Part shown: positions 1 to 64,000 of the stretch, one piece after another
How the letters are laid out: every line of letters starts with the position of its first letter
How positions within the stretch are numbered: position 1 is the first letter of the stretch
NCBI RefSeq assembly: GCF_017094505.1
Contig: NZ_CP064787.1
Span: 620,001 to 684,000, forward strand
Direction of reading: 5' to 3'
Source of the DNA: Halapricum desulfuricans
GTDB lineage: Archaea > Halobacteriota > Halobacteria > Halobacteriales > Haloarculaceae
DNA length: 64,000 nt
The notes under the pieces: generated by a model
What the model saw: the letters and a program-made list of their open reading frames with translations, nothing else
Database searches by the model: none
What the model was told of the DNA's origin: nothing
Position numbers and translations under genes: made by a program

Positions 1-961
1 CGGTGAGCGAAAGCTCCCAGCCGTGTGCCTCGACGATCCGCTCGACGATCGCAAGCCCCAGCCCGGTTCCGCGCTCGTCGGTCGTGTATCCGGCCTCGAG
101 GGCGGCGTCGCGCTCGCTCTCGGGAATTCCGGGCCCGTCGTCGCTGACGTAGAACCCGTCCGAAAGGGGGCCGACCCGGATCTCGACACCGTCGTCAGCC
201 CCCGCCTGACCGCTCGTCGAGTCGTGTGCAACGCCGTTCGCCTGACCGTTCGAGAGCGCGTCCGTCGAACCGTGTTCGACACTGTTTCGAAAGAGGTTCT
301 CGAACAGCCGGCGGACGCGATCCGGATCGGCCCGAGTAACAGGTAACGGCTCCTCGACGTGCAGGGTCGCCCGGTCGGTCTCGACCGACTGCCACGCGTC
401 CCCGACGAGGTCATCGACCGAGACGCCGTTTGAGGTGTCGATCGCGTCCTCTCCACTGGCGAGCGTGAGCACGTCGCGGACGATGTGTTCCATCCGGTCG
501 TGCGCCGCCGCGACGGCCTCGAAGTGCTGTTCGTCCCCGGTCTCGGCCGCGGCCCGGAGGTGTGCCTTGGCGACGTCGAGGGGGTTTCGGAGGTCGTGAC
601 TGACGACGCTGGCCACGTGATCGAGTTCGATCGCCTCGGTCGCCGGCGTCGATTCGATCGGGGACAGGACGAGGAATCCGCATTCGTCGTCGCCCGGGAC
701 GTTGCGCGCGACGTACGCCGCGTCCCCTTCGAGGGACCACTCGATCGGCTCGCCGTCGAGCACGCTGTCTCGAACGTCACGCCGTGATTCGACCAGAAAC
801 CTGTCGAGAACGTCCGAGACCGTTTCGGGCGCGAATCCGTCGAACGTCGCCTCGAAGGCGTCGTTGACCGCCGTCACGACTGCCGTGTCGTCCGCGATAG
901 TGTAGGCGACGATCGGGTCCGGATGGGCGCCGATCGGTATCGCCGGGGTACTGTGTGACAT
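1..961 (-). CDS. Sensor histidine kinase with N-terminal PAS-like domain, C-terminus cut by window edge
   Basis: Partial gene: about 320 codons are visible and the extreme C-terminus lies outside the window. Residues about 10-105 look like a PAS sensor domain. The H-box SHDLRNPLDV carries the phospho-acceptor His at about 122. The ATP-binding part has an N-box (ENLFRNSVEH, 221-230), G1 (DDGPGIP, 274-280) and G2 (GTGLGLA, 298-304). No transmembrane segment is seen, so it is probably cytosolic, like many haloarchaeal PAS kinases. The start is the ATG complementary to 959-961, which directly precedes the PAS-like sequence. It is divergent from the AIM24-type gene. No response regulator is visible and its signal is unknown. 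Confidence 0.88.
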   Translation of the reverse strand, partial: MSHSTPAIPIGAHPDPIVAYTIADDTAVVTAVNDAFEATFDGFAPETVSDVLDRFLVESRRDVRDSVLDGEPIEWSLEGDAAYVARNVPGDDECGFLVLSPIESTPATEAIELDHVASVVSHDLRNPLDVAKAHLRAAAETGDEQHFEAVAAAHDRMEHIVRDVLTLASGEDAIDTSNGVSVDDLVGDAWQSVETDRATLHVEEPLPVTRADPDRVRRLFENLFRNSVEHGSTDALSNGQANGVAHDSTSGQAGADDGVEIRVGPLSDGFYVSDDGPGIPESERDAALEAGYTTDERGTGLGLAIVERIVEAHGWELSLT

Positions 962-1167
962 CGGTGTGTAGATTCGGTCGTCGGCTGGCGAACGGTGCGG
1001 GTCGCACTGTCGGGCGCGGTCTCGCGGGGAGAGTCGTGTCTGACAATTTGTGCCGCACCCGGATTGAGTGTTGTGGCCCGTTGCAGGGAGCGAAACGCGA
1101 CTGGGACATTGAAGTCGGTCCCGTGTGATCGTTCGACCGAAGCCGTCCTGAACTGGCTTCGGATGTC

Positions 1168-1815
1168 ATGAACACCGAGCAATTCGCCTCCGCTGACGCG
1201 GAGTCCGACTCGCCGTTCACACTGGAGAACAGCTACACCCTCGCGGTCGACGTCGAGGGATCGCTCATGGCCAAGGCGGGATCGATGGTCGCGTTCACGG
1301 GCGATCTCTCGTTTACCGGACAGGCCTCTCCCGAGGGCGGGATCACCGGCTTCATCAAGGAAGCCACGACCGGCGAGGGGACGCCGATCATGACCGTCGA
1401 AGGGTCCGGAACCGTGTATCTCGCCGATGACGAGAAGAAGGTCCAGCTTCTTGAACTCGAAGCGGACGAGTCGATCACGGTCAACGGCGAGGACGTCCTC
1501 GCGCTCGAGCCCCGGATCGACTACGAGATCTCGAAGATGGACAGTCTCGCCGGTGCGTTCGCCGGCGGATTCACCAACGTCTACCTCGAAGGCCCGGGCT
1601 TCGTCGCGCTCACGACCCACGGCGACCCCATCGTCTTCGAGCCGCCCGTCTCGACCGACCCGAGCGCGACCGTCGCCTGGAGCCGCACCACGCCCGACAT
1701 CGAGGTCAACAAGAACCTCTCGGATATGATCGGTCAGGAGTCCGGCGAGCGCTTCCAGATGGACTTCCGCGGCTCCGAGGGCTATGTCGTCGTCCAGCCG
1801 TACGAAGAACTGTAG
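1168..1815 (+). CDS. AIM24 family protein
   Basis: 215 residues, soluble and acidic. Glycine-rich beta-strand segments such as SLMAKAGSMVAF and GGFTNVYLEGPGFVAL are typical of the AIM24/TIGR00266 family, widespread in bacteria and archaea and of poorly defined biochemical role (a mitochondrial relative affects inner-membrane organisation). The family usually forms a beta-barrel-like fold of about this length. No signal peptide or membrane helix is seen. The ATG start follows about 205 bases of non-coding sequence separating it from the divergent histidine kinase. Family assignment is good; function is unknown. Confidence 0.8.
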   Translation: MNTEQFASADAESDSPFTLENSYTLAVDVEGSLMAKAGSMVAFTGDLSFTGQASPEGGITGFIKEATTGEGTPIMTVEGSGTVYLADDEKKVQLLELEADESITVNGEDVLALEPRIDYEISKMDSLAGAFAGGFTNVYLEGPGFVALTTHGDPIVFEPPVSTDPSATVAWSRTTPDIEVNKNLSDMIGQESGERFQMDFRGSEGYVVVQPYEEL

Positions 1816-1840
1816 CGACACTCCCCGAGCGCCGGCACCG

Positions 1841-2359
1841 TTACCCGTCTTCCGGCGTGATCGTCGTCTCTTCGAGATCGGAGAACTCGTCGATGACCTC
1901 GACGAAGACACCGACGCTTTCGCTTTCGGTACCGAGTCCGACGATGACGTGCTGGTCTCCGGGTTCGGTCACGTCGACGCTTCGTTCGACAGAGACCGGA
2001 GCGTCGACTCCAGGACCGCCGTCGAGCGTCGTGGACACAGTGTACGATCCGGCATCCTCCAGGACGCCACCGTAGGTCGTCGCCGTGTCCTCGTCCTCGG
2101 TTTCTCCCTCCGGTGGAATATCGAACGTCGCATCGAGCGCGGTCGTCCCGTCCGGACCCGTGACGACGACCGACCCCGTGATCCGGTGTTCTGTCGTGTT
2201 GAACACGTTCACGTCCTCGAGGACGAGCCCGCCGAAGAAATCGAGCATCTCCGAACAGCCGGCCAGCGCGGCCGTCGTCACGCTCGCACCGGCCGCCAGC
2301 ACGCGCCGGCGGTCGATCGCTCGGCCGTCAATACCATCAAAGGCAGTCCATCGACCCAT
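1841..2359 (-). CDS. Tat-exported lipoprotein, haloarchaeal hypothetical
   Basis: 172 residues from the chosen ATG at 2359. The N-terminus has a twin-arginine motif (RRRVLAAG, about 17-24), a short hydrophobic stretch and a lipobox ALAGC with Cys35, so it is predicted to be Tat-exported and lipid-anchored. The rest is a beta-rich acidic domain (repeated T/V strands) with no recognised family. The frame stays open upstream to 2533, but that part encodes arginine-rich 12-residue repeats ahead of a perfect Tat signal, so the longer start is unlikely. The next gene on the same strand (2543-3886) is also a Tat lipoprotein, which suggests a pair of envelope proteins. Confidence 0.75.
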   Translation of the reverse strand: MGRWTAFDGIDGRAIDRRRVLAAGASVTTAALAGCSEMLDFFGGLVLEDVNVFNTTEHRITGSVVVTGPDGTTALDATFDIPPEGETEDEDTATTYGGVLEDAGSYTVSTTLDGGPGVDAPVSVERSVDVTEPGDQHVIVGLGTESESVGVFVEVIDEFSDLEETTITPEDG

Positions 2360-2390
2360 ATCGGACCCATGCAGCCCCCGAGATATGAAA

Positions 2391-2521
2391 CCGGATCGAG
2401 CGTTTCGCACCCGGAAACGGACCGCTGGCTCGCGAGCGTTCCGTACTCGGAGCCGCACCACCGGCCGGCGACCGTCCCCTGACCGAGACCATATCATTGG
2501 CCGGCGACCGTTCCGTGACCG
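2391..2521. repeat. Decayed 36-bp tandem repeat (about four units)
   Basis: Units start near 2391, 2427, 2463 and 2499. The last two share 21 of 23 bases across 2463-2485 and 2499-2521 (core CCGGCGACCGT); the earlier ones are more diverged. In the minus-strand frame the period is exactly 12 codons and gives arginine-rich repeats of the type RNAREPAVRFRV. It sits between two lipoprotein genes. It looks like a minisatellite, not a protein domain. Confidence 0.6.
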
Positions 2522-2542
2522 CCGTGCTACCACTCGCCCGTG

Positions 2543-3886
2543 TCACTGCTCGTCGAGCGTCGTCCGCGCGACGACCCCCGACGAGTCGTCGACAGTGACG
2601 ATGACGATCACTTCCCGGTCGTCCGACTCGACCATGACGTTGAGGTACCTGATCGAATCCGCCGGGGACATCGACGACTCGAGGCCGGACGGGCGGGCCC
2701 GGATCGTCACCTCGTCGGCGTCGATATCGCCCTCGAAGTTGACGCGGACGAGGCTGTTCTCCGGTTGGTGTTCGAACGTGAACTCGCCGCCTTCGACGGC
2801 CTCACGGACCGGCTCGGGGACGTCTTCGCCGGACGGGGCCGCCGGCGTCTCCGTGCGTCCGCGCTCGTCGAACTCGACGTCGATGGCGTCGTCGGTGTAC
2901 GTTCCGGTCACGGTGAGCCGATCGCCATCGACCGAGGTCGACGCCTCGACGGCCGCCGAGCCGAACCGCGATTCGATCCGATCGGTCACGGACGCCTCGA
3001 AGTCCGGATCGGCGATCGCGATGTCGGCCGTCACCTCGTCGCGCTCGGGGGCGAACGACAGCGTCGCGAGCGCGTGTTCGTGTTCCCCGAGCGTCTCGGC
3101 CGCCCGGCTCACCGACTGGTCGTCCCAGTAGTACTCTTCGAGGTCGATCGCGTTTATCCATCCGACCGACAGGTTCCCCAGTCCGGCAGTGTCGAACAGC
3201 CACCCCGCAGTGTCGTGTGTCGCGGCGAGCCTGTCGTTCTCGCCGGCTCGCGTCTCGAGGACCGTCCGGACGTCGGCGGCCGTTCCGGCGGCGACGACAG
3301 CGTCCTCACCGAGGGCGACGACCACGCTGTCTTCGAGATCCGATTCGTACAGCGTGTACCCGTCGTGGTCACCGGTCGAGGTGAACCGGACCTCGCCGAA
3401 CGCGCCGTCAGTACCGGACCGAAGCGACTCCGCGGCCCGGCCGACGTCGATGTCACCGGCCCCGATGACGGTCTCGTCGACGACGAACAGGTCGGTGATT
3501 CCCCGGCCCGACCGCTCGGGGTCGACGAGGTCACCCAGTCCCGTCGCGGCGAGTTGCAGGATGCCAACGGCGATCACCTGTCCGCCGGCCTCGAGGGGGA
3601 ACCGGACGAGCGGGTCGCTCAGCTCGTCGGCCGACGGAAGCCGGGGGACGAACTCGGTCGGGCCGCCCTCCGTCTCGGAGGGCAGAAACAGCGGAATCGT
3701 CGGATCGACGTCGGAGACGCTCTGCGTGAGTCCGAAGTCGAGATACGCCATCGTGCGACGACCGCGACCTGCCGGAAACCACCCGGTGTTCGGTCCCGAC
3801 TCGGGCGACTGCAGACACCCGGCGACTGACAGGGCTGTGGCTGCGGTGCCGGCCTCGAGCAGTCGGCGGCGGGTGAGTTCGATCAT
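2543..3886 (-). CDS. Tat-exported lipoprotein, haloarchaeal hypothetical
   Basis: 447 residues. RRRLLEAG at residues 6-13 is a twin-arginine signal followed by a lipobox SVAGC with Cys24, so it is predicted to be a membrane-anchored extracellular lipoprotein. The mature part is strongly acidic with alternating beta and helical stretches, as in haloarchaeal surface proteins of unknown role. There are no catalytic motifs, membrane helices or cysteines beyond the lipobox. It lies upstream of, and co-directional with, the second lipoprotein at 1841-2359, with the 36-bp repeat region between them. The ATG start directly precedes the Tat signal and is secure. Confidence 0.75.
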   Translation of the reverse strand: MIELTRRRLLEAGTAATALSVAGCLQSPESGPNTGWFPAGRGRRTMAYLDFGLTQSVSDVDPTIPLFLPSETEGGPTEFVPRLPSADELSDPLVRFPLEAGGQVIAVGILQLAATGLGDLVDPERSGRGITDLFVVDETVIGAGDIDVGRAAESLRSGTDGAFGEVRFTSTGDHDGYTLYESDLEDSVVVALGEDAVVAAGTAADVRTVLETRAGENDRLAATHDTAGWLFDTAGLGNLSVGWINAIDLEEYYWDDQSVSRAAETLGEHEHALATLSFAPERDEVTADIAIADPDFEASVTDRIESRFGSAAVEASTSVDGDRLTVTGTYTDDAIDVEFDERGRTETPAAPSGEDVPEPVREAVEGGEFTFEHQPENSLVRVNFEGDIDADEVTIRARPSGLESSMSPADSIRYLNVMVESDDREVIVIVTVDDSSGVVARTTLDEQ

Positions 3887-4099
3887 GGGCTGCGAGCGAG
3901 GGCCGATCGCACAGATATCGTAGCGCGCCGAATAAAGTAATTGCGCATCGACAGCTTTCGCGCCGGGACAGCGACGAGCGCCCCGGTGCCCGTCTCTCGT
4001 CCTAGTCCGAAACGTTCGTGACCGCGTGAATCGTTATCGCACTTCCGAGTCGGAAACACTGAACCCCTTTTTATCGAGGTCGGGGCGGTACGACCGTGT

Positions 4100-4759
4100 A
4101 TGGGTCAGAAGCAAATCGAGACCGACAGTATCGCGTTCGATCGACTGTTCGACTGGCTGCTCGGCGGGCTAGTGGTCCTCGGCGGGCTGGCCGCGTCGCT
4201 CGCGGGTATCGTCGGGTACACGCAGATAGACCGATCCGAGATGTCCGAACTCGTCCGCGATGCCGACCTCCAGCTCGAGGGGCTGACCGAGGCGGAGGTG
4301 ATCGACGCGGCCGTCACGCTCGGCCAGTGGGGCAGTCTCGGACTCGCGGCTGCCGGAGTCCTGTTCGTCCTCCTCGGGGTCGCTGTGGTCGTCGTGCACG
4401 GACGCGCCCGAGAGAACGGGACGGAGACGCCACGCTGGATCCTCGGGATTGCGGGCGCGACGGCTGCGACTGTCCTCGGATTCGTCCCGTTTTCGACGGC
4501 GCTGGGCGGCGCGACGGCGGGCTATCTCGATCCCGACGAGCGCGCCAGCGGGGCAGTCGCCGGCGCGATCGCCGGGCTGTTCTCGGCCCTGCCGCTGCTC
4601 GTCGTCGCGGTCTTCGTCGCGGTGGGCCTGTTCACCGGTCTCGCCGGGGAGGTGGTCGGGGCCGTCGCGGTCGTGCTCGCGATCGCGCTGTTCGCCGGCC
4701 TGGTCTACACGGTCGGACTCGGTGCCCTGGGAGGACTCCTCGGCGGGTGGCTCCGGTAG
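4100..4759 (+). CDS. Multi-spanning membrane protein, hypothetical
   Basis: 219 residues with about five hydrophobic segments: near 20-40, 73-100, 115-137, and a long Ala/Gly/Val-rich region from 150 to 219. No conserved polar motif or transporter signature is recognised. The ATG at 4100 follows an AT-rich TTTTTATCG box about 25-30 bases upstream (around 4068-4076), fitting a leaderless haloarchaeal promoter. A second membrane protein gene follows after 47 bases on the same strand, so the two may be cotranscribed. Function unknown. Confidence 0.65.
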   Translation: MGQKQIETDSIAFDRLFDWLLGGLVVLGGLAASLAGIVGYTQIDRSEMSELVRDADLQLEGLTEAEVIDAAVTLGQWGSLGLAAAGVLFVLLGVAVVVVHGRARENGTETPRWILGIAGATAATVLGFVPFSTALGGATAGYLDPDERASGAVAGAIAGLFSALPLLVVAVFVAVGLFTGLAGEVVGAVAVVLAIALFAGLVYTVGLGALGGLLGGWLR

Positions 4760-4806
4760 CGCGTTGTCCCCCACCGATTTAATCACGGGCCACGTCAGGG
4801 TCGACC

Positions 4807-5424
4807 GTGACGCTGTCACCGGGAACCTCGCGCGGGCTGGTGCGTCTCATGCAGGCCGGTCTGGTCGCCGTCCTCGCGGCAGGCGTCGCGTTGGGGAACG
4901 TCAGCGTGATCGTCAACGCGACGCTCTCGCTGGTCGTGACGGCGCTTCCGGCGCTGCTCGAGCGGGACCGCGGCGTCACGCTCGATCCCGTGATCGTCGT
5001 CTGGATCACGGTCGCGGTGTTGCTACATTCGGTGGGGATGGTCGGGCTCTACGATCGGGTCTGGTGGTGGGATCACCTCACACATACGCTCTCCGGCGGG
5101 CTCGTCGCCATTGCCGGGTACGCCGTAACGAGCGCGGTCGACGAACACGCGCCGGACGTCAGCCTGCCGCCGGCGTTCCTGTGGGTGTTCGTCTTCCTGT
5201 TTACCGTCGCCGTCGGCGTCTGCTGGGAACTGCTGGAGATGATCGGCCGGGAACTGGCGCGAGCGATGGACGTCGAGCCGATCCTGATCGTCTACAGCGT
5301 CGAGGACACGATGCTCGATCTGGTGTTCAACGTCGTCGGCGCGACAGTCGTCGCGGCGATGGCGCGACTCTCCGGCGGACGTGCCGTTCTGGAGCGGCTG
5401 GGCGACTCGCTGGCCCGGCAGTGA
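4807..5424 (+). CDS. Membrane protein resembling the YjdF/DUF2238 family
   Basis: 205 residues with about five membrane helices. Conserved polar motifs lie between helices: WWWDHLTHTLSGG (86-98), CWE (139-141) and DTMLDLVFNVVG (167-178). The W-W-D-x-x-x-H-x-x-G, E and D-x-x-D-x-x-x-N-x-x-G pattern matches my memory of the YjdF (DUF2238) family, whose function is unknown; the clustered Asp/His/Glu could bind a metal or lipid headgroup (inference). The ATG start is preceded by TTTAAT about 30 bases upstream, so it may have its own promoter. Confidence 0.65.
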   Translation: MTLSPGTSRGLVRLMQAGLVAVLAAGVALGNVSVIVNATLSLVVTALPALLERDRGVTLDPVIVVWITVAVLLHSVGMVGLYDRVWWWDHLTHTLSGGLVAIAGYAVTSAVDEHAPDVSLPPAFLWVFVFLFTVAVGVCWELLEMIGRELARAMDVEPILIVYSVEDTMLDLVFNVVGATVVAAMARLSGGRAVLERLGDSLARQ

Positions 5425-5512
5425 TCGGATCAGCGACGGTATAACGACGCTGACGACCGGTTTAATAGCGCCGACCGACACCGTTTTCCTCGCGCCACTG
5501 CCACGTTCCAGT

Positions 5513-5923
5513 ATGGACGGCGGAAGCGGCGAGATGACTCTCGCATTCGATCTGGAAGCACTGAAGCGGCTGGCCCACCCGGACGCGGTGTTTTCCGACG
5601 CGCGTCAGTGGAGCGAATACGTCGGCGTCGTCTCCGAGAAGCCGACCTACGTCGTGACGAACTTCACGCGCAAACACCGCATTCGGCAGGACTTCTTCTC
5701 CGGGCCCAGAGGTCGCGACGAGAGCCTCGAGAACGTCCGCGATCAGTTCGATACGCCCCGGTACGTTTACGTCGGAACTGACGAGGACGACGAGGAACTG
5801 GCGACGTCGGTCGGCTGGGAGTATCTGGACATCGTCGAAGCGGCCGACGCCGCCGGCTGGGAACTCGGCGAACCCGAAGTCCCGGGCCAGGAGAGCGACG
5901 ACGGCCGCGACGACTGGCCGTAG
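5513..5923 (+). CDS. Conserved haloarchaeal protein (DUF7124-like)
   Basis: 136 residues, soluble and acidic, ending in a disordered tail rich in Asp and Glu. The sequence around VSEKPTYVVTNFTRKHRIRQDFFSGPRG is a strongly conserved haloarchaeal block that I associate with DUF7124; its biochemical role is unknown. I chose the ATG at 5513, just before MDGGSGEMTLAFDLEALKRL. The longer open frame upstream reads through the promoter region, which includes a TTTAAT box near 5461. No catalytic residues or metal sites are obvious. Confidence 0.65.
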   Translation: MDGGSGEMTLAFDLEALKRLAHPDAVFSDARQWSEYVGVVSEKPTYVVTNFTRKHRIRQDFFSGPRGRDESLENVRDQFDTPRYVYVGTDEDDEELATSVGWEYLDIVEAADAAGWELGEPEVPGQESDDGRDDWP

Positions 5924-6062
5924 GGAACACTGGAGACGAGGGTTTTGTGTGATCGGTGCCGGAATCGCAGTCCGATGACAGTATGTGACCGTTCGCACGG
6001 TCGGACAGGGTGGGAAGCGCAGGCCAATCGCCGGTCCAGCGACCAGCTGGTGGGGGGACGCG

Positions 6063-6920
6063 ATGGCCGCTGAGCCGTTCGACGAGCCGGGATCGCGGAC
6101 GGCCCTCGACGTCGGGAGCGTGTTTTCGAACGCCCTCGACGAACTCCTTTCCGTGACCGGCGCGCAGGTCGTCGCCGCGCTGGCGCTGATCGGGTTCGTG
6201 ACGACGACGCTCTGGAACTCGCTGTTCGTGCGAGCGGTCGAGTGGACGCTCACGACGATCCGTGAGGACCTCGCCGAGACCGATCCGGAAGTCGAGGCGG
6301 CGCTACAGGACCCGCACGTTCAGGACGCGCTCAGAGAGCTCGAGCGGTCCGTCGAGTCGGTCGGCCCGACGGTCGACGCCCCGGTCCCGGCGATCCTGCT
6401 CGGAATCCTCGCGCTCGCGCTGCTCGTGGAGGCGGCCAAGATCGTCGCGACGCGGGCGTTCGCCGCCGGCGAGCTCGACGGCGTCCCGACGTCGCTCGCC
6501 ACGCGCCGTCTGGCGGTGGCGACGCTGTTCGGCTTTCTCGCCGGGCTCGCACTGAAGATCGTGATCACGCTCACCGCCGGGGTGACGTTCTTCGTGCTTT
6601 CGATCCCGGCGCTTTTCGTCTTCGTCGGGACGATGCTCTACCGCCAGGAGATCGCGATCGCCGACAAGGGGCCGCTGGCGGCAATATCCGGGTCCTGGGG
6701 TCTCGTGAAAGGGAACCGATGGCGGATGCTCGCCATCGCCGTCGTGCTGTTCGTCGTCTGGGTGGTCGTCTGGGTCGTCACGACGCCGATCCCGGGCACC
6801 ACCGGCGTGATCGCCGCGGCGCTTTTGAGTGCCGTCGAGGTGACCTTCGGCGTGGCCGTCGTGACCGAGGCCTACGTCCGGTTGCGTGGCGAACCCGCGG
6901 AGCGACAGCCATCAGCTTAA
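6063..6920 (+). CDS. Haloarchaeal multi-pass membrane protein (DUF7847-like)
   Basis: 285 residues from the ATG at 6063, which follows a G-rich tract. There are five or six membrane helices, with a soluble helical segment after the first (residues about 60-100). The general look resembles haloarchaeal DUF7847 membrane proteins, often compared to glycerophosphoryl-diester-phosphodiesterase membrane domains, but no enzyme motif is visible. The next gene, an antiporter, starts 26 bases downstream, so the two may form an operon. Substrate and role are unknown. Confidence 0.6.
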   Translation: MAAEPFDEPGSRTALDVGSVFSNALDELLSVTGAQVVAALALIGFVTTTLWNSLFVRAVEWTLTTIREDLAETDPEVEAALQDPHVQDALRELERSVESVGPTVDAPVPAILLGILALALLVEAAKIVATRAFAAGELDGVPTSLATRRLAVATLFGFLAGLALKIVITLTAGVTFFVLSIPALFVFVGTMLYRQEIAIADKGPLAAISGSWGLVKGNRWRMLAIAVVLFVVWVVVWVVTTPIPGTTGVIAAALLSAVEVTFGVAVVTEAYVRLRGEPAERQPSA

Positions 6921-6945
6921 GAGACTGCCGCCGTTATGCTTCCCC

Positions 6946-9144
6946 GTGTCGGGGACGCTCCTCCCGGTAGTCGCGGCAATCCTGATTCTCGGGATCGGCG
7001 TGCAGCTGATCGCCCGTCGCCTGCGCGTGCCCAGCGTCGTGTTCTACCTGGCCGCGGGCGTCCTGCTCGGACCGGAGGGAATCGGCCTCGTCACGCTGGA
7101 GACGTTCGGCGACGGCCTCGAGGTCGTCGTCGGGCTCGCGGTCGCGATCATCGTCTTCGACGGGGCCTTCGCGCTGCAGTTCGACCGGATCCGCGAGGCG
7201 TCCCGGACCTCGCTGCGGCTCGTGACGGTCGGTGCCGTAGTGATGTTTCTGGGCACTGCACTGGCCGTCCGGCTGCTGACCGGCGCGGCCTGGGAGATCG
7301 CGCTGCTTGTCGGCGCGTTGCTCGTCGCGACCGGGCCGACGGTCGTCACGCCGATCCTCGAGGTCGTCCGCGTACGCGAGCACGTCGCCGCCGCGCTGGA
7401 GACCGAGGGGATCGTCAACGACGTGACCGCAGCGATCGGCGCGGTGGTCATCTTCGAGACGCTGTTGCTCGACGATCTGGGCGTCCCGGCGACGCTGCTG
7501 ACGTTCTTCGAGCGGTTCGGGATCGGCGTCGCAGCGGGCCTGGTCGCGACGGCGGTCGTCTACGCGCTGCTGGCGAGCGATCGATCGACCGAGCCGGCGA
7601 CGGCGTCCCGGCTAATCGCGGCGAGTGGCGTCGGATCCGCCGCACTGGCGGGGATTCTCGCGATCGAAGCCGGGATCGGAACGCCGACATGGGCCGTCTT
7701 CGGTGTCGCGACTGGTGTGACGGCGGCCGCCGTCACGGCCGGGCTGCTCCGGTACGATGACGGCGTGCAGAACCGACCGACTGCGCAGTGGTTCACGCTC
7801 GTCGGCGGGGTCAGTGCGGCCGTGGCCGCCGGGACCGTCGCGGCGACGCCCCTTCGGTTCCCGATCGCGGTCGCGTCGGGGACCGCCGCCGCAGCCCTGC
7901 TCAGAGGACTGTTTCACAGCGACATCGCGCCCGGAGAGACGCCGCAGACAGCCCGGTTTCTCACGATCGCCGCCGCGATCGGGTCGTTCGCGCTCGCCGA
8001 GACGGTGGCGGCAGAGGCGGGGATCGCGGCGGCGGCGACGGCCGGGATCGCCCTCGGGAACCTCGAGTTGCCCCACAGGGAGGTGATGGAGGAGTTCGGC
8101 CGGGACGCGACACTGCTCGTGCTCGCGTTCGTGTTCGTCTCGCTGGCTGCTCTGATCGACCTCGGTGCGATCGCCGACCTCGGGGTCGCAGGCGTCGCGC
8201 TCGCGGCTACAGTCATCCTCGTGCTCCGCCCGGTCGTGGCGCTGATCGCGACGGCAGGCGTCGACCGGTTCTCTCGGCCGGAACGGCTGTTCCTGGCGGC
8301 AGTCGGACCTCGGGGAATCATCCCCGCGAGCGTCGCGACGCTGTTCGCGATCGAACTCGCGACGGCGGGCAGCCAGCAGGCGGCACAGGTCCTGCTCGGG
8401 ACGGTATTCGTCGTCATCTTCGCGACCGTAACGATCGAGGCGGGACTCGCCAGACAGATCGGTGACCTACTCGGAGTGACACCTATGCGCACGATACTCG
8501 TCGGCGGGGGCCGGGTCGGCCGGGCGCTCGCCACACGGCTCGACCGGAGAGGAGAGTTCGTCGTCGTCGTCGAAGACGACGAGAACGCAGCTACCGCAGC
8601 CAGGGCGGAAGGGTTCACCGTCCACGAGGGCGACGGCACCGAGAGTGACGTCCTCCGGGCTGCCGGCATCGAAGACGCGAAGATCGTCGTCGCGGCGACC
8701 GGTGACGACGACGTCAACGCGCTCGTCACGCAACTGGCCGCGACGAAGTTCGACGTCAGGGACATCTACGCGCGAGTGAACCAGCCGGAGAACGTGGACG
8801 CGTTCGACTCCGAGCGGGTGACGGCGATCGACTCCTCGATGGCGACCGCCTACGCGATCGACAACGAGATCGAGCGACCCGAACTGGCCCACTGGATGAC
8901 GGACATCAGCGACAGCCACGACATCCAGCAGGTCGCGGTCACCGCGGACGACGTGGTCGGCAAGTCGATCAGGGAGCTGCGAGACGTGATCCCCGGCGGC
9001 TGTCTCGTCGCGGAAGTCGGCTGCGGCGACGACGCCCGCGTGCCGGAGCCCGATCACCGACTCAAACAGGGAGAGATTGTCACGTTCCTCGGTAGTGACG
9101 AGGCAGTCTCGGAAGCCGTCCGGCGGTTCCATCCCCACGATTGA
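6946..9144 (+). CDS. Cation:proton antiporter (CPA1/NhaP-like) fused to C-terminal TrkA-N and TrkA-C domains
   Basis: 732 residues from the GTG at 6946. An in-frame ATG at 6886 would overlap the preceding gene and add a non-hydrophobic tail. The first 510 residues hold about 12-13 membrane helices of the CPA antiporter fold (LARRLRVPSVVFYLAAGVLLGPEG-type opening; GPRGIIPASVA late). From about 514 a Rossmann NAD(H)-binding TrkA-N domain begins (VGGGRVGRALA) and the last 80 residues resemble TrkA-C. It probably exchanges Na+ or K+ for protons in the cell membrane, gated by nucleotide binding (established for such domains, inferred here). An ATG at 8485 opens the TrkA part, hinting at a past gene fusion. 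Confidence 0.85.
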   Translation: MSGTLLPVVAAILILGIGVQLIARRLRVPSVVFYLAAGVLLGPEGIGLVTLETFGDGLEVVVGLAVAIIVFDGAFALQFDRIREASRTSLRLVTVGAVVMFLGTALAVRLLTGAAWEIALLVGALLVATGPTVVTPILEVVRVREHVAAALETEGIVNDVTAAIGAVVIFETLLLDDLGVPATLLTFFERFGIGVAAGLVATAVVYALLASDRSTEPATASRLIAASGVGSAALAGILAIEAGIGTPTWAVFGVATGVTAAAVTAGLLRYDDGVQNRPTAQWFTLVGGVSAAVAAGTVAATPLRFPIAVASGTAAAALLRGLFHSDIAPGETPQTARFLTIAAAIGSFALAETVAAEAGIAAAATAGIALGNLELPHREVMEEFGRDATLLVLAFVFVSLAALIDLGAIADLGVAGVALAATVILVLRPVVALIATAGVDRFSRPERLFLAAVGPRGIIPASVATLFAIELATAGSQQAAQVLLGTVFVVIFATVTIEAGLARQIGDLLGVTPMRTILVGGGRVGRALATRLDRRGEFVVVVEDDENAATAARAEGFTVHEGDGTESDVLRAAGIEDAKIVVAATGDDDVNALVTQLAATKFDVRDIYARVNQPENVDAFDSERVTAIDSSMATAYAIDNEIERPELAHWMTDISDSHDIQQVAVTADDVVGKSIRELRDVIPGGCLVAEVGCGDDARVPEPDHRLKQGEIVTFLGSDEAVSEAVRRFHPHD

Positions 9145-9199
9145 TCGTCGAGAGCGAGCAGGCGTCGCGCTTAAGCGCGCGAGCGTCCAACCGGCGAGT

Positions 9200-9733
9200 A
9201 TGCCAGAGCCACGCGTCCCCGGGAGCGGCGGCGACCGGATGGAGCTACCCTGCGGGGAGACGGTCTCGCCGCGAGCGTTCGATCTCGGCCAGCGGGAGTT
9301 CGACTGCGACTGCGGGGAGACCCACGCGATCGTGACCGACGCACATCCGCTCTCGCGGTTCGTCCCCGAAGACATCGCCGCCCAGCTGCGCGCCGTGATC
9401 GATACCGACGACGAATACGAGGAGTTCTCGACGGTCCATCTCATGGGATCGGTGCTGGAGGAGTTCCCCGAGGAGATCGTCGTCGAGGACGTCTCGGAGG
9501 ACGGGCAGATCGGCGCGGCGCTGATCTGGGTGGCCGACTTCGACTCGCGGCGGCTCCATCGCGTCGTCGTCGAGTTGCTCGTCGAACTGATGGACCACGC
9601 GGTCGGGCACACCGACGACGACGAGCTGCAGGCGGAGTTCGAGTCACAGATGGCCGAGTTCGACGTCGAGGGGTTCATCGAGGCCTACCGCGACCAGCGC
9701 GACTTCGAAGACGAATACGACCGGCCGGTGTGA
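9200..9733 (+). CDS. DUF5815 family haloarchaeal protein
   Basis: 177 residues. The N-terminus carries Cys pairs (ELPCGETV; FDCDCGETHA) typical of a small zinc site, followed by an acidic all-helical region (FDSRRLHRVVVELLVELMDHA). I recognise the overall pattern as haloarchaeal DUF5815, conserved but functionally undefined. The ATG at 9200 is chosen because the conserved PEPRVPG opening follows immediately; the longer frame upstream runs back into the antiporter gene. Probably cytosolic. Confidence 0.75.
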   Translation: MPEPRVPGSGGDRMELPCGETVSPRAFDLGQREFDCDCGETHAIVTDAHPLSRFVPEDIAAQLRAVIDTDDEYEEFSTVHLMGSVLEEFPEEIVVEDVSEDGQIGAALIWVADFDSRRLHRVVVELLVELMDHAVGHTDDDELQAEFESQMAEFDVEGFIEAYRDQRDFEDEYDRPV

Positions 9734-9851
9734 GAGTGACCGTCGGTCGTGTCCGTCTCGGCCGAGCAGACCCCGGCCGTCGTGTGACGAACCCATGTGA
9801 CCGTCTGACATCGACCGTCCCGCCGCAGTCGTCGATTCTCGGCCGTGAAGC

Positions 9852-9916
9852 CGTCAGACGCCTGTCTGACGCCGTTTAATGGTATAGTGGCACATACGTA
9901 CGCGTATGCGCATACG
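9852..9916 (+). promoter_or_regulatory. Promoter with perfect upstream inverted repeat and CATACG operator-like repeats
   Basis: An 8+8 inverted repeat CGTCAGAC/GTCTGACG with a 4-base loop (9852-9871) lies just before a TTTAAT TATA box (9874-9879), which is about 27-30 bases from the ATG at 9906. A second inverted repeat, CATACG-TACG-CGTATG (9893-9908), covers the start codon, and CATACG recurs at 9911-9916. This fits a leaderless gene with an activator or repressor site on each side of its TATA box, possibly autoregulated by the encoded winged-helix-like protein (inference). Confidence 0.5.
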
Positions 9917-10136
9917 TCGCGGCGAGTTCGAGCGGATCCGGTCGGTGCTGGAGCAGGCCGACGCCGACGAGCCGTTGACGGCGCGCGAGATCCTCGATCT
10001 GCTGGACGAGCACGGCGAGGACTTCGACAGCGCCCACCGCGTTGCCACCGTCCTCGGGCGACGCGCCCGGGACGGAGACGTCGAGGTCATCCGCGACCAG
10101 CCATACCGGTATCGCTTCCGGGAGGCGAACAACTAG
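9906..10136 (+). CDS. Small winged-helix-like DNA-binding protein, hypothetical
   Basis: 76 residues. The alternation of helices (GEFERIRSVLEQ, TAREILDLLDEHG, SAHRVATVLGRRARDG) followed by a short strand pair (VEVIRDQPYRYRF) resembles a winged helix-turn-helix, the last part being the wing. It has no membrane or metal-binding segments. It starts at an ATG that lies inside an inverted repeat, so autoregulation is plausible. I do not know its targets; the downstream gene is metG, separated by about 100 bases. Confidence 0.6.
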   Translation: MRIRRGEFERIRSVLEQADADEPLTAREILDLLDEHGEDFDSAHRVATVLGRRARDGDVEVIRDQPYRYRFREANN

Positions 10137-10239
10137 CAAATCCCCGGCCGCCGTTCTCGAGGTAGCCGAGCCCCTGTACCTTCGATCGGTCTCGACGGAA
10201 ACCAGCGGGTTTTTGACTCGAATGGCGATAACAAGGAGT

Positions 10240-12402
10240 ATGAGCCACGAGGAGTTTCCGACCGACGAGCCCGCGGTGGTGACCTGCGGGTTGCCCTACG
10301 CCAACGGCGACCTGCACATCGGCCACCTGCGGACCTACGTCGGCGGCGACGTGTTCAGCCGTGCGCTTGAGAAGCTGGGCCAGCAGACCGCATTCGTCTG
10401 CGGGTCGGACATGCACGGCACGCCCATCGCCGTCCAGTCCATCCAGGAGGGCGTCGATCCCGAGGCGTTCGCCCTTGAATATCACGAACAGTACCAGGAG
10501 ACGTTCCCGAAGTTCGCGGTCGAGTTCGACAACTACGGCCACACCCACGAGGAGACCAACCGCGAGCTGACGCACGAGATCGTCCGCACGCTCGAGGAGA
10601 AAGGCTACGTCTACGAGAAGGAGATCAAGGTCGCCTGGGACCCGGCCGAGGACCAGCCCCTGCCCGACCGGTACGTCGAGGGGACCTGCCCCTACTGCGG
10701 CGCGAAGGCCCGCGGCGACGAGTGCGACGAGGGCTGTGGTCGCCACCTCGAACCCGGCGAGATCGAGGATCCCGTCTCGACGATCACCGGCAACCCCGCC
10801 GAGTACCGCGACCGCACGCACAAGTTCTTCGAGGTCTCCGAGCTGTCTGAGTATCTCACCGACTTCCTCGACCGACTGGAAGGGACTGCGAACGCTCGCA
10901 ACCAGCCCCGCCAGTGGATCGAAGACGGCCTGCAGGACTGGTGTATCACCCGGGATCTGGACTGGGGGTTCGACTACCCCGAGATCGACGGTGACGACGA
11001 GTCGAGTGCTGAGGAGCTCGTCCTGTACGTCTGGGTCGACGCGCCCATCGAGTACATCGCCTCGACGAAGCAGTACACCGAGCGCGTCGGCGACGACGTC
11101 TACGACTGGGAACGGGCCTGGAAGGACGACGGCGAGATCGTCCACGTCATCGGTCGGGACATCATTCAACACCACACCATCTTCTGGCCGGCGATGTTGC
11201 ACGTCGCGGAGTACGAGGAGCCCCGGGCCGTGATGGCCAGCGGGTTCATGACCCTCAATGGCAAGGGCTTTTCCACCTCGCGCAACCGGGCGGTCTGGGC
11301 TCGGGAGTACCTCGAGGAGGGCTTTCACGAGGACCTGCTGCGGTACTACCTCGCGACGAACGGCGGCTTCCAGCAGGACGTGGACTTCTCGTGGTCGAAG
11401 TTCCGCGAGCGCGTCAACGGCGAGCTCGTCGGCACAGTCGGGAACTTCCTGTACCGGTCGCTCCTGTTCGCTCACCGCAACTTCGACGGGACGCCCGACG
11501 TCTCCGGGTCACACCCGGAGGCCAGCGAGACGGAGTCTCGCCCTGCCGAAGTGAGCGACGCGGTCCACGACCGTATCGAGGAAGCTGTCGAGGCCTACCG
11601 CGAGGCGATCAACGACTACTCCATCCGCAAGGCCGGTCAGGCGGCGGTCGAACTGGCGCAGTTCGGCAACGAGTACATCCAGCGCAACGAACCGTGGAAG
11701 CTGACAGACGAGGACCCCGAGGCCGCCGCACAGGTGATCCGCGACTGCGTGCAGGTCGCGAAGGCGCTTGCGGTCCTGCTGGAACCGCTCACGCCCGGCA
11801 AAGCCCAGCAGCTGTGGGACCAGCTCGGCGAGGACGGCAGCGTCCACGAGGCGACCGTCGAAGCGGTCCACGAAGCACCACCGGAGACCTTCGGCGAACC
11901 CGCGGAACTGTTCGAGAAGATCGAGGCCGAGCGCGTCGAAGAGCTCAACGAGAAACTCGAATCCCGTGCCGAGGAAGCGACCGACGACGCCGAAACCGAG
12001 AGTGACAACGCCGGCGACGAAACCGAAAGTGACGAGACCCGCGACGAGCGAACGGAAGGCATGGACCTGGAACCGCTCGTCGAGGATCGGATCAGTTTCG
12101 AGGACTTCGAGGGGATCGACATGCGCGTCGGTCGGATCGAAACCGTCGAGGACATCGAGGATTCGGACAAGCTCGTCCGGCTAGAGGTCGACATCGGCAT
12201 CGAGACCCGACAGGTCGTCGCCGGGATCAAACAGCTCCACGACGTCGACGAACTGCCCGGGACGAAGGTGATCCTGCTGGCGAACATGGAGAAAGCCGAA
12301 CTGTTCGGGTTCGAATCGAACGGGATGATCCTGGCCGCCGGCGACGAGGCCGACCTGCTGACGACCCACGAAGACGCCGACGTCGGCCTGCGGATCCAGT
12401 AG
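10240..12402 (+). CDS. metG: Methionyl-tRNA synthetase with C-terminal tRNA-binding domain
   Basis: 720 residues; charges tRNA-Met with methionine using ATP. The class I signature HIGH is at residues 26-29. A zinc knuckle follows with Cys150, Cys153, Cys162 and Cys166. The KMSKS-equivalent loop reads KGFSTS (342-347). After the anticodon-binding helical domain there is a low-complexity acidic linker of repeated T-E-S-D/N (about 585-607), then a Trbp111/EMAP-like OB-fold tRNA-binding domain (about 608-720) that usually dimerises the enzyme. The ATG at 10240 opens MSHEEFPTDEPAVVTCGLPYA, the usual haloarchaeal beginning; an in-frame ATG at 10222 is the alternative. Confidence 0.97.
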   Translation: MSHEEFPTDEPAVVTCGLPYANGDLHIGHLRTYVGGDVFSRALEKLGQQTAFVCGSDMHGTPIAVQSIQEGVDPEAFALEYHEQYQETFPKFAVEFDNYGHTHEETNRELTHEIVRTLEEKGYVYEKEIKVAWDPAEDQPLPDRYVEGTCPYCGAKARGDECDEGCGRHLEPGEIEDPVSTITGNPAEYRDRTHKFFEVSELSEYLTDFLDRLEGTANARNQPRQWIEDGLQDWCITRDLDWGFDYPEIDGDDESSAEELVLYVWVDAPIEYIASTKQYTERVGDDVYDWERAWKDDGEIVHVIGRDIIQHHTIFWPAMLHVAEYEEPRAVMASGFMTLNGKGFSTSRNRAVWAREYLEEGFHEDLLRYYLATNGGFQQDVDFSWSKFRERVNGELVGTVGNFLYRSLLFAHRNFDGTPDVSGSHPEASETESRPAEVSDAVHDRIEEAVEAYREAINDYSIRKAGQAAVELAQFGNEYIQRNEPWKLTDEDPEAAAQVIRDCVQVAKALAVLLEPLTPGKAQQLWDQLGEDGSVHEATVEAVHEAPPETFGEPAELFEKIEAERVEELNEKLESRAEEATDDAETESDNAGDETESDETRDERTEGMDLEPLVEDRISFEDFEGIDMRVGRIETVEDIEDSDKLVRLEVDIGIETRQVVAGIKQLHDVDELPGTKVILLANMEKAELFGFESNGMILAAGDEADLLTTHEDADVGLRIQ

Positions 12403-12439
12403 CGCCAGCCCTTTTATCACCGGTCCCGTTGACTCTCAC

Positions 12440-12760
12440 ATGGCAGACGACGACTCCGACTGGGCGTTCGAGACAGAGGAAGTCGGTGACGACAGTGCCA
12501 GCGGACGCGACGATCGGAGTGACGGCGAACGCGACACAGTCAGCGAGCATGACGACGGTGAGTGGCGCTTTTCGCTGTCAGACCTTGAGGACGACCAGAG
12601 CGCCGTCGAGGGCAACGTCTTCGGATCGCCGACCAGCGACACCGAGGTCATCGAGGCCGGGTCGCCAGATCTGGAGAACGTGTTCTTCCTGCTGGTGGGC
12701 GTCCTCCTCGCGCTCGCGTTCTTCCTGCAGTTCTATCTGGCCGGTGCAGGGCCCGGCTGA
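12440..12760 (+). CDS. Small acidic protein with one C-terminal membrane helix (DUF7312-like)
   Basis: 106 residues. The first 75 are a disordered Asp/Ser/Glu-rich stretch and the last 28 (VFFLLVGVLLALAFFLQFYL) form one transmembrane segment, so it is probably tail-anchored with the acidic part in the cytosol. It resembles haloarchaeal DUF7312 proteins of unknown role. CTTTTATC about 25 bases before the ATG is a good TATA box for a leaderless transcript. It sits between metG and an nfeD gene. Confidence 0.65.
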   Translation: MADDDSDWAFETEEVGDDSASGRDDRSDGERDTVSEHDDGEWRFSLSDLEDDQSAVEGNVFGSPTSDTEVIEAGSPDLENVFFLLVGVLLALAFFLQFYLAGAGPG

Positions 12761-12831
12761 TGAACGTGTGGTCTCGCGCCTGAATGGCCGGTGACCGAAG
12801 GATTATTCAGCCGGAGCCCGAATGTCACGGC

Positions 12832-13395
12832 ATGGTCGAGTTGCTCGGCATCGATATGGCAACGCTGTTGTTACTTGCCGGTGCCGGACTGATCATCGCC
12901 GAAGCGTTGGCGCCGGGGGCACACTTCATCGTCCTCGGGATCGCGCTGCTCGGCGCCGGACTGGTCGGGCTGGCGTTGCCGGGATCGCTGGGACTGCTCG
13001 CCACGACAGTCGTGCTCGCCGCGACGGTCATGATCATCGGCGGGGCGGCGCTGTACGGCTACCGGGAGTTCGACATTTATGGGGGGAAAGGGACGGCACA
13101 GACGAGCGACTCGGAATCGCTGCGAGGGCAGACCGGCCGCGTGACCGAGCGCGTCACCGCGACCGGTGGCGAGATCAAACTCGACGAGGGCGGGTTCAAC
13201 CCCTACTATCAGGCCCGCGCGCTGGACGACGACATCGACGAGGGGACGCAGATCATCGTCGTCGATCCCGGCGGCGGTAACGTCCTGACCGTCGAGAACT
13301 TCGAGGCCATCGAGGAAGACGAGATCGATCGCGAACTCGCCCGCGGACGCGAGCGCGAAGACAGTGACCGCGAACAGAACGTCGATACCGCCTGA
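12832..13395 (+). CDS. NfeD-family membrane protein
   Basis: 187 residues. Three or four hydrophobic helices at about 5-80 are followed by an OB-fold-like soluble domain (SLRGQTGRVTERV ... GTQIIVVDPGGGNVLTVENF), the layout of short NfeD proteins, which usually act with SPFH/stomatin proteins in membrane organisation. No SPFH partner gene is next to it here, which is unusual. The ATG at 12832 is chosen over an upstream in-frame ATG at 12784 because the hydrophobic region starts right after it. The tail is acidic and disordered. Confidence 0.8.
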   Translation: MVELLGIDMATLLLLAGAGLIIAEALAPGAHFIVLGIALLGAGLVGLALPGSLGLLATTVVLAATVMIIGGAALYGYREFDIYGGKGTAQTSDSESLRGQTGRVTERVTATGGEIKLDEGGFNPYYQARALDDDIDEGTQIIVVDPGGGNVLTVENFEAIEEDEIDRELARGREREDSDREQNVDTA

Positions 13396-13622
13396 CTTCT
13401 CCGGTTTCATACTGGCCGCTGTGTGTCTGTTTCGTCTCGACCGCGGACGACAACGGGACAGCGACGCCGCTGCCGTCGCGCTCGGACCGCGCGTGACCGG
13501 CGGCCCCGTCACACCGGAGCATCGCTACGGCAACCACTCCGAGACTGATCTTTCGGGATCTCAAGACGAAACGCCCACCGACGGGGAGAGGGTCGAAAAC
13601 GCGGCGCTGACGCGCCGAACAC

Positions 13623-13633
13623 AATATTTAATC
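13623..13633 (+). promoter_or_regulatory. TATA box of the RAD55-like gene
   Basis: ATATTTAATCG lies about 30-38 bases before the ATG at 13663, the spacing expected for a short-leader haloarchaeal promoter. The 267-base gap before it (13396-13662) shows no convincing gene. Confidence 0.5.
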
Positions 13634-13662
13634 GCGTGCAAAATCAACGTCTGTAACGACCT

Positions 13663-14292
13663 ATGCAGGATCGGCTCCGGACCGGGATCGACGTCCTCGA
13701 CCGAAAGCTGGACGGCGGGATCCCGGCCGGGAGCATCGTCGTGTTGAACGCCAATCCGGCGAGTCAGGCGGAGCTGTTTCTCTACGAACTGACGGCGACG
13801 CGAGGGACACTGTACCTGTCGCTCGATCGATCCGAACAGGCGATCCGGGACAGCCTCGAGAACTCCCCGACCAACACCGGCGAACCGACAGTTCGGCACG
13901 TCTCCGGCGAAGCGCCGCTGGACAACGCCAGCAAGCTCGTCAGCGCTCTCCCGGAGACCTCGAATCTCATCATCGACCCGCTGAACGTCCTCGAAGAACA
14001 GGAGCCGCCATCGCGGTTCCGGAGCTTCATGAACGACCTGCAAAATCACATCTTCAACACGGGGAGTCTCGCGGTGTTACACTGTCTGGACGGGCGGTCC
14101 GTCCCGCCGCTCCGGGACACCACCGAGCACTTCGCGGACGTCATCTTCCAGATGGACACGAAAATCCAAGGCGACGAAGTCGAAAACCAGCTTGCGATTC
14201 CGAAGTTCCGCGGCGGTCGTGCGCCGACGAACGTCATCAAGCTCAACCTCGTCGAAGAGGTCTCGATCGACACGAGCCGGGACATCGCCTGA
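13663..14292 (+). CDS. RAD55/KaiC-like RecA-superfamily protein without a canonical P-loop
   Basis: 209 residues. The opening RTGIDVLDRKLDGGIPAGSIVVL is the classic start of archaeal KaiC/RAD55 proteins, but the expected Walker A G-x-x-x-x-G-K-S/T is replaced by LNANPASQAE (28-37), lacking the catalytic Lys. A Walker B-like strand is present (SNLIIDPLNVLEE). It resembles single-domain haloarchaeal RAD55-like proteins thought to act in signalling, so it may bind partners, not hydrolyse ATP (inference). It has its own TATA box and no operon partner. Confidence 0.75.
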   Translation: MQDRLRTGIDVLDRKLDGGIPAGSIVVLNANPASQAELFLYELTATRGTLYLSLDRSEQAIRDSLENSPTNTGEPTVRHVSGEAPLDNASKLVSALPETSNLIIDPLNVLEEQEPPSRFRSFMNDLQNHIFNTGSLAVLHCLDGRSVPPLRDTTEHFADVIFQMDTKIQGDEVENQLAIPKFRGGRAPTNVIKLNLVEEVSIDTSRDIA

Positions 14293-14621
14293 TACTGCCG
14301 GCTCTCACGTTTCTCGTCATTCGATATACCACTGCACGAGTCGAGTGACACGCACAGCAATCGCTCGTGGATGTGTGTTCGATAGGGGATCAGTTCGATT
14401 ATGAGGCGAAGGTATCAACTGGACTGTGTTAATTGGATTGGTTCACCATACCAAAGACAATTGACCGCTGGTATCAAGTATTGAACTGGGTGTTCAGTTT
14501 CAGCTCTCCGCCAACGTCGCCCCTGATGACTCTGCCGACGCCCAATGCACGTCTCTCTCCTCCATTCACACGGGAGAATCACCGCGGACGGCCAAACATC
14601 CCAATTGACTGAGGCACAATC
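14293..14621. other. Intergenic region, no gene seen
   Basis: 329 bases between the RAD55-like and UPF0058 genes with lower GC than the neighbours. Stops interrupt all frames and I see no RNA gene or strong hairpin. AATTG-type motifs recur (14434, 14459, 14602), but I cannot assign them a role. Confidence 0.4.
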
Positions 14622-14864
14622 ATGCGTAAAAAAGAGTACATCTACACTCACGCTCTGCTCGCGGAAGTCACGGGATACTTGATCAAGAACGAGACCATGC
14701 CAGCAGATCGGCTGACCGCGTACAGCGCACTTGAGACATGTCCGTCAAGCATCCACGAAACGAAACAGAAACACCGCGAAGCGGTTATGGCTCTGAGCAG
14801 CGCCATCGACCGGTGCCTCAAAGAGGTACCCACAGATAGCCACGGGCAAGCAGTGGATCAATGA
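14622..14864 (+). CDS. UPF0058 family protein
   Basis: 80 residues, beginning MRKKEYIYTHALLAEVTGYL, which matches the all-helical archaeal UPF0058 family (about 80-100 residues, sometimes described as metal-binding). The helix-loop-helix content and the motif HREAVMALSSAI fit. Base composition is lower in GC than the housekeeping genes. Start is the only reasonable ATG. Function unknown; haloarchaea commonly carry several paralogues. Confidence 0.75.
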   Translation: MRKKEYIYTHALLAEVTGYLIKNETMPADRLTAYSALETCPSSIHETKQKHREAVMALSSAIDRCLKEVPTDSHGQAVDQ

Positions 14865-14977
14865 CGGGAGTCGCGTGTCGCCACCGGCGATCTCCCCCTT
14901 TGCTGCGGTGCCTACTTCCGACCAATTGAGCGATTGTCCGTGACTGGCCCGAGAACCGGACGTGCAAATTGGGGAAG

Positions 14978-14996
14978 GTACTACGTGACGTAGTAC
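14978..14996. promoter_or_regulatory. Perfect 9+9 palindrome just before a start codon
   Basis: GTACTACGT-G-ACGTAGTAC is a perfect inverted repeat with a single central base, ending 5 bases before the ATG at 15002. A symmetric 19-base site here is typical of a dimeric repressor operator. The downstream 55-residue gene would be the target. No regulator gene of obvious match is adjacent. Confidence 0.55.
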
Positions 14997-15001
14997 TGGG
15001 T

Positions 15002-15169
15002 ATGAGCGCAGAAAACGAGATTGAAGATGGAATCAAGGAGAGGAAAGCGACACAGTCAGCAGGGCGGGGGATGCTCGTCGACGACGTATCTGCGGAAAAG
15101 CGCGAGGAGATGGCCGAAAAGATGGAGGCCGAGATACGAGAGAAGCGCCGGACGGAGTGGCAGCCGTGA
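15002..15169 (+). CDS. Small charged hypothetical protein
   Basis: 55 residues, highly charged (many Glu, Lys, Arg) and probably helical: SAEKREEMAEKMEAEIREKRRTEW. There is no membrane segment or cysteine. The ATG at 15002 is preferred over 14969 because the upstream codons run through the palindrome. No family recognised. Its tight placement behind a symmetric operator suggests a regulated small protein. Confidence 0.5.
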   Translation: MSAENEIEDGIKERKATQSAGRGMLVDDVSAEKREEMAEKMEAEIREKRRTEWQP

Positions 15170-15242
15170 CTCGATACGGCTCACGCCGACCACCGTTGAG
15201 GAACGAAAAAGCGAAAGCCGGCCCGCTCGCCTGTTCAGTAGC

Positions 15243-15268
15243 AGTGTGCTGGCCGAGATCTGAACTCG
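15243..15268 (-). repeat. Displaced copy of the tRNA-Gly 3' end
   Basis: These 26 bases match the 3' part of the tRNA-Gly gene (15360-15385) with two mismatches, in the same orientation and 117 bases away. The copy covers the T-arm and acceptor 3' strand only. Integration into tRNA genes leaves such 3'-end duplications, so this is a candidate attachment-site scar; a local duplication is the alternative. Confidence 0.6.
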
Positions 15269-15333
15269 TCGAGACGGTCGTCTCGCTTCGCTCGACGTGC
15301 GACTCGTCTGCTCAAATCGCGATGCCACATGCG

Positions 15334-15355
15334 TCGCTCGCGAGTTTGCGAGCGA
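15334..15355. terminator. Hairpin downstream of tRNA-Gly
   Basis: TCGCTCGC and GCGAGCGA pair perfectly around a 6-base loop, starting 7 bases beyond the 3' end of the tRNA on the minus strand. It may help terminate or process the tRNA transcript. A second hairpin (CGAGACG/CGTCTCG, 15270-15285) follows the displaced tRNA fragment. Confidence 0.4.
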
Positions 15356-15361
15356 TAGAAG

Positions 15362-15432
15362 TGCGCTGGCCGAGATTTGAACTCGGGTTAGGACCGTGGC
15401 AGGGTCCTGTGATACCACTACACCACCAGCGC
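15362..15432 (-). tRNA. tRNA-Gly, anticodon GCC
   Basis: 71 bases read on the minus strand. Acceptor stem GCGCTGG pairs with CCAGCGC plus discriminator A. The anticodon stem GGACC/GGTCC encloses loop CTGCCAC with anticodon GCC. The T-arm is CCGAG-TTCAAAT-CTCGG. CCA is not encoded. An AT-rich TCTTTTATT box (minus strand, around 15495-15505) about 65-70 bases upstream is a likely promoter. Confidence 0.95.
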
Positions 15433-15841
15433 GCACGTCGTTTGCCCGTCGGTCGGGCGCACGTCAGTTCGCATTCGAAGAAACCGCCGAGAGGAATAAA
15501 AGACTTCCGAATCGGTCGCAGGCTGGCGGTACTGGGCTAGCCGGACACACACCTGCGACCGGAACACACGCGAATTTTTTCGTGTGCACGGCCGAGGCAG
15601 GGTCGTTCGCCGACCTGGACCGGTATCGGCGGTTGTTCGAGACCTCGGCACAGTTCGAGTCCCTGTTCCGGGACGCCGCCTGGAACGGCGAGGAGAGGCC
15701 GCTGTGACAGCGACAGTGATATCGAGCCGCACGGAAACGCCTCGATTCCGGCGCACTGGCCCGTGAGATCGCGTGTCATCCCGATTTCGATCCGCTACCC
15801 TTTTAGGTGCGGCCCGAAGACTAATCGCTACAGTCTAGTGG
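15433..15841. other. Region between tRNA-Gly and the ribosomal cluster
   Basis: 409 bases. It holds the tRNA promoter, one possible very short gene (15582-15707, listed separately), and TATA-like CTTTTAGG near 15800 that could drive the ribosomal supercluster. A hairpin-like ACACACG...CGTGTGC pair flanks an A/T-rich run at 15564-15587. No other RNA gene seen. Confidence 0.4.
15582..15707 (+). CDS. Possible small protein or gene fragment
   Basis: 41 codons from a GTG: the peptide includes FADLDRYRRLFETSAQFESLFRDAAWNGEE, which has haloarchaeal-like composition and would form two helices. There is no clear promoter or family. It could be the degraded 3' end of a larger gene. Listed because its codon bias differs from the surrounding non-coding sequence, but support is weak. 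Confidence 0.25.
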   Translation: MCTAEAGSFADLDRYRRLFETSAQFESLFRDAAWNGEERPL

Positions 15842-15861
15842 CGTGACGTGGAAGCGTCACG
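15842..15861 (+). promoter_or_regulatory. Leader hairpin abutting the first gene of the ribosomal cluster
   Basis: CGTGACG and CGTCACG pair around a 6-base loop and end 2 bases before the ATG at 15864. With a TATA-like box near 15800 the hairpin would lie in a leader of about 30-40 bases. It could modulate translation of the first cistron or be a DNA operator; both are inference. Confidence 0.4.
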
Positions 15862-15863
15862 GC

Positions 15864-16742
15864 ATGACGACCAGCGTGCTCGTGCCGTCGTCCCTCACCC
15901 GGGAAGCCGAGGACAAACGCGAGGCGACTCGCAAACTCGGTTACGTGGCCCGCGCGGCCACGGTTTTCCGGGCGGATCGGCTGACGATCGTTCCCGACCC
16001 CGACGGGGAAAGGAAGTTGGACGGCGGGTTCGTCGAAACCGTCTTGCGGTACGCCGCGACGCCGCCGTACCTCCGAAAGGAGGCGTGGGGCACGCGGGAC
16101 GAACTGGAGTACGTCGGCGTCTTGCCGCCGCTCCACGTGACACCACGGACCGGCTCCGGATCGGACGATTCGGGGTCGTTGAGACAGGGACTCGTGACCG
16201 AGGTCGGATCTGATGGGCGCGTTCGGGTCAATTGCGGCATGCAACACCCGATCTCTCTGGCTGTTCCCTCCGAAATGGAGGTCAGCGAGGGGGAACGCGT
16301 CGCCGTCAGGATCTATTCGCGACGACCGGTCCGCGCGAAACTCGTCGACGAACCCCTCCCGGGGTTTGCGGTCGACCGCGCGGACCTGGACGAAGCGCTC
16401 TCGCGTGCCGACGCCGGCGTTCGGATCGCCGCATCGCGCCACGGTGTCGAACTCACGACCGACCGTCTCGGCCAGCTGGTCGGGGCGGTCCACGGTGAGG
16501 ACGACGGCGCGGGCGATCTGACCGTCGCCTTCGGCGCGCCCGAGCGCGGTCTGCCCGCCATCATGGGGATCGACCCCGGCGATGTCGGGCCCACGGACGT
16601 CGAGGACGTGGTCACCGGATCCGAATCGGACGCCACCCGATTCGACCTCTGGCTGAACACGATCCCGGATCAAGGCAGCGAAGTGGTGCGAACCGAAGAA
16701 GCGATGTTCGCAACGCTGGCCTGCCTCAGTCTCACGGAGTGA
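15864..16742 (+). CDS. Putative SPOUT-family RNA methyltransferase (SPOUT1/C9orf114-like)
   Basis: 292 residues, soluble. It resembles the archaeal proteins usually encoded just upstream of rpl3 and annotated as putative RNA (uridine-N3) methyltransferase, with an OB-like insert (residues about 100-165; GLVTEVGSDGRVRVNCG) inside a SPOUT knot domain. The C-terminal part (LWLNTIPDQGSEVVRTEEAMFATLACLSL) contains the family's conserved ending, including the SAM-pocket loop. It would methylate rRNA (inference). ATG at 15864 is preferred over 15843, which lies inside the leader hairpin. It ends 7 bases before rpl3, consistent with cotranscription. Confidence 0.8.
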   Translation: MTTSVLVPSSLTREAEDKREATRKLGYVARAATVFRADRLTIVPDPDGERKLDGGFVETVLRYAATPPYLRKEAWGTRDELEYVGVLPPLHVTPRTGSGSDDSGSLRQGLVTEVGSDGRVRVNCGMQHPISLAVPSEMEVSEGERVAVRIYSRRPVRAKLVDEPLPGFAVDRADLDEALSRADAGVRIAASRHGVELTTDRLGQLVGAVHGEDDGAGDLTVAFGAPERGLPAIMGIDPGDVGPTDVEDVVTGSESDATRFDLWLNTIPDQGSEVVRTEEAMFATLACLSLTE

Positions 16743-16749
16743 GAATCCG

Positions 16750-17760
16750 ATGCCACAACCAAGCAGACCACGCAAAGGCTCGATGGGCTTCAGCCCGCGC
16801 AAGCGGACGGCCAGCGAGACGCCGCGGTTCAACAGCTGGCCCGACGACGACGGACAGCCTGGCGTACAGGGGTTTGCCGGCTACAAGGCCGGGATGACAC
16901 ACGTCGTTCTCATCAACGACGAACCCAACTCGCCACGCGAGGGAATGGAGACGACCGTTCCCGTCACTGTCGTCGAGACGCCGCCGATGCGCGCTGTGGC
17001 GCTTCGAGCTTACGAAGACACGCCGTACGGACTCCGCCCGCTGACGGAGGTCTGGACCGACGAGTTCCACCCGGAACTCGACCGGGCGCTGGACCTTCCC
17101 GAGGGGTCGTCCGACGGTGCAGAGGAACAGATCGAGGACGCGCTCGAGTCGGGCGAACTGGGCGACGTGCGTCTCATCACGCACACCGTGCCCAGCGAAC
17201 TCGACGGCGTCCCGAAGAAGAAACCCGACGTGATGGAGACACGCGTCGGCGGCGGCTCGCTCGCCGATCGCGTCGAGCACGGGCTGGACCTCATCGACGA
17301 CGGTGGGGAACACTCGATGAACGACGTGTTCCGCGCGGGCGAGTACGCGGACGTCGCGGGCACCACCAAGGGCAAAGGGACGCAGGGTCCCGTCAAGCGC
17401 TGGGGTGTCCAGAAGCGCAAGGGCAAACACGCTCGTCAGGGCTGGCGACGACGGATCGGCAACCTCGGTCCGTGGAACCCTTCCCGCGTCCGGTCGACCG
17501 TGCCCCAGCAGGGCCAGACCGGCTACCACCAGCGGACGGAACTCAACAAGCGCATTCTCGACATCGGCGACGACGACGTCACCCCCGAGGGCGGCTTCGT
17601 CAACTACGGCGACGTCGAGGGAGAGTACACGCTGGTGAAGGGATCGCTGCCCGGTCCGGAGAAGCGTCTGGTTCGCTTCCGGCCGGCCGTGCGCCCGAGC
17701 GACAGCCCGCGACTCGATCCCGAGTTGCGCTACGTCTCCACCGACTCAAACCAGGGGTGA
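16750..17760 (+). CDS. rpl3: 50S ribosomal protein L3 (uL3)
   Basis: 336 residues, close to the usual haloarchaeal length. It binds 23S rRNA early in assembly and reaches the peptidyl-transferase region. The N-terminal PRKGSMGFSPRKRTASETPRF and the extended loop GVQKRKGKHARQGWRRRIGNLGPWNP are diagnostic of archaeal uL3. First r-protein of the S10-like cluster, immediately downstream of the SPOUT methyltransferase and 5 bases before rpl4. Confidence 0.98.
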   Translation: MPQPSRPRKGSMGFSPRKRTASETPRFNSWPDDDGQPGVQGFAGYKAGMTHVVLINDEPNSPREGMETTVPVTVVETPPMRAVALRAYEDTPYGLRPLTEVWTDEFHPELDRALDLPEGSSDGAEEQIEDALESGELGDVRLITHTVPSELDGVPKKKPDVMETRVGGGSLADRVEHGLDLIDDGGEHSMNDVFRAGEYADVAGTTKGKGTQGPVKRWGVQKRKGKHARQGWRRRIGNLGPWNPSRVRSTVPQQGQTGYHQRTELNKRILDIGDDDVTPEGGFVNYGDVEGEYTLVKGSLPGPEKRLVRFRPAVRPSDSPRLDPELRYVSTDSNQG

Positions 17761-17765
17761 CCTGA

Positions 17766-18509
17766 ATGCAGGCTACAGTATACGATCTGGACGGCGAGGC
17801 CGACGACGAGATCGACCTGCCGGCGGTCTTCGAGACGACCGTTCGGCCGGACCTGATCTCGCGTGCGGTCCAGGCCGCCCAGGCAAACCGAAAGCAGGAC
17901 TACGGCAGCGACGACTACGCCGGCCTCCGGACGCCAGCCGAATCGTTCGGCAGCGGCCGCGGGCAGGCGCACGTCCCGCGTCAGGACGGCACAGCCAAGC
18001 GGGTCCCCCAGGCGGTCTCCGGCCGTCGGGCCCACCCGCCGAAAGAGAGCACGGACCGCGGCCTCGACCTCAACGACAAGGAACGCCAGAAGGCGATCCG
18101 ATCGGCGATCGCGGCGACCGCCGACGCCGAGGTCGTCGCCGATCGCGGCCACGAGTTCGACGGAGATCTCGAACTCCCGCTGGTCGTCAGCGACGACTTC
18201 GAGGAGCTGGTGAAGACCCAGGATGTCGTCGACACCCTCGAGACGTTCGGCGTTCACGCCGACATCGAGCGCGCCGACGAGACGAAGATCAAGGCCGGAC
18301 AGGGTAAATCCCGCGGACGGAAGTACCGCCGGCCCAAGTCGATCCTGTTCGTCACGAGCGACGAGCCCTCGAAGGCCGCGCGGAACCTCGCCGGCGCCGA
18401 CGTCGCGACCGCGGCGGAGGTCAATGCGGAAGACCTCGCGCCCGGTGGCGACGCCGGTCGACTGACGATCTGGACCGAAAGCGCACTCGCGGAGGTGTCC
18501 GACCGATGA
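17766..18509 (+). CDS. rpl4: 50S ribosomal protein L4 (uL4)
   Basis: 247 residues, the usual archaeal length. It lines the nascent-peptide exit tunnel with an extended loop, here about residues 45-100 (YAGLRTPAESFGSGRGQAHVPR), and is an assembly initiator. The end overlaps the rpl23 start by 4 bases (ATGA), indicating translational coupling. Confidence 0.98.
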   Translation: MQATVYDLDGEADDEIDLPAVFETTVRPDLISRAVQAAQANRKQDYGSDDYAGLRTPAESFGSGRGQAHVPRQDGTAKRVPQAVSGRRAHPPKESTDRGLDLNDKERQKAIRSAIAATADAEVVADRGHEFDGDLELPLVVSDDFEELVKTQDVVDTLETFGVHADIERADETKIKAGQGKSRGRKYRRPKSILFVTSDEPSKAARNLAGADVATAAEVNAEDLAPGGDAGRLTIWTESALAEVSDR

Positions 18510-18766
18510 GCGTACGCGACGTCATCAAGCATCCACACGTCACCGAGAAGGCGATGGACAAGATGGACTTCCAGAACAAGCTGCTGTTCATCGCAGACAT
18601 CGACGCGACAAAAGGCGAGATCGTCGAGGCGATCGAAACGCAGTTCGACGTCACGGTCGAGAACGTGACGACGATGGTGACGATGGACGGCGACAAGAAA
18701 GCCGAAGTGACACTGTCCGAGGACGACGACGCACAGGAAGTCGCCTCACGAATCGGGGTGTTCTAA
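18506..18766 (+). CDS. rpl23: 50S ribosomal protein L23 (uL23)
   Basis: 86 residues, full length for archaea. It binds domain III of 23S rRNA beside the tunnel exit and helps dock SRP and the translocon. Opening VRDVIKHPHVTEKAMDKMD and NKLLFIADIDATKGEIVEAIE are characteristic. It overlaps rpl4 by 4 bases and is followed by rpl2 after a single base. Confidence 0.98.
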   Translation: MSVRDVIKHPHVTEKAMDKMDFQNKLLFIADIDATKGEIVEAIETQFDVTVENVTTMVTMDGDKKAEVTLSEDDDAQEVASRIGVF

Positions 18767-18767
18767 G

Positions 18768-19490
18768 ATGGGACGACGCATTCGCGGACAGCGACGTGGT
18801 CGCGGGACGCCGACGTTCCGTGCCCCGTCGCACCGATACAAATCCGATCTGCAGCACCGTACGGTCGAAGACGACGACGTCGTCTCCGGGACGGTCGTCG
18901 ATATCGAACACGACCCGGCCCGCTCGGCACCGATCGCGGCCGTCGAGTTCGAGGACGGCGAACAGCGGCTCGTGCTGGCTCCCGAAGGGATCGGGGTCGG
19001 CGACGAGATCCAAGTCGGCGTCAGCGCCGAGATCGCGCCCGGCAACACGCTGCCGCTGGCGGAGATCCCCGAGGGGGTCCCCGTCTGCAACATCGAGGCC
19101 AACCAGGGCGACGGCGGCAAGTTCGCCCGGGCGTCGGGCGTCAACGGCCGACTCGTCAGCCACGACCGGTCAGTTGCAGTCGTGCAGCTGCCCAGCGGGG
19201 AGTTCAAGCGACTTGACCCGCAGTGTCGGGCCACGATCGGCGTGGTCGCCGGCGGCGGTCGGACCGAGAAGCCGCTGGTCAAGGCCGGGAAGAAACACCA
19301 CAAGGCGAAAGCGCGCGGCCTCGTCTGGCCGCGGGTTCGCGGGGTCGCGATGAACGCGGTCGACCACCCCTTCGGTGGCGGTGGCCGCCAGCACCCCGGC
19401 AAGCCCAAATCGATCTCCCGGAACGCCCCGCCGGGACGGAAGGTCGGGGACATCTCTTCGCGGCGAACCGGCCGCGGTGGTGACGAATGA
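18768..19490 (+). CDS. rpl2: 50S ribosomal protein L2 (uL2)
   Basis: 240 residues, standard for haloarchaea. It is a core 23S rRNA-binding protein needed for subunit joining and peptidyl transfer. It begins [16 protein letters not shown], and the C-terminal loop [20 protein letters not shown] contains the conserved histidine region near the peptidyl-transferase centre. It overlaps rps19 by 4 bases. Confidence 0.98.
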
Positions 19491-19909
19491 GTTCAGACTA
19501 CCAGATCGGCCACGAAGGCGAGTTCACCTACCGTGGCTACACGCTCGAGGAGTTGCAGGACATGGAACTGGAGGAAGTCGCGGAACTGTTGCCCGCACGC
19601 GTGCGGCGAAGTATCGAACGCGGTCTGTCCTACGAGAAACGACAGTTGCTCGAGGAGGCCCGCGAGGCCGACGAGGAGGAGACGGCGAACAACCCGATTC
19701 GGACGCACTTGCGGGACATGCCGATCGTCCCCGAGATGGTCGGGATCACGTTTGCCGTCCACAACGGCCAGAGCTTCGAGCGCGTGACGGTCGAGCCGGA
19801 GATGCTCGGCCACTACCTGGGCGAGTTCCAGCTCACGCGGACGTCCGTCGAGCACGGACAGGCCGGCATCGGGGCGACCCGATCCTCGAAGTTCGTACCG
19901 CTCAAGTAA
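19487..19909 (+). CDS. rps19: 30S ribosomal protein S19 (uS19)
   Basis: 140 residues, with the archaeal/eukaryotic-type N-terminal extension ([31 protein letters not shown]) before the conserved core [23 protein letters not shown]. It sits in the head of the small subunit with S13. The tail [12 protein letters not shown] is conserved. Three bases separate it from rpl22. Confidence 0.98.
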
Positions 19910-19912
19910 ATC

Positions 19913-20374
19913 ATGGGAATCAGCTACTCAGTCGAGGCCGACCCCGAGACGACCGCGAAAGCGATGCTCCGGGAGCGGCAGATGAGCCACAAGCACAGCA
20001 AGGCCATCGCCCGAGAGATCAAGGGGAAGACAGCCGGCGAGGCTGTCGAGTACCTCGAAGCTGTCATCGAGGGGGACCAGCCGGTTCCCTTCCGACAGCA
20101 CAACTCGGGCGTGGGCCACCGAACGAACATCGACGGCTGGGACGCCGGTCGCTTCCCCGAGAAGGCCAGCGAGGCGTTTCTCGACCTGCTGGAGAACGCG
20201 ATCGGCAACGCCGACCATCAGGGATTCGACGGCGAGAGCATGGAAGTCATGCACTGCGCCGCCCACAAGGTCGGTGAAGTCGAGGGTCGCCAGCCCCGCG
20301 CGATGGGGCGGGCCTCCGCGTTCAACAGCATGGAAGTCGACGTCGAACTCATCCTCGAGGAGGTCGAAGAATAA
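19913..20374 (+). CDS. rpl22: 50S ribosomal protein L22 (uL22)
   Basis: 153 residues, close to the haloarchaeal norm. It binds all 23S rRNA domains, and its beta-hairpin lines the exit tunnel (MHCAAHKVGEVEGRQPRAMGRASAFNS). The opening GISYSVEADPETTAKAMLRERQMSHKHSKAIA is typical. Its stop overlaps the rps3 start by one base. Confidence 0.98.
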   Translation: MGISYSVEADPETTAKAMLRERQMSHKHSKAIAREIKGKTAGEAVEYLEAVIEGDQPVPFRQHNSGVGHRTNIDGWDAGRFPEKASEAFLDLLENAIGNADHQGFDGESMEVMHCAAHKVGEVEGRQPRAMGRASAFNSMEVDVELILEEVEE

Positions 20375-21309
20375 TGGCTGACGAACAGCAGTTCATCGAG
20401 GACGGACTCCAGCGGACCCAGATCGACGAGTTCTTCGCGGACGAACTCGGTCGTGCGGGCTACGGCGGCATGGACGTCGCCAAGACGCCGATGGGGACCC
20501 AGATCGTTCTCAAGGCCGAGAAGCCCGGAATGGTCATCGGTAAGGGCGGGAAGAACATCCGCAAGCTCACGACCACGCTGGAAGAGGAGTTCGACCTCGA
20601 CGACCCGCAGGTCGACGTTCAGGAGGTCGAGGAGCCGGACCTGAACGCCCAGATCGTCGCCGATCGACTGGCGAACGCTCTCGAACGTGGCTGGTACTTC
20701 CGGAAGGCCGGTCACACCACGATCGACCGGATCATGGAGGCCGGCGCGAAGGGCGCCGAGATCGTCCTCTCCGGGAAGGTCACGGGCGCACGCTCGCGCG
20801 TCGAGAAGTTCAACCGCGGCTACATCAAGCACAACGGCGAACCCGCCCAGGACATCGTCGATCACGGACAGGGCGTCGCCGTCATGAAGCTCGGGACGAT
20901 CGGCGTGGACGTCAAGATCATCCCGCCGGACGCCGAGTTGCCCGACGACTTCGAGATCTACGAGGACGTCGACGTCGCCGATTACGTCGAAGACGTCGAG
21001 GGCGAGTCCGTCGAGGAACTCCTCGAGGGCGAACCCGACGAGGAGAGCGCGACCCCGGTGACCGAGAGCGAACCCGAGGACGACACCGTCGGCGAGGAAG
21101 TCATTGAGGAGGCAGTCGACGACGAAGAGTTCGAAGAAGTCGAGACTCCCGGCGGTGACGTCGAGGAGGAACTCGACGAACTCGAGGAAGCCGTCGACGA
21201 AGAGCTCGACGAGGAGACCGAGGCGGAAGCCGAGGAACTGCTCGACGAGATGGACAGCGACGAAACCGCGAGCGACGACGAAGACGCCGACGAGGAGGGT
21301 GACCAATGA
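20374..21309 (+). CDS. rps3: 30S ribosomal protein S3 (uS3) with long acidic tail
   Basis: 311 residues. A KH domain ([12 protein letters not shown], about 52-63) and the S3 C-terminal domain occupy about 1-200; they form part of the mRNA entry channel. From about 210 the protein becomes an Asp/Glu-rich disordered tail of roughly 100 residues, with repeated EE/DE motifs. Such tails are known in haloarchaeal S3 (total near 300) and are presumed to be salt adaptation. It overlaps rpl29 by 4 bases. Confidence 0.97.
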
Positions 21310-21512
21310 GCATCGTCCACGTCGAAGAACTGCGGGACATGACGCCCGCGGAACGACAGAACGAACTCGAGGAACTCGAGACGGAGCTGCTGAACGCCGA
21401 GGCCGTCAAGGCCGCCGGTGGTGCGCCGGACAATCCCGGCCGCATCGGCGAACTCCGCCGGACGATCGCGCGGATCAAGACGGTCCAGCGCGAGGAGGGT
21501 GATCTCGAATGA
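21306..21512 (+). CDS. rpl29: 50S ribosomal protein L29 (uL29)
   Basis: 68 residues, two-helix protein at the tunnel exit and part of the SRP docking site. The pattern [29 protein letters not shown] then [25 protein letters not shown] is typical of the family. Its TGA stop overlaps an ATG that opens a 22-codon mini-gene (21509-21577), where RNase P component 1 would otherwise follow directly. Confidence 0.97.
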
Positions 21513-21577
21513 GATCACCAGATACGTCGAACGGTGTGAACCGTGAGACAGGCGACCTCGACGAGGAGGAACAGTAA
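21509..21577 (+). CDS. Possible 22-residue coupled mini-gene between rpl29 and rnp1
   Basis: The ATG overlaps the rpl29 stop as ATGA, the same coupling used throughout this cluster, and the frame ends with TAA one base before the rnp1 ATG at 21579. The peptide is [18 protein letters not shown] followed by EEEQ, acidic and disordered. Its C-terminal [10 protein letters not shown] resembles the QREEGDLE end of L29, which hints at a local duplication. In several euryarchaeal clusters a SUI1-like gene lies near this position; nothing in this peptide resembles SUI1. Translation is unproven. Confidence 0.35.
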
Positions 21578-21578
21578 G

Positions 21579-21965
21579 ATGACACGCACGCCCGAGACGC
21601 TCGCCCGACACGAACTGATCGGACTCGACGTTCGCGTCACGGCGGCGTCCAACTCCGACCTGCTGGACATCGAAGGCGAGGTCGTCATGGAGACGACCAA
21701 CACGTTACATATCGAGCGAGCCGACCGGGCGTGGCCAGCGCGGAACGACGTTCCGCGGGACGTTCGAGCGGGCAAGCGCGGCGCTGCGCGCCGCGAGTCC
21801 GAGGCGGTGTCACCGTCTCGCGCCCGCGAGAAACTGGTGCCGAAGGCGGCTGCGACGTTCGAATTCACTCTTTCGGACGGACAGCGAGTCCGAATCGAAG
21901 GAGAGCGACTCGTCGCACGACCGGCCCGACGCACAGAACACACAGGTGATTCCACATGGCGATAG
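21579..21965 (+). CDS. rnp1: Ribonuclease P protein component 1 (Rpp29/POP4), with an in-frame palindromic insertion
   Basis: 128 residues. Archaeal RNase P protein subunit that assists the catalytic RNA in cutting tRNA 5' leaders. Conserved parts are [31 protein letters not shown] and the C-terminal [35 protein letters not shown]. Between residues about 50 and 88 the Sm-like fold is interrupted by a low-complexity Arg/Ala/Glu-rich stretch ([23 protein letters not shown]) encoded by perfect DNA palindromes at 21739-21820. The ATG at 21579 follows GAGGAGGAACAG. It overlaps rps17 by 10 bases. Confidence 0.93.
21729..21832. repeat. Palindromic element inside rnp1
   Basis: Three hairpins with 3-base loops lie in a row: CGCGGAAC/GTTCCGCG (21739-21757), CGCGGCGC/GCGCCGCG (21777-21795) and CGAGGCGGT/ACCGTCTCG with one G-T pair (21800-21820). 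GCGGGC (21768-21773) and GCCCGC (21822-21827) enclose the second and third. The left flank GCGTGGCCAG (21729-21738), TTCGAGCGGGCAA (21763-21775) and GCCCGCGAGAA (21822-21832) recur in the array at 38868-38922. The element keeps the gene in frame. Confidence 0.75.
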
Positions 21966-22288
21966 GACTGAACGTACAACAGCCGGAGACGAGCTGTGAC
22001 GACGAGAACTGCCCGTTCCACGGCACCCTTTCGGTGCGCGGGCAGACGCTCGAAGGCACAGTCGCCTCCACAGACATGGAGAAGACCGTCGTCGTCGAGC
22101 GCGAGTACGACGTCAAGGTACCCAAATACGACCGATACATGAAGCGTCGGTCCCGGGTGCCCGCGCACGCGCCGCCGTGCCTCGACATCGAGGTCGGCGA
22201 CACGGTCACGATAGCAGAGACACGACCGCTCTCGAAGACGAAATCCCACGTCGTCGTCGACGTGACCCCCGAAGGGGGTGAGGAGTGA
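21956..22288 (+). CDS. rps17: 30S ribosomal protein S17 (uS17)
   Basis: 110 residues. An archaeal-type N-terminal extension with a Cys pair ([17 protein letters not shown]) precedes the OB fold ([19 protein letters not shown] ... [18 protein letters not shown]). It binds 16S rRNA helices 7 and 11 in assembly. The start overlaps rnp1 by 10 bases and the end overlaps rpl14 by one base. Confidence 0.98.
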
Positions 22289-22686
22289 TGGAAGCGCTGA
22301 AAGCCGACGTCACTCAGGGTCTGGAGAAGGGCTCGCTGATCAACTGCGCCGACAACACCGGCGCACGCGAGCTCAAAGTGGTCAGCATCAGTAACTACCA
22401 GGGCACCAAGAACCGCCACCCGAAGGCTGGTCTGGGTGACAAGATCACCGTCTCGGTCACCAAGGGGACGCCGGAGATGCGTCGCCAGGTGCTCGAGGCG
22501 GTCATCATCCGCCAGCGCAAGCCCATCCGCCGACCCGACGGCACGCGCGTCAAGTACGAGGACAACGCGGCCGTCATCGTCGACGAGAACGAGGACCCGC
22601 GCGGGACCGAGATCAAAGGCCCCGTCGCGCGGGAAGTCGCGGAGCGGTTCGGCAGCATCGCATCGACAGCGACGATGATCGTATAG
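22288..22686 (+). CDS. rpl14: 50S ribosomal protein L14 (uL14)
   Basis: 132 residues. It lies at the subunit interface and forms bridge contacts with 16S r[25 protein letters not shown] and [33 protein letters not shown] are diagnostic. I use the ATG at 22288; an in-frame GTG at 22285 immediately before it is less likely. Confidence 0.98.
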
Positions 22687-22690
22687 AACC

Positions 22691-23053
22691 ATGAGCAAGC
22701 AACCATCGAAACAGCGAACCCAGACACGGCGCGCCCCGCTGCACGAGAAGCAAAAGCAGGTGCGGGCGACGCTGTCCGAGGACCTCCGCGAGGAGTACGG
22801 ACAGCGAAACGTCCGCGTCAACGAGGGCGACACCGTCGAGGTCATGCGCGGCGACTTCGCCGGCGAGGAAGGCGAGGTCGTCGACGTCGACCTCCGCGAG
22901 TCCGTCGTCCACGTCGAAGACGTCACTCTGGAGACGGCCGACGGGGAGGAAGTCCCCCGAGCGCTCGAGCCGAGCAATCTCCGCGTGACCGACCTCGACC
23001 TCGAAGACGACCGTCGGCAGGCGCGTCTGGAAAGCGAGGAGGATAGCGCATGA
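22691..23053 (+). CDS. rpl24: 50S ribosomal protein L24 (uL24)
   Basis: 120 residues, full haloarchaeal length. The KOW motif spans [21 protein letters not shown] (about 58-78). It nucleates large-subunit assembly on domain I of 23S rRNA. The Arg/Gln-rich N-terminus ([21 protein letters not shown]) is archaeal-type. Overlaps rps4e by 4 bases. Confidence 0.98.
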
Positions 23054-23913
23054 GCAACCACCAGAAACGACTTTCGGTACCGAACAGTTGGCCAGTCGAA
23101 CGAAAGACCCAGACGTTCACCGTCAAGGCCGACGCCGGCCCGCACGGTGCGGACGGCGTGCCCCTGCTGATCGTCCTCCGGGACGTGCTGGGGTACGTCG
23201 ACAGCCGCAAGGAAGCCCGCTACGCGCTGGATCAAGACCAGATCCTGATCAACGGGACGCCCGAGAGCGACGAGTCGCGCCCGGTCGGGATGTTCGACAT
23301 CCTGGCCTTTACCGAGCGCGAGGAGTACTACCGGGTATTCCCCGGCGAGGGCGGTCGACTCGCACTGACAGCCATCGACGCCGAGGCCGCCGAGTCCAAG
23401 CTCGGAAAGATCGTCGGCAAGCAACACGTCTCCGGCGGCGACGTCCAGCTGACGCTGCACGACGGGCACACGCTGCTGGTCGAAGCCGACAGCGAGTACA
23501 CGCCGGGAGACTCGATCGTCATCGCGAACGAAGACGACGAGATCGTCGCTCACTTCGAGTACGAGGAGGGCGCGCTCGTGACGGCCGTCAACGGCCAGCA
23601 CGCCGGCGAGATCGGAGAGATCGAGGAGATCCAGGTCACCGCCGGCTCCTCGCCGAACAACGTCCTGGTCGCCCAGGAAGACGGCGACGGCTTCGAGACC
23701 ATCGACGAGTACGTCGTCGTCATCGACGAGAACTTCACGGGCGATTCGGGGACCGAATCGGAATCAGCGAGCGGTGAAACCGCGAGTGACGAGGAGGACG
23801 AACAGGCTGCACCTGAGGCGGACGCGGGGGCCGAAACCCCTGACGAGGCTGACGACGCAGACGCCGACAGCGAGCAGACGGACGACGAAGACGAGGGAGG
23901 TGACGACGAATGA
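23050..23913 (+). CDS. rps4e: 30S ribosomal protein S4e (eS4) with unusually long acidic tail
   Basis: 287 residues, about 50 more than the roughly 235 I recall for other haloarchaea. The core (1-232) has the S4-like RNA-binding motif ([22 protein letters not shown]) and a KOW segment ([22 protein letters not shown]). Residues 235-287 are a Glu/Asp/Ala/Ser-rich disordered tail. It is specific to archaea and eukaryotes and binds 16S rRNA near the 5' domain. Overlaps rpl5 by 4 bases. Confidence 0.97.
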
Positions 23914-24440
23914 GTTCCGAAAGCGAGAGCGGTGAGTTCCACGAGATGCGCGAGCCGCGCATCGAGAAGGTCGTCGTCCACATGGGCGTCGGCGAGGGCG
24001 GTCGCGAACTCGCAAACGCCGAGGAGATCCTCGAGGAGGTCACCGGCCAGGAGTCCGTCCGGACGCAGGCAAAAGAGACCGTCGGCGAGTTCAACATCCG
24101 CGAGGGCGACCCGATCGGAGCGAAGGTCACGCTGCGCGACGAGCAGGCCGAGCAGTTCCTGGAGACGGCACTACCCCTGGTCGATCTCGACGCGGGGCAG
24201 TTCGATGACACGGGCAACTTCAGTTTCGGTGTCGAGGAACACACCGAGTTCCCGAGTCAGGAGTACGACCCGACGATCGGGATCTACGGGCTGGACGTGA
24301 CGGTCAACCTCGTCCGTCCGGGCTATCGCGTCACAAAGCGCGAGAAGGCCGCCCGTCCGATCCCCTCGAACCACCGGCTCGATCCTGAGGACGCGATCGC
24401 GTTCGTCGAGTCGACCTTCGACGCGGAGGTGAACGAATGA
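23910..24440 (+). CDS. rpl5: 50S ribosomal protein L5 (uL5)
   Basis: 176 residues. It binds 5S rRNA in the central protuberance and contacts S13. [37 protein letters not shown] is the conserved opening, and [18 protein letters not shown] and the end [17 protein letters not shown] are typical for archaea. It overlaps rps14 by 4 bases. Confidence 0.98.
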
Positions 24441-24625
24441 GCGAGAGCGAATCCGAACAGACGAACGAAGCCACCGGCGAGCAGGCCGCGAAGCGAACCG
24501 AACAGATGCAGGTCTGCCAGCGCTGCGGTCGCGAGCAAGGGCTGGTCGGCAAGTACGACATCTGGCTGTGTCGCCAGTGTTTCCGGGAGATCTCCCGCGA
24601 CATGGGCTTCAAGAAGTACAGCTAA
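24437..24625 (+). CDS. rps14: 30S ribosomal protein S14, zinc-binding type (uS14)
   Basis: 62 residues. The C-terminal zinc ribbon has C-x2-C (CQRCGREQG) and C-x2-C ([18 protein letters not shown]). The first 23 residues are an acidic extension ([16 protein letters not shown]) that makes it a little longer than the 50-56 residues usual elsewhere. It acts in 30S head assembly. Two bases separate it from rps8. Confidence 0.97.
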
Positions 24626-24627
24626 CA

Positions 24628-25020
24628 ATGACAGGAAACGACCCACTCAGCAACGCGCTGTCGGCGATCGACAACGCCGAGAGCGTCGGGAAGCTGACAC
24701 AGACAGTCGAGCCCGCCTCGAACGAGATCGGCAGCGTACTCGAAGTCTTCTACGACAGCGGGTACATCGGCGGCTTCGAGTTCGTCGACGACGGCAAAGC
24801 CGGTCGGTTCGAGGTCGAACTGAAGGGTGCGATCAACGAGTGCGGCTCTGTCCAGCCCCGCTATTCGGCGGGCGCTGACGAGTTCGAGAAGTGGGAGAAG
24901 CGGTTTCTCCCCGCACAGGACTACGGCGCACTCGTCGTGACCACCAGCCACGGGATCATGAGCCACTACGAGGCCCGCGAAGCGGGCGTCGGTGGCCAGG
25001 TGATCGCATACGTCTACTAA
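24628..25020 (+). CDS. rps8: 30S ribosomal protein S8 (uS8)
   Basis: 130 residues. A key assembly protein binding helix 21 of 16S r[22 protein letters not shown] and the C-terminal [29 protein letters not shown] are diagnostic. The ATG at 24628 is chosen over the upstream in-frame open stretch, which overlaps rps14. Two bases precede rpl6. Confidence 0.98.
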
Positions 25021-25022
25021 CA

Positions 25023-25559
25023 ATGGCACGAACAGCACTCGAAATTCCGGATGACGTCAGCGCCGAGATGGACCATCTCGAGCTGACAGCCGAGGGACCG
25101 CAGGGCAGCGTTACGCGCCGACTCTGGTACCCGGACGTTTCGGTCGAGGTACACGGTGACGAGGTCGTCATCGAGTCCGAGGCCGAGGACGCCAAGACGC
25201 GCGCGACCGTCGGGACCTTCGAGAGCCACGTGGAGAACATGTTCCACGGGGTCACCGAAGGCTGGGAGTACAAGATGGAAGTCTTCTACTCGCACTTCCC
25301 GATGCAGGTCCGCGCCGAAAGCGACGAGGTCGTCATCGAGAACTTCCTCGGGGAGAAGGCCCCGCGGAAGACGCCGATCCACGGCGACACCGACGTCGAC
25401 GTCGACGGCGAGGAGATCACGCTCTCCGGGCCGAGCATCGAAGACGTCGGCCAGACGGCTGCCGACATCGAACAGTTGACTCGCGTCACGGACAAGGACG
25501 TCCGGGTCTTCCAGGACGGCGTCTACATCACCGAGAAACCGAACCGAGGTGACGCCTGA
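25023..25559 (+). CDS. rpl6: 50S ribosomal protein L6 (uL6)
   Basis: 178 residues with the duplicated alpha/beta domain of uL6, which sits near the sarcin-ricin loop and the factor-binding site. Features are [26 protein letters not shown], the conserved [19 protein letters not shown], and the C-terminal [16 protein letters not shown]. It overlaps rpl32e by one base. Confidence 0.98.
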
Positions 25560-26269
25560 TGGCCGAGGAAAACGAGTTCGAGGCGTTGACTGACATCAGC
25601 GGCGTCGGCGACGCGAAAGCCGAGGCACTGCGAGAGGCCGGCTTCGAGACGGTCGACGACGTCCGAGCCGCCTCCCAGGAAGAACTCGCCCAAGCAGAGG
25701 GCGTCGGGAACGCGCTCGCCGCGCGGATCAAGGCCGACGTCGGCGGACTCGAAGTCTCCGAGGAAGCCGAAGGCGAAGTCGAAGAGGAAGAACCCGAAGC
25801 CGAAGCAGAACCCGAGGAAGACGTCGAGACGGAACTGCAGCCGCGCGGGCTGGCGTCGAAGACGCCCGATCTCGACGAGCAGACCGAACGATTGTTGACC
25901 CAGCGCAAGCGGGTCGGCAAGCCGCAGTTCAACCGCCAGGACTACCACAAGAAAAAGCGCACGCCGACCTCGTGGCGCGAGCCCCGCGGCGGCCTCTCCA
26001 AGCAGCGGAAGGGCGTCAAGGGCAAGGGTCCGAAAGTCGAAGCCGGCTTCCGGACGCCCGAGGAAGTTCGCGGGTTGCACCCCAGCGGCTTCGAGGAGGT
26101 CCGCGTGCACAACGTGGACGACCTCGAGGGCGTCGACGGCGACACCCAGGCCGTGCGCATCGCCTCGAAAGTCGGCGCGCGCAAGCGCGAGCGGATCGAG
26201 GAGGCCGCCGAGGACGCCGGGATTCGTGTCCTCAATCCCACCTACGTCGAAGTGGAGGTGTCAGAATGA
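25559..26269 (+). CDS. rpl32e: 50S ribosomal protein L32e (eL32) with N-terminal helix-hairpin-helix extension
   Basis: 236 residues. The first 65 form a Rad51-N/helix-hairpin-helix-like domain ([39 protein letters not shown]), a haloarchaeal addition, then an acidic linker (about 66-90). The eL32 core follows ([39 protein letters not shown]). The protein has no bacterial counterpart. It overlaps rpl19e by 4 bases. Confidence 0.97.
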
Positions 26270-26718
26270 CCGATCTCAGCGCACAGAAGCGACTGGCTGC
26301 GGACGTGCTGGACGTCGGGAAGAACCGGATCTGGTTCGATCCCGACGCGCAGGGCGAGATCGCCGACGCGATCACCCGCGAGGACGTCCGCGAACTGGTC
26401 GAGCAGGGACTCATCCAGACCGAAGAAGCCGCCGGCAACTCCCGCGGCCGCGCGAAGGAACGCCAGCAGAAGCGTTCCTACGGCCACCAGAAGGGACACG
26501 GCTCCCGCAAGGGGAAAGCCGGCGGTCGACAGGACGACCGCGAAGACTGGAAGTCGCGCATCCGCGCCCAGCGGCGTCGGCTGCGCGAGCTGCGCGACGA
26601 GGAAGAGAAGCTGAGTCCCTCGGAGTATCGCACGCTATACGACCGCGCGAGCGGCGGCGAGTTCGACTCTGTCGCCGATCTCGAGCGGTATATCGAAGCC
26701 CAATTCGGTGAGAACTGA
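26266..26718 (+). CDS. rpl19e: 50S ribosomal protein L19e (eL19)
   Basis: 150 residues, standard size. [24 protein letters not shown] is the conserved opening; the long basic helix region [30 protein letters not shown] contacts 23S rRNA and bridges to the small subunit. The ATG at 26266 overlaps the rpl32e stop. It overlaps rpl18 by one base. Confidence 0.97.
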
Positions 26719-27281
26719 TGGCGACAGGACCACGATACAACGTTCCGATGCGCCGGCGCCGCGAGGCCCGGACGGATTACCATCAGCGGTTGCGCCTGCT
26801 GAAATCCGGCAAGCCACGCCTGGTCGCTCGCAAGAGCAACAAACACGTCAGGGCGCAGCTGGTGACGAGGGGTCCCGACGGTGACGAGACGGCCGCGAGT
26901 GCGGTTTCCAGCGATCTCGAGGAGTACGGCTGGCAAGCCCCCACGGGCAACCTGCCGGCCGCGTACCTCACGGGACTGCTGGCCGGACTGCGGGCCGTCG
27001 AGGCCGGCTACGAGTCGGCCGTGCTGGACATCGGACTCAACAGCCCGACCCCCGGTAGTAAAGTATTCGCAGTGCAGGAAGGCGCAATCGACGCCGGCCT
27101 GGAAATCCCCCACAACGACGAGGTACTCGCGCCCTGGGAGCGCACGCGCGGCGAGCACATCGCCGAGTACGCCGACTCGCTGGACGAGGACCTCTACAGT
27201 GGGGACTTCGACGCGACGGAGCTGCCGTCGCACTTCGACACGATTCGAGAGGCCCTCCTGGAGGGTGACATCGACCTATGA
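26718..27281 (+). CDS. rpl18: 50S ribosomal protein L18 (uL18)
   Basis: 187 residues. 5S rRNA-binding protein of the central protuberance. [38 protein letters not shown] is the diagnostic N-terminus, and the archaeal C-terminal extension ([24 protein letters not shown]) is present. It overlaps rps5 by 4 bases. Confidence 0.98.
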
Positions 27282-27916
27282 GTGAAGCAGACGGATGGAC
27301 ACCACGGACGCGGCTCGGCCGGAAGGTAGCCGAGGGCGAGATCGAGACGATGCAGGAAGCCCTCACTGCCGGCCTGCCGCTGAAAGAGCCGGAGATCGTA
27401 GACCAGCTCGTCCCCGATCTGGAGGACGAAGTACTGGACATCAACATGGTCCAGCGGATGACCGACTCGGGGCGGCGGGTCAAGTTCCGCTGTGTCGTCG
27501 TCGTGGGCAACCGCGACGGACTGGTCGGCTACGCCGAGGGGCGTGACGACCAGGTCGGCGGCGCGATTCAGAAGGCGATCGACATCGCCAAGCTCAATCT
27601 CATCGACGTCTCCCGGAGCTGTGGCTCCTGGGAGTGTGGCTGTGGCCGACCGCACACGGTCGCGCTACGCACGACCGGCAAGGCCGGCAGCGTCGAGGTC
27701 GAGCTCCAGCCCGCCCCGCGCGGACTGGGACTCGCGGGCGGGGAGACCGTCCGAAAGGTGCTCGAACTCGCGGGCATCGAAGACATCTGGACGCGTTCGT
27801 CCGGGAACACGCGCACGACGGTCAACTTCGCGAAGGCAACGTTCAACGCCCTGCGAAACACCGCCGAGGCGCGCGTCCCCGAGCGAGCCTACGAGAAGCG
27901 CGAGGTGATCGAGTGA
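27278..27916 (+). CDS. rps5: 30S ribosomal protein S5 (uS5)
   Basis: 212 residues, usual for archaea. It stands at the mRNA entry channel and affects decoding accuracy. The S5 double-stranded RNA-binding fold ([21 protein letters not shown]) and the C-terminal domain are present, with the archaeal Cys-containing loop [15 protein letters not shown]. It overlaps rpl30 by one base. Confidence 0.98.
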
Positions 27917-28383
27917 TGAAGGCGGTCGTTCAACTCCGCGGCGAGGTCAACATGTCCGGCGACGTCGAGGACACGCTCGACATGCTGAACCTGGGCCGCG
28001 TCAACCACGCGACGCTCGTCCCGGACACAGACGCCTATCGCGGCATGATCACGAAGGTCAACGACTGGGTCGCACACGGTGAACCCAGCCAGGACGCCCT
28101 GGAGACAGTGCTGAAAAAGCGGGCCGAACCACTCGAGGGAGACGGCTTCGACGACGACAGCTGGTGGGCGACCTGGGAGACTGACTACGACAGCGTCGGC
28201 GAACTCGCACAGGCGCTGCTCGAGGAAGAGACGACGCTGAAAGAGCAGGGACTGTCGCCGACGCTGCGACTGCACCCGCCGCGCGGCGGCCACGACGGGA
28301 TCAAACACCCGACCAAGGAAGGCGGACAGCTCGGCAAACAGACGACCGAGGATATCGACGACCTCCTGGAGGCGATGCGATAA
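27916..28383 (+). CDS. rpl30: 50S ribosomal protein L30 (uL30)
   Basis: 155 residues, the long archaeal/eukaryotic form. The opening KAVVQLRGEVNMSGDVEDTLDMLNLGRVNHATLVPD is diagnostic, and the C-terminal LHPPRGGHDGIKHPTKEGGQLGKQ is conserved. The ATG at 27916 overlaps the rps5 stop; the open frame extending further left is a shadow. It overlaps rpl15 by one base. Confidence 0.98.
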   Translation: MKAVVQLRGEVNMSGDVEDTLDMLNLGRVNHATLVPDTDAYRGMITKVNDWVAHGEPSQDALETVLKKRAEPLEGDGFDDDSWWATWETDYDSVGELAQALLEEETTLKEQGLSPTLRLHPPRGGHDGIKHPTKEGGQLGKQTTEDIDDLLEAMR

Positions 28384-28868
28384 TGACGAGCAAGAAGAAA
28401 CGCCAGCGCGGTTCGCGCACGCACGGCGGCGGTTCCCACAAGAACCGACGCGGGGCCGGTCACCGCGGCGGTCGCGGCGCAGCCGGTCGGGACAAACACG
28501 AGTTCCACAACCACGAACCGCTCGGCAAGTCCGGGTTCACGCGCCCGGAGAAGAGCAAAGAGACCGTCGAAACGATCGACGTTCGCGAACTCGACGAGGA
28601 CGCGCCGCTGCTCGCGGCCGAGGACCTCGCAGAGGAGACCGACGGCGGCTACCGGATCGACGTCCGCGAGATCGTCGATACGACCGCCGACACCGACGTC
28701 GTGAAGGTGCTCGGCGCCGGGCAGGTCCGCAACGAACTCGAGCTGGTCGCCGACGACTTCTCCGAGAGCGCTCGCGAGAAAGTCGAGGCCGCGGGGGGCA
28801 GCGCCGAGCTGACCGAACGCGGAGAGAAGCGACAGGCTGAAGACGAATCCGACGCCGACAACGAATAA
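28383..28868 (+). CDS. rpl15: 50S ribosomal protein L15 (uL15)
   Basis: 161 residues. Late-assembly protein of the large subunit. The basic Gly-rich N-terminus SKKKRQRGSRTHGGGSHKNRRGAGHRGGRGAAG and the phrase KVLGAGQVRNELELVADDFSESA mark the family; the C-terminal end is acidic. It is separated from secY by two bases, the usual spc-operon order. Confidence 0.98.
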   Translation: MTSKKKRQRGSRTHGGGSHKNRRGAGHRGGRGAAGRDKHEFHNHEPLGKSGFTRPEKSKETVETIDVRELDEDAPLLAAEDLAEETDGGYRIDVREIVDTTADTDVVKVLGAGQVRNELELVADDFSESAREKVEAAGGSAELTERGEKRQAEDESDADNE

Positions 28869-28870
28869 CG

Positions 28871-30343
28871 ATGAGCTGGAAGGACACCGCCGAACCGCTG
28901 CTCACCCGCATGCCCTCCGTGGAGCGGCCCGACCGACACGTGCCGTTCAAACGGAAGCTCGCATGGACCGCCGGCGTGCTGGTCCTGTATTTCTTCCTGA
29001 CGAACGTGTTCCTGTTCGGGCTCGAGCGCGGTGCCGGCAGCGACGCGTTCGGCCGCTTCCGATCGATCCTCGCGGGCGGACAGGGGACGATCGTTCACCT
29101 CGGTATCGGCCCGATCGTCACGGGGAGCATCGTCCTGCAACTGCTGGGCGGTGCGAACCTGCTGGGGCTCGACACCCAGAACAACCCCCGCGATCAGGTC
29201 CTCTATCAGGGGCTGCAGAAGCTGCTCGTGATCGCGATGGTCGTCCTGACGGGATTCCCGATGGTGTTCGCCGGGAACTTCCTGCCGGCGAGTGAGACCC
29301 TCTCCCAGACGTTCCCGGGCGGCGAGTTCGGGGTGAACATGCTCATGTTCGGGCAGGTGTTCGTCGGCGGTGTCCTCATCCTGTACATGGACGAGGTGAT
29401 CAGCAAGTGGGGCGTCGGCAGCGGCGTCGGGCTGTTCATCATCGCCGGCGTGAGCCAGCGGCTCATCGGCGGGATCATCGCCATCGAGGCACTCCCAGGT
29501 GGGACGCTCGGTATCATCCCGGCGTACATTCGGATGGCGCTCGGCAGTCTGCCCGTCACCGCTGAGAACCTCTTCTTCGGGTTCCAGAGCGGGAGCGGAC
29601 AGATTTCGGGCATCCTCGCGATCGTCACGACGATCCTTATCTTCGTGATCGTCGTCTACGCCGAGTCAGTCCGGGTCGAGATCCCGCTGAGTCACGCCCG
29701 GGTCAAGGGTGCACGTGGACGCTTCCCGGTCAAACTCATCTACGCGAGCGTCCTGCCGATGATCCTCGTGCGGGCGCTCCAGCAGAACATCCAGTTCATC
29801 GGGCAGCTGCTCAACTCCCAGACGTCGGTACCGGCCTGGGTCGGGCAGTACTCGGACGGGCAGCCCATCAGCGGGCTGTTCTACTATCTGGCGCCGATTC
29901 AGACGCGCCGGGACTGGATGTGGTTCGTCGATAATCCGGTGGGGAATCCGGAAGTCTGGCAGATCCTGCTTCGGGTGTCCGTGGACCTGACGTTCATGGT
30001 CATCGGCGGTGCGATCTTCGCCATCTTCTGGGTCGAGACGACCGACATGGGGCCGGAAGCGACGGCCCAGCAGATCCAGAACTCCGGAATGCAGATCCCC
30101 GGGTTCCGACAGAACCCCGGCGTCCTCGAGAAGGTGCTCGAGCGCTACATCCCGCAGGTGACTGTCATCGGCGGTGCGCTCGTCGGCTTGCTCGCCGTCG
30201 GCGCGAACATGCTCGGGACGATCGGTGGCGTCTCCGGAACGGGGCTGCTGCTGACCGTCTCGATCACCTACAAGCTCTACGAGGAGATCGCCGAAGAACA
30301 GCTCATGGAGATGCACCCCATGATGCGCCAGATGTTCGGCTAA
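28871..30343 (+). CDS. secY: Protein translocase channel subunit SecY
   Basis: 490 residues with about 10 transmembrane helices; central channel of the Sec translocon that moves unfolded proteins across, or into, the cell membrane with SecE and Sec61beta. Recognisable parts are an N-terminal helix preceding the plug (RPDRHVPFKRKLAWTAGVLVLYF), GTIVHLGIGPIVTGSIVLQLL, and SHARVKGARGRFPVKLIYASVLPMILV before helix 7. It closes the ribosomal supercluster as the last co-directional gene; no adenylate kinase gene follows. A short GC hairpin and T-run 16 bases downstream may end transcription. Confidence 0.97.
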   Translation: MSWKDTAEPLLTRMPSVERPDRHVPFKRKLAWTAGVLVLYFFLTNVFLFGLERGAGSDAFGRFRSILAGGQGTIVHLGIGPIVTGSIVLQLLGGANLLGLDTQNNPRDQVLYQGLQKLLVIAMVVLTGFPMVFAGNFLPASETLSQTFPGGEFGVNMLMFGQVFVGGVLILYMDEVISKWGVGSGVGLFIIAGVSQRLIGGIIAIEALPGGTLGIIPAYIRMALGSLPVTAENLFFGFQSGSGQISGILAIVTTILIFVIVVYAESVRVEIPLSHARVKGARGRFPVKLIYASVLPMILVRALQQNIQFIGQLLNSQTSVPAWVGQYSDGQPISGLFYYLAPIQTRRDWMWFVDNPVGNPEVWQILLRVSVDLTFMVIGGAIFAIFWVETTDMGPEATAQQIQNSGMQIPGFRQNPGVLEKVLERYIPQVTVIGGALVGLLAVGANMLGTIGGVSGTGLLLTVSITYKLYEEIAEEQLMEMHPMMRQMFG

Positions 30344-30358
30344 CTCTACTGAACATCT

Positions 30359-30374
30359 GCGCTTTGCGCGTTTT
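30359..30374 (+). terminator. Terminator-like hairpin after secY
   Basis: GCGC-TTT-GCGC followed by GTTTT begins 16 bases after the secY stop, between convergent secY and aroA. T-runs recur at 30387-30390 and 30397-30400. This fits termination of the ribosomal supercluster; the stem is short. Confidence 0.5.
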
Positions 30375-30431
30375 CGGACCGATTCATTTTACGGGAGTTT
30401 TCAGAGCGATAGACGCGTTTCCCGGATCGTA

Positions 30432-31724
30432 TCAGTCGCGCAACCGATTCACAGTACCGCCGAGTGCTTCGAGTTCGTCGAAGAAGTCGGGGAACGAGAC
30501 GTCGACGTGTTCGATCCCCTCGACAGTCGTCGTTCCGTCAGCGACGAGTCCCGCGACCGACAGCGACATGATGATCCGGTGATCGGCCCGGCCGTCGACG
30601 GTCGTCCCGTCGAGGTCGCTGTCCCCGCCGTGGATGGTCAACCTGTCGTGTTCCTCTTCGATCGACGCGCCCATCGCGGTGAGCGCCTCGGCCATCGCGG
30701 CGACGCGGTCGGTCTCCTTGTACCGGACGTGTTCACAGTCGACGATCGTCGTCGCCCCGTCGGCGACCGCCCCGAGGACGGCGATCGTCGGCAGGAGGTC
30801 CGGCGTGTCCGCGACGCTGACTTCGACGCCCGTGAGATCGGACTTGCTGACGTGAATCTCGCCCGCATCGCGGTCCCAGGAGAGGTCCGCACCCATCCGC
30901 TGGAGCACGTCGACAATCGCCGAATCACCCTGTGCGCTCGGATACGCACCAGTGACAGTGAGTCCGTCCGGTGCGGCCAGCGCGCCCATCGCCAGCAGAT
31001 ACGAGATCGACGAGAAGTCGCCGGGGACGGTGTACTCGCCGCCGGCCGGGTCGTAGGATTGCCCGCCGGCGACCGTGAACCCGTCGGGAGTCGATGCAGT
31101 CTCGACGCCGAACGCCTCCAGAACCTCGATCGTGATGTCGACGTACGGCGCGGACTTGAGTTCGGTTTCGAGACCGATCTCGACGCCCTCGTCGGTGATC
31201 GCGCCGGCCATCAGCAGGGCCGTGATGTACTGCGAGGAGACGTCGCCCGGGATCGAGACGCGCCCGCCCGCTACGGGACCGCCGACGACCAGCGGAGCCT
31301 GACCGTTCGCCCGGGTGCTCTCCGCGCGACCGTCGAGCTGCTCGATGGCGTCGAGCAGCGGGCCCTGCGGGCGCGAACGAAGCGAGTCGTCCCCGGTGAG
31401 GACCGTCAGTCCGTCGCTTAGCGCGGCCGTCGCGGTCACGAGCCGCATGGTCGTCCCGCTGTTTTCACAGTCGATCACGTCGTCGGGGACCTCGGGTCGA
31501 CCGTCGAAGCCGACCACTTCGAGGCGGTCGTCCCGGTGGTCGACCGACCCGCCGTAGGCTTCGACCGCACCCATTGTCGCCTTCGTGTCGGCGCTGACCA
31601 GCGGATCCCGGACTGTCGCACCCCCGGCGTAACCGGCAGCCAAAATTGCCCGGTGTGTGTAACTCTTCGAGGGCGGGGCCTGGACCGTTCCGCCGACCGT
31701 CGACTTGGAGATGTCTGCGTCCAT
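30432..31724 (-). CDS. aroA: 3-phosphoshikimate 1-carboxyvinyltransferase (EPSP synthase)
   Basis: 430 residues. It joins shikimate-3-phosphate and phosphoenolpyruvate in the aromatic amino-acid (shikimate) pathway, in the cytosol. [20 protein letters not shown] carries the phosphate-binding Lys/Ser, [17 protein letters not shown] is the first family signature, and [19 protein letters not shown] the second; the RP..GP loop appears as [11 protein letters not shown]. The ATG at 31724 directly precedes the [11 protein letters not shown] opening, so the 12-residue longer version is rejected. It is convergent with secY. Confidence 0.97.
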
Positions 31725-31854
31725 ACGGGGTCTCTCGGCGGCCCGGGTCAAAGCAGTCACGGTTGCCGAGATTAGTATGACCGTGATCGCTGTACCGATT
31801 TGCCGGTGTGACTACACCCGGACGATTCACAGGGCTCAACGTCCGAGCCCTCGC

Positions 31855-32013
31855 TCATCGGACGGTCTCGATGCTCTTCGACTCGACTGTTTCGAGGCCG
31901 ATATCGAGTAACTGTCGCAACACTTCCTCTTCCGTGAGGTCGTTTTCGTGTGCCAATCGCTCGACCGCCCGCGATAGATCGTCGTCACAGACGACAGTGT
32001 ACCGGGTCGGCAT
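31855..32013 (-). CDS. Small ribbon-helix-helix (CopG-like) protein
   Basis: 52 residues: PTRYTVVCDDDLSRAVERLAHENDLTEEEVLRQLLDIGL has a strand followed by two helices, the ribbon-helix-helix pattern of CopG-type DNA-binding proteins. The ATG at 32013 sits right before the strand. No toxin partner is adjacent; upstream is a zinc-ribbon gene on the same strand and downstream aroA. It may be a transcriptional regulator (inference). Confidence 0.6.
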   Translation of the reverse strand: MPTRYTVVCDDDLSRAVERLAHENDLTEEEVLRQLLDIGLETVESKSIETVR

Positions 32014-32131
32014 AGTGTGTGGTAAGGGCACCCACACAATAAACACCCGTCAGACGACCGTCGGACTGGCAGTAACTGTCAGCCATCAGTTTGTACACAA
32101 TCGCTCGGACGGGGCGTTTCGAGCGAAGGTG

Positions 32132-32413
32132 TCACGCCTCGTCGTCGACTTCGACCTCGAAATCGTCGAGCGTCTTGCCCTGCCGGACGAGTTTCTCCGC
32201 GACGACGAGTTTCTCCATGCGACCGAGTCGCTCCCAGTCCAGTTCCGCCGGGGGCGATTCCTCGAACGCTTCGTACTGCTCGAGGACGCCCTCGTGGATG
32301 AACCGCGCGAACTCGCCGCAGTTCGGACACCGAATCGAGAAGTGAGAGACGTCGTACTCGCGGGTCAACGTGTGCTCGAGACAGTTCGAACAGCGGTAGG
32401 TGACGGTCGGCAC
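32132..32413 (-). CDS. Small zinc-ribbon protein, haloarchaeal hypothetical
   Basis: 93 residues. An N-terminal zinc ribbon has Cys8-x2-Cys11 and Cys29-x2-Cys32 (CSNC ... CPNC). The second half is an acidic helical region (PPAELDWERLGRMEKLVVAEKLVRQGKTLDDFEVEVDDEA). It resembles the common short haloarchaeal zinc-ribbon proteins with no assigned function. It lies 77 bases downstream of thiDN on the same strand. Confidence 0.65.
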   Translation of the reverse strand: MPTVTYRCSNCLEHTLTREYDVSHFSIRCPNCGEFARFIHEGVLEQYEAFEESPPAELDWERLGRMEKLVVAEKLVRQGKTLDDFEVEVDDEA

Positions 32414-32490
32414 TGGTCACAGTACGCGCTGCAGACGTTTGATTCCAGCGGACGGGACAGCGGCGCGAACCGGACGGCCGACAGCGGTGG

Positions 32491-33792
32491 CTATTCGATC
32501 GTTTCGGCCAGCGTCACGACGCGTTCCCGCAACGCGGGCGCGCGCTCGGCGAGGACGATTGTCGAGTCTGTCCGGTGGTCGAGCAGTGCGACCGTCTCCG
32601 GGCTGATATGCTCCTCGACCCGGCCGGGTCCGCCGTGGCGCCCGAGGGCGATCGTCTCCCAGCCCAGTTCCGCAATGGCCGTTTCGACCCGCGAATCGTT
32701 GCGACACCGGCAGGCAAAGGACAGGTCGGGCCGTTCCTCGCGGGCGTTGAGTAGGAGTTCGGCAGTCCGGCCGGACGCACCGAAACGGACGCCGCGGTTC
32801 GGGCGCAGCCCCGACAGCGTCCGGGCGACTCGCCCTTCGACGGCCGCGACCTCGTGTTCGTGCTCGGCGTAGGGGGTCGCCCCGACCACGTCGAGCCCGG
32901 CCGAATCGACGACCGGCGTGACCTCCCGGTCGATCAACGCCGAGACGATACCCTCGACGGTCTCGGCGGTCCGCTCGCGGGCGGCCCGGTCGCGCGCCCC
33001 GACGGTGTGATGGACCGCGCCCGGCCCCTCGCCGACGTCGAGGTTATACCGGATCGCCCGCGAGAGCAGGTCGACCCCCGACTCGACGGCCGCCGTGAGG
33101 TCGTCGCCGTGGGCCAGCCGCGTCGCGATCGCGCTCGAGAGCGTACAGCCCGAGCCGTGTGTCGCGTTCGTCTCGACCCGCGGGTGGCGGATCGTCGTCA
33201 CGCCGTCGGCCGTGACCAGCACGTCGGTCGCCTCGGGAACGGGGATGTGGCCGCCCTTGACCAGCGCGGCGTCGGCACCGAGTTCCACGAGCTGTTCGCC
33301 TACCTCTCGTGCCTCGCCCTCGTTTCCGGGATCGATTCCCGTCAGGACGGCCGCCTCGTCGGCGTTGGGCGTCACGAGCGTCGACTCGGCGATCAATTCC
33401 TCGTAGACGTCTTCGGCGTCGGGTTCGAGCAGCCGGTCCCCGGAGGCGGCGACCATCACCGGATCGACCACGAGGTTCGGCAGGCGATCAGCGTACTCGA
33501 GGACCGTCTCGATCACGTCCGCGGTCGCGAGCATCCCCGTCTTGACCGCCGCCACGTCGAAGTCCTCGAGGACGGCGTCGATCTGCGCCTCGATGTCTTC
33601 GATCGGGAGTAGATGCGAATCCCGGACGCCCTGCGTGTTCTGTGCGGTGACGCTGGTGATCGCGCTCGTCCCGAACGCGCCACCGGCCTCGATCGTCTTG
33701 AGATCGGCCTGAATCCCGGCCCCGCCGCCGGAGTCGCTACCCGCGATCGTCAACACGACTGGCGGCGACACGGGAGCTTCCTGTCGAGCCAT
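32491..33792 (-). CDS. thiDN: Bifunctional HMP/HMP-P kinase and thiamine-phosphate synthase (ThiD-ThiN)
   Basis: 433 residues. Residues about 10-270 are ThiD, phosphorylating hydroxymethylpyrimidine (TIAGSDSGGGAGIQADLKT; DPVMVAASGDRLL; GSGCTLSSAIAT is the anion-hole end). Residues about 285-433 are ThiN, the archaeal thiamine-phosphate synthase that couples HMP-PP with the thiazole phosphate (VVGATPYAEHEHEVAAVEGRVARTL; GASGRTAELLLNAREERPD). This fusion is established in archaea lacking ThiE. It belongs to thiamine biosynthesis in the cytosol. The start is an ATG at 33792, divergent from the small gene at 33870. Confidence 0.95.
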   Translation of the reverse strand: MARQEAPVSPPVVLTIAGSDSGGGAGIQADLKTIEAGGAFGTSAITSVTAQNTQGVRDSHLLPIEDIEAQIDAVLEDFDVAAVKTGMLATADVIETVLEYADRLPNLVVDPVMVAASGDRLLEPDAEDVYEELIAESTLVTPNADEAAVLTGIDPGNEGEAREVGEQLVELGADAALVKGGHIPVPEATDVLVTADGVTTIRHPRVETNATHGSGCTLSSAIATRLAHGDDLTAAVESGVDLLSRAIRYNLDVGEGPGAVHHTVGARDRAARERTAETVEGIVSALIDREVTPVVDSAGLDVVGATPYAEHEHEVAAVEGRVARTLSGLRPNRGVRFGASGRTAELLLNAREERPDLSFACRCRNDSRVETAIAELGWETIALGRHGGPGRVEEHISPETVALLDHRTDSTIVLAERAPALRERVVTLAETIE

Positions 33793-33869
33793 ACTCGTGT
33801 CTATTCACGGGCGGTACAAAGCGGTAGTGGAACGGTCGGCTTTTCGCTCCGGCGACCGTGTTCGCTCGC

Positions 33870-33971
33870 ATGGAAACGTGGAACGACCTCTTCGAGCGTG
33901 CCCGGGCCTACGAGACGACGGTCGAAGCGGTCCGGGAGACGCTCGAGACTCGCCGCGAGGACGATGACTGA
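33870..33971 (+). CDS. 33-residue helical mini-gene overlapping the PIN-like gene
   Basis: The peptide reads METWNDLFERARAYETTV and continues EAVRETLETRREDDD: one long amphipathic helix. Its stop overlaps the next gene's ATG (33964), so translation would be coupled. Size and position ahead of a PIN-like protein recall an antitoxin, but the 33 residues hold no recognisable DNA-binding fold. Coding potential is good for its length. Confidence 0.5.
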   Translation: METWNDLFERARAYETTVEAVRETLETRREDDD

Positions 33972-34434
33972 CGGATCGCCGGCCCGGGTCGTCGCCGACG
34001 CGGACGTACTCGCGGCGGACCTGCTCGTCGGCGGTCCGGCCCGCGAGGCGCTCGATCACGTCCGTCGCCACTCCTGGATGACGCTGCTTGCCAGCCACCC
34101 ACTCCTCGAGGACACCGAGGCGGTCGTGGCCGAGCTCGCCGACCCGGCGCTCGGGGCCGCCCACCGCGAGCGACTGGCGGCGGCGACGGAGCGCGTCGAC
34201 CACCCGGCTGACGACCACCCGGCGCTGGCGACGGCCTACCGGGGCGGCGCCGGGCAGTTGCTGAGTTACGACGGGCCGCTCCGATCGGCGAAGACGGGGC
34301 TATCCGTCCAACCACACGCGAACCTGAGCGTCCGTCCCCCGGACGCGTTCGCCCGCCTGTTCGACTCCAAGAGCCTCTACGAACTGGTCGAGGGCGGCTC
34401 GTATCCCGGTCCGGACAGCGATCCGCGCGCGTAG
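33964..34434 (+). CDS. PIN-like domain protein (DUF7384-like)
   Basis: 156 residues. VVADADVLAADLLVGGPAREALDHVRRHSWMTLLAS contains the Asp-led first strand of a PIN domain, and the internal Asp/Glu residues (LLEDTEAVVAEL; LLSYDGPL) could complete an acidic site. I associate the pattern with haloarchaeal DUF7384; activity is not demonstrated. The ATG at 33964 overlaps the preceding mini-gene, forming a tight two-gene unit. The last 25 residues are a disordered tail. Confidence 0.6.
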   Translation: MTDGSPARVVADADVLAADLLVGGPAREALDHVRRHSWMTLLASHPLLEDTEAVVAELADPALGAAHRERLAAATERVDHPADDHPALATAYRGGAGQLLSYDGPLRSAKTGLSVQPHANLSVRPPDAFARLFDSKSLYELVEGGSYPGPDSDPRA

Positions 34435-34463
34435 CGACATCACCGAAAAGCGGAGAGGCCGTC

Positions 34464-36401
34464 TCACGACGGCAGGAGTCCGTCGCGTTCGAGCTCGTCG
34501 GCCAGCGACTCGGGGAGGTAGTTCGCCGAGGCGTCGAAGTCGTAGCTGAGCCACCCATCACACGAGTGGTAGTTGGCCGAATCGCCGTCGAACTCCGAGT
34601 AGCACTTGTTGTCCCCGTCGAGTTCGCCGATCACGTTGTGCAGGAGTTCGTGGACGAGGATCCGTGTTCGGACGCTGTACTCGCCGACGGTCCCGCTCGA
34701 GCCGGCGTCGTTGATCGAGAAATAGCCCGGTGCGTAGCCGCGGCCGGCGACGCTGTCCGAGTCGATCGGGACGATTATCGCGGCGCGGGTCACGCCGAGC
34801 ATGTCGCCGACGTACTGCTCGGTGTAGTAGGTGTCGGACAACTCGCGGAACTCCTCGCCGCTGCCGTCGGTCGTGACCGACCGCTCGAGCCGTTTGTGAG
34901 TCATGTGGACCGTGATGCCGGTCGAGCCGTCCGGGTTGTCGACGGGCATGTCCGCCCAGGCCCGCCGGAGACCGGCACGTTCTGAGCTGGTGAGGGCGTC
35001 CGCGTTCGCACTCGTGAGCAGCGTGACATACAGGTCCTTCCGGAGCGGGTCCGCACCCGGAATCGTCGCGCCGCTCGCGGTCTCGCCGCTGACCTCCGCA
35101 CCGTCTTCGAGTCCGTCGCTGTCGGTGTCGGGATCAAGCGGGTCCGTCCCCAGATCGTATTCCCGGCCGTCGTCGAGCCCGTCACTGTCCGTGTCGACGC
35201 TGTCGGGATCGGTGCCGAGTTCCCGCTCGACCTCGTCGGGGAGTCCGTCGCCGTCGGCGTCGGGCGTCGGTGTCGTCGGATCGGTTCCGAACGCGAGTTC
35301 GGCGTCGTCGTCGAACCCGTCGCCGTCCGTGTCGACCGCGGTCGGGTCCGTCCCGAGATCGAGCTCCCTGCTGTCGTTCAGTCCGTCGCCGTCCGTATCG
35401 GCGCTGTCGGGGTCGGTCCCCAGTTCGTCCTCGCGACCGTCATCGAGTCCGTCGCCGTCAGTGTCCGCCACGAGCGGGTCGGCACCGAGCGTCAGCTCGC
35501 GGCCGTCCTCGAGTCCGTCGCGGTCGGTGTCCGCCACGAGCGGATCAGTCTCCAGTTCCATCTCACGGCTGTCGTTCAGCCCGTCCTCGTCTGTATCGAC
35601 CGCAGTCGGGTCCGTTTCGAGGTCGAGCTCTCGACCGTCATCGAGCCCGTCGCCGTCGGTATCGGGATCGAGCGGGTCCGTCCCCAGATCCGTCTCGATT
35701 CCGTCCTCGAGTCCGTCGCGGTCGGTATCTGCCACGAGCGGATCCGCCTCGAAGTCGAGTTCTCGGCTGTCGTTCAGCCCGTCGTCGTCGCTATCGGCGT
35801 CAAGCGGATCCGTCCCCAGCTCTAGCTCGCGGCTGTCGTTCAGCCCGTCGCTATCCGTATCCGGGTCCGTCGGGTCAGTCTCGAGGGCAAGCTCTCGGCC
35901 GTCGTCGAGCTCGTCGCCGTCGGTGTCCGGGGCCGTCGGGTCAGTCTCGAGGTCGAGCTCCCGGCTGTCGTTGAGCCCGTCGTCGTCCGTGTCTGCCGCA
36001 CGTGGATCCGTGTCCAGATCGACTTCCCGCCCGTCAGCGAGCCCGTCGCCGTCAGTGTCTGCAACGCGCGGGTCAGTCCCGAGGTCGAGCTCTCGGCCGT
36101 CGGACAGTGCGTCGCTGTCAGTGTCTGAGTCCGTCGGGTCCGTCTCCAGCTCTCGCTCGCGGCCGTCGTTCAGTCCGTCGCCGTCAGTGTCCGCCACGAC
36201 CGGATCGGTCGGGCCGTCGAGTTCGACACCGTCATCAAGCCCGTCGCCGTCAGTGTCAGAATCGAATGGATCCGTCCCGGCGAGCAGTTCCGATCCCGCG
36301 GGAACGCTGTCGCTATCCAGTGCGACCACATTGGTCACGAGTACGACTCCGGTGACAAGGAGGACAACGACAACGACGGGTAGAGCGATCTCCCGTCTCA
36401 C
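34464..36401 (-). CDS. Surface protein with about 18 calcium-type aspartate repeats and a C-terminal zincin-like domain
   Basis: 645 residues. An N-terminal hydrophobic helix (7-27) is a signal or anchor. Residues 49-445 carry about 18 tandem units of 22 residues (D-T-D-x-D-G-L-x-D-x-x-E-x-x-x-x-T-D-P) resembling thrombospondin type 3 calcium-binding repeats. The C-terminal domain (about 455-645) ends in a zinc-protease-like H-E-L-L-H (584-588) followed by NVIGELDG and Cys-containing loops (NKCYSEFDGD; HSCDGWLSYD). It may be a secreted, calcium-stiffened stalk with a metalloprotease tip. No Tat motif is seen, so export is probably by Sec. Confidence 0.8.
   Translation of the reverse strand: MRREIALPVVVVVLLVTGVVLVTNVVALDSDSVPAGSELLAGTDPFDSDTDGDGLDDGVELDGPTDPVVADTDGDGLNDGRERELETDPTDSDTDSDALSDGRELDLGTDPRVADTDGDGLADGREVDLDTDPRAADTDDDGLNDSRELDLETDPTAPDTDGDELDDGRELALETDPTDPDTDSDGLNDSRELELGTDPLDADSDDDGLNDSRELDFEADPLVADTDRDGLEDGIETDLGTDPLDPDTDGDGLDDGRELDLETDPTAVDTDEDGLNDSREMELETDPLVADTDRDGLEDGRELTLGADPLVADTDGDGLDDGREDELGTDPDSADTDGDGLNDSRELDLGTDPTAVDTDGDGFDDDAELAFGTDPTTPTPDADGDGLPDEVERELGTDPDSVDTDSDGLDDGREYDLGTDPLDPDTDSDGLEDGAEVSGETASGATIPGADPLRKDLYVTLLTSANADALTSSERAGLRRAWADMPVDNPDGSTGITVHMTHKRLERSVTTDGSGEEFRELSDTYYTEQYVGDMLGVTRAAIIVPIDSDSVAGRGYAPGYFSINDAGSSGTVGEYSVRTRILVHELLHNVIGELDGDNKCYSEFDGDSANYHSCDGWLSYDFDASANYLPESLADELERDGLLPS
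35066..36257. repeat. 66-bp tandem repeats encoding calcium-type modules
   Basis: About 18 units of 66 bases, each one 22-residue module of the surface protein. Units vary at third positions and at a few residues, so the array is diverged, but the phase is kept throughout. Recombination between units could change copy number. Confidence 0.8.
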
Positions 36402-36591
36402 GACGGACGCCTCCTACGTACGCCGGTGGACCCGTCGACGGCACGCCCCGGTCCGGAAACAACGGGTTCCATGCGTGCTCGTTGGTCTCGACGGCAAAAC
36501 GTCTACGGCCCGCAGTACCACATCTGATACTGAAACCTCTCGACCGGCCGGTTCGAGAAGGTATTTACGCGAAAGCGGGCTTTACACACCC

Positions 36592-37677
36592 ATGCACGAT
36601 TTCGTCGTCGTCGGAGCGGGACCGGCTGGCTCGCGGTTTGCACGCCGGGCTGCCGAGATCGGCCACGACGTGGTCGTCTTCGAACAGGGGGCGATCGGCG
36701 AGCCGCTGGCGTGTTCGGGCCACGTAAGCACCGATGTCTGGGAATTCACGCCAGACGGTGCGCGTGAGGCGTTACTCCAGAACGAGATCTACGGGGCGCG
36801 CTTTCGCCTTGGAGGCCCGGACAGCGAGGCCTATCCCTTCTACAAGGAGACGGTCGTCTCGAACGTCATCGACCGCGTGGGGCTCGACCGCTGGCTCGCC
36901 GAGGCCGCCCGCGACGCGGGCGCTGACGTCCGAGACCACCACACTGTCACTGCAGTCGAGGAGCACCGCGACCGCGTCGAGGTCACGGTTCGCGGCCCCG
37001 ACGGCGTCGAAACGCACGAGGCGCGGCTGGTCGCCGGCGCGGACGGTCCGCGCTCGAAAGTCCGGAGCGAACTCGGACTGCCCGAACCCGGGGAGTTGCT
37101 TCACGGCGTGCTGGGCTTCGAGGAGTCGCCCGACGACGCGGACTTCGTCGACGTGCACCTGACCGTCCCCGGGTTTTTCGCCTGGCGGATCCCCCGCGCC
37201 GGGGCCGGCGTCGAGTACGGTCTCGCGGCCAGCCCCGGCGCGGAGGTCGGCGAGTGGTTCGAGGCGTTTACCGACAGCTACGGTGCGGAGACGACCAACC
37301 GATGTTCGGGACTGATTCCGATCGGACCACCCGAGACAGTCACGAGCGGGCGGGCGTTTCTGGTGGGCGACGCCGCCGCACAGACCAAGCCGTTCACCGG
37401 CGGCGGGATCCGCTACGGCATGATAGCCGCCGATCGGGCCGCCGAGACCGTCGATCCCCGCGATCCGGCGACGCTCGACGATTACGAGTCGGGTTGGCGA
37501 TCGGAACTGGGCCGAGAGATCCGACTCGGTGCGTGGATCCGGCGCGGCTACTCGCTCCCGCAGGCTATCCAGCGGCTCGGGCTGGGTCTCTTCTCCGGCG
37601 AGATCGGCGTTCACATGGACGAGCCGTCGACGCTGTTCTCCCGTGAGCAGCTGCGGGCGATGTTTTCACGATCGTGA
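36592..37677 (+). CDS. Geranylgeranyl reductase family flavoprotein
   Basis: 361 residues. The Rossmann start DFVVVGAGPAGSRFARRAAE binds FAD, ACSGHVSTDVW and GDAAAQTKPFTGGGIRYGM are characteristic of geranylgeranyl reductases, which saturate isoprenoid chains of archaeal lipids. The ATG at 36592 is the only sensible start, since everything upstream in this frame is antisense to the calcium-repeat gene. A TATTTA box lies about 30 bases before it. Archaea hold several paralogues, so the exact substrate (lipid, menaquinone or other) is uncertain. Confidence 0.85.
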   Translation: MHDFVVVGAGPAGSRFARRAAEIGHDVVVFEQGAIGEPLACSGHVSTDVWEFTPDGAREALLQNEIYGARFRLGGPDSEAYPFYKETVVSNVIDRVGLDRWLAEAARDAGADVRDHHTVTAVEEHRDRVEVTVRGPDGVETHEARLVAGADGPRSKVRSELGLPEPGELLHGVLGFEESPDDADFVDVHLTVPGFFAWRIPRAGAGVEYGLAASPGAEVGEWFEAFTDSYGAETTNRCSGLIPIGPPETVTSGRAFLVGDAAAQTKPFTGGGIRYGMIAADRAAETVDPRDPATLDDYESGWRSELGREIRLGAWIRRGYSLPQAIQRLGLGLFSGEIGVHMDEPSTLFSREQLRAMFSRS

Positions 37678-38569
37678 TGTGCCCGCGAATAGTAACAGCG
37701 AGATAGATTCTATGGAATTATAATATATAAAACACGGTATCCAGTCCCATCTGGCCGTAATATCATTTTCCAGTGTTATATTTGTAACTGATGAGTTTGG
37801 TTCCCAGCACCGCATAAATCCGTCTGCAGCTGTGTGAAAAACAACCTGGATCTGACAGAAGCACGCTTCTCGCAGCACCCGACACTCGACAAAACCGTAA
37901 TTCAGCTCGGAACGGAGTGGATGTCGCGGCCGATCGAAAAGTACCAATTACTCCGTAGACGTCTGTTTCTGACGATGATTTCGAGACTCGTACGGACCGC
38001 TGTAGCAATTCACCGGCTAGACTCAGGGAGTCGGCGTTTGCCCGAAATAATCTACAACGGTCCGTATCAGACGGGGAGTCTTCGCGTGAAAGTGGCGCGC
38101 AACCGGACGTGGACAACACCGGGCTTCTGACTGACAATGCTGACCCCTTTCAGGCTGCACTCTCACGATTCGGACTTCGGTTTCATATCTGTTGCCGCTG
38201 AAAGCACATTGAGACTGAATACATATATAATATTATAGGACTGGCAAAACAACAGCCGACAAATATTTCTGACAGGGCCGGGATAGTGACGGTAGACTGT
38301 CATCCGGGACATTCGCTATTCCGCACTCAACGTCGAAGACATCGATGTTCTCTATCTGGTGCGGACCAAGTGAATATTCTACTCAGACTGGGTGGCTATA
38401 CGTTCGGAAGGATATCTGGCACGACGGCGTGCCAGATCAGTTCAAAATGGTATCGCCACCAGTATCACCTTTGCACGTAAGTGGGCGTGACGTAGGCGGT
38501 GATAAAGACGGGTGATATCGATCGCGGAAAACCGACCACGTCTAGACAAAGAAGCTTCCCGTCTCCCAA
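37678..38569. other. Gene-poor AT-rich region with possible decayed genes
   Basis: 892 bases, much lower in GC than the flanks. One weak open frame (GTG near 37834 to stop 38130, plus strand) encodes about 98 residues with no family; a phrase like VIRDIRYSALNVEDIDVLYLVRT at about 38300-38372 looks like a gene remnant ended by a stop. A perfect palindrome is listed separately. I see no intact gene. Confidence 0.4.
38414..38437. repeat. Perfect 10-bp-stem palindrome
   Basis: ATCTGGCACG and CGTGCCAGAT pair perfectly around the loop ACGG. It stands alone in the decayed region, with no promoter or gene nearby. It could be an element end or a structured remnant. Confidence 0.6.
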
Positions 38570-38728
38570 TTGGAGGACGTGAAGCCAGTCATCGGCGAGA
38601 AAGAAACCGACGAAGACAACCCGGTCAGGCACCTCGCCACGAACGAGATCGGCGCACCGACCGAGCACGCGATTCGCTCCTGCGGAATGCGATGGCGCAT
38701 CGAGACGTTCTTCGAGGACCCGAAGCAT
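38570..38728 (+). pseudogene. IS4-type transposase fragment
   Basis: About 53 codons are recognisable: the phrase LATNEIGAPTEHAIRSCGMRWRIETFFED, C-terminal part of a DDE transposase. The IS4 signature Y-x2-R-x3-E-x6-K reads CGMRWRIETFFEDPK, with the Tyr changed to Cys and the catalytic Glu kept. Both the N-terminal catalytic part and the C-terminal end are missing, and stop codons crowd the sequence upstream. No terminal inverted repeats or target duplications are clear. It is a dead insertion sequence fragment. Confidence 0.7.
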
Positions 38729-38804
38729 GGGAGACTACGGCCCCTACGGGAACTGCGGTTGTTCCTGCAAAGCGCGTCGCGGAAGCGGGAAGCCCCATCT
38801 GCTC

Positions 38805-38922
38805 ACGGGCGCGCAGCGCCCGTTCGCATGGTCAGCGGGACCTTCGGTCCCGCACTACCCTCAGCGAGCGTGGCGAGGCGCAAAGCGCCTCAGACCATTC
38901 GAGCGGGCAAAGCCCGCGAGAA
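38805..38922. repeat. Array of four perfect hairpins with 3-base loops
   Basis: Four stems follow each other: ACGGGCGC/GCGCCCGT around GCA (38805-38823), GCGGGACC/GGTCCCGC around TTC (38835-38853), GAGGCGC/GCGCCTC around AAA (38875-38891) and GCGGGC/GCCCGC around AAA (38903-38917). ATGGTC (38828-38833) and GACCAT (38893-38898) could pair around the middle two. The flanks GCGTGGCGAG, TTCGAGCGGGCAA and GCCCGCGAGAA are shared with the element in rnp1. The frame of the transposase fragment stays open through the array. Confidence 0.75.
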
Positions 38923-39006
38923 GACGTCAGCGCGAGCAGGGTGGGGTAGTTCACCTATAGTAGGTGTATGTATCTACAGTATGTATCTTTATCTTCGATT
39001 GGAACA
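38923..39006. other. Short AT-rich gap downstream of rdfA with palindrome
   Basis: CACCTA-TAG-TAGGTG (38952-38966) is a perfect inverted repeat lying about 40 bases beyond the rdfA stop; it may act as a terminator for rdfA. A direct repeat GTATGTATCT follows (two copies between 38966 and 38990). Confidence 0.4.
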
Positions 39007-39621
39007 TCACTCACTGTCGCCCTCGATAAGATCGAAGATGTCGAACTGCTCGCCGGTGTCGGTGTAGATGACCTGGATATCTACGACGACATCGACGTCA
39101 CCCTCCGGAACTAGCTCAGCCCGCTGAAGTCCCTCGATGGCGTCCTGGGTGACAGCCGCCGACCGGTTCTGGAGTTTCTGAATGCGTTCAAGTGCTGATT
39201 CACGGCGCTGTTGGGGCGTCGGTTCTGGCTGTTCGACGTCGCGGTACTCGCGGAGATAGGTATGGATCGTCTGGTGAGTGACGAAATTCCCGGTCACTGA
39301 CTCGACGTCAATGCCGTTCCGCTCGAGCCGGCGCTGGGTGCGCGTCCGGACGCCGCCGCTCACGTCATCGCCGGTCAACTGCTCGTAGAGTCGATCGATG
39401 TCGACATCGAGAACGCTCATCTCACTCCGTTCGATAGCCGCTTCGAGGACTATTCGGTTAAAATGATCCGCCAGCTCTCGCAGACTCATACCGTCCTCGC
39501 CCGTCGCCAACCACCGTTGCTCCAGTTCGTCTCCGACGCCGTCGAGGTCGTACGCTTCGATCACCTGTGCAACTTTGCTCCGCGATTTGCCCCCATCTGT
39601 TCTGGGTTCATGGCTGCCCAT
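39007..39621 (-). CDS. rdfA: Rod-determining factor RdfA
   Basis: 204 residues. The sequence KVAQVIEAYDLDGVGDELEQRWLATGEDGMSLRELADHFNRIVLEAAI, the central VSGGVRTRTQRRLERNGIDVESV and VTHQTIHTYLREYRDVEQP match haloarchaeal RdfA proteins, which in Haloferax volcanii are needed for the rod cell shape. The core is helix-turn-helix-like, so a regulatory role is plausible. Chosen start: ATG at 39621. It is isolated in a gene-poor region next to insertion-sequence debris, and has an AT-rich leader with an inverted repeat upstream. Haloarchaea often hold several RdfA paralogues. Confidence 0.8.
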   Translation of the reverse strand: MGSHEPRTDGGKSRSKVAQVIEAYDLDGVGDELEQRWLATGEDGMSLRELADHFNRIVLEAAIERSEMSVLDVDIDRLYEQLTGDDVSGGVRTRTQRRLERNGIDVESVTGNFVTHQTIHTYLREYRDVEQPEPTPQQRRESALERIQKLQNRSAAVTQDAIEGLQRAELVPEGDVDVVVDIQVIYTDTGEQFDIFDLIEGDSE

Positions 39622-40452
39622 GTGTGACCGTCAATCGGCCGAGATATATACCAGTTACCGTCGGAGATATAGTTGCCCGCTGACAGTAAGATTACATCTG
39701 TATGTCTGTAATATTCTTACTGCCCGATCAGTAGTGATTGTGTTGCGGTTCGATCACACTAGCCGTATCTATCACAGGGATTCGCGTGGAAACCGACAGA
39801 CTTCACTCGGGAGATCGGATCCACGATCGGCGACGCTAATCTCGATCAGTTTGGAAGCGATTCACTTCTATTCGCTCGAGCAGGCTGTCAGTCCCACCCC
39901 GTTGGCCTCGCACGGTTTGCGCGGACAGGCCTCGTCGACGGACTTGTCCGCGGCCACGTGAAAGACTGTATCCAGATCAGGCGTGGCGACGCCCGTGACG
40001 ACATCGGGTCGGTCGCCCTCAACGAGTTCAGCCGCCGGGGATGGACTCGCGGACCTCGTTCAGGAGGTCGTCAACGACGATCCCGCGTTGTCCGCGACCA
40101 ATAGGTGTAGTATCATTCAGTGCCTGCGTTACCGTAGTCCATTACGTGCATACAGACGTAATTGGCAGTCGATCACCGTCCCCCAATCGGATTGGTTTCA
40201 CCCGGATGGTGCGCCACAAGCATAATATAACTGAGTATTCTACTCTCTCCGCAGGCCGTCTAATAGACATATCAGTTATGAATTGTCGTCGCGATATCGT
40301 GAGATGCCCGTTTTCTCGCTTTTGAGGACTTTTACGGGAATTCTGGTTAGCCACGGCTGAGATAGATATAGGGGGATCTTATAGATCTTACTACACGTAT
40401 TCATATTGGTTTTTACCGATAGACTTTCACCCAATCAGCCACATGAGGCAGT
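39622..40452. other. Intergenic region between rdfA and the TrmB gene, with possible gene remnant
   Basis: 831 bases, AT-rich at both ends. A decayed fragment may exist on the minus strand between about 40110 and 39870: one frame reads RGIVVDDLLNEVRESIPGG then a stop, another continues DTVFHVAADKSVDEACPRKPCEANGVG, which vaguely recalls an NAD-dependent epimerase fragment. This is a weak guess. The AT-rich TATA candidate for the TrmB gene lies near 40400-40425. Confidence 0.35.
39684..39722. promoter_or_regulatory. Nested inverted repeat upstream of rdfA
   Basis: CAGTAAGA (39684-39691) pairs with TCTTACTG (39715-39722), and inside it TTACA (39692-39696) pairs with TGTAA (39707-39711). It lies 63-101 bases before the rdfA ATG in AT-rich DNA. 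It could be a regulator binding site. Confidence 0.45.
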
Positions 40453-41538
40453 ATGGACGCCGATGAGCTACGACGTGCACTCGAAAGCGCCGACCTCACG
40501 AAGTACGAGGCAGAAGCGTATCTGACCCTCATCGAGTACGGACAGCTGGCCGCTGTCGATGTTTCGAGCAAGTCTTCGATACCGACCTCGCAGGTGTACG
40601 AGACGCTCAGGTCACTCGAAGAACAGGGGTTCGTAGAGACAATCGAGCGGGATCGCCTGCACGCCGAGCCCAAGGAGCCGAGCGAGATACTCGCCCAGTT
40701 GCGTACGCACGGAGAACTGCTGACCGCGGCGGCCGACGAGCTGGAGGATCGCTGGGAAGAGCCGGAACTGGACGATCACAGAGTCAGTGTAGTGAAGCAG
40801 CCGGAAACGGTGTACAAACACGTCCGTAGTCGCCTGGAGGACGCGACCGTCTCTGCGGACCTGACTGTGAGTTTCGACCAGCTGAAACTGCTGTTGCCGG
40901 AACTTGAGGCGGCCGCCGATCGCGACGTCTTCATCCGGATCCATCTCTACGACGAGCCGGATCTGCATGAGAAGGCCACGTCGCTCGGGCTGGCGGACTC
41001 GAACCTGAATATCCGCGTGGGGACGATCCCCGGCCCGTTTATCGCGATCATCGATCGCAACTCGCTGTTCTTCGCGCCGAACTCCCGTGCTGACGAGGAT
41101 TACGGGATCCTGATGAACGACAACATTCTCTCGTTTATCACCCACTGGTACTTCTTGAGCTGTCAATGGCACGTGTGGGAGCCGCTGTTCGGGTCGGGCC
41201 GGCACTGGACAGAGTACGATTCGCTTGAAGAGTTCATGCGGGACATCGTCCCGCTGTTTGACGATGGGGCAGAAATACAGCTCACGGTTCGCGGCAATTA
41301 CATCGATTCCCGTGAAGAGTGCAGAGAACAGGGAGAGCTCGTCGAGGCGTTCTATCCGACCCGATACATCGGCAGCGGTTCCGAACTGTCACTCGAGGAC
41401 CTCTCGAGTTACGCTACAATCTACATCGATACCGGCGAAGAAGTGCTGTCTGTTGGTTCCTGGGGGGCAGTCTACGAGGACATCGAGGCACACCGAATTA
41501 CGATCACGGACATCCAGTTCCCGTACGGGACTCACTGA
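40453..41538 (+). CDS. TrmB-family sugar-responsive transcriptional regulator
   Basis: 361 residues. Residues about 1-75 form the winged helix (ADLTKYEAEAYLTLIEYGQLAAVDVSSKSSIPTSQVYETLRSLEEQGFV), the TrmB DNA-binding domain. The middle (about 120-235) is the phospholipase D-like effector-binding fold and the C-terminus (about 240-361) the TrmB sugar-binding domain (GSELSLEDLSSYATIYIDTGEEVLSVG). Archaeal TrmB proteins repress or activate sugar uptake genes depending on bound sugar. Its place next to the GH3 and ABC genes suggests it regulates them. The inducer is probably a glucan oligosaccharide (inference). Confidence 0.9.
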   Translation: MDADELRRALESADLTKYEAEAYLTLIEYGQLAAVDVSSKSSIPTSQVYETLRSLEEQGFVETIERDRLHAEPKEPSEILAQLRTHGELLTAAADELEDRWEEPELDDHRVSVVKQPETVYKHVRSRLEDATVSADLTVSFDQLKLLLPELEAAADRDVFIRIHLYDEPDLHEKATSLGLADSNLNIRVGTIPGPFIAIIDRNSLFFAPNSRADEDYGILMNDNILSFITHWYFLSCQWHVWEPLFGSGRHWTEYDSLEEFMRDIVPLFDDGAEIQLTVRGNYIDSREECREQGELVEAFYPTRYIGSGSELSLEDLSSYATIYIDTGEEVLSVGSWGAVYEDIEAHRITITDIQFPYGTH

Positions 41539-41562
41539 TTCGGCCGGGTGACGTGCCCGGAG

Positions 41563-43794
41563 CTAGTCAGACCCCGGCTCGACAGTCAACGTCGCTTCCT
41601 GCTCTGCGACCTCGATTGTGTATGCACCGGGCTCGGTCGTCCGACTCCCGTCGGCCTGAACGAGCCCGAGCGACTGCGCCGAGATCTGGATTGTCGCCGT
41701 GCCCGATTCGCCGGCGTCGAGCGTCACGCGGTCGAACCCACGGAGCTCTTTCACGGGAGTCACTCGCGAACTGACGTCGTCGCTGACGTACGCCTGTACG
41801 ACTGTCGATCCCGTCCGGTCGCTCGTGTTCGCGACCGGGACCGACACGGTGGCCGTGCCGTGCGGTCCGATCGTGGTTTCGCTCAGCTCAATGTCGCCGA
41901 ATTCGAACTCGGCGTAGCTCTCGCCGTGCCCGAACGCGAACAGCGGGTCGTAGGAGTCGGGGTGTTCTTCCTCGCCGATCGGCGTCGGGTGCCGCAGATA
42001 GTTGAAACGCGTCGGCAGGTGGCCGGCGGACCGCGGAACAGAAATCGGGAGGCGGCCGCTGGGCTCGTTGTCACCGAACAGCGTCTCTGCCACCGCCTGC
42101 CCGCCCATCGTTCCGGGGTAGTACGCCATCAACAGGCCGGCGGCGTGTTCAGCGAGCCAGTTCACCGCGAGTGGCCGGCCGGTGACCAGCACTCCGATAA
42201 TGGGTGTGCCCGTCGCTTCGATCGCCTCGAGGAGTTCGCGCTGGGCGTCCGGCAAGTCGAGCTGGGTCCTGTTGGGGAACTCGTCGTTGTCCGTGCCGCT
42301 GGTCTCGTTCGGGCCGAACTCGTGGAGATACCAGTTCTCGCCGACCGCGACAACGGCCACGTCGGCGTCCTCGGCGGCCCGTGCGGCCGCGTCCACGTCC
42401 TCGGTCGAGGCGATGCCAGCGCCGCGCTCGTAGGTGACGGTCCCGTCGGCCAGCGACTCGATCCCGTCCCGGATCGTGACGATATCCGTTCCTTCGGGGT
42501 CGGGAACGCTCCAGCCACCGAGCTGGTGGATCGGATCGTCCGCGTTCGGCCCTGCCACGAGGATATCGGCGTCGGCGTCCAGCGGCAAGGTTCCGTCGTT
42601 GGAGAGCAGCGTCATCGACTTCCGGGCGGCAGCCAGTGCGTCTGCTCTGTGTTCGTCGGACCCGACCACGTCCGTGGCGGTCGACAGATCGACGAACGGG
42701 TCCTCGAACAGGCCGAGTTCGAACTTCAAACGCAGTACCCGTCGGACGCTTTGATCGACGACCGACTCGTCGATCTCACCGTCCTCGACCAGCGATCGGA
42801 GGTGGTCGGCGTGGTCGACAGTGTCGACGGACGCGATATCCAGCCCTGCCTCACGGGTGAGTCGGACGGACCCGCGGTGATCGGGCGTAACACGGTGGTT
42901 CTCGTGAAGCATCTCCACGCCGTGCCAGTCAGAGACGGTCGTGCCGTCGAAGCCCAGATTCTCACGGAGCAGCGTCTGGAGAATGCGACGTGACCCGTGG
43001 GCGGGGTCGCCGTTGACGGCGTTGTAACACGGCATCACCGACTCGGCGCCCGCCTCGAGTGCGTCGATGAACGGCGGCAGGAACGTGTTCCGAAGGACGT
43101 AGTCGGACGTCTCGACGGGTGAGGCGTCTTCACCACGGGTCGGCTCGCCGTAGGCCGGGAAGTGCTTCGCGGTCGCGACCACTGAATCCGGATCACGCAA
43201 GTCGTCGCCCTGATAGCCGCGGACTTTCGCCGCAGCCAACTGCCCAACCAGATAGGGGCTCTCGCCGAACGTCTCGAAGGTCCGACCCCATCTGGGGTCC
43301 CGGGCGACGTCACAGGTCGGCGAGTAGTTTTGGTGTGCGCCACTGGCCCGTACCTCAGCCGCCGTGACCTCAGCGACGGACTCGGTCAGCGATTCGTCCC
43401 AGGTCGCCGCCATCCCGAGCCCGTTGGGAAACGCCGTCCCCTCCGACACGTAGGCGTGCCCGTGGACGGCGTCCACGCTGAACAGAAGTGGGATCCCGAG
43501 TCTCGTCTCGGATCGAGCGACATCCTGAAGTTGATTGACAGTGTCGACGACATTCTCCAGTCGCTGGTCGTGAGCGCCGGCCCAGCCGAAGGACGCTACG
43601 GCCCCGACACCGTGCTCGACGATCTCGGTCGCGACATCGTCGACGTCTTTCACCGAATCGAGATCGCCCGCCCAAGTGCCCACGAGCTGGCCGACCTTCT
43701 CTCGAAGTGTCATCCGATCGAGAAGGTCTTCGACCCGATCTTCGACCGGTAGCGTCTCGTCTCTGTACTGTCGTCGCTCGTCCATATTCGCCAT
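41563..43794 (-). CDS. Beta-glucosidase, glycoside hydrolase family 3
   Basis: 743 residues. It would hydrolyse beta-glucosides from non-reducing ends. The N-terminal (alpha/beta) barrel includes SVDAVHGHAYV, ARDPRWGRTFETFGESP, KHFPAYGEP (210-218) and VSDWHGVEMLHENHR with the catalytic nucleophile Asp at 289. The second domain (SPVETS... and TLPLDADADILVAGPNADD) and a C-terminal fibronectin-like domain follow. There is no signal peptide, so it acts in the cytosol on imported oligosaccharides. A TATAAA box (minus strand 43818-43823) about 26 bases before the ATG indicates a leaderless transcript. It is divergent from the ABC operon. Confidence 0.93.
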   Translation of the reverse strand: MANMDERRQYRDETLPVEDRVEDLLDRMTLREKVGQLVGTWAGDLDSVKDVDDVATEIVEHGVGAVASFGWAGAHDQRLENVVDTVNQLQDVARSETRLGIPLLFSVDAVHGHAYVSEGTAFPNGLGMAATWDESLTESVAEVTAAEVRASGAHQNYSPTCDVARDPRWGRTFETFGESPYLVGQLAAAKVRGYQGDDLRDPDSVVATAKHFPAYGEPTRGEDASPVETSDYVLRNTFLPPFIDALEAGAESVMPCYNAVNGDPAHGSRRILQTLLRENLGFDGTTVSDWHGVEMLHENHRVTPDHRGSVRLTREAGLDIASVDTVDHADHLRSLVEDGEIDESVVDQSVRRVLRLKFELGLFEDPFVDLSTATDVVGSDEHRADALAAARKSMTLLSNDGTLPLDADADILVAGPNADDPIHQLGGWSVPDPEGTDIVTIRDGIESLADGTVTYERGAGIASTEDVDAAARAAEDADVAVVAVGENWYLHEFGPNETSGTDNDEFPNRTQLDLPDAQRELLEAIEATGTPIIGVLVTGRPLAVNWLAEHAAGLLMAYYPGTMGGQAVAETLFGDNEPSGRLPISVPRSAGHLPTRFNYLRHPTPIGEEEHPDSYDPLFAFGHGESYAEFEFGDIELSETTIGPHGTATVSVPVANTSDRTGSTVVQAYVSDDVSSRVTPVKELRGFDRVTLDAGESGTATIQISAQSLGLVQADGSRTTEPGAYTIEVAEQEATLTVEPGSD

Positions 43795-43917
43795 GGCTCA
43801 ACCGTGGTATACAACAGTATAAATAATTTTGGGAATTTCGAACGAGTGTCGGCCGACCAGTCAGTACATCTGAGGAATATATCGGGATCGTTTGTCTCTG
43901 CTGTCAGCTGAATGTGC

Positions 43918-43942
43918 ATACCAGTATATATAATTATGGTAT
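43918..43942. promoter_or_regulatory. Inverted repeat in the divergent GH3/ABC promoter region
   Basis: ATACCA (43918-43923) and TGGTAT (43937-43942) are spaced by 13 bases in AT-rich DNA. A further TGGTAT lies at 43805-43810 near the GH3 start. The two divergent genes share this 194-base region, so a single regulator, possibly the TrmB protein, could act on both (inference). Confidence 0.4.
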
Positions 43943-43988
43943 TAGGGGAAACCTTTATGTTGTATGAGGCGTCTTGTTCGGACGAACT

Positions 43989-45785
43989 ATGTCAAACGAC
44001 AGTGGCGGATACGGTGAAGTAGTCAATCGTCGGCAGTTCATCCGGGCCGCAGGTGCGACCGGGGCCGCTGCGCTCGCCGGTTGTAGCGGCGGGGGCGGAG
44101 GTAACGGAGGTAACGGGGACAACAACGAGAACGAGACCGTTACCAGCGTTACGCCGCCTGGCCAGGAACAGGTGTACGACACGAGGTTCGTCAGCGCAAC
44201 GAACAACGGTGTCCCGGCCAATTACCACCTCAATCCGGACGCGACACAGAACTACGACGACATCGCCGGAGCGTACGTCTTCGAGCGGTTCGCTGGGTAT
44301 AATTTCCAGACCCAGGAGTTCGAACTGGTGGCTCTCGAGGACTGGTCAGTCGACAGCGAGACGTTCACACTCACCATCCGAGAAGACCTCAACTGGGACA
44401 ACGGTGATCCTGTCACTGCCCGGGACCTCATAACGCAGTTCCGTTTGCAAAAGAAGACGAACGCACCGATCTGGGACTTCGCCGAAAGCATCGAGCAAGG
44501 TGAAGACGAGAAAACGGTCGTGTTCACGCTCAAATCAGAGACGAACCCGCGATTGCTCAAACACGCGATTGGCGGGCAACTCGACCGTATCTATGCCCAC
44601 CACCCGACGTTCAAACAGTTCCTCGATCAGGACGCCTCCGGCATCCAGGGATTCGCGTACGAGGAGGACGTGATCGGGAACGGCCCCTTCAGCTTTGAGT
44701 CCAAGGACAAGCAGTCCTGGAAATTCACGCGCAACGACGAGTACGCTGACGCGGACTACATCAACTTCGAGGAGGTCCAGCTTCTGAATCGGGGAGAAAA
44801 CACAGCACTCCAGCAGGGACTGCGAGGCGGCGAGCTTGACGGGATGCACAGTCTGTTCGCCCCGCCGAACATCGCAAAGAGCATGCCCGATCACGTGCAG
44901 GAGATCAACACACCTGCCAAGTGGGGGTACGGCATCGTTTTCAACCACGATCACAAGCACTTCGGAAAGGTCGAAGTCCGAAAGGCAATCGCTCACGTCA
45001 TCAACCGCGAGGCTGTCGCCGGCAACGCCGGCCCACGGACGAAAGCCACCCCTGACGTCATCACGGGCATCGCCGTCGACGACCAGGAACGGTGGCTCGG
45101 TGACGACATGGACGCCTTCGAGACCTACGGCCAAGACAGCTCTCAGGAAGACAAGGCCGCGTCACTCCTCCGCGACGCTGGCTATACCAAGAGCGGCGGC
45201 AAGTGGCAAGACAGCGACGGAAATACCATCAGCGCGGATTACGCCACACCGGCAGGCTGGACGGACTGGACGACGGCGACTGACACGGTCGTCGACCAGC
45301 TCAACTCCTTCGGGTTCGACCTGAAGATCAACTCGGCCCCGATGGGCGATTTCTACGGCAACTACATCGACAACAACTTCGCACTCGGTGCGTTCTACTG
45401 GCTCCCGGGCGGGGCGCGCTCGTCGTTCCCGTTCTATCCGCTTCGCTGGGAGATGCAGTGCCCCGACATCGACGGCGGACACGCGTTCCCGACCGGCGAG
45501 AAGACGATTCCGGGAATGGACGGCGGCGAGATGACAATCAACCCGCTTGAGGAGATCCAGACTGTCGCGCAGATGTCCACCGACGAGGAGGCGACCGACA
45601 CCATCCGTCGTGTGGCCTGGCATCACAACCAGACGCTGCCGTTCGTCGGCGTCACCGAAAAGCAAGAGCAGACCTGGCTCAGCAGCGACGACTTCAACAC
45701 GCCGGCGAGTAACGACCCCGTTCTGGGGATCAAGTGGGCGTCGCAGTACCTCCCGCGTACCGGCAAACTCAGCGCAAAGGACTGA
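43989..45785 (+). CDS. ABC transporter substrate-binding lipoprotein (Dpp/Opp type), probably for oligosaccharides
   Basis: 598 residues. RRQFIRAAG (14-22) with lipobox ALAGC (Cys32) gives Tat export and lipid anchoring; a Gly/Asn-rich linker follows. The body is the SBP_bac_5 fold (family-type segment LTIREDLNWDNGDPVTARDLITQFRLQ). Although the family is named for peptides, close relatives bind cellobiose or laminaribiose (Thermotoga, Pyrococcus), and the neighbours here are all glucan enzymes. The ATG at 43989 precedes the Tat motif directly. First gene of the ABC operon, probably with its own promoter. Confidence 0.9.
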   Translation: MSNDSGGYGEVVNRRQFIRAAGATGAAALAGCSGGGGGNGGNGDNNENETVTSVTPPGQEQVYDTRFVSATNNGVPANYHLNPDATQNYDDIAGAYVFERFAGYNFQTQEFELVALEDWSVDSETFTLTIREDLNWDNGDPVTARDLITQFRLQKKTNAPIWDFAESIEQGEDEKTVVFTLKSETNPRLLKHAIGGQLDRIYAHHPTFKQFLDQDASGIQGFAYEEDVIGNGPFSFESKDKQSWKFTRNDEYADADYINFEEVQLLNRGENTALQQGLRGGELDGMHSLFAPPNIAKSMPDHVQEINTPAKWGYGIVFNHDHKHFGKVEVRKAIAHVINREAVAGNAGPRTKATPDVITGIAVDDQERWLGDDMDAFETYGQDSSQEDKAASLLRDAGYTKSGGKWQDSDGNTISADYATPAGWTDWTTATDTVVDQLNSFGFDLKINSAPMGDFYGNYIDNNFALGAFYWLPGGARSSFPFYPLRWEMQCPDIDGGHAFPTGEKTIPGMDGGEMTINPLEEIQTVAQMSTDEEATDTIRRVAWHHNQTLPFVGVTEKQEQTWLSSDDFNTPASNDPVLGIKWASQYLPRTGKLSAKD

Positions 45786-45793
45786 TCAGTTCA

Positions 45794-45822
45794 GGGGCTA
45801 GTAGTCCCCGTATTTAAATATA
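45794..45822 (+). promoter_or_regulatory. Hairpin and AT-rich promoter between binding protein and permease genes
   Basis: GGGG-(8)-CCCC (45794-45809) is followed by TATTTAAATATA (45811-45822), about 25-35 bases before the permease ATG at 45846. The hairpin may attenuate read-through from the abundant binding-protein transcript while the AT-rich box starts a second transcript. Both are inference from spacing. Confidence 0.4.
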
Positions 45823-45845
45823 ATAAAATATATAAACAAACACAC

Positions 45846-46847
45846 ATGGTGAACTATTATATACGCCGGACAGCGAGGGTGTTCGCTACCGTCTTCCTGG
45901 TCGCTAGTCTGACGTTCGGGCTGACTCGATTGCTCCCGGGTGGACCGTTTACACAGCTCCGCGTGAATCTACTGCGATCGGGCGTCCCCGCTTCGGAAGT
46001 CGATAGTCGTATCGCCAATCTCCAGAACATCCGGCCGGACGCTCCGATCTGGGAGCAGTACATCGATTACATGGCTGCGGCCGCGCAGGGCGATTTCGGC
46101 ACGTCGATCTCGCTCGGGGAGCCGGTCTCCCAGATCATCGCCGAAGCCGTTCCGTGGACAGTCTTCATCGTCCTCGTCTCGACGATTCTCATCTTCCTGT
46201 TCGGAATTCTGCTCGGCGCGATCCAGGCCTACTGGGAGGGCTCGAGATTCGACAAGATCGCGTCCGGGCTCTCGATCAGCATGATGTCGATCCCGTTCTA
46301 CGTGATCGCCGTGCTGGCGCTGTTCGTTATGGCCTACCAGTTCCAGTGGTTCCCGACTGCCGGGACGCACGGTACTGACGTCGAGGTCGGGCTAACGCTT
46401 GAGTTCTTCGTGAGCGCGCTCGAACACGCTGCGCTCCCGATCTTCTCCTACACGATCGGCGGGATCGGCGGTCAGGCGCTCGCAATGCGTGGCAACAGCA
46501 TTCAGGTGCTTGGCAACGACTACGTCGAAGTCGCCAGACTCCGCGGGCTGTCGGACAGACGGATCGCCACGTGGTACGTCGCCCGGAACGCGATCCTCCC
46601 GCTATACACTGGATTCCTGCTCCTGCTCGGGTTCAGGCTCGGCGGGACGATCATCCTCGAGCAGATCTTCTCGTACCCCGGACTGGGCTGGTACATGTGG
46701 GACGCGATGGAGTCGAACGACTACCCGCTCATGATGGGGACGTTCCTGGTCATCACCGTCGCATTGGTTATCGGCGTCTACATCGCGGACCTGACCTACA
46801 GCAAGATCGACCCGCGCATCAGCCAGGGTGAGTCCGATGCCTACTGA
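45846..46847 (+). CDS. ABC transporter permease, DppB/OppB type
   Basis: 333 residues with about six transmembrane helices. The opening VNYYIRRTARVFATVFLVASLTFGLTRLLPGGP and the cytosolic coupling loop NDYVEVARLRGLSDRRIATWYVARNAILP (EAA-type loop) are typical of the family. It forms the membrane channel with the second permease. The end overlaps the next gene by 11 bases, indicating a single operon. Confidence 0.93.
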   Translation: MVNYYIRRTARVFATVFLVASLTFGLTRLLPGGPFTQLRVNLLRSGVPASEVDSRIANLQNIRPDAPIWEQYIDYMAAAAQGDFGTSISLGEPVSQIIAEAVPWTVFIVLVSTILIFLFGILLGAIQAYWEGSRFDKIASGLSISMMSIPFYVIAVLALFVMAYQFQWFPTAGTHGTDVEVGLTLEFFVSALEHAALPIFSYTIGGIGGQALAMRGNSIQVLGNDYVEVARLRGLSDRRIATWYVARNAILPLYTGFLLLLGFRLGGTIILEQIFSYPGLGWYMWDAMESNDYPLMMGTFLVITVALVIGVYIADLTYSKIDPRISQGESDAY

Positions 46848-47853
46848 GACAGAACAGGCGGAGAGCATCGACTGGCGCAGTGAGAGCCGCAACTCGCCGG
46901 AGGTGACTCGCCGGGAACGACTCGCCGAGTATTACGAGGAGCGTATCAAAAAGCCCGCCATCGTGGCCTGGTCCGACGGCCGAACTCGCCTGGGGATGCT
47001 TATCCTCGGCGTGTACGTGCTGATGGCGTTCGTCGCCGTCTTCGACATCTATCGCGCGCCCTCGACGAATCAGGCGCCGCGACTCGTCACGGCGTTCCAG
47101 AGCTGGGACCACCCGCTCGGGACGACGGCATCGGGCGTGGACCTGTTGTCGCTGATCATCCACTCGACGCCCGACATTCTCTTGATGGTCGTGGCCGGTG
47201 CCCTCTGGGCGACGGCGATCGCAGTCGCCGTCGGGACCCTCGCCGGATACAAGGGCGGGACAGTCGACAGCGTTCTCATGTCGATGACTGACGTCGTGAT
47301 GGCCATCCCGGGGCTCCCGCTGGTCGTTATCCTCGCAGTGACGTTCAACCCCGAGAACCCGATCATCCTCGGGATCGTCATCAACATCAACTACTGGGCC
47401 GGCCTGGGACGATCGCTCCGCTCGCAGGTCCTCACGATCCGCGAGGACAACTACGTCGAGGCCTCCCGGACGATGGGCGTCAGCACGCCCCGGATTCTGT
47501 TCAAGGACGTGATCCCGAACCTGATGCCGTACGTGACGGTGAACTTCGTCTTCGCGGCCCGGTACGTCGTGTTCGCGTCCGTCGGGCTGTTCTTCCTCGG
47601 CGTGTTGCCCTTCTCGACTCAGAACTGGGGCGTCACGCTGAACTACGCCTACAACGGCGGCGCGCTGTTCACCTGGGCGGCGGCACACTGGCTCATCTTC
47701 CCGATGGTCGCGATCATGGGACTCTCGCTGGGACTGATCCTGCTCGGCCAGGGAATGGACCGGGTGTTCAACCCCCGCGTCCGGACTCGCCTGGCCGGCG
47801 AATCTGAATCGACCGCAGAAGACGGTGACAGCGGCACGACGGAGGTACTCTAA
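46837..47853 (+). CDS. ABC transporter permease, DppC/OppC type
   Basis: 338 residues with about six transmembrane helices and a long charged N-terminal region (1-45). The coupling loop EDNYVEASRTMGVSTPRILFKDVIPNLMPYV and the domain typical of OppC (HPLGTTASGVDLLSLIIHSTPDILLM) are present. The ATG at 46837 overlaps the upstream permease; an in-frame GTG at 46828 is an alternative. It pairs with the DppB-type permease. Confidence 0.93.
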   Translation: MPTETEQAESIDWRSESRNSPEVTRRERLAEYYEERIKKPAIVAWSDGRTRLGMLILGVYVLMAFVAVFDIYRAPSTNQAPRLVTAFQSWDHPLGTTASGVDLLSLIIHSTPDILLMVVAGALWATAIAVAVGTLAGYKGGTVDSVLMSMTDVVMAIPGLPLVVILAVTFNPENPIILGIVININYWAGLGRSLRSQVLTIREDNYVEASRTMGVSTPRILFKDVIPNLMPYVTVNFVFAARYVVFASVGLFFLGVLPFSTQNWGVTLNYAYNGGALFTWAAAHWLIFPMVAIMGLSLGLILLGQGMDRVFNPRVRTRLAGESESTAEDGDSGTTEVL

Positions 47854-48960
47854 ATGACTGCACAACACGAACAGCTGACAGAGCCGACAGAAGTCGACGA
47901 CCCGATACTGGAGATCAGGAACGCGAGCGTCACCTACGACGACGGTGAGACGTACGTTCTGGACGACGTCACCTTCGCGATCGAGCGCGACGAGATCGTC
48001 GGCGTCGTCGGCGAGAGCGGCAGCGGTAAGTCGATGTTCGCCTCGGCGATGCTCGACGCGATCCCGGATCCCGGGAAGCTGTCGGGTGAGATCCTCTACC
48101 ACCCCGACGAAGACACGACGATCGACGTGCTGAACCTGAGCGACGACGAGCTCAGGTCCTACCGATGGGCCGACGTCTCGATGGTGTTCCAGGGCGCGAT
48201 GAGCTCGTTCAACCCGACGATGAAAGTCGGCGCGCACTTCAAGGACACACTCCGTGCCCACGACCAGGACGTCGCGTCGGGGATGGACTTCGCGCGCGAA
48301 CTCCTCGCCGATCTCTATCTCGACCCCGAGCGCGTTCTCGACTCGTATCCGCACGAACTCAGCGGCGGGATGCAACAGCGTGCCCTCATTGCGCTGAGCC
48401 TGTTGCTCGAGCCGGAAGTGCTCGTCATGGACGAGCCGACCGCAGCGCTGGACTTGCTGATGCAGCGCTCGATCCTGATGCTGCTCGAGGAACTACAGGA
48501 GAAATACGAGGTGACGATGGTGTTCATCACGCACGACCTGCCGCTGGTCGCGTCGCTGGCCGACCGTATGGCCGTGATGTACGCCTTCGAGCTCGTCGAG
48601 GCCGCGCCGCGAGACCAGCTCATCGGCGACTCCGGACACCCGTACACGCGTGCGTTGCTCAACTCGACGCCGAACATCGACGCGCCGCTCGAAGAGATGA
48701 AGCCGATCCCGGGGCAGAGTCCGGCACCGATCAACGTCCCGGACGGCTGTTCGTACGCCGACCGGTGTCCGCTGGCGACCGACGAGTGTACCGCCACCGA
48801 CCCTCGATTCGAAAACGTCGAGGACGAGCACTTCGTCGCGTGTCACCACTGGGAGCAAGCGAAAGCGGATATCGAGCTCAACTTCGCCGGCGCCGACGCC
48901 GCGGCTGACAGCGCGGCGGCCGACAACGACGGTTTCCTCGAGGGAGGTGAGCAACGATGA
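47854..48960 (+). CDS. ABC transporter ATP-binding protein, DppD/OppD type
   Basis: 368 residues. Walker A GESGSGKS is at 53-60, the signature LSGGMQQR and Walker B LEPEVLVMDEPTAALD follow. The C-terminal region has the conserved Cys cluster (CSYADRCPLATDEC) that, in oligopeptide transporters, can bind an iron-sulfur cluster. It hydrolyses ATP to drive import. It overlaps the next ATPase gene by 4 bases. Confidence 0.94.
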   Translation: MTAQHEQLTEPTEVDDPILEIRNASVTYDDGETYVLDDVTFAIERDEIVGVVGESGSGKSMFASAMLDAIPDPGKLSGEILYHPDEDTTIDVLNLSDDELRSYRWADVSMVFQGAMSSFNPTMKVGAHFKDTLRAHDQDVASGMDFARELLADLYLDPERVLDSYPHELSGGMQQRALIALSLLLEPEVLVMDEPTAALDLLMQRSILMLLEELQEKYEVTMVFITHDLPLVASLADRMAVMYAFELVEAAPRDQLIGDSGHPYTRALLNSTPNIDAPLEEMKPIPGQSPAPINVPDGCSYADRCPLATDECTATDPRFENVEDEHFVACHHWEQAKADIELNFAGADAAADSAAADNDGFLEGGEQR

Positions 48961-50057
48961 GTCAACCGAACGCGGCGGCCGGATCCGCGCCGGACGCCCG
49001 CACGGACGGTGACGGGCTCATCTCGCTGGAGAACGTCGAAGTTCACTTCGAGAAAGAGCAGGGACTGCTGGACATCTTCGAAGAGCCGGACGTCGTCAGA
49101 GCCGTCGACGGCGTTTCGCTCGACATCGAGGAGAACGACGTGCTCGCGCTCGTCGGCGAGAGCGGGTGTGGCAAGACCACGCTCGGGAAGACGATGATCG
49201 GCCTCCAGCGCCCGACGGGTGGATCGGTGAAATACCGCGGCCGGGACATCTGGGAGACGAAAGCGGGGAACACTGACCTCTCGTTTTCGGAGATCCGCTC
49301 GTCGCTCCAGATCATCCATCAGGACCCGGGGAGTTCGCTCAATCCGAACCGCCGGATCGTCGAGATCCTCTCCGAGCCGATCAAGCTGCAGCACCCGGAC
49401 ATAAGCGCCAGCGAGCGTCGCGAGCGGATCCACTCGCTGCTAGAGCGCGTCGGGATGACGCCCGCGCACGACTTCTCCGGGCGATACCCACACCAGCTGA
49501 GCGGCGGGGAGAAACAGCGGGTCGCGCTGGCGCGCGCCCTGCTGATGAACCCGGACGTCATCCTGGCCGACGAGGCCATCAGCGCTCTCGACGTCTCCCT
49601 TCGCGTCGAGATGATGGACCTCATGCTGGATCTACAGGAGGAGTTCAACACCTCGTTCGTGTTTGTCTCCCACGACCTCTCGAACGCGCGGTACTTCGCC
49701 GAACACGGCGACGGGCGCGTCGGCGTGATGTACCTCGGGAACCTGGTTGAGGTCGGCCCGGCGGAACAGCTCATCAACGATCCACAGCACCCCTACACCG
49801 AGGTGCTCCGGTGGGCGACGCCGAACCTCGCGCTCGATGCGCGTGAGGCCGGCGAACCGCCGATGCGGAAGATCGACATCCCGGACCCGGTCAACCCGCC
49901 GAGCGGCTGTCGCTTCCACACGCGATGCCCGAAAGCCAGAGAGGCCTGTACCGCCCAGCAACCGGAGCTACAGGCACAGGACTCGTCTCACAGCGTCGCC
50001 TGCTTCCGGACTGACCAGTCCCACGAGTACTGGGACAGCCCGGAGATCGAAGACTGA
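48957..50057 (+). CDS. ABC transporter ATP-binding protein, DppF/OppF type
   Basis: 366 residues. Walker A GESGCGKT is at 68-75, the Q-loop IIHQDPGSSLNP, signature LSGGEKQR and Walker B NPDVILADEAISALD follow; the C-terminal Cys cluster (CRFHTRCPKAREAC) matches its partner. The partner ATPase and two permeases lie directly upstream, so the operon encodes a full importer of two permeases, two ATPases and one binding protein. The stop at 50057 closes the operon. Confidence 0.94.
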   Translation: MSQPNAAAGSAPDARTDGDGLISLENVEVHFEKEQGLLDIFEEPDVVRAVDGVSLDIEENDVLALVGESGCGKTTLGKTMIGLQRPTGGSVKYRGRDIWETKAGNTDLSFSEIRSSLQIIHQDPGSSLNPNRRIVEILSEPIKLQHPDISASERRERIHSLLERVGMTPAHDFSGRYPHQLSGGEKQRVALARALLMNPDVILADEAISALDVSLRVEMMDLMLDLQEEFNTSFVFVSHDLSNARYFAEHGDGRVGVMYLGNLVEVGPAEQLINDPQHPYTEVLRWATPNLALDAREAGEPPMRKIDIPDPVNPPSGCRFHTRCPKAREACTAQQPELQAQDSSHSVACFRTDQSHEYWDSPEIED

Positions 50058-50174
50058 TCGGGGTCAGCGTAGCCGGTCGGATTCCCCGCGAAGCCGGCTC
50101 CACCCGCCGCGGATACCTCGGACGCGTCTCCGGTTTTCCAGAACTACTTTACCCCGCTTGCGCAATACGGAACT

Positions 50175-50411
50175 ATGGCACGACGCGACGCCGTGTTGGA
50201 CGTTGTCTGCAGCCAGCGCGATCGGATACCGGTACTGATAGCCGCAGTCATCGTCATGGGGTTGTTACTGACGTTCCCGCTGTTGCTCCTCGAGAGCGAC
50301 TCGCCGGGGTACGTCATCGCAGTCATCGACGCGATCATCGTCGCCGTTTCCCTCGTCGTCTTCGGCTCGACGTACTGGTACTGCACGAAACGCGCGATGC
50401 AGGACGCGTGA
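50175..50411 (+). CDS. Small membrane protein, hypothetical
   Basis: 78 residues with two membrane helices (IPVLIAAVIVMGLLLTFPLLLL and VIAVIDAIIVAVSLVVFGSTYWY). The N-terminus is basic and the C-terminus ends in a short polar tail. A short promoter-like TTTACC lies about 30 bases before the ATG. No family is recognised; it may be unrelated to the glucan genes. Function unknown. Confidence 0.5.
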   Translation: MARRDAVLDVVCSQRDRIPVLIAAVIVMGLLLTFPLLLLESDSPGYVIAVIDAIIVAVSLVVFGSTYWYCTKRAMQDA

Positions 50412-50487
50412 CCGCCGGGCCGGTCGACCGTCCTCGGCTCGACGGTGTCGCTGCGAACGTCGGGGGCCAGTCGTACTAGACGCCCGC

Positions 50488-51369
50488 TCACTCCCCGGAG
50501 AGAAACGTCGCCGTCTCCGCGGCCAGTTCCCTGACGGCTTCCTCGTCGTCCTCGACGGCGACCCGCTCGAGCGTCTGGACCGCCGACTCCGCACCCATGT
50601 ACCCGAGAGTCCGCACGGCCCGCGCTCGGACCTGCGTGTTTTCGTGCTCGACACACGCGAGCACCGAATCCAACGTCTGACGAGTCCTGTCTGCGTCCGC
50701 CTGGGCGATGTTCCCCAGCGCATCGAGAGCGGGGCCGACAACTCCCGGATCCGGGTCGTCGAGCAGCGCCTCCAGTCCCTCCACGTCATCGATGGACGTC
50801 GGATCGGACTCGGCGACCGCGACGATCACGTTCGCGATCGTCTGGCGGACGTAGCGTCGGCGCTTCAGCGACTCCTGCTGGACGGACCGGACCATCTGTC
50901 GCGTCCCGACTCGGTCGACGCTTTCCGGCACAGCCGCCTCGGGCTTGGGGACTGCGTCGTCGATCAGGATTTCCAGGAGTCGATCGGTATGGCGAGCGAC
51001 CGCTTGCGGACGGTCGACACCCAGCGGCGAGAGGAGTCGGGCGCCCGCAACCGACAGGTCGACGGTATCCGCGGCCAGCAACGCAACGACACGGTCCAGT
51101 TCTCCCAGCAGCGTGTCCGGGTGCTCGTCGGCGACGGGAACAAGCACTTCCGCCGCGCCGCGTGCGACGACCCGGCTTTCGTCGTCCAGCTGCCGGGCGA
51201 CCGCACCGGCGTGTTCGGCCGCGCTGTCGACGTCTGATCGAACGAGCCTGCCGAACGCGTCAATCGCCTCCCGTCTCCGTGTCGGATCCTCCGCAGCGAG
51301 CGCCGCGGTGATCTCCGCTGGATCAGGTGGCACGTGACCCCTCTCGGACCGATCACTCTCGCCGTCCAT
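50488..51369 (-). CDS. HEAT-repeat protein
   Basis: 293 residues composed of repeating helical pairs of the HEAT/PBS type (for example VRARAVRTLGYMGAESAVQTLERVA and VVGPALDALGNIAQAD). No signal peptide or membrane helix, so it is probably cytosolic; such proteins act in protein-protein contacts. The acidic N-terminus (MDGESDRSERGHVPPDPAEITAALAAEDPTRRREAIDAFG) is disordered, then helical. It has no obvious connection with the glucan genes around it and is transcribed in the opposite direction. Confidence 0.75.
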   Translation of the reverse strand: MDGESDRSERGHVPPDPAEITAALAAEDPTRRREAIDAFGRLVRSDVDSAAEHAGAVARQLDDESRVVARGAAEVLVPVADEHPDTLLGELDRVVALLAADTVDLSVAGARLLSPLGVDRPQAVARHTDRLLEILIDDAVPKPEAAVPESVDRVGTRQMVRSVQQESLKRRRYVRQTIANVIVAVAESDPTSIDDVEGLEALLDDPDPGVVGPALDALGNIAQADADRTRQTLDSVLACVEHENTQVRARAVRTLGYMGAESAVQTLERVAVEDDEEAVRELAAETATFLSGE

Positions 51370-51426
51370 ACACTACGTGTCTGTATCGAACGACAAATAC
51401 GTACTGGTGATCGTCTCGAGCGAGCG

Positions 51427-51450
51427 TACTAGTCAGATAATTGTTTAGTA
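51427..51450 (+). promoter_or_regulatory. Candidate operator upstream of the GH81 gene
   Basis: TACTA (51427-51431) and TAGTA (51446-51450) form an inverted repeat with a 14-base gap in AT-rich DNA, and CGTACT(A/G)GT occurs twice (51400-51408, 51425-51433). This half-site resembles, loosely, the TACT...AGTA pattern I recall for haloarchaeal TrmB sites. It lies about 150 bases before the ATG. Confidence 0.3.
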
Positions 51451-51600
51451 GTCGGTAATACGAACTTTTTCCTCCAAAGCCATCAAGTACAATGAATATC
51501 TATCGACAGGTAGCCGGCTCGCATGCGGTGTCGATAGTCTCACCCGAATAGGGGCCGCAGGCGTCGACAGTCGGCAGCGAGCCGCCTCCAGAGGCTAACA

Positions 51601-54600
51601 ATGTCAGATCACAATCGCACGTCACAGTTCGGCCTTTCGCGCCGAACGTTCGTCCAGGGGATCGGCGCGTCGGGCCTGGTCGGCGCCGGAACGAGCGTCG
51701 CGTCCGCAGCCATCGATGACGAATCCGTCACTCCCGTCGGGTCGGGCAGCTTTACGACAGCGATTCCGGACGGGTACGACTACCCGTCACCGCCGGATCC
51801 GACGTACGTGACCGGGGACGTCAGTCCGCCGATTCCGACCAACGACTGGTGGAGCGGGCTGCTGTTCGGGCCGTACAGCGCGGGCCCGGTCATCGGTGAC
51901 CCCTATCACGGGGGGGCCGGGCCGGCGGGATTTACCGTCACGTACCCGACAGACTGGGACGGCGATCCCGCCGAGCAGGACACGATCGTGGCCGACACCG
52001 CTCAGACGCCCGGCGTTACGATCGGTCACACGGATGTCGAGGAGTTCAGCGACGCCCGCGTGAACGACTGGGGCGACTGGCACGTGCAGGCCACCTGGGG
52101 TGCGGGAACGGACGAGCACATGGACGTGACGATCGCCCGCGGACTCCCGCTGTTCTTTGCCGAGTACAGCGGGGGCGGCGCGCGGCTGGCGTTCTCGGTC
52201 GACGACGAGCCAGTCGACGACGCCGCAGTGTCGGTGTGGGCCGACCGCGGGAACGTCCTCGGGGTCACCGTCTCGGCGAACGGCTATGACAAGCACTTCG
52301 GGATGTTCGCTCCTGAGGGCGCTTCGTGGTCCGGCGTCTCGACGGCCGAACTGCGCTCGGAACTCGGCGACGGCGATTATCTCACCGTGGCCGTCCTCCC
52401 CGACGCCTCGACCGATCTGCTCGATCAGTTCGAGCGATATGCCTACAACGTCGTCCGCGACACGACGGTCGACTGGGAGTACGTCCCCGACGACGACGGA
52501 ACGCCCGTGTCGGAGGTGCGGACGACCTACTCGTTCGCGACCGAGGCAAAGCCCGAGAGTCAGACAGAGGGGACCGTCACGGCGCTGTTCCCCCACCAGT
52601 GGAAGCACGCGGTCACCGAACTGACCGACCGCACCTACTGGTCGGTCCGCGGCGAGATGCGGGTCGCGACCGGTACGTCGTTCACCACGGCCCACACTTA
52701 CGACGGGATTCTGCCGTTCATACCGACATCAGGGGTGCAAGACACGGAGACGCTTCGGTCGTACGTGACGCGGCTCGCCGAGGAGTACGAACCCTACGTC
52801 TATGACGTGCCGACAAGCGCCTACTGGGCCGGCAAGGACTTCTACCGCAACAGCACCGCCGCCGCGATCGCCGACCGGACCGGTCAGACCGAGAAACGCG
52901 ACTACTTCCTGAGCGCTGTCACCGACCGACTCGAGGGGTGGTTGAGCGCCGACGACACCGCTCTCGGAACCGAGGCGGGCCAGGAACTGTTCTACTACGA
53001 TGACGACCTCGGATCGCTGTTCGAGTTCCCGACTGATTTCGGGTCGGTCGAGTACATCACCGATCACCACTTCCACTACGGCTACTTCGTCTACGCGGCC
53101 GCGGAAGCGGCCCGTCAGGACCCCGAGTGGGCCGCGGCGTCCAACTGGGGCGGCATGGTCGAGCGCCTCGTCAGAGACTACGCGAACTGGGAGCGACCGG
53201 ACCCCGAGGCCGACGCCGACCCGGCCACAGACCCGGGGAATGCCTTCCCGTTCCTGCGGAACTTCGACGTCTACGGCGGTCACTCCTGGGCCGGGGGCAC
53301 CGTCGGCAACCCGAAGGGGAACAATCAGGAGTCGTCCTCGGAAGCCGTCATGGCCTACGCCGCGATGATCCGCTGGGGCGAGCTGACCGGCAACCGGGAG
53401 CTGCGAGACGCCGGAGTCTTCCTTTACACGCAGGAGACGGCCGCCGTCTGGGACTACTGGTTCGATTCCGAGGACGACTCCCTGCCCGACGACTGGGGAC
53501 AGGAGGTATCGACGTTCGAGAGCGCCGGTCCCGACTTCGAGTACGCCTCCGCCGTCTGGGGGGCCGGCTACTGGCGCCACCTCTGGTGGTCGCCGGCGGA
53601 CCCGGTCGAGACGTTCGCGATCAACTGGCTCCCTGTCGGCGGACACTCGTTCTACCTCGGTCGCGATACACAGTACGCTCACTCGAACTGGTCGGCGATG
53701 CTGGCGGCTCGCGAACGCCACCTCGACACCGACGATCCCGAACGGGAATTCCTCTCGGGCTGGGAGCCGGCCGCACTGGGGTACCGGGCGCTGTCGGACC
53801 CCGGGGACGCCGCCGAGCTGATGGCGGACGCGCTCCCGATCGAACCCGGCGGCAACTCGACGCCGTTCGTCTACAACTACGTCAGCTTCCTCACGGACGC
53901 CGGTCTGGTCGACACCGACGTCGTCGCCGACGCGCCGTTCTACCGGGTCTTCGAGGACGGCGAACGACGGACCTACGTCGCGTTCAACGCCGGCGACGAC
54001 TCCCGTCAAGTCGCGTTCTCCGACGGGATGACAGTGACCGTCCCCGCGGGAGAGGTCGTGGTTGCCCAGTCGGCCGACCACTACGAGGCCGATACCGGCG
54101 CGCCGACGGCACCGGCAGATCTCGCGGTCGCCTCGACGAACAGCTGGGCGGTCGAACTGGAGTGGGATCCCTCGGAAGACGACACCGCAGTCCAGTACTA
54201 CGTGGTCACTCTCGACGGGACCACGCACACGACGGTGAGCGATCCCGGCGTCCGCATCGAAGGGCTCGACCGCGGCACCGAGTACACCGTCGCGGTCAGC
54301 GCTGTCGATCCGTATGACAACGAATCGGAGCGCACGAGCGTCACTGTGACGACCGACAGCGAGGACACGGCCCCGCCCGAGGCCCCGTCCGACCTCCAGA
54401 CCGCAAGCAAGACGAAGACGTCGGTCGACCTCGCGTGGAGCCCCGCAAGCGACGTCGGTGAGGGGAGCGGCATCGAGTCGTACCTCGTCGTCGTCGACGG
54501 TGAGCAGTACACTGAGGTGGACGGGACGGCCGTCTCCGTGACCGATCTCGACCCGGAGACGAGTTACACGTTCGCAGTTCGGGCGGTCGACGGGGCCGGA

Positions 54601-55326
54601 AACCGGTCTGAACCCGTCAACACGACGGCCGCGACGCTCAGCGAGAGCGCCACACAGTCCCCGTTCGAGGGCCGGGCGACGATCCCCGGAAAGATCGAGG
54701 CCGAGAACTTCGATCAGGGTGATGAGGGCGTCGCCTATCACGAAACGACCGACGAGAACCAGGCCGGTGCTGACTACCGGGACGCGCCGGTCGACATCGG
54801 CGACGCCGGCGGCGGCAACTACACTATCGGGTACATGCCGGAAGGAGAGTGGCTCGAGTACTCGGTCACCGTCGAAGAGACCGGCGAGTACGACGTCCTC
54901 GTTAGCGTCGCGTCCGCGGAGGGTGGCGGCCCGATCCATCTCGAAGTAGATGGGGAGGACGTCACTGGTTCGGTCGACGTCCCGAACACTGGTAGCTGGA
55001 CCACCTATTCGACAGTAACTGCGGCCGAGGGCGTCGAACTCGAGGAAGGCGACCACGTCGTCCGTCTCGTCGCTGACGGTGGCGGCTGGAACGTCGACTG
55101 GTTCGCCTTCGAAAAACCCGGTGGTGAAGAACAGCCGACTGAGGAACAGACGACCGAGGAGACGACGACGGTCGAGACGACCGAAACCCCACAGCAACAA
55201 TCCAAGACAACGCCGCCCGGAACGACCGGTTCCGGCGATGGGGCCGGTTTCGGCATCCTCGTGACGCTGCTCGGGGTTGCAGGTCTCGCTGCCCGCCGCT
55301 TCCGGAACGACGAGCAAGACAGCTGA
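51601..55326 (+). CDS. Secreted, surface-anchored endo-beta-1,3-glucanase (GH81) with two FnIII domains and a CBM6
   Basis: 1241 residues. A Tat signal (SRRTFVQG, RR14-15) with cleavage expected near residue 37. The GH81 catalytic domain spans about 55-830: candidate acid residues are Asp488 in ITDHHFHYG and Glu577 and Glu581 in NNQESSSEA, with GHSWAGG nearby. Two fibronectin type III domains (about 835-918 and 922-1015) and a CBM6-like carbohydrate-binding domain (about 1024-1163) follow, then a Thr-rich linker and a C-terminal hydrophobic helix with Arg tail resembling a PGF-CTERM anchor (with AGFG). It should cut beta-1,3-glucan (laminarin) at the cell surface. Confidence 0.93.
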   Translation: MSDHNRTSQFGLSRRTFVQGIGASGLVGAGTSVASAAIDDESVTPVGSGSFTTAIPDGYDYPSPPDPTYVTGDVSPPIPTNDWWSGLLFGPYSAGPVIGDPYHGGAGPAGFTVTYPTDWDGDPAEQDTIVADTAQTPGVTIGHTDVEEFSDARVNDWGDWHVQATWGAGTDEHMDVTIARGLPLFFAEYSGGGARLAFSVDDEPVDDAAVSVWADRGNVLGVTVSANGYDKHFGMFAPEGASWSGVSTAELRSELGDGDYLTVAVLPDASTDLLDQFERYAYNVVRDTTVDWEYVPDDDGTPVSEVRTTYSFATEAKPESQTEGTVTALFPHQWKHAVTELTDRTYWSVRGEMRVATGTSFTTAHTYDGILPFIPTSGVQDTETLRSYVTRLAEEYEPYVYDVPTSAYWAGKDFYRNSTAAAIADRTGQTEKRDYFLSAVTDRLEGWLSADDTALGTEAGQELFYYDDDLGSLFEFPTDFGSVEYITDHHFHYGYFVYAAAEAARQDPEWAAASNWGGMVERLVRDYANWERPDPEADADPATDPGNAFPFLRNFDVYGGHSWAGGTVGNPKGNNQESSSEAVMAYAAMIRWGELTGNRELRDAGVFLYTQETAAVWDYWFDSEDDSLPDDWGQEVSTFESAGPDFEYASAVWGAGYWRHLWWSPADPVETFAINWLPVGGHSFYLGRDTQYAHSNWSAMLAARERHLDTDDPEREFLSGWEPAALGYRALSDPGDAAELMADALPIEPGGNSTPFVYNYVSFLTDAGLVDTDVVADAPFYRVFEDGERRTYVAFNAGDDSRQVAFSDGMTVTVPAGEVVVAQSADHYEADTGAPTAPADLAVASTNSWAVELEWDPSEDDTAVQYYVVTLDGTTHTTVSDPGVRIEGLDRGTEYTVAVSAVDPYDNESERTSVTVTTDSEDTAPPEAPSDLQTASKTKTSVDLAWSPASDVGEGSGIESYLVVVDGEQYTEVDGTAVSVTDLDPETSYTFAVRAVDGAGNRSEPVNTTAATLSESATQSPFEGRATIPGKIEAENFDQGDEGVAYHETTDENQAGADYRDAPVDIGDAGGGNYTIGYMPEGEWLEYSVTVEETGEYDVLVSVASAEGGGPIHLEVDGEDVTGSVDVPNTGSWTTYSTVTAAEGVELEEGDHVVRLVADGGGWNVDWFAFEKPGGEEQPTEEQTTEETTTVETTETPQQQSKTTPPGTTGSGDGAGFGILVTLLGVAGLAARRFRNDEQDS

Positions 55327-55443
55327 GACTGCCGTCTGTTCGGGCTTGCGGAGACTCATCACGCAACGGGGTCCGAAACTCGGCTGGTACCGCCAGCAAG
55401 TGGCTGCGGCGAACGTCGCCGGGTATGTCGAATATAAATCGGC

Positions 55444-55485
55444 TCTGTAATCTAATTGGGCAAAAAATATAAGAATATTCTGCCC
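55444..55485 (+). promoter_or_regulatory. Promoter of the aldo/keto reductase gene with shared 13-base element
   Basis: TCTGTAATCTAAT (55444-55456) lies next to the AT-rich AAAAATATAAG TATA box (about 55463-55473). GGGCA (55458-55462) and TGCCC (55481-55485) frame that TATA box as an inverted repeat. The ATG at 55500 is 44 bases from the 13-base element, and the gene would be leaderless or nearly so. Confidence 0.5.
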
Positions 55486-55499
55486 GATGTAGCTCTGGT

Positions 55500-56474
55500 A
55501 TGGAGTATACGACACTCGGATCGACTGGCATGGAAGTCAGCCAACTGTGTCTCGGTGCGATGAGTTTCGGGAGCGAGGAGCCGTGGATGCTCGATCCCGA
55601 CGACTCCCGGGAGATCATCGAGCGGGCTATCGACCTCGGCGTGAACTTTTTCGACACTGCCAACGCGTATTCGGCCGGCGAAAGCGAGGAGATCCTCGGG
55701 AATGTCCTCTCCGAGTACGACCGTGACGAGCAGGTCGTCGCGACGAAAGTTCGTTTCCCGGTCGGCGAGGACACGCCGAACGCCTCGGGGCTGTCGCGCA
55801 AGACCATCGAACAGGAACTCGACGACAGCCTGGAGCGTCTCGGTATGGACACGATCGACCTCTATCAGACCCACCGCGTTGATCCGAACACGCCGCCGGA
55901 GACGACGCTCCGGGCGCTCGACGACGCCGTCCGGAAGGGCAAAGTCAGACACGTCGGCACCTCCTCGATGTGGGCCTACCAGCTGGCCCAGCGCCTGCGG
56001 GTGAGCGAGCGAGAGGATCTGGTCAGCTACGAGACGATGCAGAACCACTACCACCTGGCGTACCGCGAGGAAGAACGCGAGATGCTACCGCTGACTGACG
56101 AGGAGAACATCGGCGTGATCCCGTGGGGGCCGCTCGGACAGGGCTTTCTGACGCGACCCTACGAGGAACTGGAAGCGACCGAGCGGGGCGATCCCGAGAA
56201 CTTCCACAATCCGACCGCGGAATACGCCCGTGGCGGCGGGAAAGAGATCAACGAACGCGTCGAAGAGCTCGCTGCTGAATACGGTGTGACGATGGCCCAG
56301 ATCGCGCTGGCCTGGCAGTACCAGAACGAGTACGTCACCGCCCCGATCGTCGGAACGACCAGCGTCGAACATCTCGAAGACGCCGTCGAGGCGATGGAGG
56401 TCGATCTCACCGCTTCAGACGTCGACTATCTCGAAGAGCCCTACGAACCACAGCCGATCATTGGCCACGAGTAG
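55500..56474 (+). CDS. Aldo/keto reductase
   Basis: 324 residues. The NADPH-dependent aldo/keto reductase fold is clear, with catalytic-tetrad candidates Asp52, Tyr57 (NFFDTANAYSAG), Lys83 (VATKVRF) and His125 (QTHRVDP), and the NADP-binding end (VGTTSVEHLEDAVEAM). Substrate unknown; the glucan neighbourhood hints at a sugar or sugar aldehyde. It has its own promoter that shares a 13-base element with the downstream phosphorylase gene, so they are probably co-regulated. Confidence 0.88.
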   Translation: MEYTTLGSTGMEVSQLCLGAMSFGSEEPWMLDPDDSREIIERAIDLGVNFFDTANAYSAGESEEILGNVLSEYDRDEQVVATKVRFPVGEDTPNASGLSRKTIEQELDDSLERLGMDTIDLYQTHRVDPNTPPETTLRALDDAVRKGKVRHVGTSSMWAYQLAQRLRVSEREDLVSYETMQNHYHLAYREEEREMLPLTDEENIGVIPWGPLGQGFLTRPYEELEATERGDPENFHNPTAEYARGGGKEINERVEELAAEYGVTMAQIALAWQYQNEYVTAPIVGTTSVEHLEDAVEAMEVDLTASDVDYLEEPYEPQPIIGHE

Positions 56475-56562
56475 CCGTCGCTCCGTCCTCGAAGCGCGAA
56501 GCGGTTCGATCGCAGAGAGCGGCGCTCTCGCCGTGCCGCTGAAAAGCAGATACATCAACTCA

Positions 56563-56598
56563 TCTGTGATCTAATCAACCAAATACTAATATAATAGG
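56563..56598 (+). promoter_or_regulatory. Promoter of the glucan phosphorylase gene with shared 13-base element
   Basis: TCTGTGATCTAAT (56563-56575) differs at one base from the element before the aldo/keto reductase gene. A TAATATAATA box (56588-56597) follows; the ATG at 56620 is 45 bases from the element, the same spacing within one base. This strongly suggests a shared regulator. Confidence 0.55.
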
Positions 56599-56619
56599 AC
56601 TCCGATTACTTTGGTGAAT

Positions 56620-59600
56620 ATGGAGCAACAGCCATTCGACCGTCGGAATAGATATTATCTTGACGAGTACGACGACCGTGATGCGTTCTCGAGTTTCCTG
56701 CCCGGCATCGCAGGTGAAATGGGGATCCCGATGTGGGTCCTCTATGTCAACCGCGGCCAGGCCATCGCGAGCATGGGCGTCGGTGACAAGGACGGAGCGA
56801 TCATGGAGTTTCTCCCCGCGAACAGGGCCTACCGTCAGACAGACAAACTGGGTTTCCGGACGTTTCTCGACGTCGACGGAGCCGAGTACGAGCCGTTCGC
56901 CGCCGATTCGGACGGTGACAGAGAGATGTACATCGGCGCGAACGAGCTCGAGATTCGCGAAACGCACGACGGGCACGGACTGCAGACGACCGTTCGCTAT
57001 TTCACCGTCACCGAAGAGCCGTTCGCGGGACTCGTCCGGGAGGTCGAGGTCGAGAACGTCGGCGAGCGAGCCGTCGACGTCGCGATGCTCGACGGGCTGC
57101 CGGCGATCGTTCCGCACGGCGTCCCGGACGGGCAGTTGAAGAACATCTCCCGGACTGCGGAAGCCTGGATGGCAGTCAAGCACCTCGAGTCCGGCGTTCC
57201 CTTCTATCAGGCAAAGCCGACGATGGGCGAGGATTCGACGCTCGACGAGCACGAGGCCGGCCACTTCTACACCGCCGTCTCGGACGGCGAGCGACTCGAC
57301 CCGCTGGTCGATCCTGACGTGGTGTTCGGCCAGAACACCTCGCTTGACACTCCGGACCCCTTCTTCGAGGGCGGACTGGATGCACTGGCCGACGACGAGC
57401 AGATCACCGTCGGTCGAACGCCGTGTGGCTTCTTCGGGACGGAGGAGACGATGGCCCCCGGAGAGAGCCTGTCGCTGACGGCACTGGTGGGCCATGCGAC
57501 CGACCACGATCAGGCGCTCGAACACGCCGGTCGACTCGACGCGGACTTCGCCGCCGAACAGCGCGAGCGAGCGACGACGCTCGCACGGGAGTTGACCGAC
57601 ACGGTCGCGCTCGACACCGCCGAGAAGACCTTCGACGAGTACGCCCGGCAGTCGTTTTTCGACAACGTCCTGCGCGGCGGCTGGCCGGTGATGCTCGGCG
57701 AAGACGACGACGTCGTCCAGCACGTCTACTCGCGGAAACACGGCGACCTCGAACGCGACTACAACGACTTCTACGTCGCGCCCGAGTTCTACTCCCAGGG
57801 GAACGGCAACTTCCGTGACGTCCTGCAGAACCGTCGGGAAGACGTCTGGCTGCAACCGGATGTCGAGGACTTCAACGTCGCGTCCTACATGAATCTGGTC
57901 CAGCCCGACGGCTACAACCCGCTCGTGCTGGAAGGCAACCGATTTTTCGTCCCGGAAGACGAGCGCGACTCGATCCTCGACCTGGTGGAAGACCCCGACG
58001 CTGTCGTCGACACATTACAGGAGGCGTTCACCCCGGGCGGGTTGCTCACCGCTGCCGTCGTCGAGGACGGCGGACTGACAGTCGACCCCGACGAGTTCCT
58101 CTCGGTCGCACTGGATAGGGCCACCCGGCACTTCGAGACCTCCTTCGGGGACGGCTACTGGGTCGACCACTGGACGTACAACCTCGACTCGATCGAGAAG
58201 TACCTCGACATCTATCCCGACCGCAAGGCCGAGCTGTTCTTCGGGAACGAGGAGTACACGTTCCAGGATACGGCGATGAAGGTCCGTCCGCGGGAGTTGA
58301 AGTACGTGGACTTCGACGGGACGGTCCGGCAGGTCAACGCCCTCGAACACGACGAAGCGAAGGCCGAGCTGATCGACTCCCGGGAGGTCCGACCGTACGC
58401 TGTCCGGACCGACGACGGCCACGGTGACGTCTTCGAGACCAACCTGTTCGTGAAGCTCACGTCGCTCGGGCTGGTGAAGTTCGCGACGATGGACCCCGCG
58501 GGGATGGGCATCGAGATGGAAGCCGGTAATCCGGGATGGGACGACGCGATGAACGGGCTCCCCACCCTGTTCGGGTCGTCGATGCCCGAAACCTACGAAC
58601 TCGCCCGGCTCCTGGATCTCGCGCACGAGGCCATCGCGGACGCGCCCGACGACGTCGACAGCGTCACGCTCCCCGTCGAGATCTACGACCTCCTCGAAGA
58701 CGTCCGCGCGGCCCTCGCGTGGTACCGGGAGACCGACGCCGACGATCGAGACCACGCCTACTGGGACCGCGTCTCGACGGCCCGCGAGACCTACCGCGAC
58801 CGCGTTCACGCCGGATTCGACGGCGAGACCGTCGACGTGTCGCTGTCCGATCTGGACGACGCGCTCGAGGACTTCCAGCGGAAAGTCGCCGAGGGGATCG
58901 ACCGCGCGAAAGAACTGGGCGGCGACGTGCCGCCGACGTACGTCCGCTTCCACGTCGAATCGTACTCCGAGCGCGAGGTCGAGGACGTGCCGGACGGCAT
59001 CACTCACGACGGGCCGTTCGTCGAGGTCGAGTCGTTCCGCCCCGAGGCGCTGCCGCCCTTCCTCGAGGGCCCTGTCCGCGGTCTCAAGAGCGGTGCCGAA
59101 GCGGACGAGGCGCCGGAGATCTACGAGGCGGTGAAAGGCAGCGACCTCTACGACGAGAAACTGGGGATGTACAAGGTCAACGCCGACCTCTCCGAGCAGC
59201 CCTACGAGATCGGGCGGGCGCGAACGTTCACGCCCGGCTGGCTCGAAAACGAGTCGATCTGGCTTCACATGGAGTACAAGTACCTCAAATCGCTGCTCCG
59301 GGCAGGGCTCTACGAACAGTTCTACGAGGACTTCCGCGAGGCGCTCGTCCCGTTCCAGGATCCGGATGTGTACGGCCGGAGCCCGCTGGAGAACTCGTCG
59401 TTCATCGTCTCCAGCGACCACCCCGACGAATCACTGCACGGCCGCGGGTTCGTCGCTCGTCTGACCGGCTCGACCGTCGAGTTCCTCAGCATCCTGCATC
59501 ACATGCTCTACGGCGAGCAACCGTTCGAGTACGAGGACGAGCTCACGCTCTCGCTCGAGCCGAAACTGCCGGCGTCGCTGTTTGAGGACGGTGAACTCTC

Positions 59601-59805
59601 GGGGACGTTCCTGGGATCGACGACAGTCGAATACCACAACCACGCGGGAACGGACACCTTCGACGGCGGAGCCGTACCGACGGCCGTCACCGTCGAGTAC
59701 GAAGAGGGCGAGACCGTCGAGATCGACGGCGCGACGATCGGTGCCCCTCACAGCGAGCGGATTCGCGCGGGCGACGCCGACCGGATCGTGGTCGAGCTAC
59801 ACTGA
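56620..59805 (+). CDS. GH94-clan glucan phosphorylase (GH161/GH149-like), probably beta-1,3-glucan phosphorylase
   Basis: 1061 residues, soluble and without a signal peptide, so cytosolic. The size and the segments MWVLYVNRGQAIASMGVGDKDGAIMEFLPANRAY, YNDFYVAPEFYSQGNGNFRDVLQNRR and GYWVDHWTYNLDSIEKYL point to large inverting glycoside phosphorylases related to cellobiose phosphorylase; Asp within WVDHWTYNLD is a candidate for the general acid. In the laminarin context it would release glucose-1-phosphate from beta-1,3-glucan oligosaccharides. The ATG at 56620 is preferred over TTG/GTG codons a few bases upstream. Assignment to GH161 against GH149 or GH94 is uncertain. Confidence 0.78.
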   Translation: MEQQPFDRRNRYYLDEYDDRDAFSSFLPGIAGEMGIPMWVLYVNRGQAIASMGVGDKDGAIMEFLPANRAYRQTDKLGFRTFLDVDGAEYEPFAADSDGDREMYIGANELEIRETHDGHGLQTTVRYFTVTEEPFAGLVREVEVENVGERAVDVAMLDGLPAIVPHGVPDGQLKNISRTAEAWMAVKHLESGVPFYQAKPTMGEDSTLDEHEAGHFYTAVSDGERLDPLVDPDVVFGQNTSLDTPDPFFEGGLDALADDEQITVGRTPCGFFGTEETMAPGESLSLTALVGHATDHDQALEHAGRLDADFAAEQRERATTLARELTDTVALDTAEKTFDEYARQSFFDNVLRGGWPVMLGEDDDVVQHVYSRKHGDLERDYNDFYVAPEFYSQGNGNFRDVLQNRREDVWLQPDVEDFNVASYMNLVQPDGYNPLVLEGNRFFVPEDERDSILDLVEDPDAVVDTLQEAFTPGGLLTAAVVEDGGLTVDPDEFLSVALDRATRHFETSFGDGYWVDHWTYNLDSIEKYLDIYPDRKAELFFGNEEYTFQDTAMKVRPRELKYVDFDGTVRQVNALEHDEAKAELIDSREVRPYAVRTDDGHGDVFETNLFVKLTSLGLVKFATMDPAGMGIEMEAGNPGWDDAMNGLPTLFGSSMPETYELARLLDLAHEAIADAPDDVDSVTLPVEIYDLLEDVRAALAWYRETDADDRDHAYWDRVSTARETYRDRVHAGFDGETVDVSLSDLDDALEDFQRKVAEGIDRAKELGGDVPPTYVRFHVESYSEREVEDVPDGITHDGPFVEVESFRPEALPPFLEGPVRGLKSGAEADEAPEIYEAVKGSDLYDEKLGMYKVNADLSEQPYEIGRARTFTPGWLENESIWLHMEYKYLKSLLRAGLYEQFYEDFREALVPFQDPDVYGRSPLENSSFIVSSDHPDESLHGRGFVARLTGSTVEFLSILHHMLYGEQPFEYEDELTLSLEPKLPASLFEDGELSGTFLGSTTVEYHNHAGTDTFDGGAVPTAVTVEYEEGETVEIDGATIGAPHSERIRAGDADRIVVELH

Positions 59806-59823
59806 TCGGTCGGGATCCCCTTT

Positions 59824-61113
59824 TCACGCTCCCGCCGTCTGTCGTGACTCACCGGAGCGGCTGTCCGTCGAGACGAGCAGTCCGACCGCGGCACCGAGGA
59901 AGCCGAGGACGGAGATGCCGACGTACATGTCCATGATTCCGACGGCGTCCAGGAGCGTCCCGGCGACGATCTGGCCCGCCGCCGCTCCAAGTCCGTAGCC
60001 GAGGCCGGTCAGCAGCGACTGTGCGGTCGAGGTGACTCGTTCGGCCGAGATCTCGTGGGCGAGATCAACCGCCGCGACGCTGACCATCGCGAACCCGATC
60101 CCCCCCAGTGACTGTACCGCCAAGAGGACCACGGGCTGGGTCGTCAGCCCGTAGACGAGGTTCGGGATCACGACGGTGACGCCGCCCCCGACGAGCAGCC
60201 ACTTGTAGGAGATGTTCGTCTTCAGGACGTAGAGGAACGCGACGGCTTCGATGCCGGAGTTGATCGCCCACGCGACGCCGGTCATTCCGTCGGGCGAGAG
60301 CACCAGCGGCCCGAGGCCGAGACTGACCTCCACGTTCCGCATGTACACGGCGAAGAACGCCTCGCCACCCGAGATCGAGAGCCGAAGGAGGAAAGCTGCC
60401 GCCAGAATCACGAGGAAGTTCCGGTTCGTTATCAACGCCCGGGCTGCCTCCTTGAGGCCCGGTTCGTCGGCCTCGCTCTCGCCGTCGCCCGTCCCGTCTT
60501 CGGATCGGCCGTCGTTCGGCAGGGACCACACGATAGCGACCATCAGTCCGGCACTGGCGATATAGAAGTAAATGATCGACACGCTGCCCAGATAACCGAC
60601 GAGGAACCCGAACCCGAGGCTGCCGATCGCCCACGCGAGCGACCCGAACGCGCGCACGCTGCCGTAATCGAACCCGCGCGAGAGGACCATCCCGGTCGCG
60701 ATCGGACTGACCGGTGATCGGAGCGCCGAATAGAGCGCCGTCCCCGCCGCGATCAGGGCGAACGGGGCCGCGAGGCTGTCGCCGATCGGGTAGCTGAGCA
60801 ACGCGAGCGCGGAGCCGAGACCGCCCACGACGAGGATCGTCCGGTCGGCCCGGAAGTAATCGCTCAGCAGCCCCCACGCCGGCTGGGCGACGACACCCGC
60901 AGCCATGAGCAGGAAGCCGATTTGCCCCATCTGGGAACCGGACAACCCCATCTCTTCGAGATACACGTTTCTGAAGACCGAAAACCCGGACGAGCCGATG
61001 AAATAGACGAAAAACAGCGCCTGAAAGCGCACCTTCGAACTCTCGAGTGTAAGCATGCGTCCGAGCCCAGTCGGTTCCGCGGATACCGAGGACTCATCAC
61101 CAGCGCTACTCAT
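59824..61113 (-). CDS. MFS transporter, LacY/sugar-symporter-like
   Basis: 429 residues with about 12 transmembrane helices and an acidic central loop (residues about 200-220, SEDGTGDGESEADEPG). The general pattern (RFQALFFVYFIGSSGFSVFRNVYLEEMGLSGSQMGQIGF; SDYFRADRTILVVGG) fits MFS_1-like sugar:H+ symporters. I use the ATG at 61113; one at 61119 is possible. It is convergent with the phosphorylase gene, and may move sugars linked to the glucan pathway, but substrate is not shown by the sequence. Confidence 0.78.
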   Translation of the reverse strand: MSSAGDESSVSAEPTGLGRMLTLESSKVRFQALFFVYFIGSSGFSVFRNVYLEEMGLSGSQMGQIGFLLMAAGVVAQPAWGLLSDYFRADRTILVVGGLGSALALLSYPIGDSLAAPFALIAAGTALYSALRSPVSPIATGMVLSRGFDYGSVRAFGSLAWAIGSLGFGFLVGYLGSVSIIYFYIASAGLMVAIVWSLPNDGRSEDGTGDGESEADEPGLKEAARALITNRNFLVILAAAFLLRLSISGGEAFFAVYMRNVEVSLGLGPLVLSPDGMTGVAWAINSGIEAVAFLYVLKTNISYKWLLVGGGVTVVIPNLVYGLTTQPVVLLAVQSLGGIGFAMVSVAAVDLAHEISAERVTSTAQSLLTGLGYGLGAAAGQIVAGTLLDAVGIMDMYVGISVLGFLGAAVGLLVSTDSRSGESRQTAGA

Positions 61114-61972
61114 CCACACCTCCCGGTCGAAGCGACGTGTTGCTGTTGCTCATTAAAACCGTGCGGTGGACGTATATCCATGAATATTTATTTGTTTCGT
61201 TGTGCGTGTCCCGTAGCGGGATTCGACCGTCTCAACGGCATCGTCGCGTGGACAGATTCGTTATGAAGTGTGAGCGGACTCCAGAGAGGACAATTCAAGT
61301 GGGAACTCAGCATCAGACATCAACTATATCAAAATAACAGGAATATATGAATATCGAAACTTCAGAGTTGCTATCGATACCTGACTGGATTCACAAAGCC
61401 GAGTTACGGCCAATCTCGACGGTGACCGCGGAGCCAGTTGCGGCTGACGAAGAGGCGGCCCGTGTCAACAGTGAGATCACTGGTGGTACACGGGAGTGAG
61501 TGAGCGTATCGAATGCAGTCGGTTTCCGTCCACGATAAAGCAGACAATGTGGGGTTTCTCGCCGAGCTGCTCGGATAGTTTCTGCTCGATACTCCCGTGT
61601 TTCTCGTCGATGGCGCGAGTTGTCTCGTTCGGTTCTCGACGAAGGTGGAGTATCGATGCCAATCAATTCCAAATAGGAAGTAAAGTGCCACCAGATATGT
61701 CAGCTATTAAATCAAACATCTTAAATAACTATTTTACTATATTTTATATATATTATATTTTAGGTATAATCAAGAGAAGGCGATCGTCGAGCTGGCGTAC
61801 GCATATGAACAGTCCACACGGGCTCGTCGCCTGACCGGGGAGCTCGGCTCAATCGAACCGTTCATCGAGGACTGGGCACGATCGCAGGTCGAATCGTGGA
61901 ACCAGAGCCAAAGGGACGGACGGTCGCCGAGGACGACGGCTAGGATCGCTGCGAACGGGCGCTGGTCCGGGG
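61114..61972. other. AT-rich gene-poor region with possible short genes or fragments
   Basis: 859 bases with lower GC than the flanks. Candidates are a 50-codon ORF on plus (61347-61499), a 61-codon frame on minus (61477-61662) reading RREPNETTRAIDEKHGSIEQKLSEQLGEKPHIVCFIVDG, and a coding-like stretch at 61758-61900 (VELAYAYEQSTRARRLTGELGSIEPFIEDWARSQVESWN) that lacks a start. They overlap or are broken by the AT-rich run at 61700-61760, so none is certain. The promoter of the MFS gene is at the left end. Confidence 0.35.
61347..61499 (+). CDS. Possible 50-residue protein
   Basis: ATG to TGA, 50 codons: MNIETSELLSIPDWIHKAEL and a charged tail (ADEEAARVNSEITGGTRE). Codon bias looks haloarchaeal and the AT-rich bases before it could form a TATA box. 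No family recognised. It overlaps a possible minus-strand frame (61477-61662), so only one, or neither, is likely real. Confidence 0.25.
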   Translation: MNIETSELLSIPDWIHKAELRPISTVTAEPVAADEEAARVNSEITGGTRE

Positions 61973-62971
61973 CTACGCCTCCGGGCAGCGTCCTGACCGC
62001 TGACTCCCCTCGACGAACGGCAGCGACACTTTCCCGGCCTCGATTCGTCCGCCGTCGTCGGTTTCGATAGCTGTCGGTTCGCCCGCGACGACCGCGAAGG
62101 CGATCGGCTTGCCGAGCGTCGGACTCTCCAGCGCGCGCGTCACAGTCCCGATCGGGGCTCGATCGCCGGAGACGGTTGCGCCGGGATCGGGTACGGCGTC
62201 GGGGGCGAGTCCGACCAGCTGCCGCCCGCCTTCGTCGCCGTGCCGGGTGAGCACCGGCGGAGCGTTACCGTCTAGCTCCGTCTCGAGCAGCGGCGTCCCG
62301 GCCTCGAGCGTCAGCGACTCCCAGGTCCGATAGCCGAAGGGCGCGGCGTTGAGCCCCCGGTTGACCAGCGTGTCGAACACGCGCTCGGCGTCGTCGACCC
62401 CGCAGACGACCTCGTAGCCCGCCTCGCCCGTCGGAGCGTCGCTCGCGATGACTGTCACGCCCTCGTCGCCCATCGACCCCCGAACGAACGTGTGGGCCGG
62501 CTCCGGCGCGCCGCCGCCGGTCGAGAGGACGCTCGCAACCTTCTCGGTGGCCTGACTGCCGTGGACGCCGAAGACCGCCAGTTCGCCGGTCAGATCGGTG
62601 CTCTCGACCCCCGAATTCGGGAGCGCGCGGTCGAACCAGTCACCGCGGCCGGGCGCGAGCAGGGCCAGCAGTCGATCGCCGCCGTTGTAGACGTGCGCGT
62701 CGGCGACGATCGCCCCGTCGTCGAGGACGAACCCGTAACAGCCCTCGCCGTCCGATCGCGGGACGTCGGCGGTAGTCGCGCGCTCGACGGCCGCGATTCT
62801 GTCGGGGCCAGTCACCGCCCGGATATCGTAGCCCAGCTCGATCACGCCCGCGACGTTGCGCACCGCCCGGTGAGTCCGTTCCGGGCGGCCGTAGTCGGCG
62901 ACGACTCGCCTGCCCTCGACCGATCGGAACGTCGCCCCGTGGTCCTCGTGGACGCCCTCGATGACGCTCAT
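61973..62971 (-). CDS. YgfZ/GcvT-like folate-binding protein
   Basis: 332 residues. It resembles the GcvT (aminomethyltransferase) fold of the YgfZ/IBA57 family, tetrahydrofolate-binding proteins involved in iron-sulfur cluster or RNA-modification pathways (GYDIRAVTGPDRIAAVERATTADVPRSDGEGCYGFVLDDGAIVADAHVY; PTGEAGYEVVCGVDDAERVFDTLVNRGLNAAPFGYRTWESLTLEAGTPLLETEL). The ATG at 62971 is preferred because the longer frame extends antisense to the next gene. A strict role (aminomethyltransferase or YgfZ) cannot be decided by eye; no glycine-cleavage partners are near. Confidence 0.78.
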   Translation of the reverse strand: MSVIEGVHEDHGATFRSVEGRRVVADYGRPERTHRAVRNVAGVIELGYDIRAVTGPDRIAAVERATTADVPRSDGEGCYGFVLDDGAIVADAHVYNGGDRLLALLAPGRGDWFDRALPNSGVESTDLTGELAVFGVHGSQATEKVASVLSTGGGAPEPAHTFVRGSMGDEGVTVIASDAPTGEAGYEVVCGVDDAERVFDTLVNRGLNAAPFGYRTWESLTLEAGTPLLETELDGNAPPVLTRHGDEGGRQLVGLAPDAVPDPGATVSGDRAPIGTVTRALESPTLGKPIAFAVVAGEPTAIETDDGGRIEAGKVSLPFVEGSQRSGRCPEA

Positions 62972-63102
62972 GCCGGACGATGGAGCGGCGTCGAAAAGAA
63001 GGTTCGCAGACGCGAGCACTGATGAGTTACTGCGGGGATCGAGACGCTCGCCGGCGAAGGAGACAGTGTTAACACTCCCGGACGTTGAAGTACGATCGGA
63101 CT

Positions 63103-63636
63103 GTGACACGCTCACGAAAGCGGCCATGGCTCGCGGCTGCGCTCTCGCTTCTGTACCCGGGAGTCGGGCACCTGTACCTCCGGGAGTGGTTTCGAGCCCT
63201 GCTGTGGCTTGTGCTCGTCTTCGCGGCGTCGTACGTGTTCGTGCCGGTCGAGGCGACACCTGAGACACTCAGCGTCTCGGCGATTGTGGAGGCGAGTCAG
63301 GCTGTCCCGACGTACGGGATGGTCGCGATGCTGGCGCTGACGTTGCTCAGTATGGGCGATGCGTACGTGCTGGCGCGGCGACTGAACGCGAGCCAGTCGC
63401 GCGGACCGCAGGCGACGCTCTCAATCGGGAACAGGGGCGACGACCGCACCGCGGGCTTCGACCTGCCGGAGGAACTGCAGACGATCAGTCGATCGGGTGA
63501 CGACCCAGACGACGAGCGACAACCGGGAGCGACACAGACGGCCACTCCCAGTCGCTGTCCGTCCTGCGGGCGCGAGATCGACGACCCGGAACTGGACTTC
63601 TGTCCGTGGTGCGCCGAACCGTTCGACGACGAGTGA
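63103..63636 (+). CDS. Membrane protein with C-terminal zinc ribbon (haloarchaeal hypothetical)
   Basis: 177 residues. Three hydrophobic segments occur in the first half (PWLAAALSLLYPGVGHLYL, ALLWLVLVFAASYVFV, TYGMVAMLALTLLSMGDAYVL). The last 30 residues are a zinc ribbon (CPSCGREIDD ... CPWCAEP) with C-x2-C pairs. GTG at 63103 is the most likely start (an in-frame TTG at 63085 is possible). It resembles the haloarchaeal membrane/zinc-ribbon proteins of unknown function. It is divergent from the YgfZ-like gene. Confidence 0.65.
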   Translation: MTRSRKRPWLAAALSLLYPGVGHLYLREWFRALLWLVLVFAASYVFVPVEATPETLSVSAIVEASQAVPTYGMVAMLALTLLSMGDAYVLARRLNASQSRGPQATLSIGNRGDDRTAGFDLPEELQTISRSGDDPDDERQPGATQTATPSRCPSCGREIDDPELDFCPWCAEPFDDE

Positions 63637-63663
63637 CGTGGTGCGCCGAGCCGTTCGACGACG
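63605..63663. repeat. Direct tandem duplication at the end of the zinc-ribbon gene
   Basis: A 27-base unit ending in GTTCGACGACG occurs at 63605-63631 and again, with one mismatch, at 63637-63663, a 32-base offset. The second copy lies past the stop codon. It is probably a recent slip duplication. Confidence 0.7.
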
Positions 63664-63668
63664 GATAG

Positions 63669-64000
63669 TCACTGTTCCGTGCTCGGCTCACCGAATCGGG
63701 CCTGAACGGCCGTCTCGAAGGGGCCGGAGTACTGCATGAGCGTCGTCCCGATCACGGCCATGACCAGCACGTACCCCACCGCGAAGGCGCTGATGCGCTC
63801 TCCGACCGACTGCGGGATCGTGCCGGCCGCGACCCCAGAGACGGCGAGCGTCGCGATGATGAGCGAGAACTCGCCGCGCGTGGTCATCGCGAGGGCGGTC
63901 CGCGCGGAGCGGCGCGCGTCGAGATCGAACGCGCGACCTCCCAGATAGCCGCTGAGGACCTTCGTGGGCGTCGTCGCCAGGACGGCGACCGCGATCAGTC
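63669..64000 (-). CDS. Cation:proton antiporter, CPA2/KefB-type, 5' end cut by the window edge
   Basis: About 110 C-terminal codons are visible. The phrase TKVLSGYLGGRAFDLDARRSARTALAMTTRGEFSLIIATLAVSG is the conserved region after the antiporter core, and the last helix (AFAVGYVLVMAVIGTTLMQY) closes the membrane domain. It probably exchanges Na+ or K+ for protons. No TrkA-type domain is in the visible end. The N-terminal two thirds lie beyond the right edge. Confidence 0.8.
   Translation of the reverse strand, partial: LIAVAVLATTPTKVLSGYLGGRAFDLDARRSARTALAMTTRGEFSLIIATLAVSGVAAGTIPQSVGERISAFAVGYVLVMAVIGTTLMQYSGPFETAVQARFGEPSTEQ

Follow-up and report, generated by a model that had tools for sequence, protein, structure and literature searches.

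A hairpin array in a tnpB remnant of Halapricum desulfuricans very probably consists of two opposite insertions of a small mobile palindromic element of haloarchaea

Introduction

In the 64,000-nucleotide stretch of the Halapricum desulfuricans genome analyzed here (the window), four hairpins follow one another within 118 bases beside a transposase fragment. What are these hairpins, and how did they come to lie in a row? The initial annotation, which was made from the sequence, considered such a run improbable by chance and implied a single RNA beside the fragment. Our results indicate that a mobile palindromic element of haloarchaea, non-autonomous and 54-60 bp long, has very probably inserted twice, in opposite orientations, into the right-end hairpin of a tnpB remnant of the IS200/IS605 type, and that the array is the outcome. 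The features are listed in Table 1.

Results

The four perfect stems with 3-base loops reported in the initial annotation were recovered at the same coordinates and with the same lengths. Their clustering exceeded that in 60 first-order Markov shuffles of the window, in which the densest 118 bp contained at most 3 hairpins and typically 2, compared with 4 in the real sequence. The complementarity of ATGGTC (38828-38833) and GACCAT (38893-38898), which had been proposed to enclose two of the hairpins, was also confirmed, and it exists because a conserved linker occurs twice, inverted, once in each of the two copies described below. Structure prediction gave an RNA fold of -94.4 kcal/mol for 38790-38950, against a shuffled mean of -65.8 (z = -6.5, with 0 of 200 shuffles as low). 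The predicted fold includes an outer stem, absent from the initial annotation, that closes the whole array by pairing 38793-38804 with about 38934-38946, the CCCC and GGGG sides of the right end. The frame of the transposase remnant does stay open through the array, and so do all three forward frames. No Rfam family matched above its gathering score in 37600-40500.

The coding remnant beside the array is composite. The 53 residues encoded at 38570-38728 share 60-77% identity with haloarchaeal IS701-family transposases, including ISHala4-like ones (tblastn). From 38730, the DNA matches the final codons of TnpB genes that are intact elsewhere in this genome (L002, L005), with 90% identity between 38730-38796 and the intact 439-aa TnpB of L002, and the intact TnpB carries the Pfam domains OrfB_IS605 and TNB. 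With ...GAAGCCCC / GGGGTAGTTCAC, the DNA reaches the right end of an IS200/IS605 (IS1341-type) element, a region that normally folds into a short hairpin. The locus has the order of such a right end: the TnpB C-terminus, a CCCC...GGGG hairpin, and then TAGTTCAC. The open frame 38512-38949 ends at the same stop (..PREDVSASRVG, then stop) as the intact TnpB of Halapricum hydrolyticum (G002, contig JAOPKD010000008.1), which belongs to the same genus as the window genome (G000). Since the host transposon is a remnant, the array in the window is probably inert DNA in a dead transposon.

Table 1. Coordinates of the array, its host and the third copy of the element in the window
Feature	Position	Strand	Basis or details
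IS701-family transposase, C-terminal remnant fused to tnpB remnant	38570..38728	+	tblastn of 53 aa
Last codons of TnpB (IS200/IS605, IS1341 type), remainder of gene missing	38730..38791	+	
tnpB right-end hairpin, 155 bp with insertions A and B (41 bp without them), then TAGTTCAC end	38792..38946	+	
Open frame, TnpB C-terminus in frame through A and B	38512..38949	+	
Element copy A, A type, 60 bp (20 codons)	38798..38857	-	clean insertion vs L059/L092 and empty site
Hairpin 1 of A	38805..38823	.	8 bp, loop GCA
Hairpin 2 of A	38835..38853	.	8 bp, loop TTC
Element copy B, B type, 54 bp (18 codons)	38871..38924	+	clean insertion vs empty site
Hairpin 1 of B	38875..38891	.	7 bp, loop AAA
Hairpin 2 of B	38903..38917	.	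6 bp, loop AAA
Third window copy, inside rnp1 (RNase P p29), extra hairpin nested in second loop	21733..21836	+	model R1

The four hairpins belong to two inverted copies, A and B, with two hairpins each. Copy A reads TCTGCTC-hairpin-TCGCATGGTCA-hairpin-ACTA on the plus strand and TAGT-hairpin-GACCATGCGA-hairpin-GAGCAGA on the minus strand. The B-type layout is T(A/G)G-hairpin-GACCATTCGA-hairpin-GAGAAGA, beginning with TGG in copy B of the window and with TAG in most other copies, and the linker joining the two hairpins is conserved as GACCRTKCGA. A covariance model (R1) was built from seven B copies only, as aligning A and B together displaced the stems by one base. It scored copy B at 85.7 bits and copy A at 45.6 bits (minus strand), and because a model made from B copies also matches A, the two are homologous.

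Removing 38798-38857 and 38871-38924 from the window leaves the 41-mer GCCCCACCCTCAGCGAGCGCGTCAGCGCGAGCAGGGTGGGG, which has 0 mismatches to copies in other genomes. By pattern search, this empty right end was found exactly or nearly exactly in ten genomes of seven genera. A and B are therefore clean insertions, with no bases duplicated or lost. Each pair of hairpins also occurs singly: the intact TnpB of H. hydrolyticum (L059) has the same right end with the second pair (B) only, and in L016, which belongs to a different genus, the same site holds the first pair (A) alone. Near-terminal palindromes of tnpB right ends hold the element in the window and at L014-L016, L036 and L186. In place of the single RNA that had been implied, the array is thus in all likelihood made up of two separate insertions of one two-hairpin element in opposite orientations.

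Orthologous genes with and without the element were compared between species, not between strains, and they gave the same picture of precise insertion. The first site in argB is empty (GAAGACGTGGTG) in G005 and G002 and carries 54 bp (18 codons) in G001; this insert is also found in the window genome, where its surroundings are locally rearranged. Another argB insert is common to the window genome and G001 and is absent in G005 and G002. In ileS, the site is a short turn (DREGxLVIW) in most haloarchaea. There, G003 and G098 are without the insert, in contrast to the window genome, G001 and G005, in which B is a precise 54-bp insertion within a region that carries an older insert without B in G002, an intermediate stage. 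No target duplication was found at ileS or at the exact 41-bp empty right end. The insertion point lies directly 5' of CG in argB, ileS and the tnpB right end, and most other copies likewise have CG on their right side.

The covariance search suggested in the initial annotation recovered the hairpins in other haloarchaea, so that both further copies and a conserved structure exist. Among 59 distinct copies, 99.0% of the pair cells hold standard pairs, and 7 of the 14 pairs have two-sided changes (83 cells). The covariation score was 0.280, compared with 0.088 after shuffling (0 of 500 shuffles as high), in an alignment that was fitted to the model and therefore leans towards structure. The score collapses once the partners are slid by one to three bases, and the palindromes are also plain in unaligned copies. 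Compensatory changes support both stems.

Of the 103 family genomes, 92 contain strong copies by model R1, and all 18 genera are represented; a genome usually has 1-20 copies and at most 42. The small genome G085 (2.6 Mb) carries these 42 strong copies, far above any relative. In an even draw across the phylum, 63 of 294 genomes matched; among the matches listed in that draw, all came from the window's order, and no other order was represented. When GTDB genomes were scanned with an exact pattern, 25 contigs were hit, all of them haloarchaeal. Nine haloarchaeal plasmids also matched, with seven of the nine copies under annotated genes, and for a possible viral vector there was no match in phage records or viral contigs. 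In the genome of the window, a strict pattern returned few copies because the letters of loops and stems vary, and the covariance model was used instead; the copy census of this genome comes from searches. The presence of a Y1 transposase did not correlate with the element (Spearman -0.06, p = 0.52): 27 of the 30 genomes without Y1_Tnp still carry it, and the median copy number is 6 both with and without Y1_Tnp.

B-type copies lie mostly within protein genes. At 47 of 49 distinct non-TnpB loci, the phase-1 open reading frame has a Pfam or NCBIfam domain in the domain scan. The genes carrying the element include ileS (three sites), argB and valS (two sites each), aroC, gyrB, topA, gatE, sufB/D, a merA/lpd-like gene, pyrC, nrdJ, pheS, scpA, enolase, purK, queC, moaA, moeA and pepF, as well as genes for acyl-CoA ligases, a P-type ATPase, DNA ligase, an XPD-like helicase and ornithine cyclodeaminase (three genera); the list is not exhaustive. 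In ileS, argB, aroC, gyrB and sufB/D, the insertion point falls inside a single domain match. To counter bias from best matches, another 20 copies were drawn from across the range of scores, of which 15 lay in recognized genes (phase 1), 2 in tnpB right ends, and 3 were unresolved. Three genomes, from different genera (L086, L087, L088), share the insertion site in the ornithine cyclodeaminase gene (TIGR00300), and merA on plasmids of several genera also has an insert. Either these are old shared insertions or the insert spread with the gene.

The copies inside genes are nearly all read in one of five stop-free frames, phase 1 (SSAERSSADRSSGQSPRED), whose peptide is near S-S-A-E-R-S-S-A-D-R-S-S-G-Q-S-P-R-E-D, and the host proteins gain about 18 amino acids per in-frame copy. 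A TAG stop usually interrupts phase 0. The remaining four frames usually contain no stop, and their peptides are basic or hydrophobic. A single clear exception to phase 1 occurs in the window, where the gene for the RNA-binding protein Rnp1 (RNase P p29; 21579-21926) uses a basic frame. Residues 7-116 of the protein read from 21579 match PF01868 (E 2e-18). In this copy, the loop of the second hairpin contains a further hairpin (CGCGGCGCTGCGCGCCGCG). Domain searches replaced longest-open-frame statistics as evidence of coding, since GC-rich DNA leaves a long antisense frame open as well. A binomial calculation of frame use was based on round numbers (40 of 41) with shared ancestry ignored, and it is illustrative only.

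Outside protein genes, the element occurs in tnpB right ends and in intergenic composites. Composites with CCACsTTTTT/AAAAAsGTGG, seen around 1400-1650 in L017-L042, may be bidirectional terminators or elements of an SMR-like type. Other small palindromes (..CTCGGAACGCGCGAG / CGGCGAAGCCGCGAG..) flank many of the in-gene copies, as in L006, L089, L105, L107 and L116, and these inserts are therefore nested in older inserts. As B copies often adjoin other palindromes, some of those in genes may have spread as parts of larger composites.

Other palindromic inserts were observed in the same searches. A different two-hairpin palindrome (GTCGTTCGAGAATCnnnGATTCTCGTGATC..CGAAAAnnnnTTTTCGGACGAC) is present at the right end of an IS200-like tnpA (L043, 1895-1970) and in a decayed element (L004, 1395-1500), and probably represents a further family of this kind. 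In L002, the intact TnpB has about 19 extra codons near its C-terminus (..SSESPCDSDGLRKSLSDFR.., 1435-1500) that form two hairpins and are absent in the TnpB of L005; this stretch is another in-frame palindromic insert, of unrelated sequence. Elsewhere in the window, a protein of Asp-rich DxDxDGLxD repeats (34464-36401, minus strand) is overlapped by a 924-aa frame on the plus strand (34903-37677). The first part of this frame is low-complexity Ser/Pro sequence and probably spurious, and its last part is a flavoprotein-like gene.

Discussion

The genome comparisons establish, at the level of sequence, precise insertion, the lack of target duplication, dispersal at unrelated sites, conserved folding and the use of one frame. 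Haloarchaeal DNA is GC-rich and rich in hairpins, and the window itself has 49 against 34 expected, so that palindromes formed by chance in GC-rich junk beside a dead transposon might be thought a sufficient explanation. This reading has practically no credibility: a four-hairpin cluster never appeared in the shuffles, and it is refuted by the copies in most haloarchaeal genomes of the family, the covariation of the stems and the exact empty sites. The array might instead be an enlarged, functional TnpB guide RNA scaffold (omega RNA or sotRNA) whose right-end hairpin has evolved extra stems. Its position is exactly that of the right-end hairpin present in haloarchaeal TnpB guide RNAs (PMC12558985), the outer stem still forms, and in H. 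hydrolyticum the right-end hairpin of an intact 438-aa TnpB contains B and retains the outer stem. However, the same modules occur in ileS, argB, gyrB and other genes that have no TnpB in their vicinity, the 41-bp hairpin of most relatives lacks them, and with most of the window's tnpB gone no partner for a guide RNA is left in cis. We therefore consider a functional scaffold very improbable.

More weight is due to the SMR-A elements of Haloquadratum walsbyi, although we still regard it as unlikely that the element is a fragment of this type, with A and B as internal pieces rather than independent mobile units. SMR-A are about 110 bp long with prominent terminal inverted repeats, lack a transposase, cause no target duplication, and insert inside near-terminal palindromes of IS605-type elements (PMC3119063). 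The element shares with them its haloarchaeal hosts, the missing transposase, the absence of target duplication and this choice of target, and 16 of 23 intergenic A-type copies lie in 113-185-bp composites with CCACsTTTTT...AAAAAsGTGG ends. But in the window, in L016 and in argB and ileS, what was inserted is exactly the 54/60-bp module and lacks those ends, which makes the module itself the inserting unit. Judged by description, the element is also set apart from SMR-A by the size of this unit, by two internal hairpins and, in the window, by having no prominent terminal inverted repeats, and the available portion of the SMR-A report describes no in-frame copies within genes (PMC3119063). An origin as a REP or REPIN mobilized by a RAYT is less probable still. 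Like GTAG-tagged REPs, which are sometimes found inside genes, including tRNA synthetases and repair genes (PMC3733652), the element is dispersed and starts with (G)TAG next to a short hairpin. Its right end, by contrast, is GAGAAGA and not CTAC, which means that it is not an inverted pair of REPs; most of the copies found are intragenic instead of extragenic, no association with a RAYT was found, and the presence of Y1 is uncorrelated.

For the preferred reading, two opposite insertions of one mobile element, a mechanism can be proposed. The element would move as a folded single strand, with a hairpin-binding nuclease of the HUH/Y1 type acting in trans, as for IS200/IS605 and REP elements. 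We infer movement as a folded strand from the precise insertions, the lack of duplication, the preference for sites 5' of CG and the frequent targeting of other palindromes. The lack of correlation with Y1 weakens the HUH/Y1 part of this proposal; a Y1/HUH transposase may have been active at an earlier time, or the element may be moved by a different enzyme. Copies may survive inside genes because their length is a multiple of three and one frame (SSAERSSADRSSGQSPRED) encodes a short hydrophilic peptide that would be tolerated at protein turns. Selection for the encoded peptide is possible.

On balance, we lean towards regarding the element as an undescribed family of mobile palindromes, present in most haloarchaea, that has repeatedly placed exact 18- or 20-codon in-frame inserts in essential genes, with the acidic peptide frame selected. 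If this is true, haloarchaea have in the element a recurrent source of protein insertions. As the family is class-wide, occurs in organisms that are free-living and genetically tractable, and has filled and empty sites within one genus, it allows tests of the way such elements move, of the reason for the use of one frame and of the importance, if any, of the added peptides. The inserts are also relevant to annotation, as they split or distort domain models in ileS, argB, gyrB, enolase and other genes. In addition, the locus is a concrete case, at the sequence level, of small repeats landing in a TnpB right-end hairpin, which the TnpB guide RNA also contains.

So far, palindromic repeats that code for protein have been described chiefly in intracellular bacteria (Rickettsia, Wolbachia) and in a single methanogen. 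Our literature search found no description of the present family, which is weak evidence of absence as subscription journals were largely outside its coverage; the kind, coding palindromes, is known, and the haloarchaeal family appears to be undescribed. As far as the available accounts of the coding palindromic repeats of Methanocaldococcus jannaschii go (Suyama et al., 2005, via PMC2229807 and PMC2996958), those repeats are likewise archaeal palindromes in frame in protein genes. They come from a different archaeal phylum, whereas our element is restricted to Halobacteriales and class-wide, a comparison made by description only. The Rickettsia palindromic elements (RPE) measure 105-146 bp (PMC2229807), unlike the 54/60 bp (18/20 codons) and two hairpins of the haloarchaeal element, and homology to them was not found in the phylum search and the GTDB pattern scan, in which nucleotide matches were confined to haloarchaea. 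In kind, the resemblance to RPE and to the protein-coding palindromes of Wolbachia is close: the element lies in frame in many unrelated conserved genes and also outside genes, and within the genes it forms a tolerated peptide insert.
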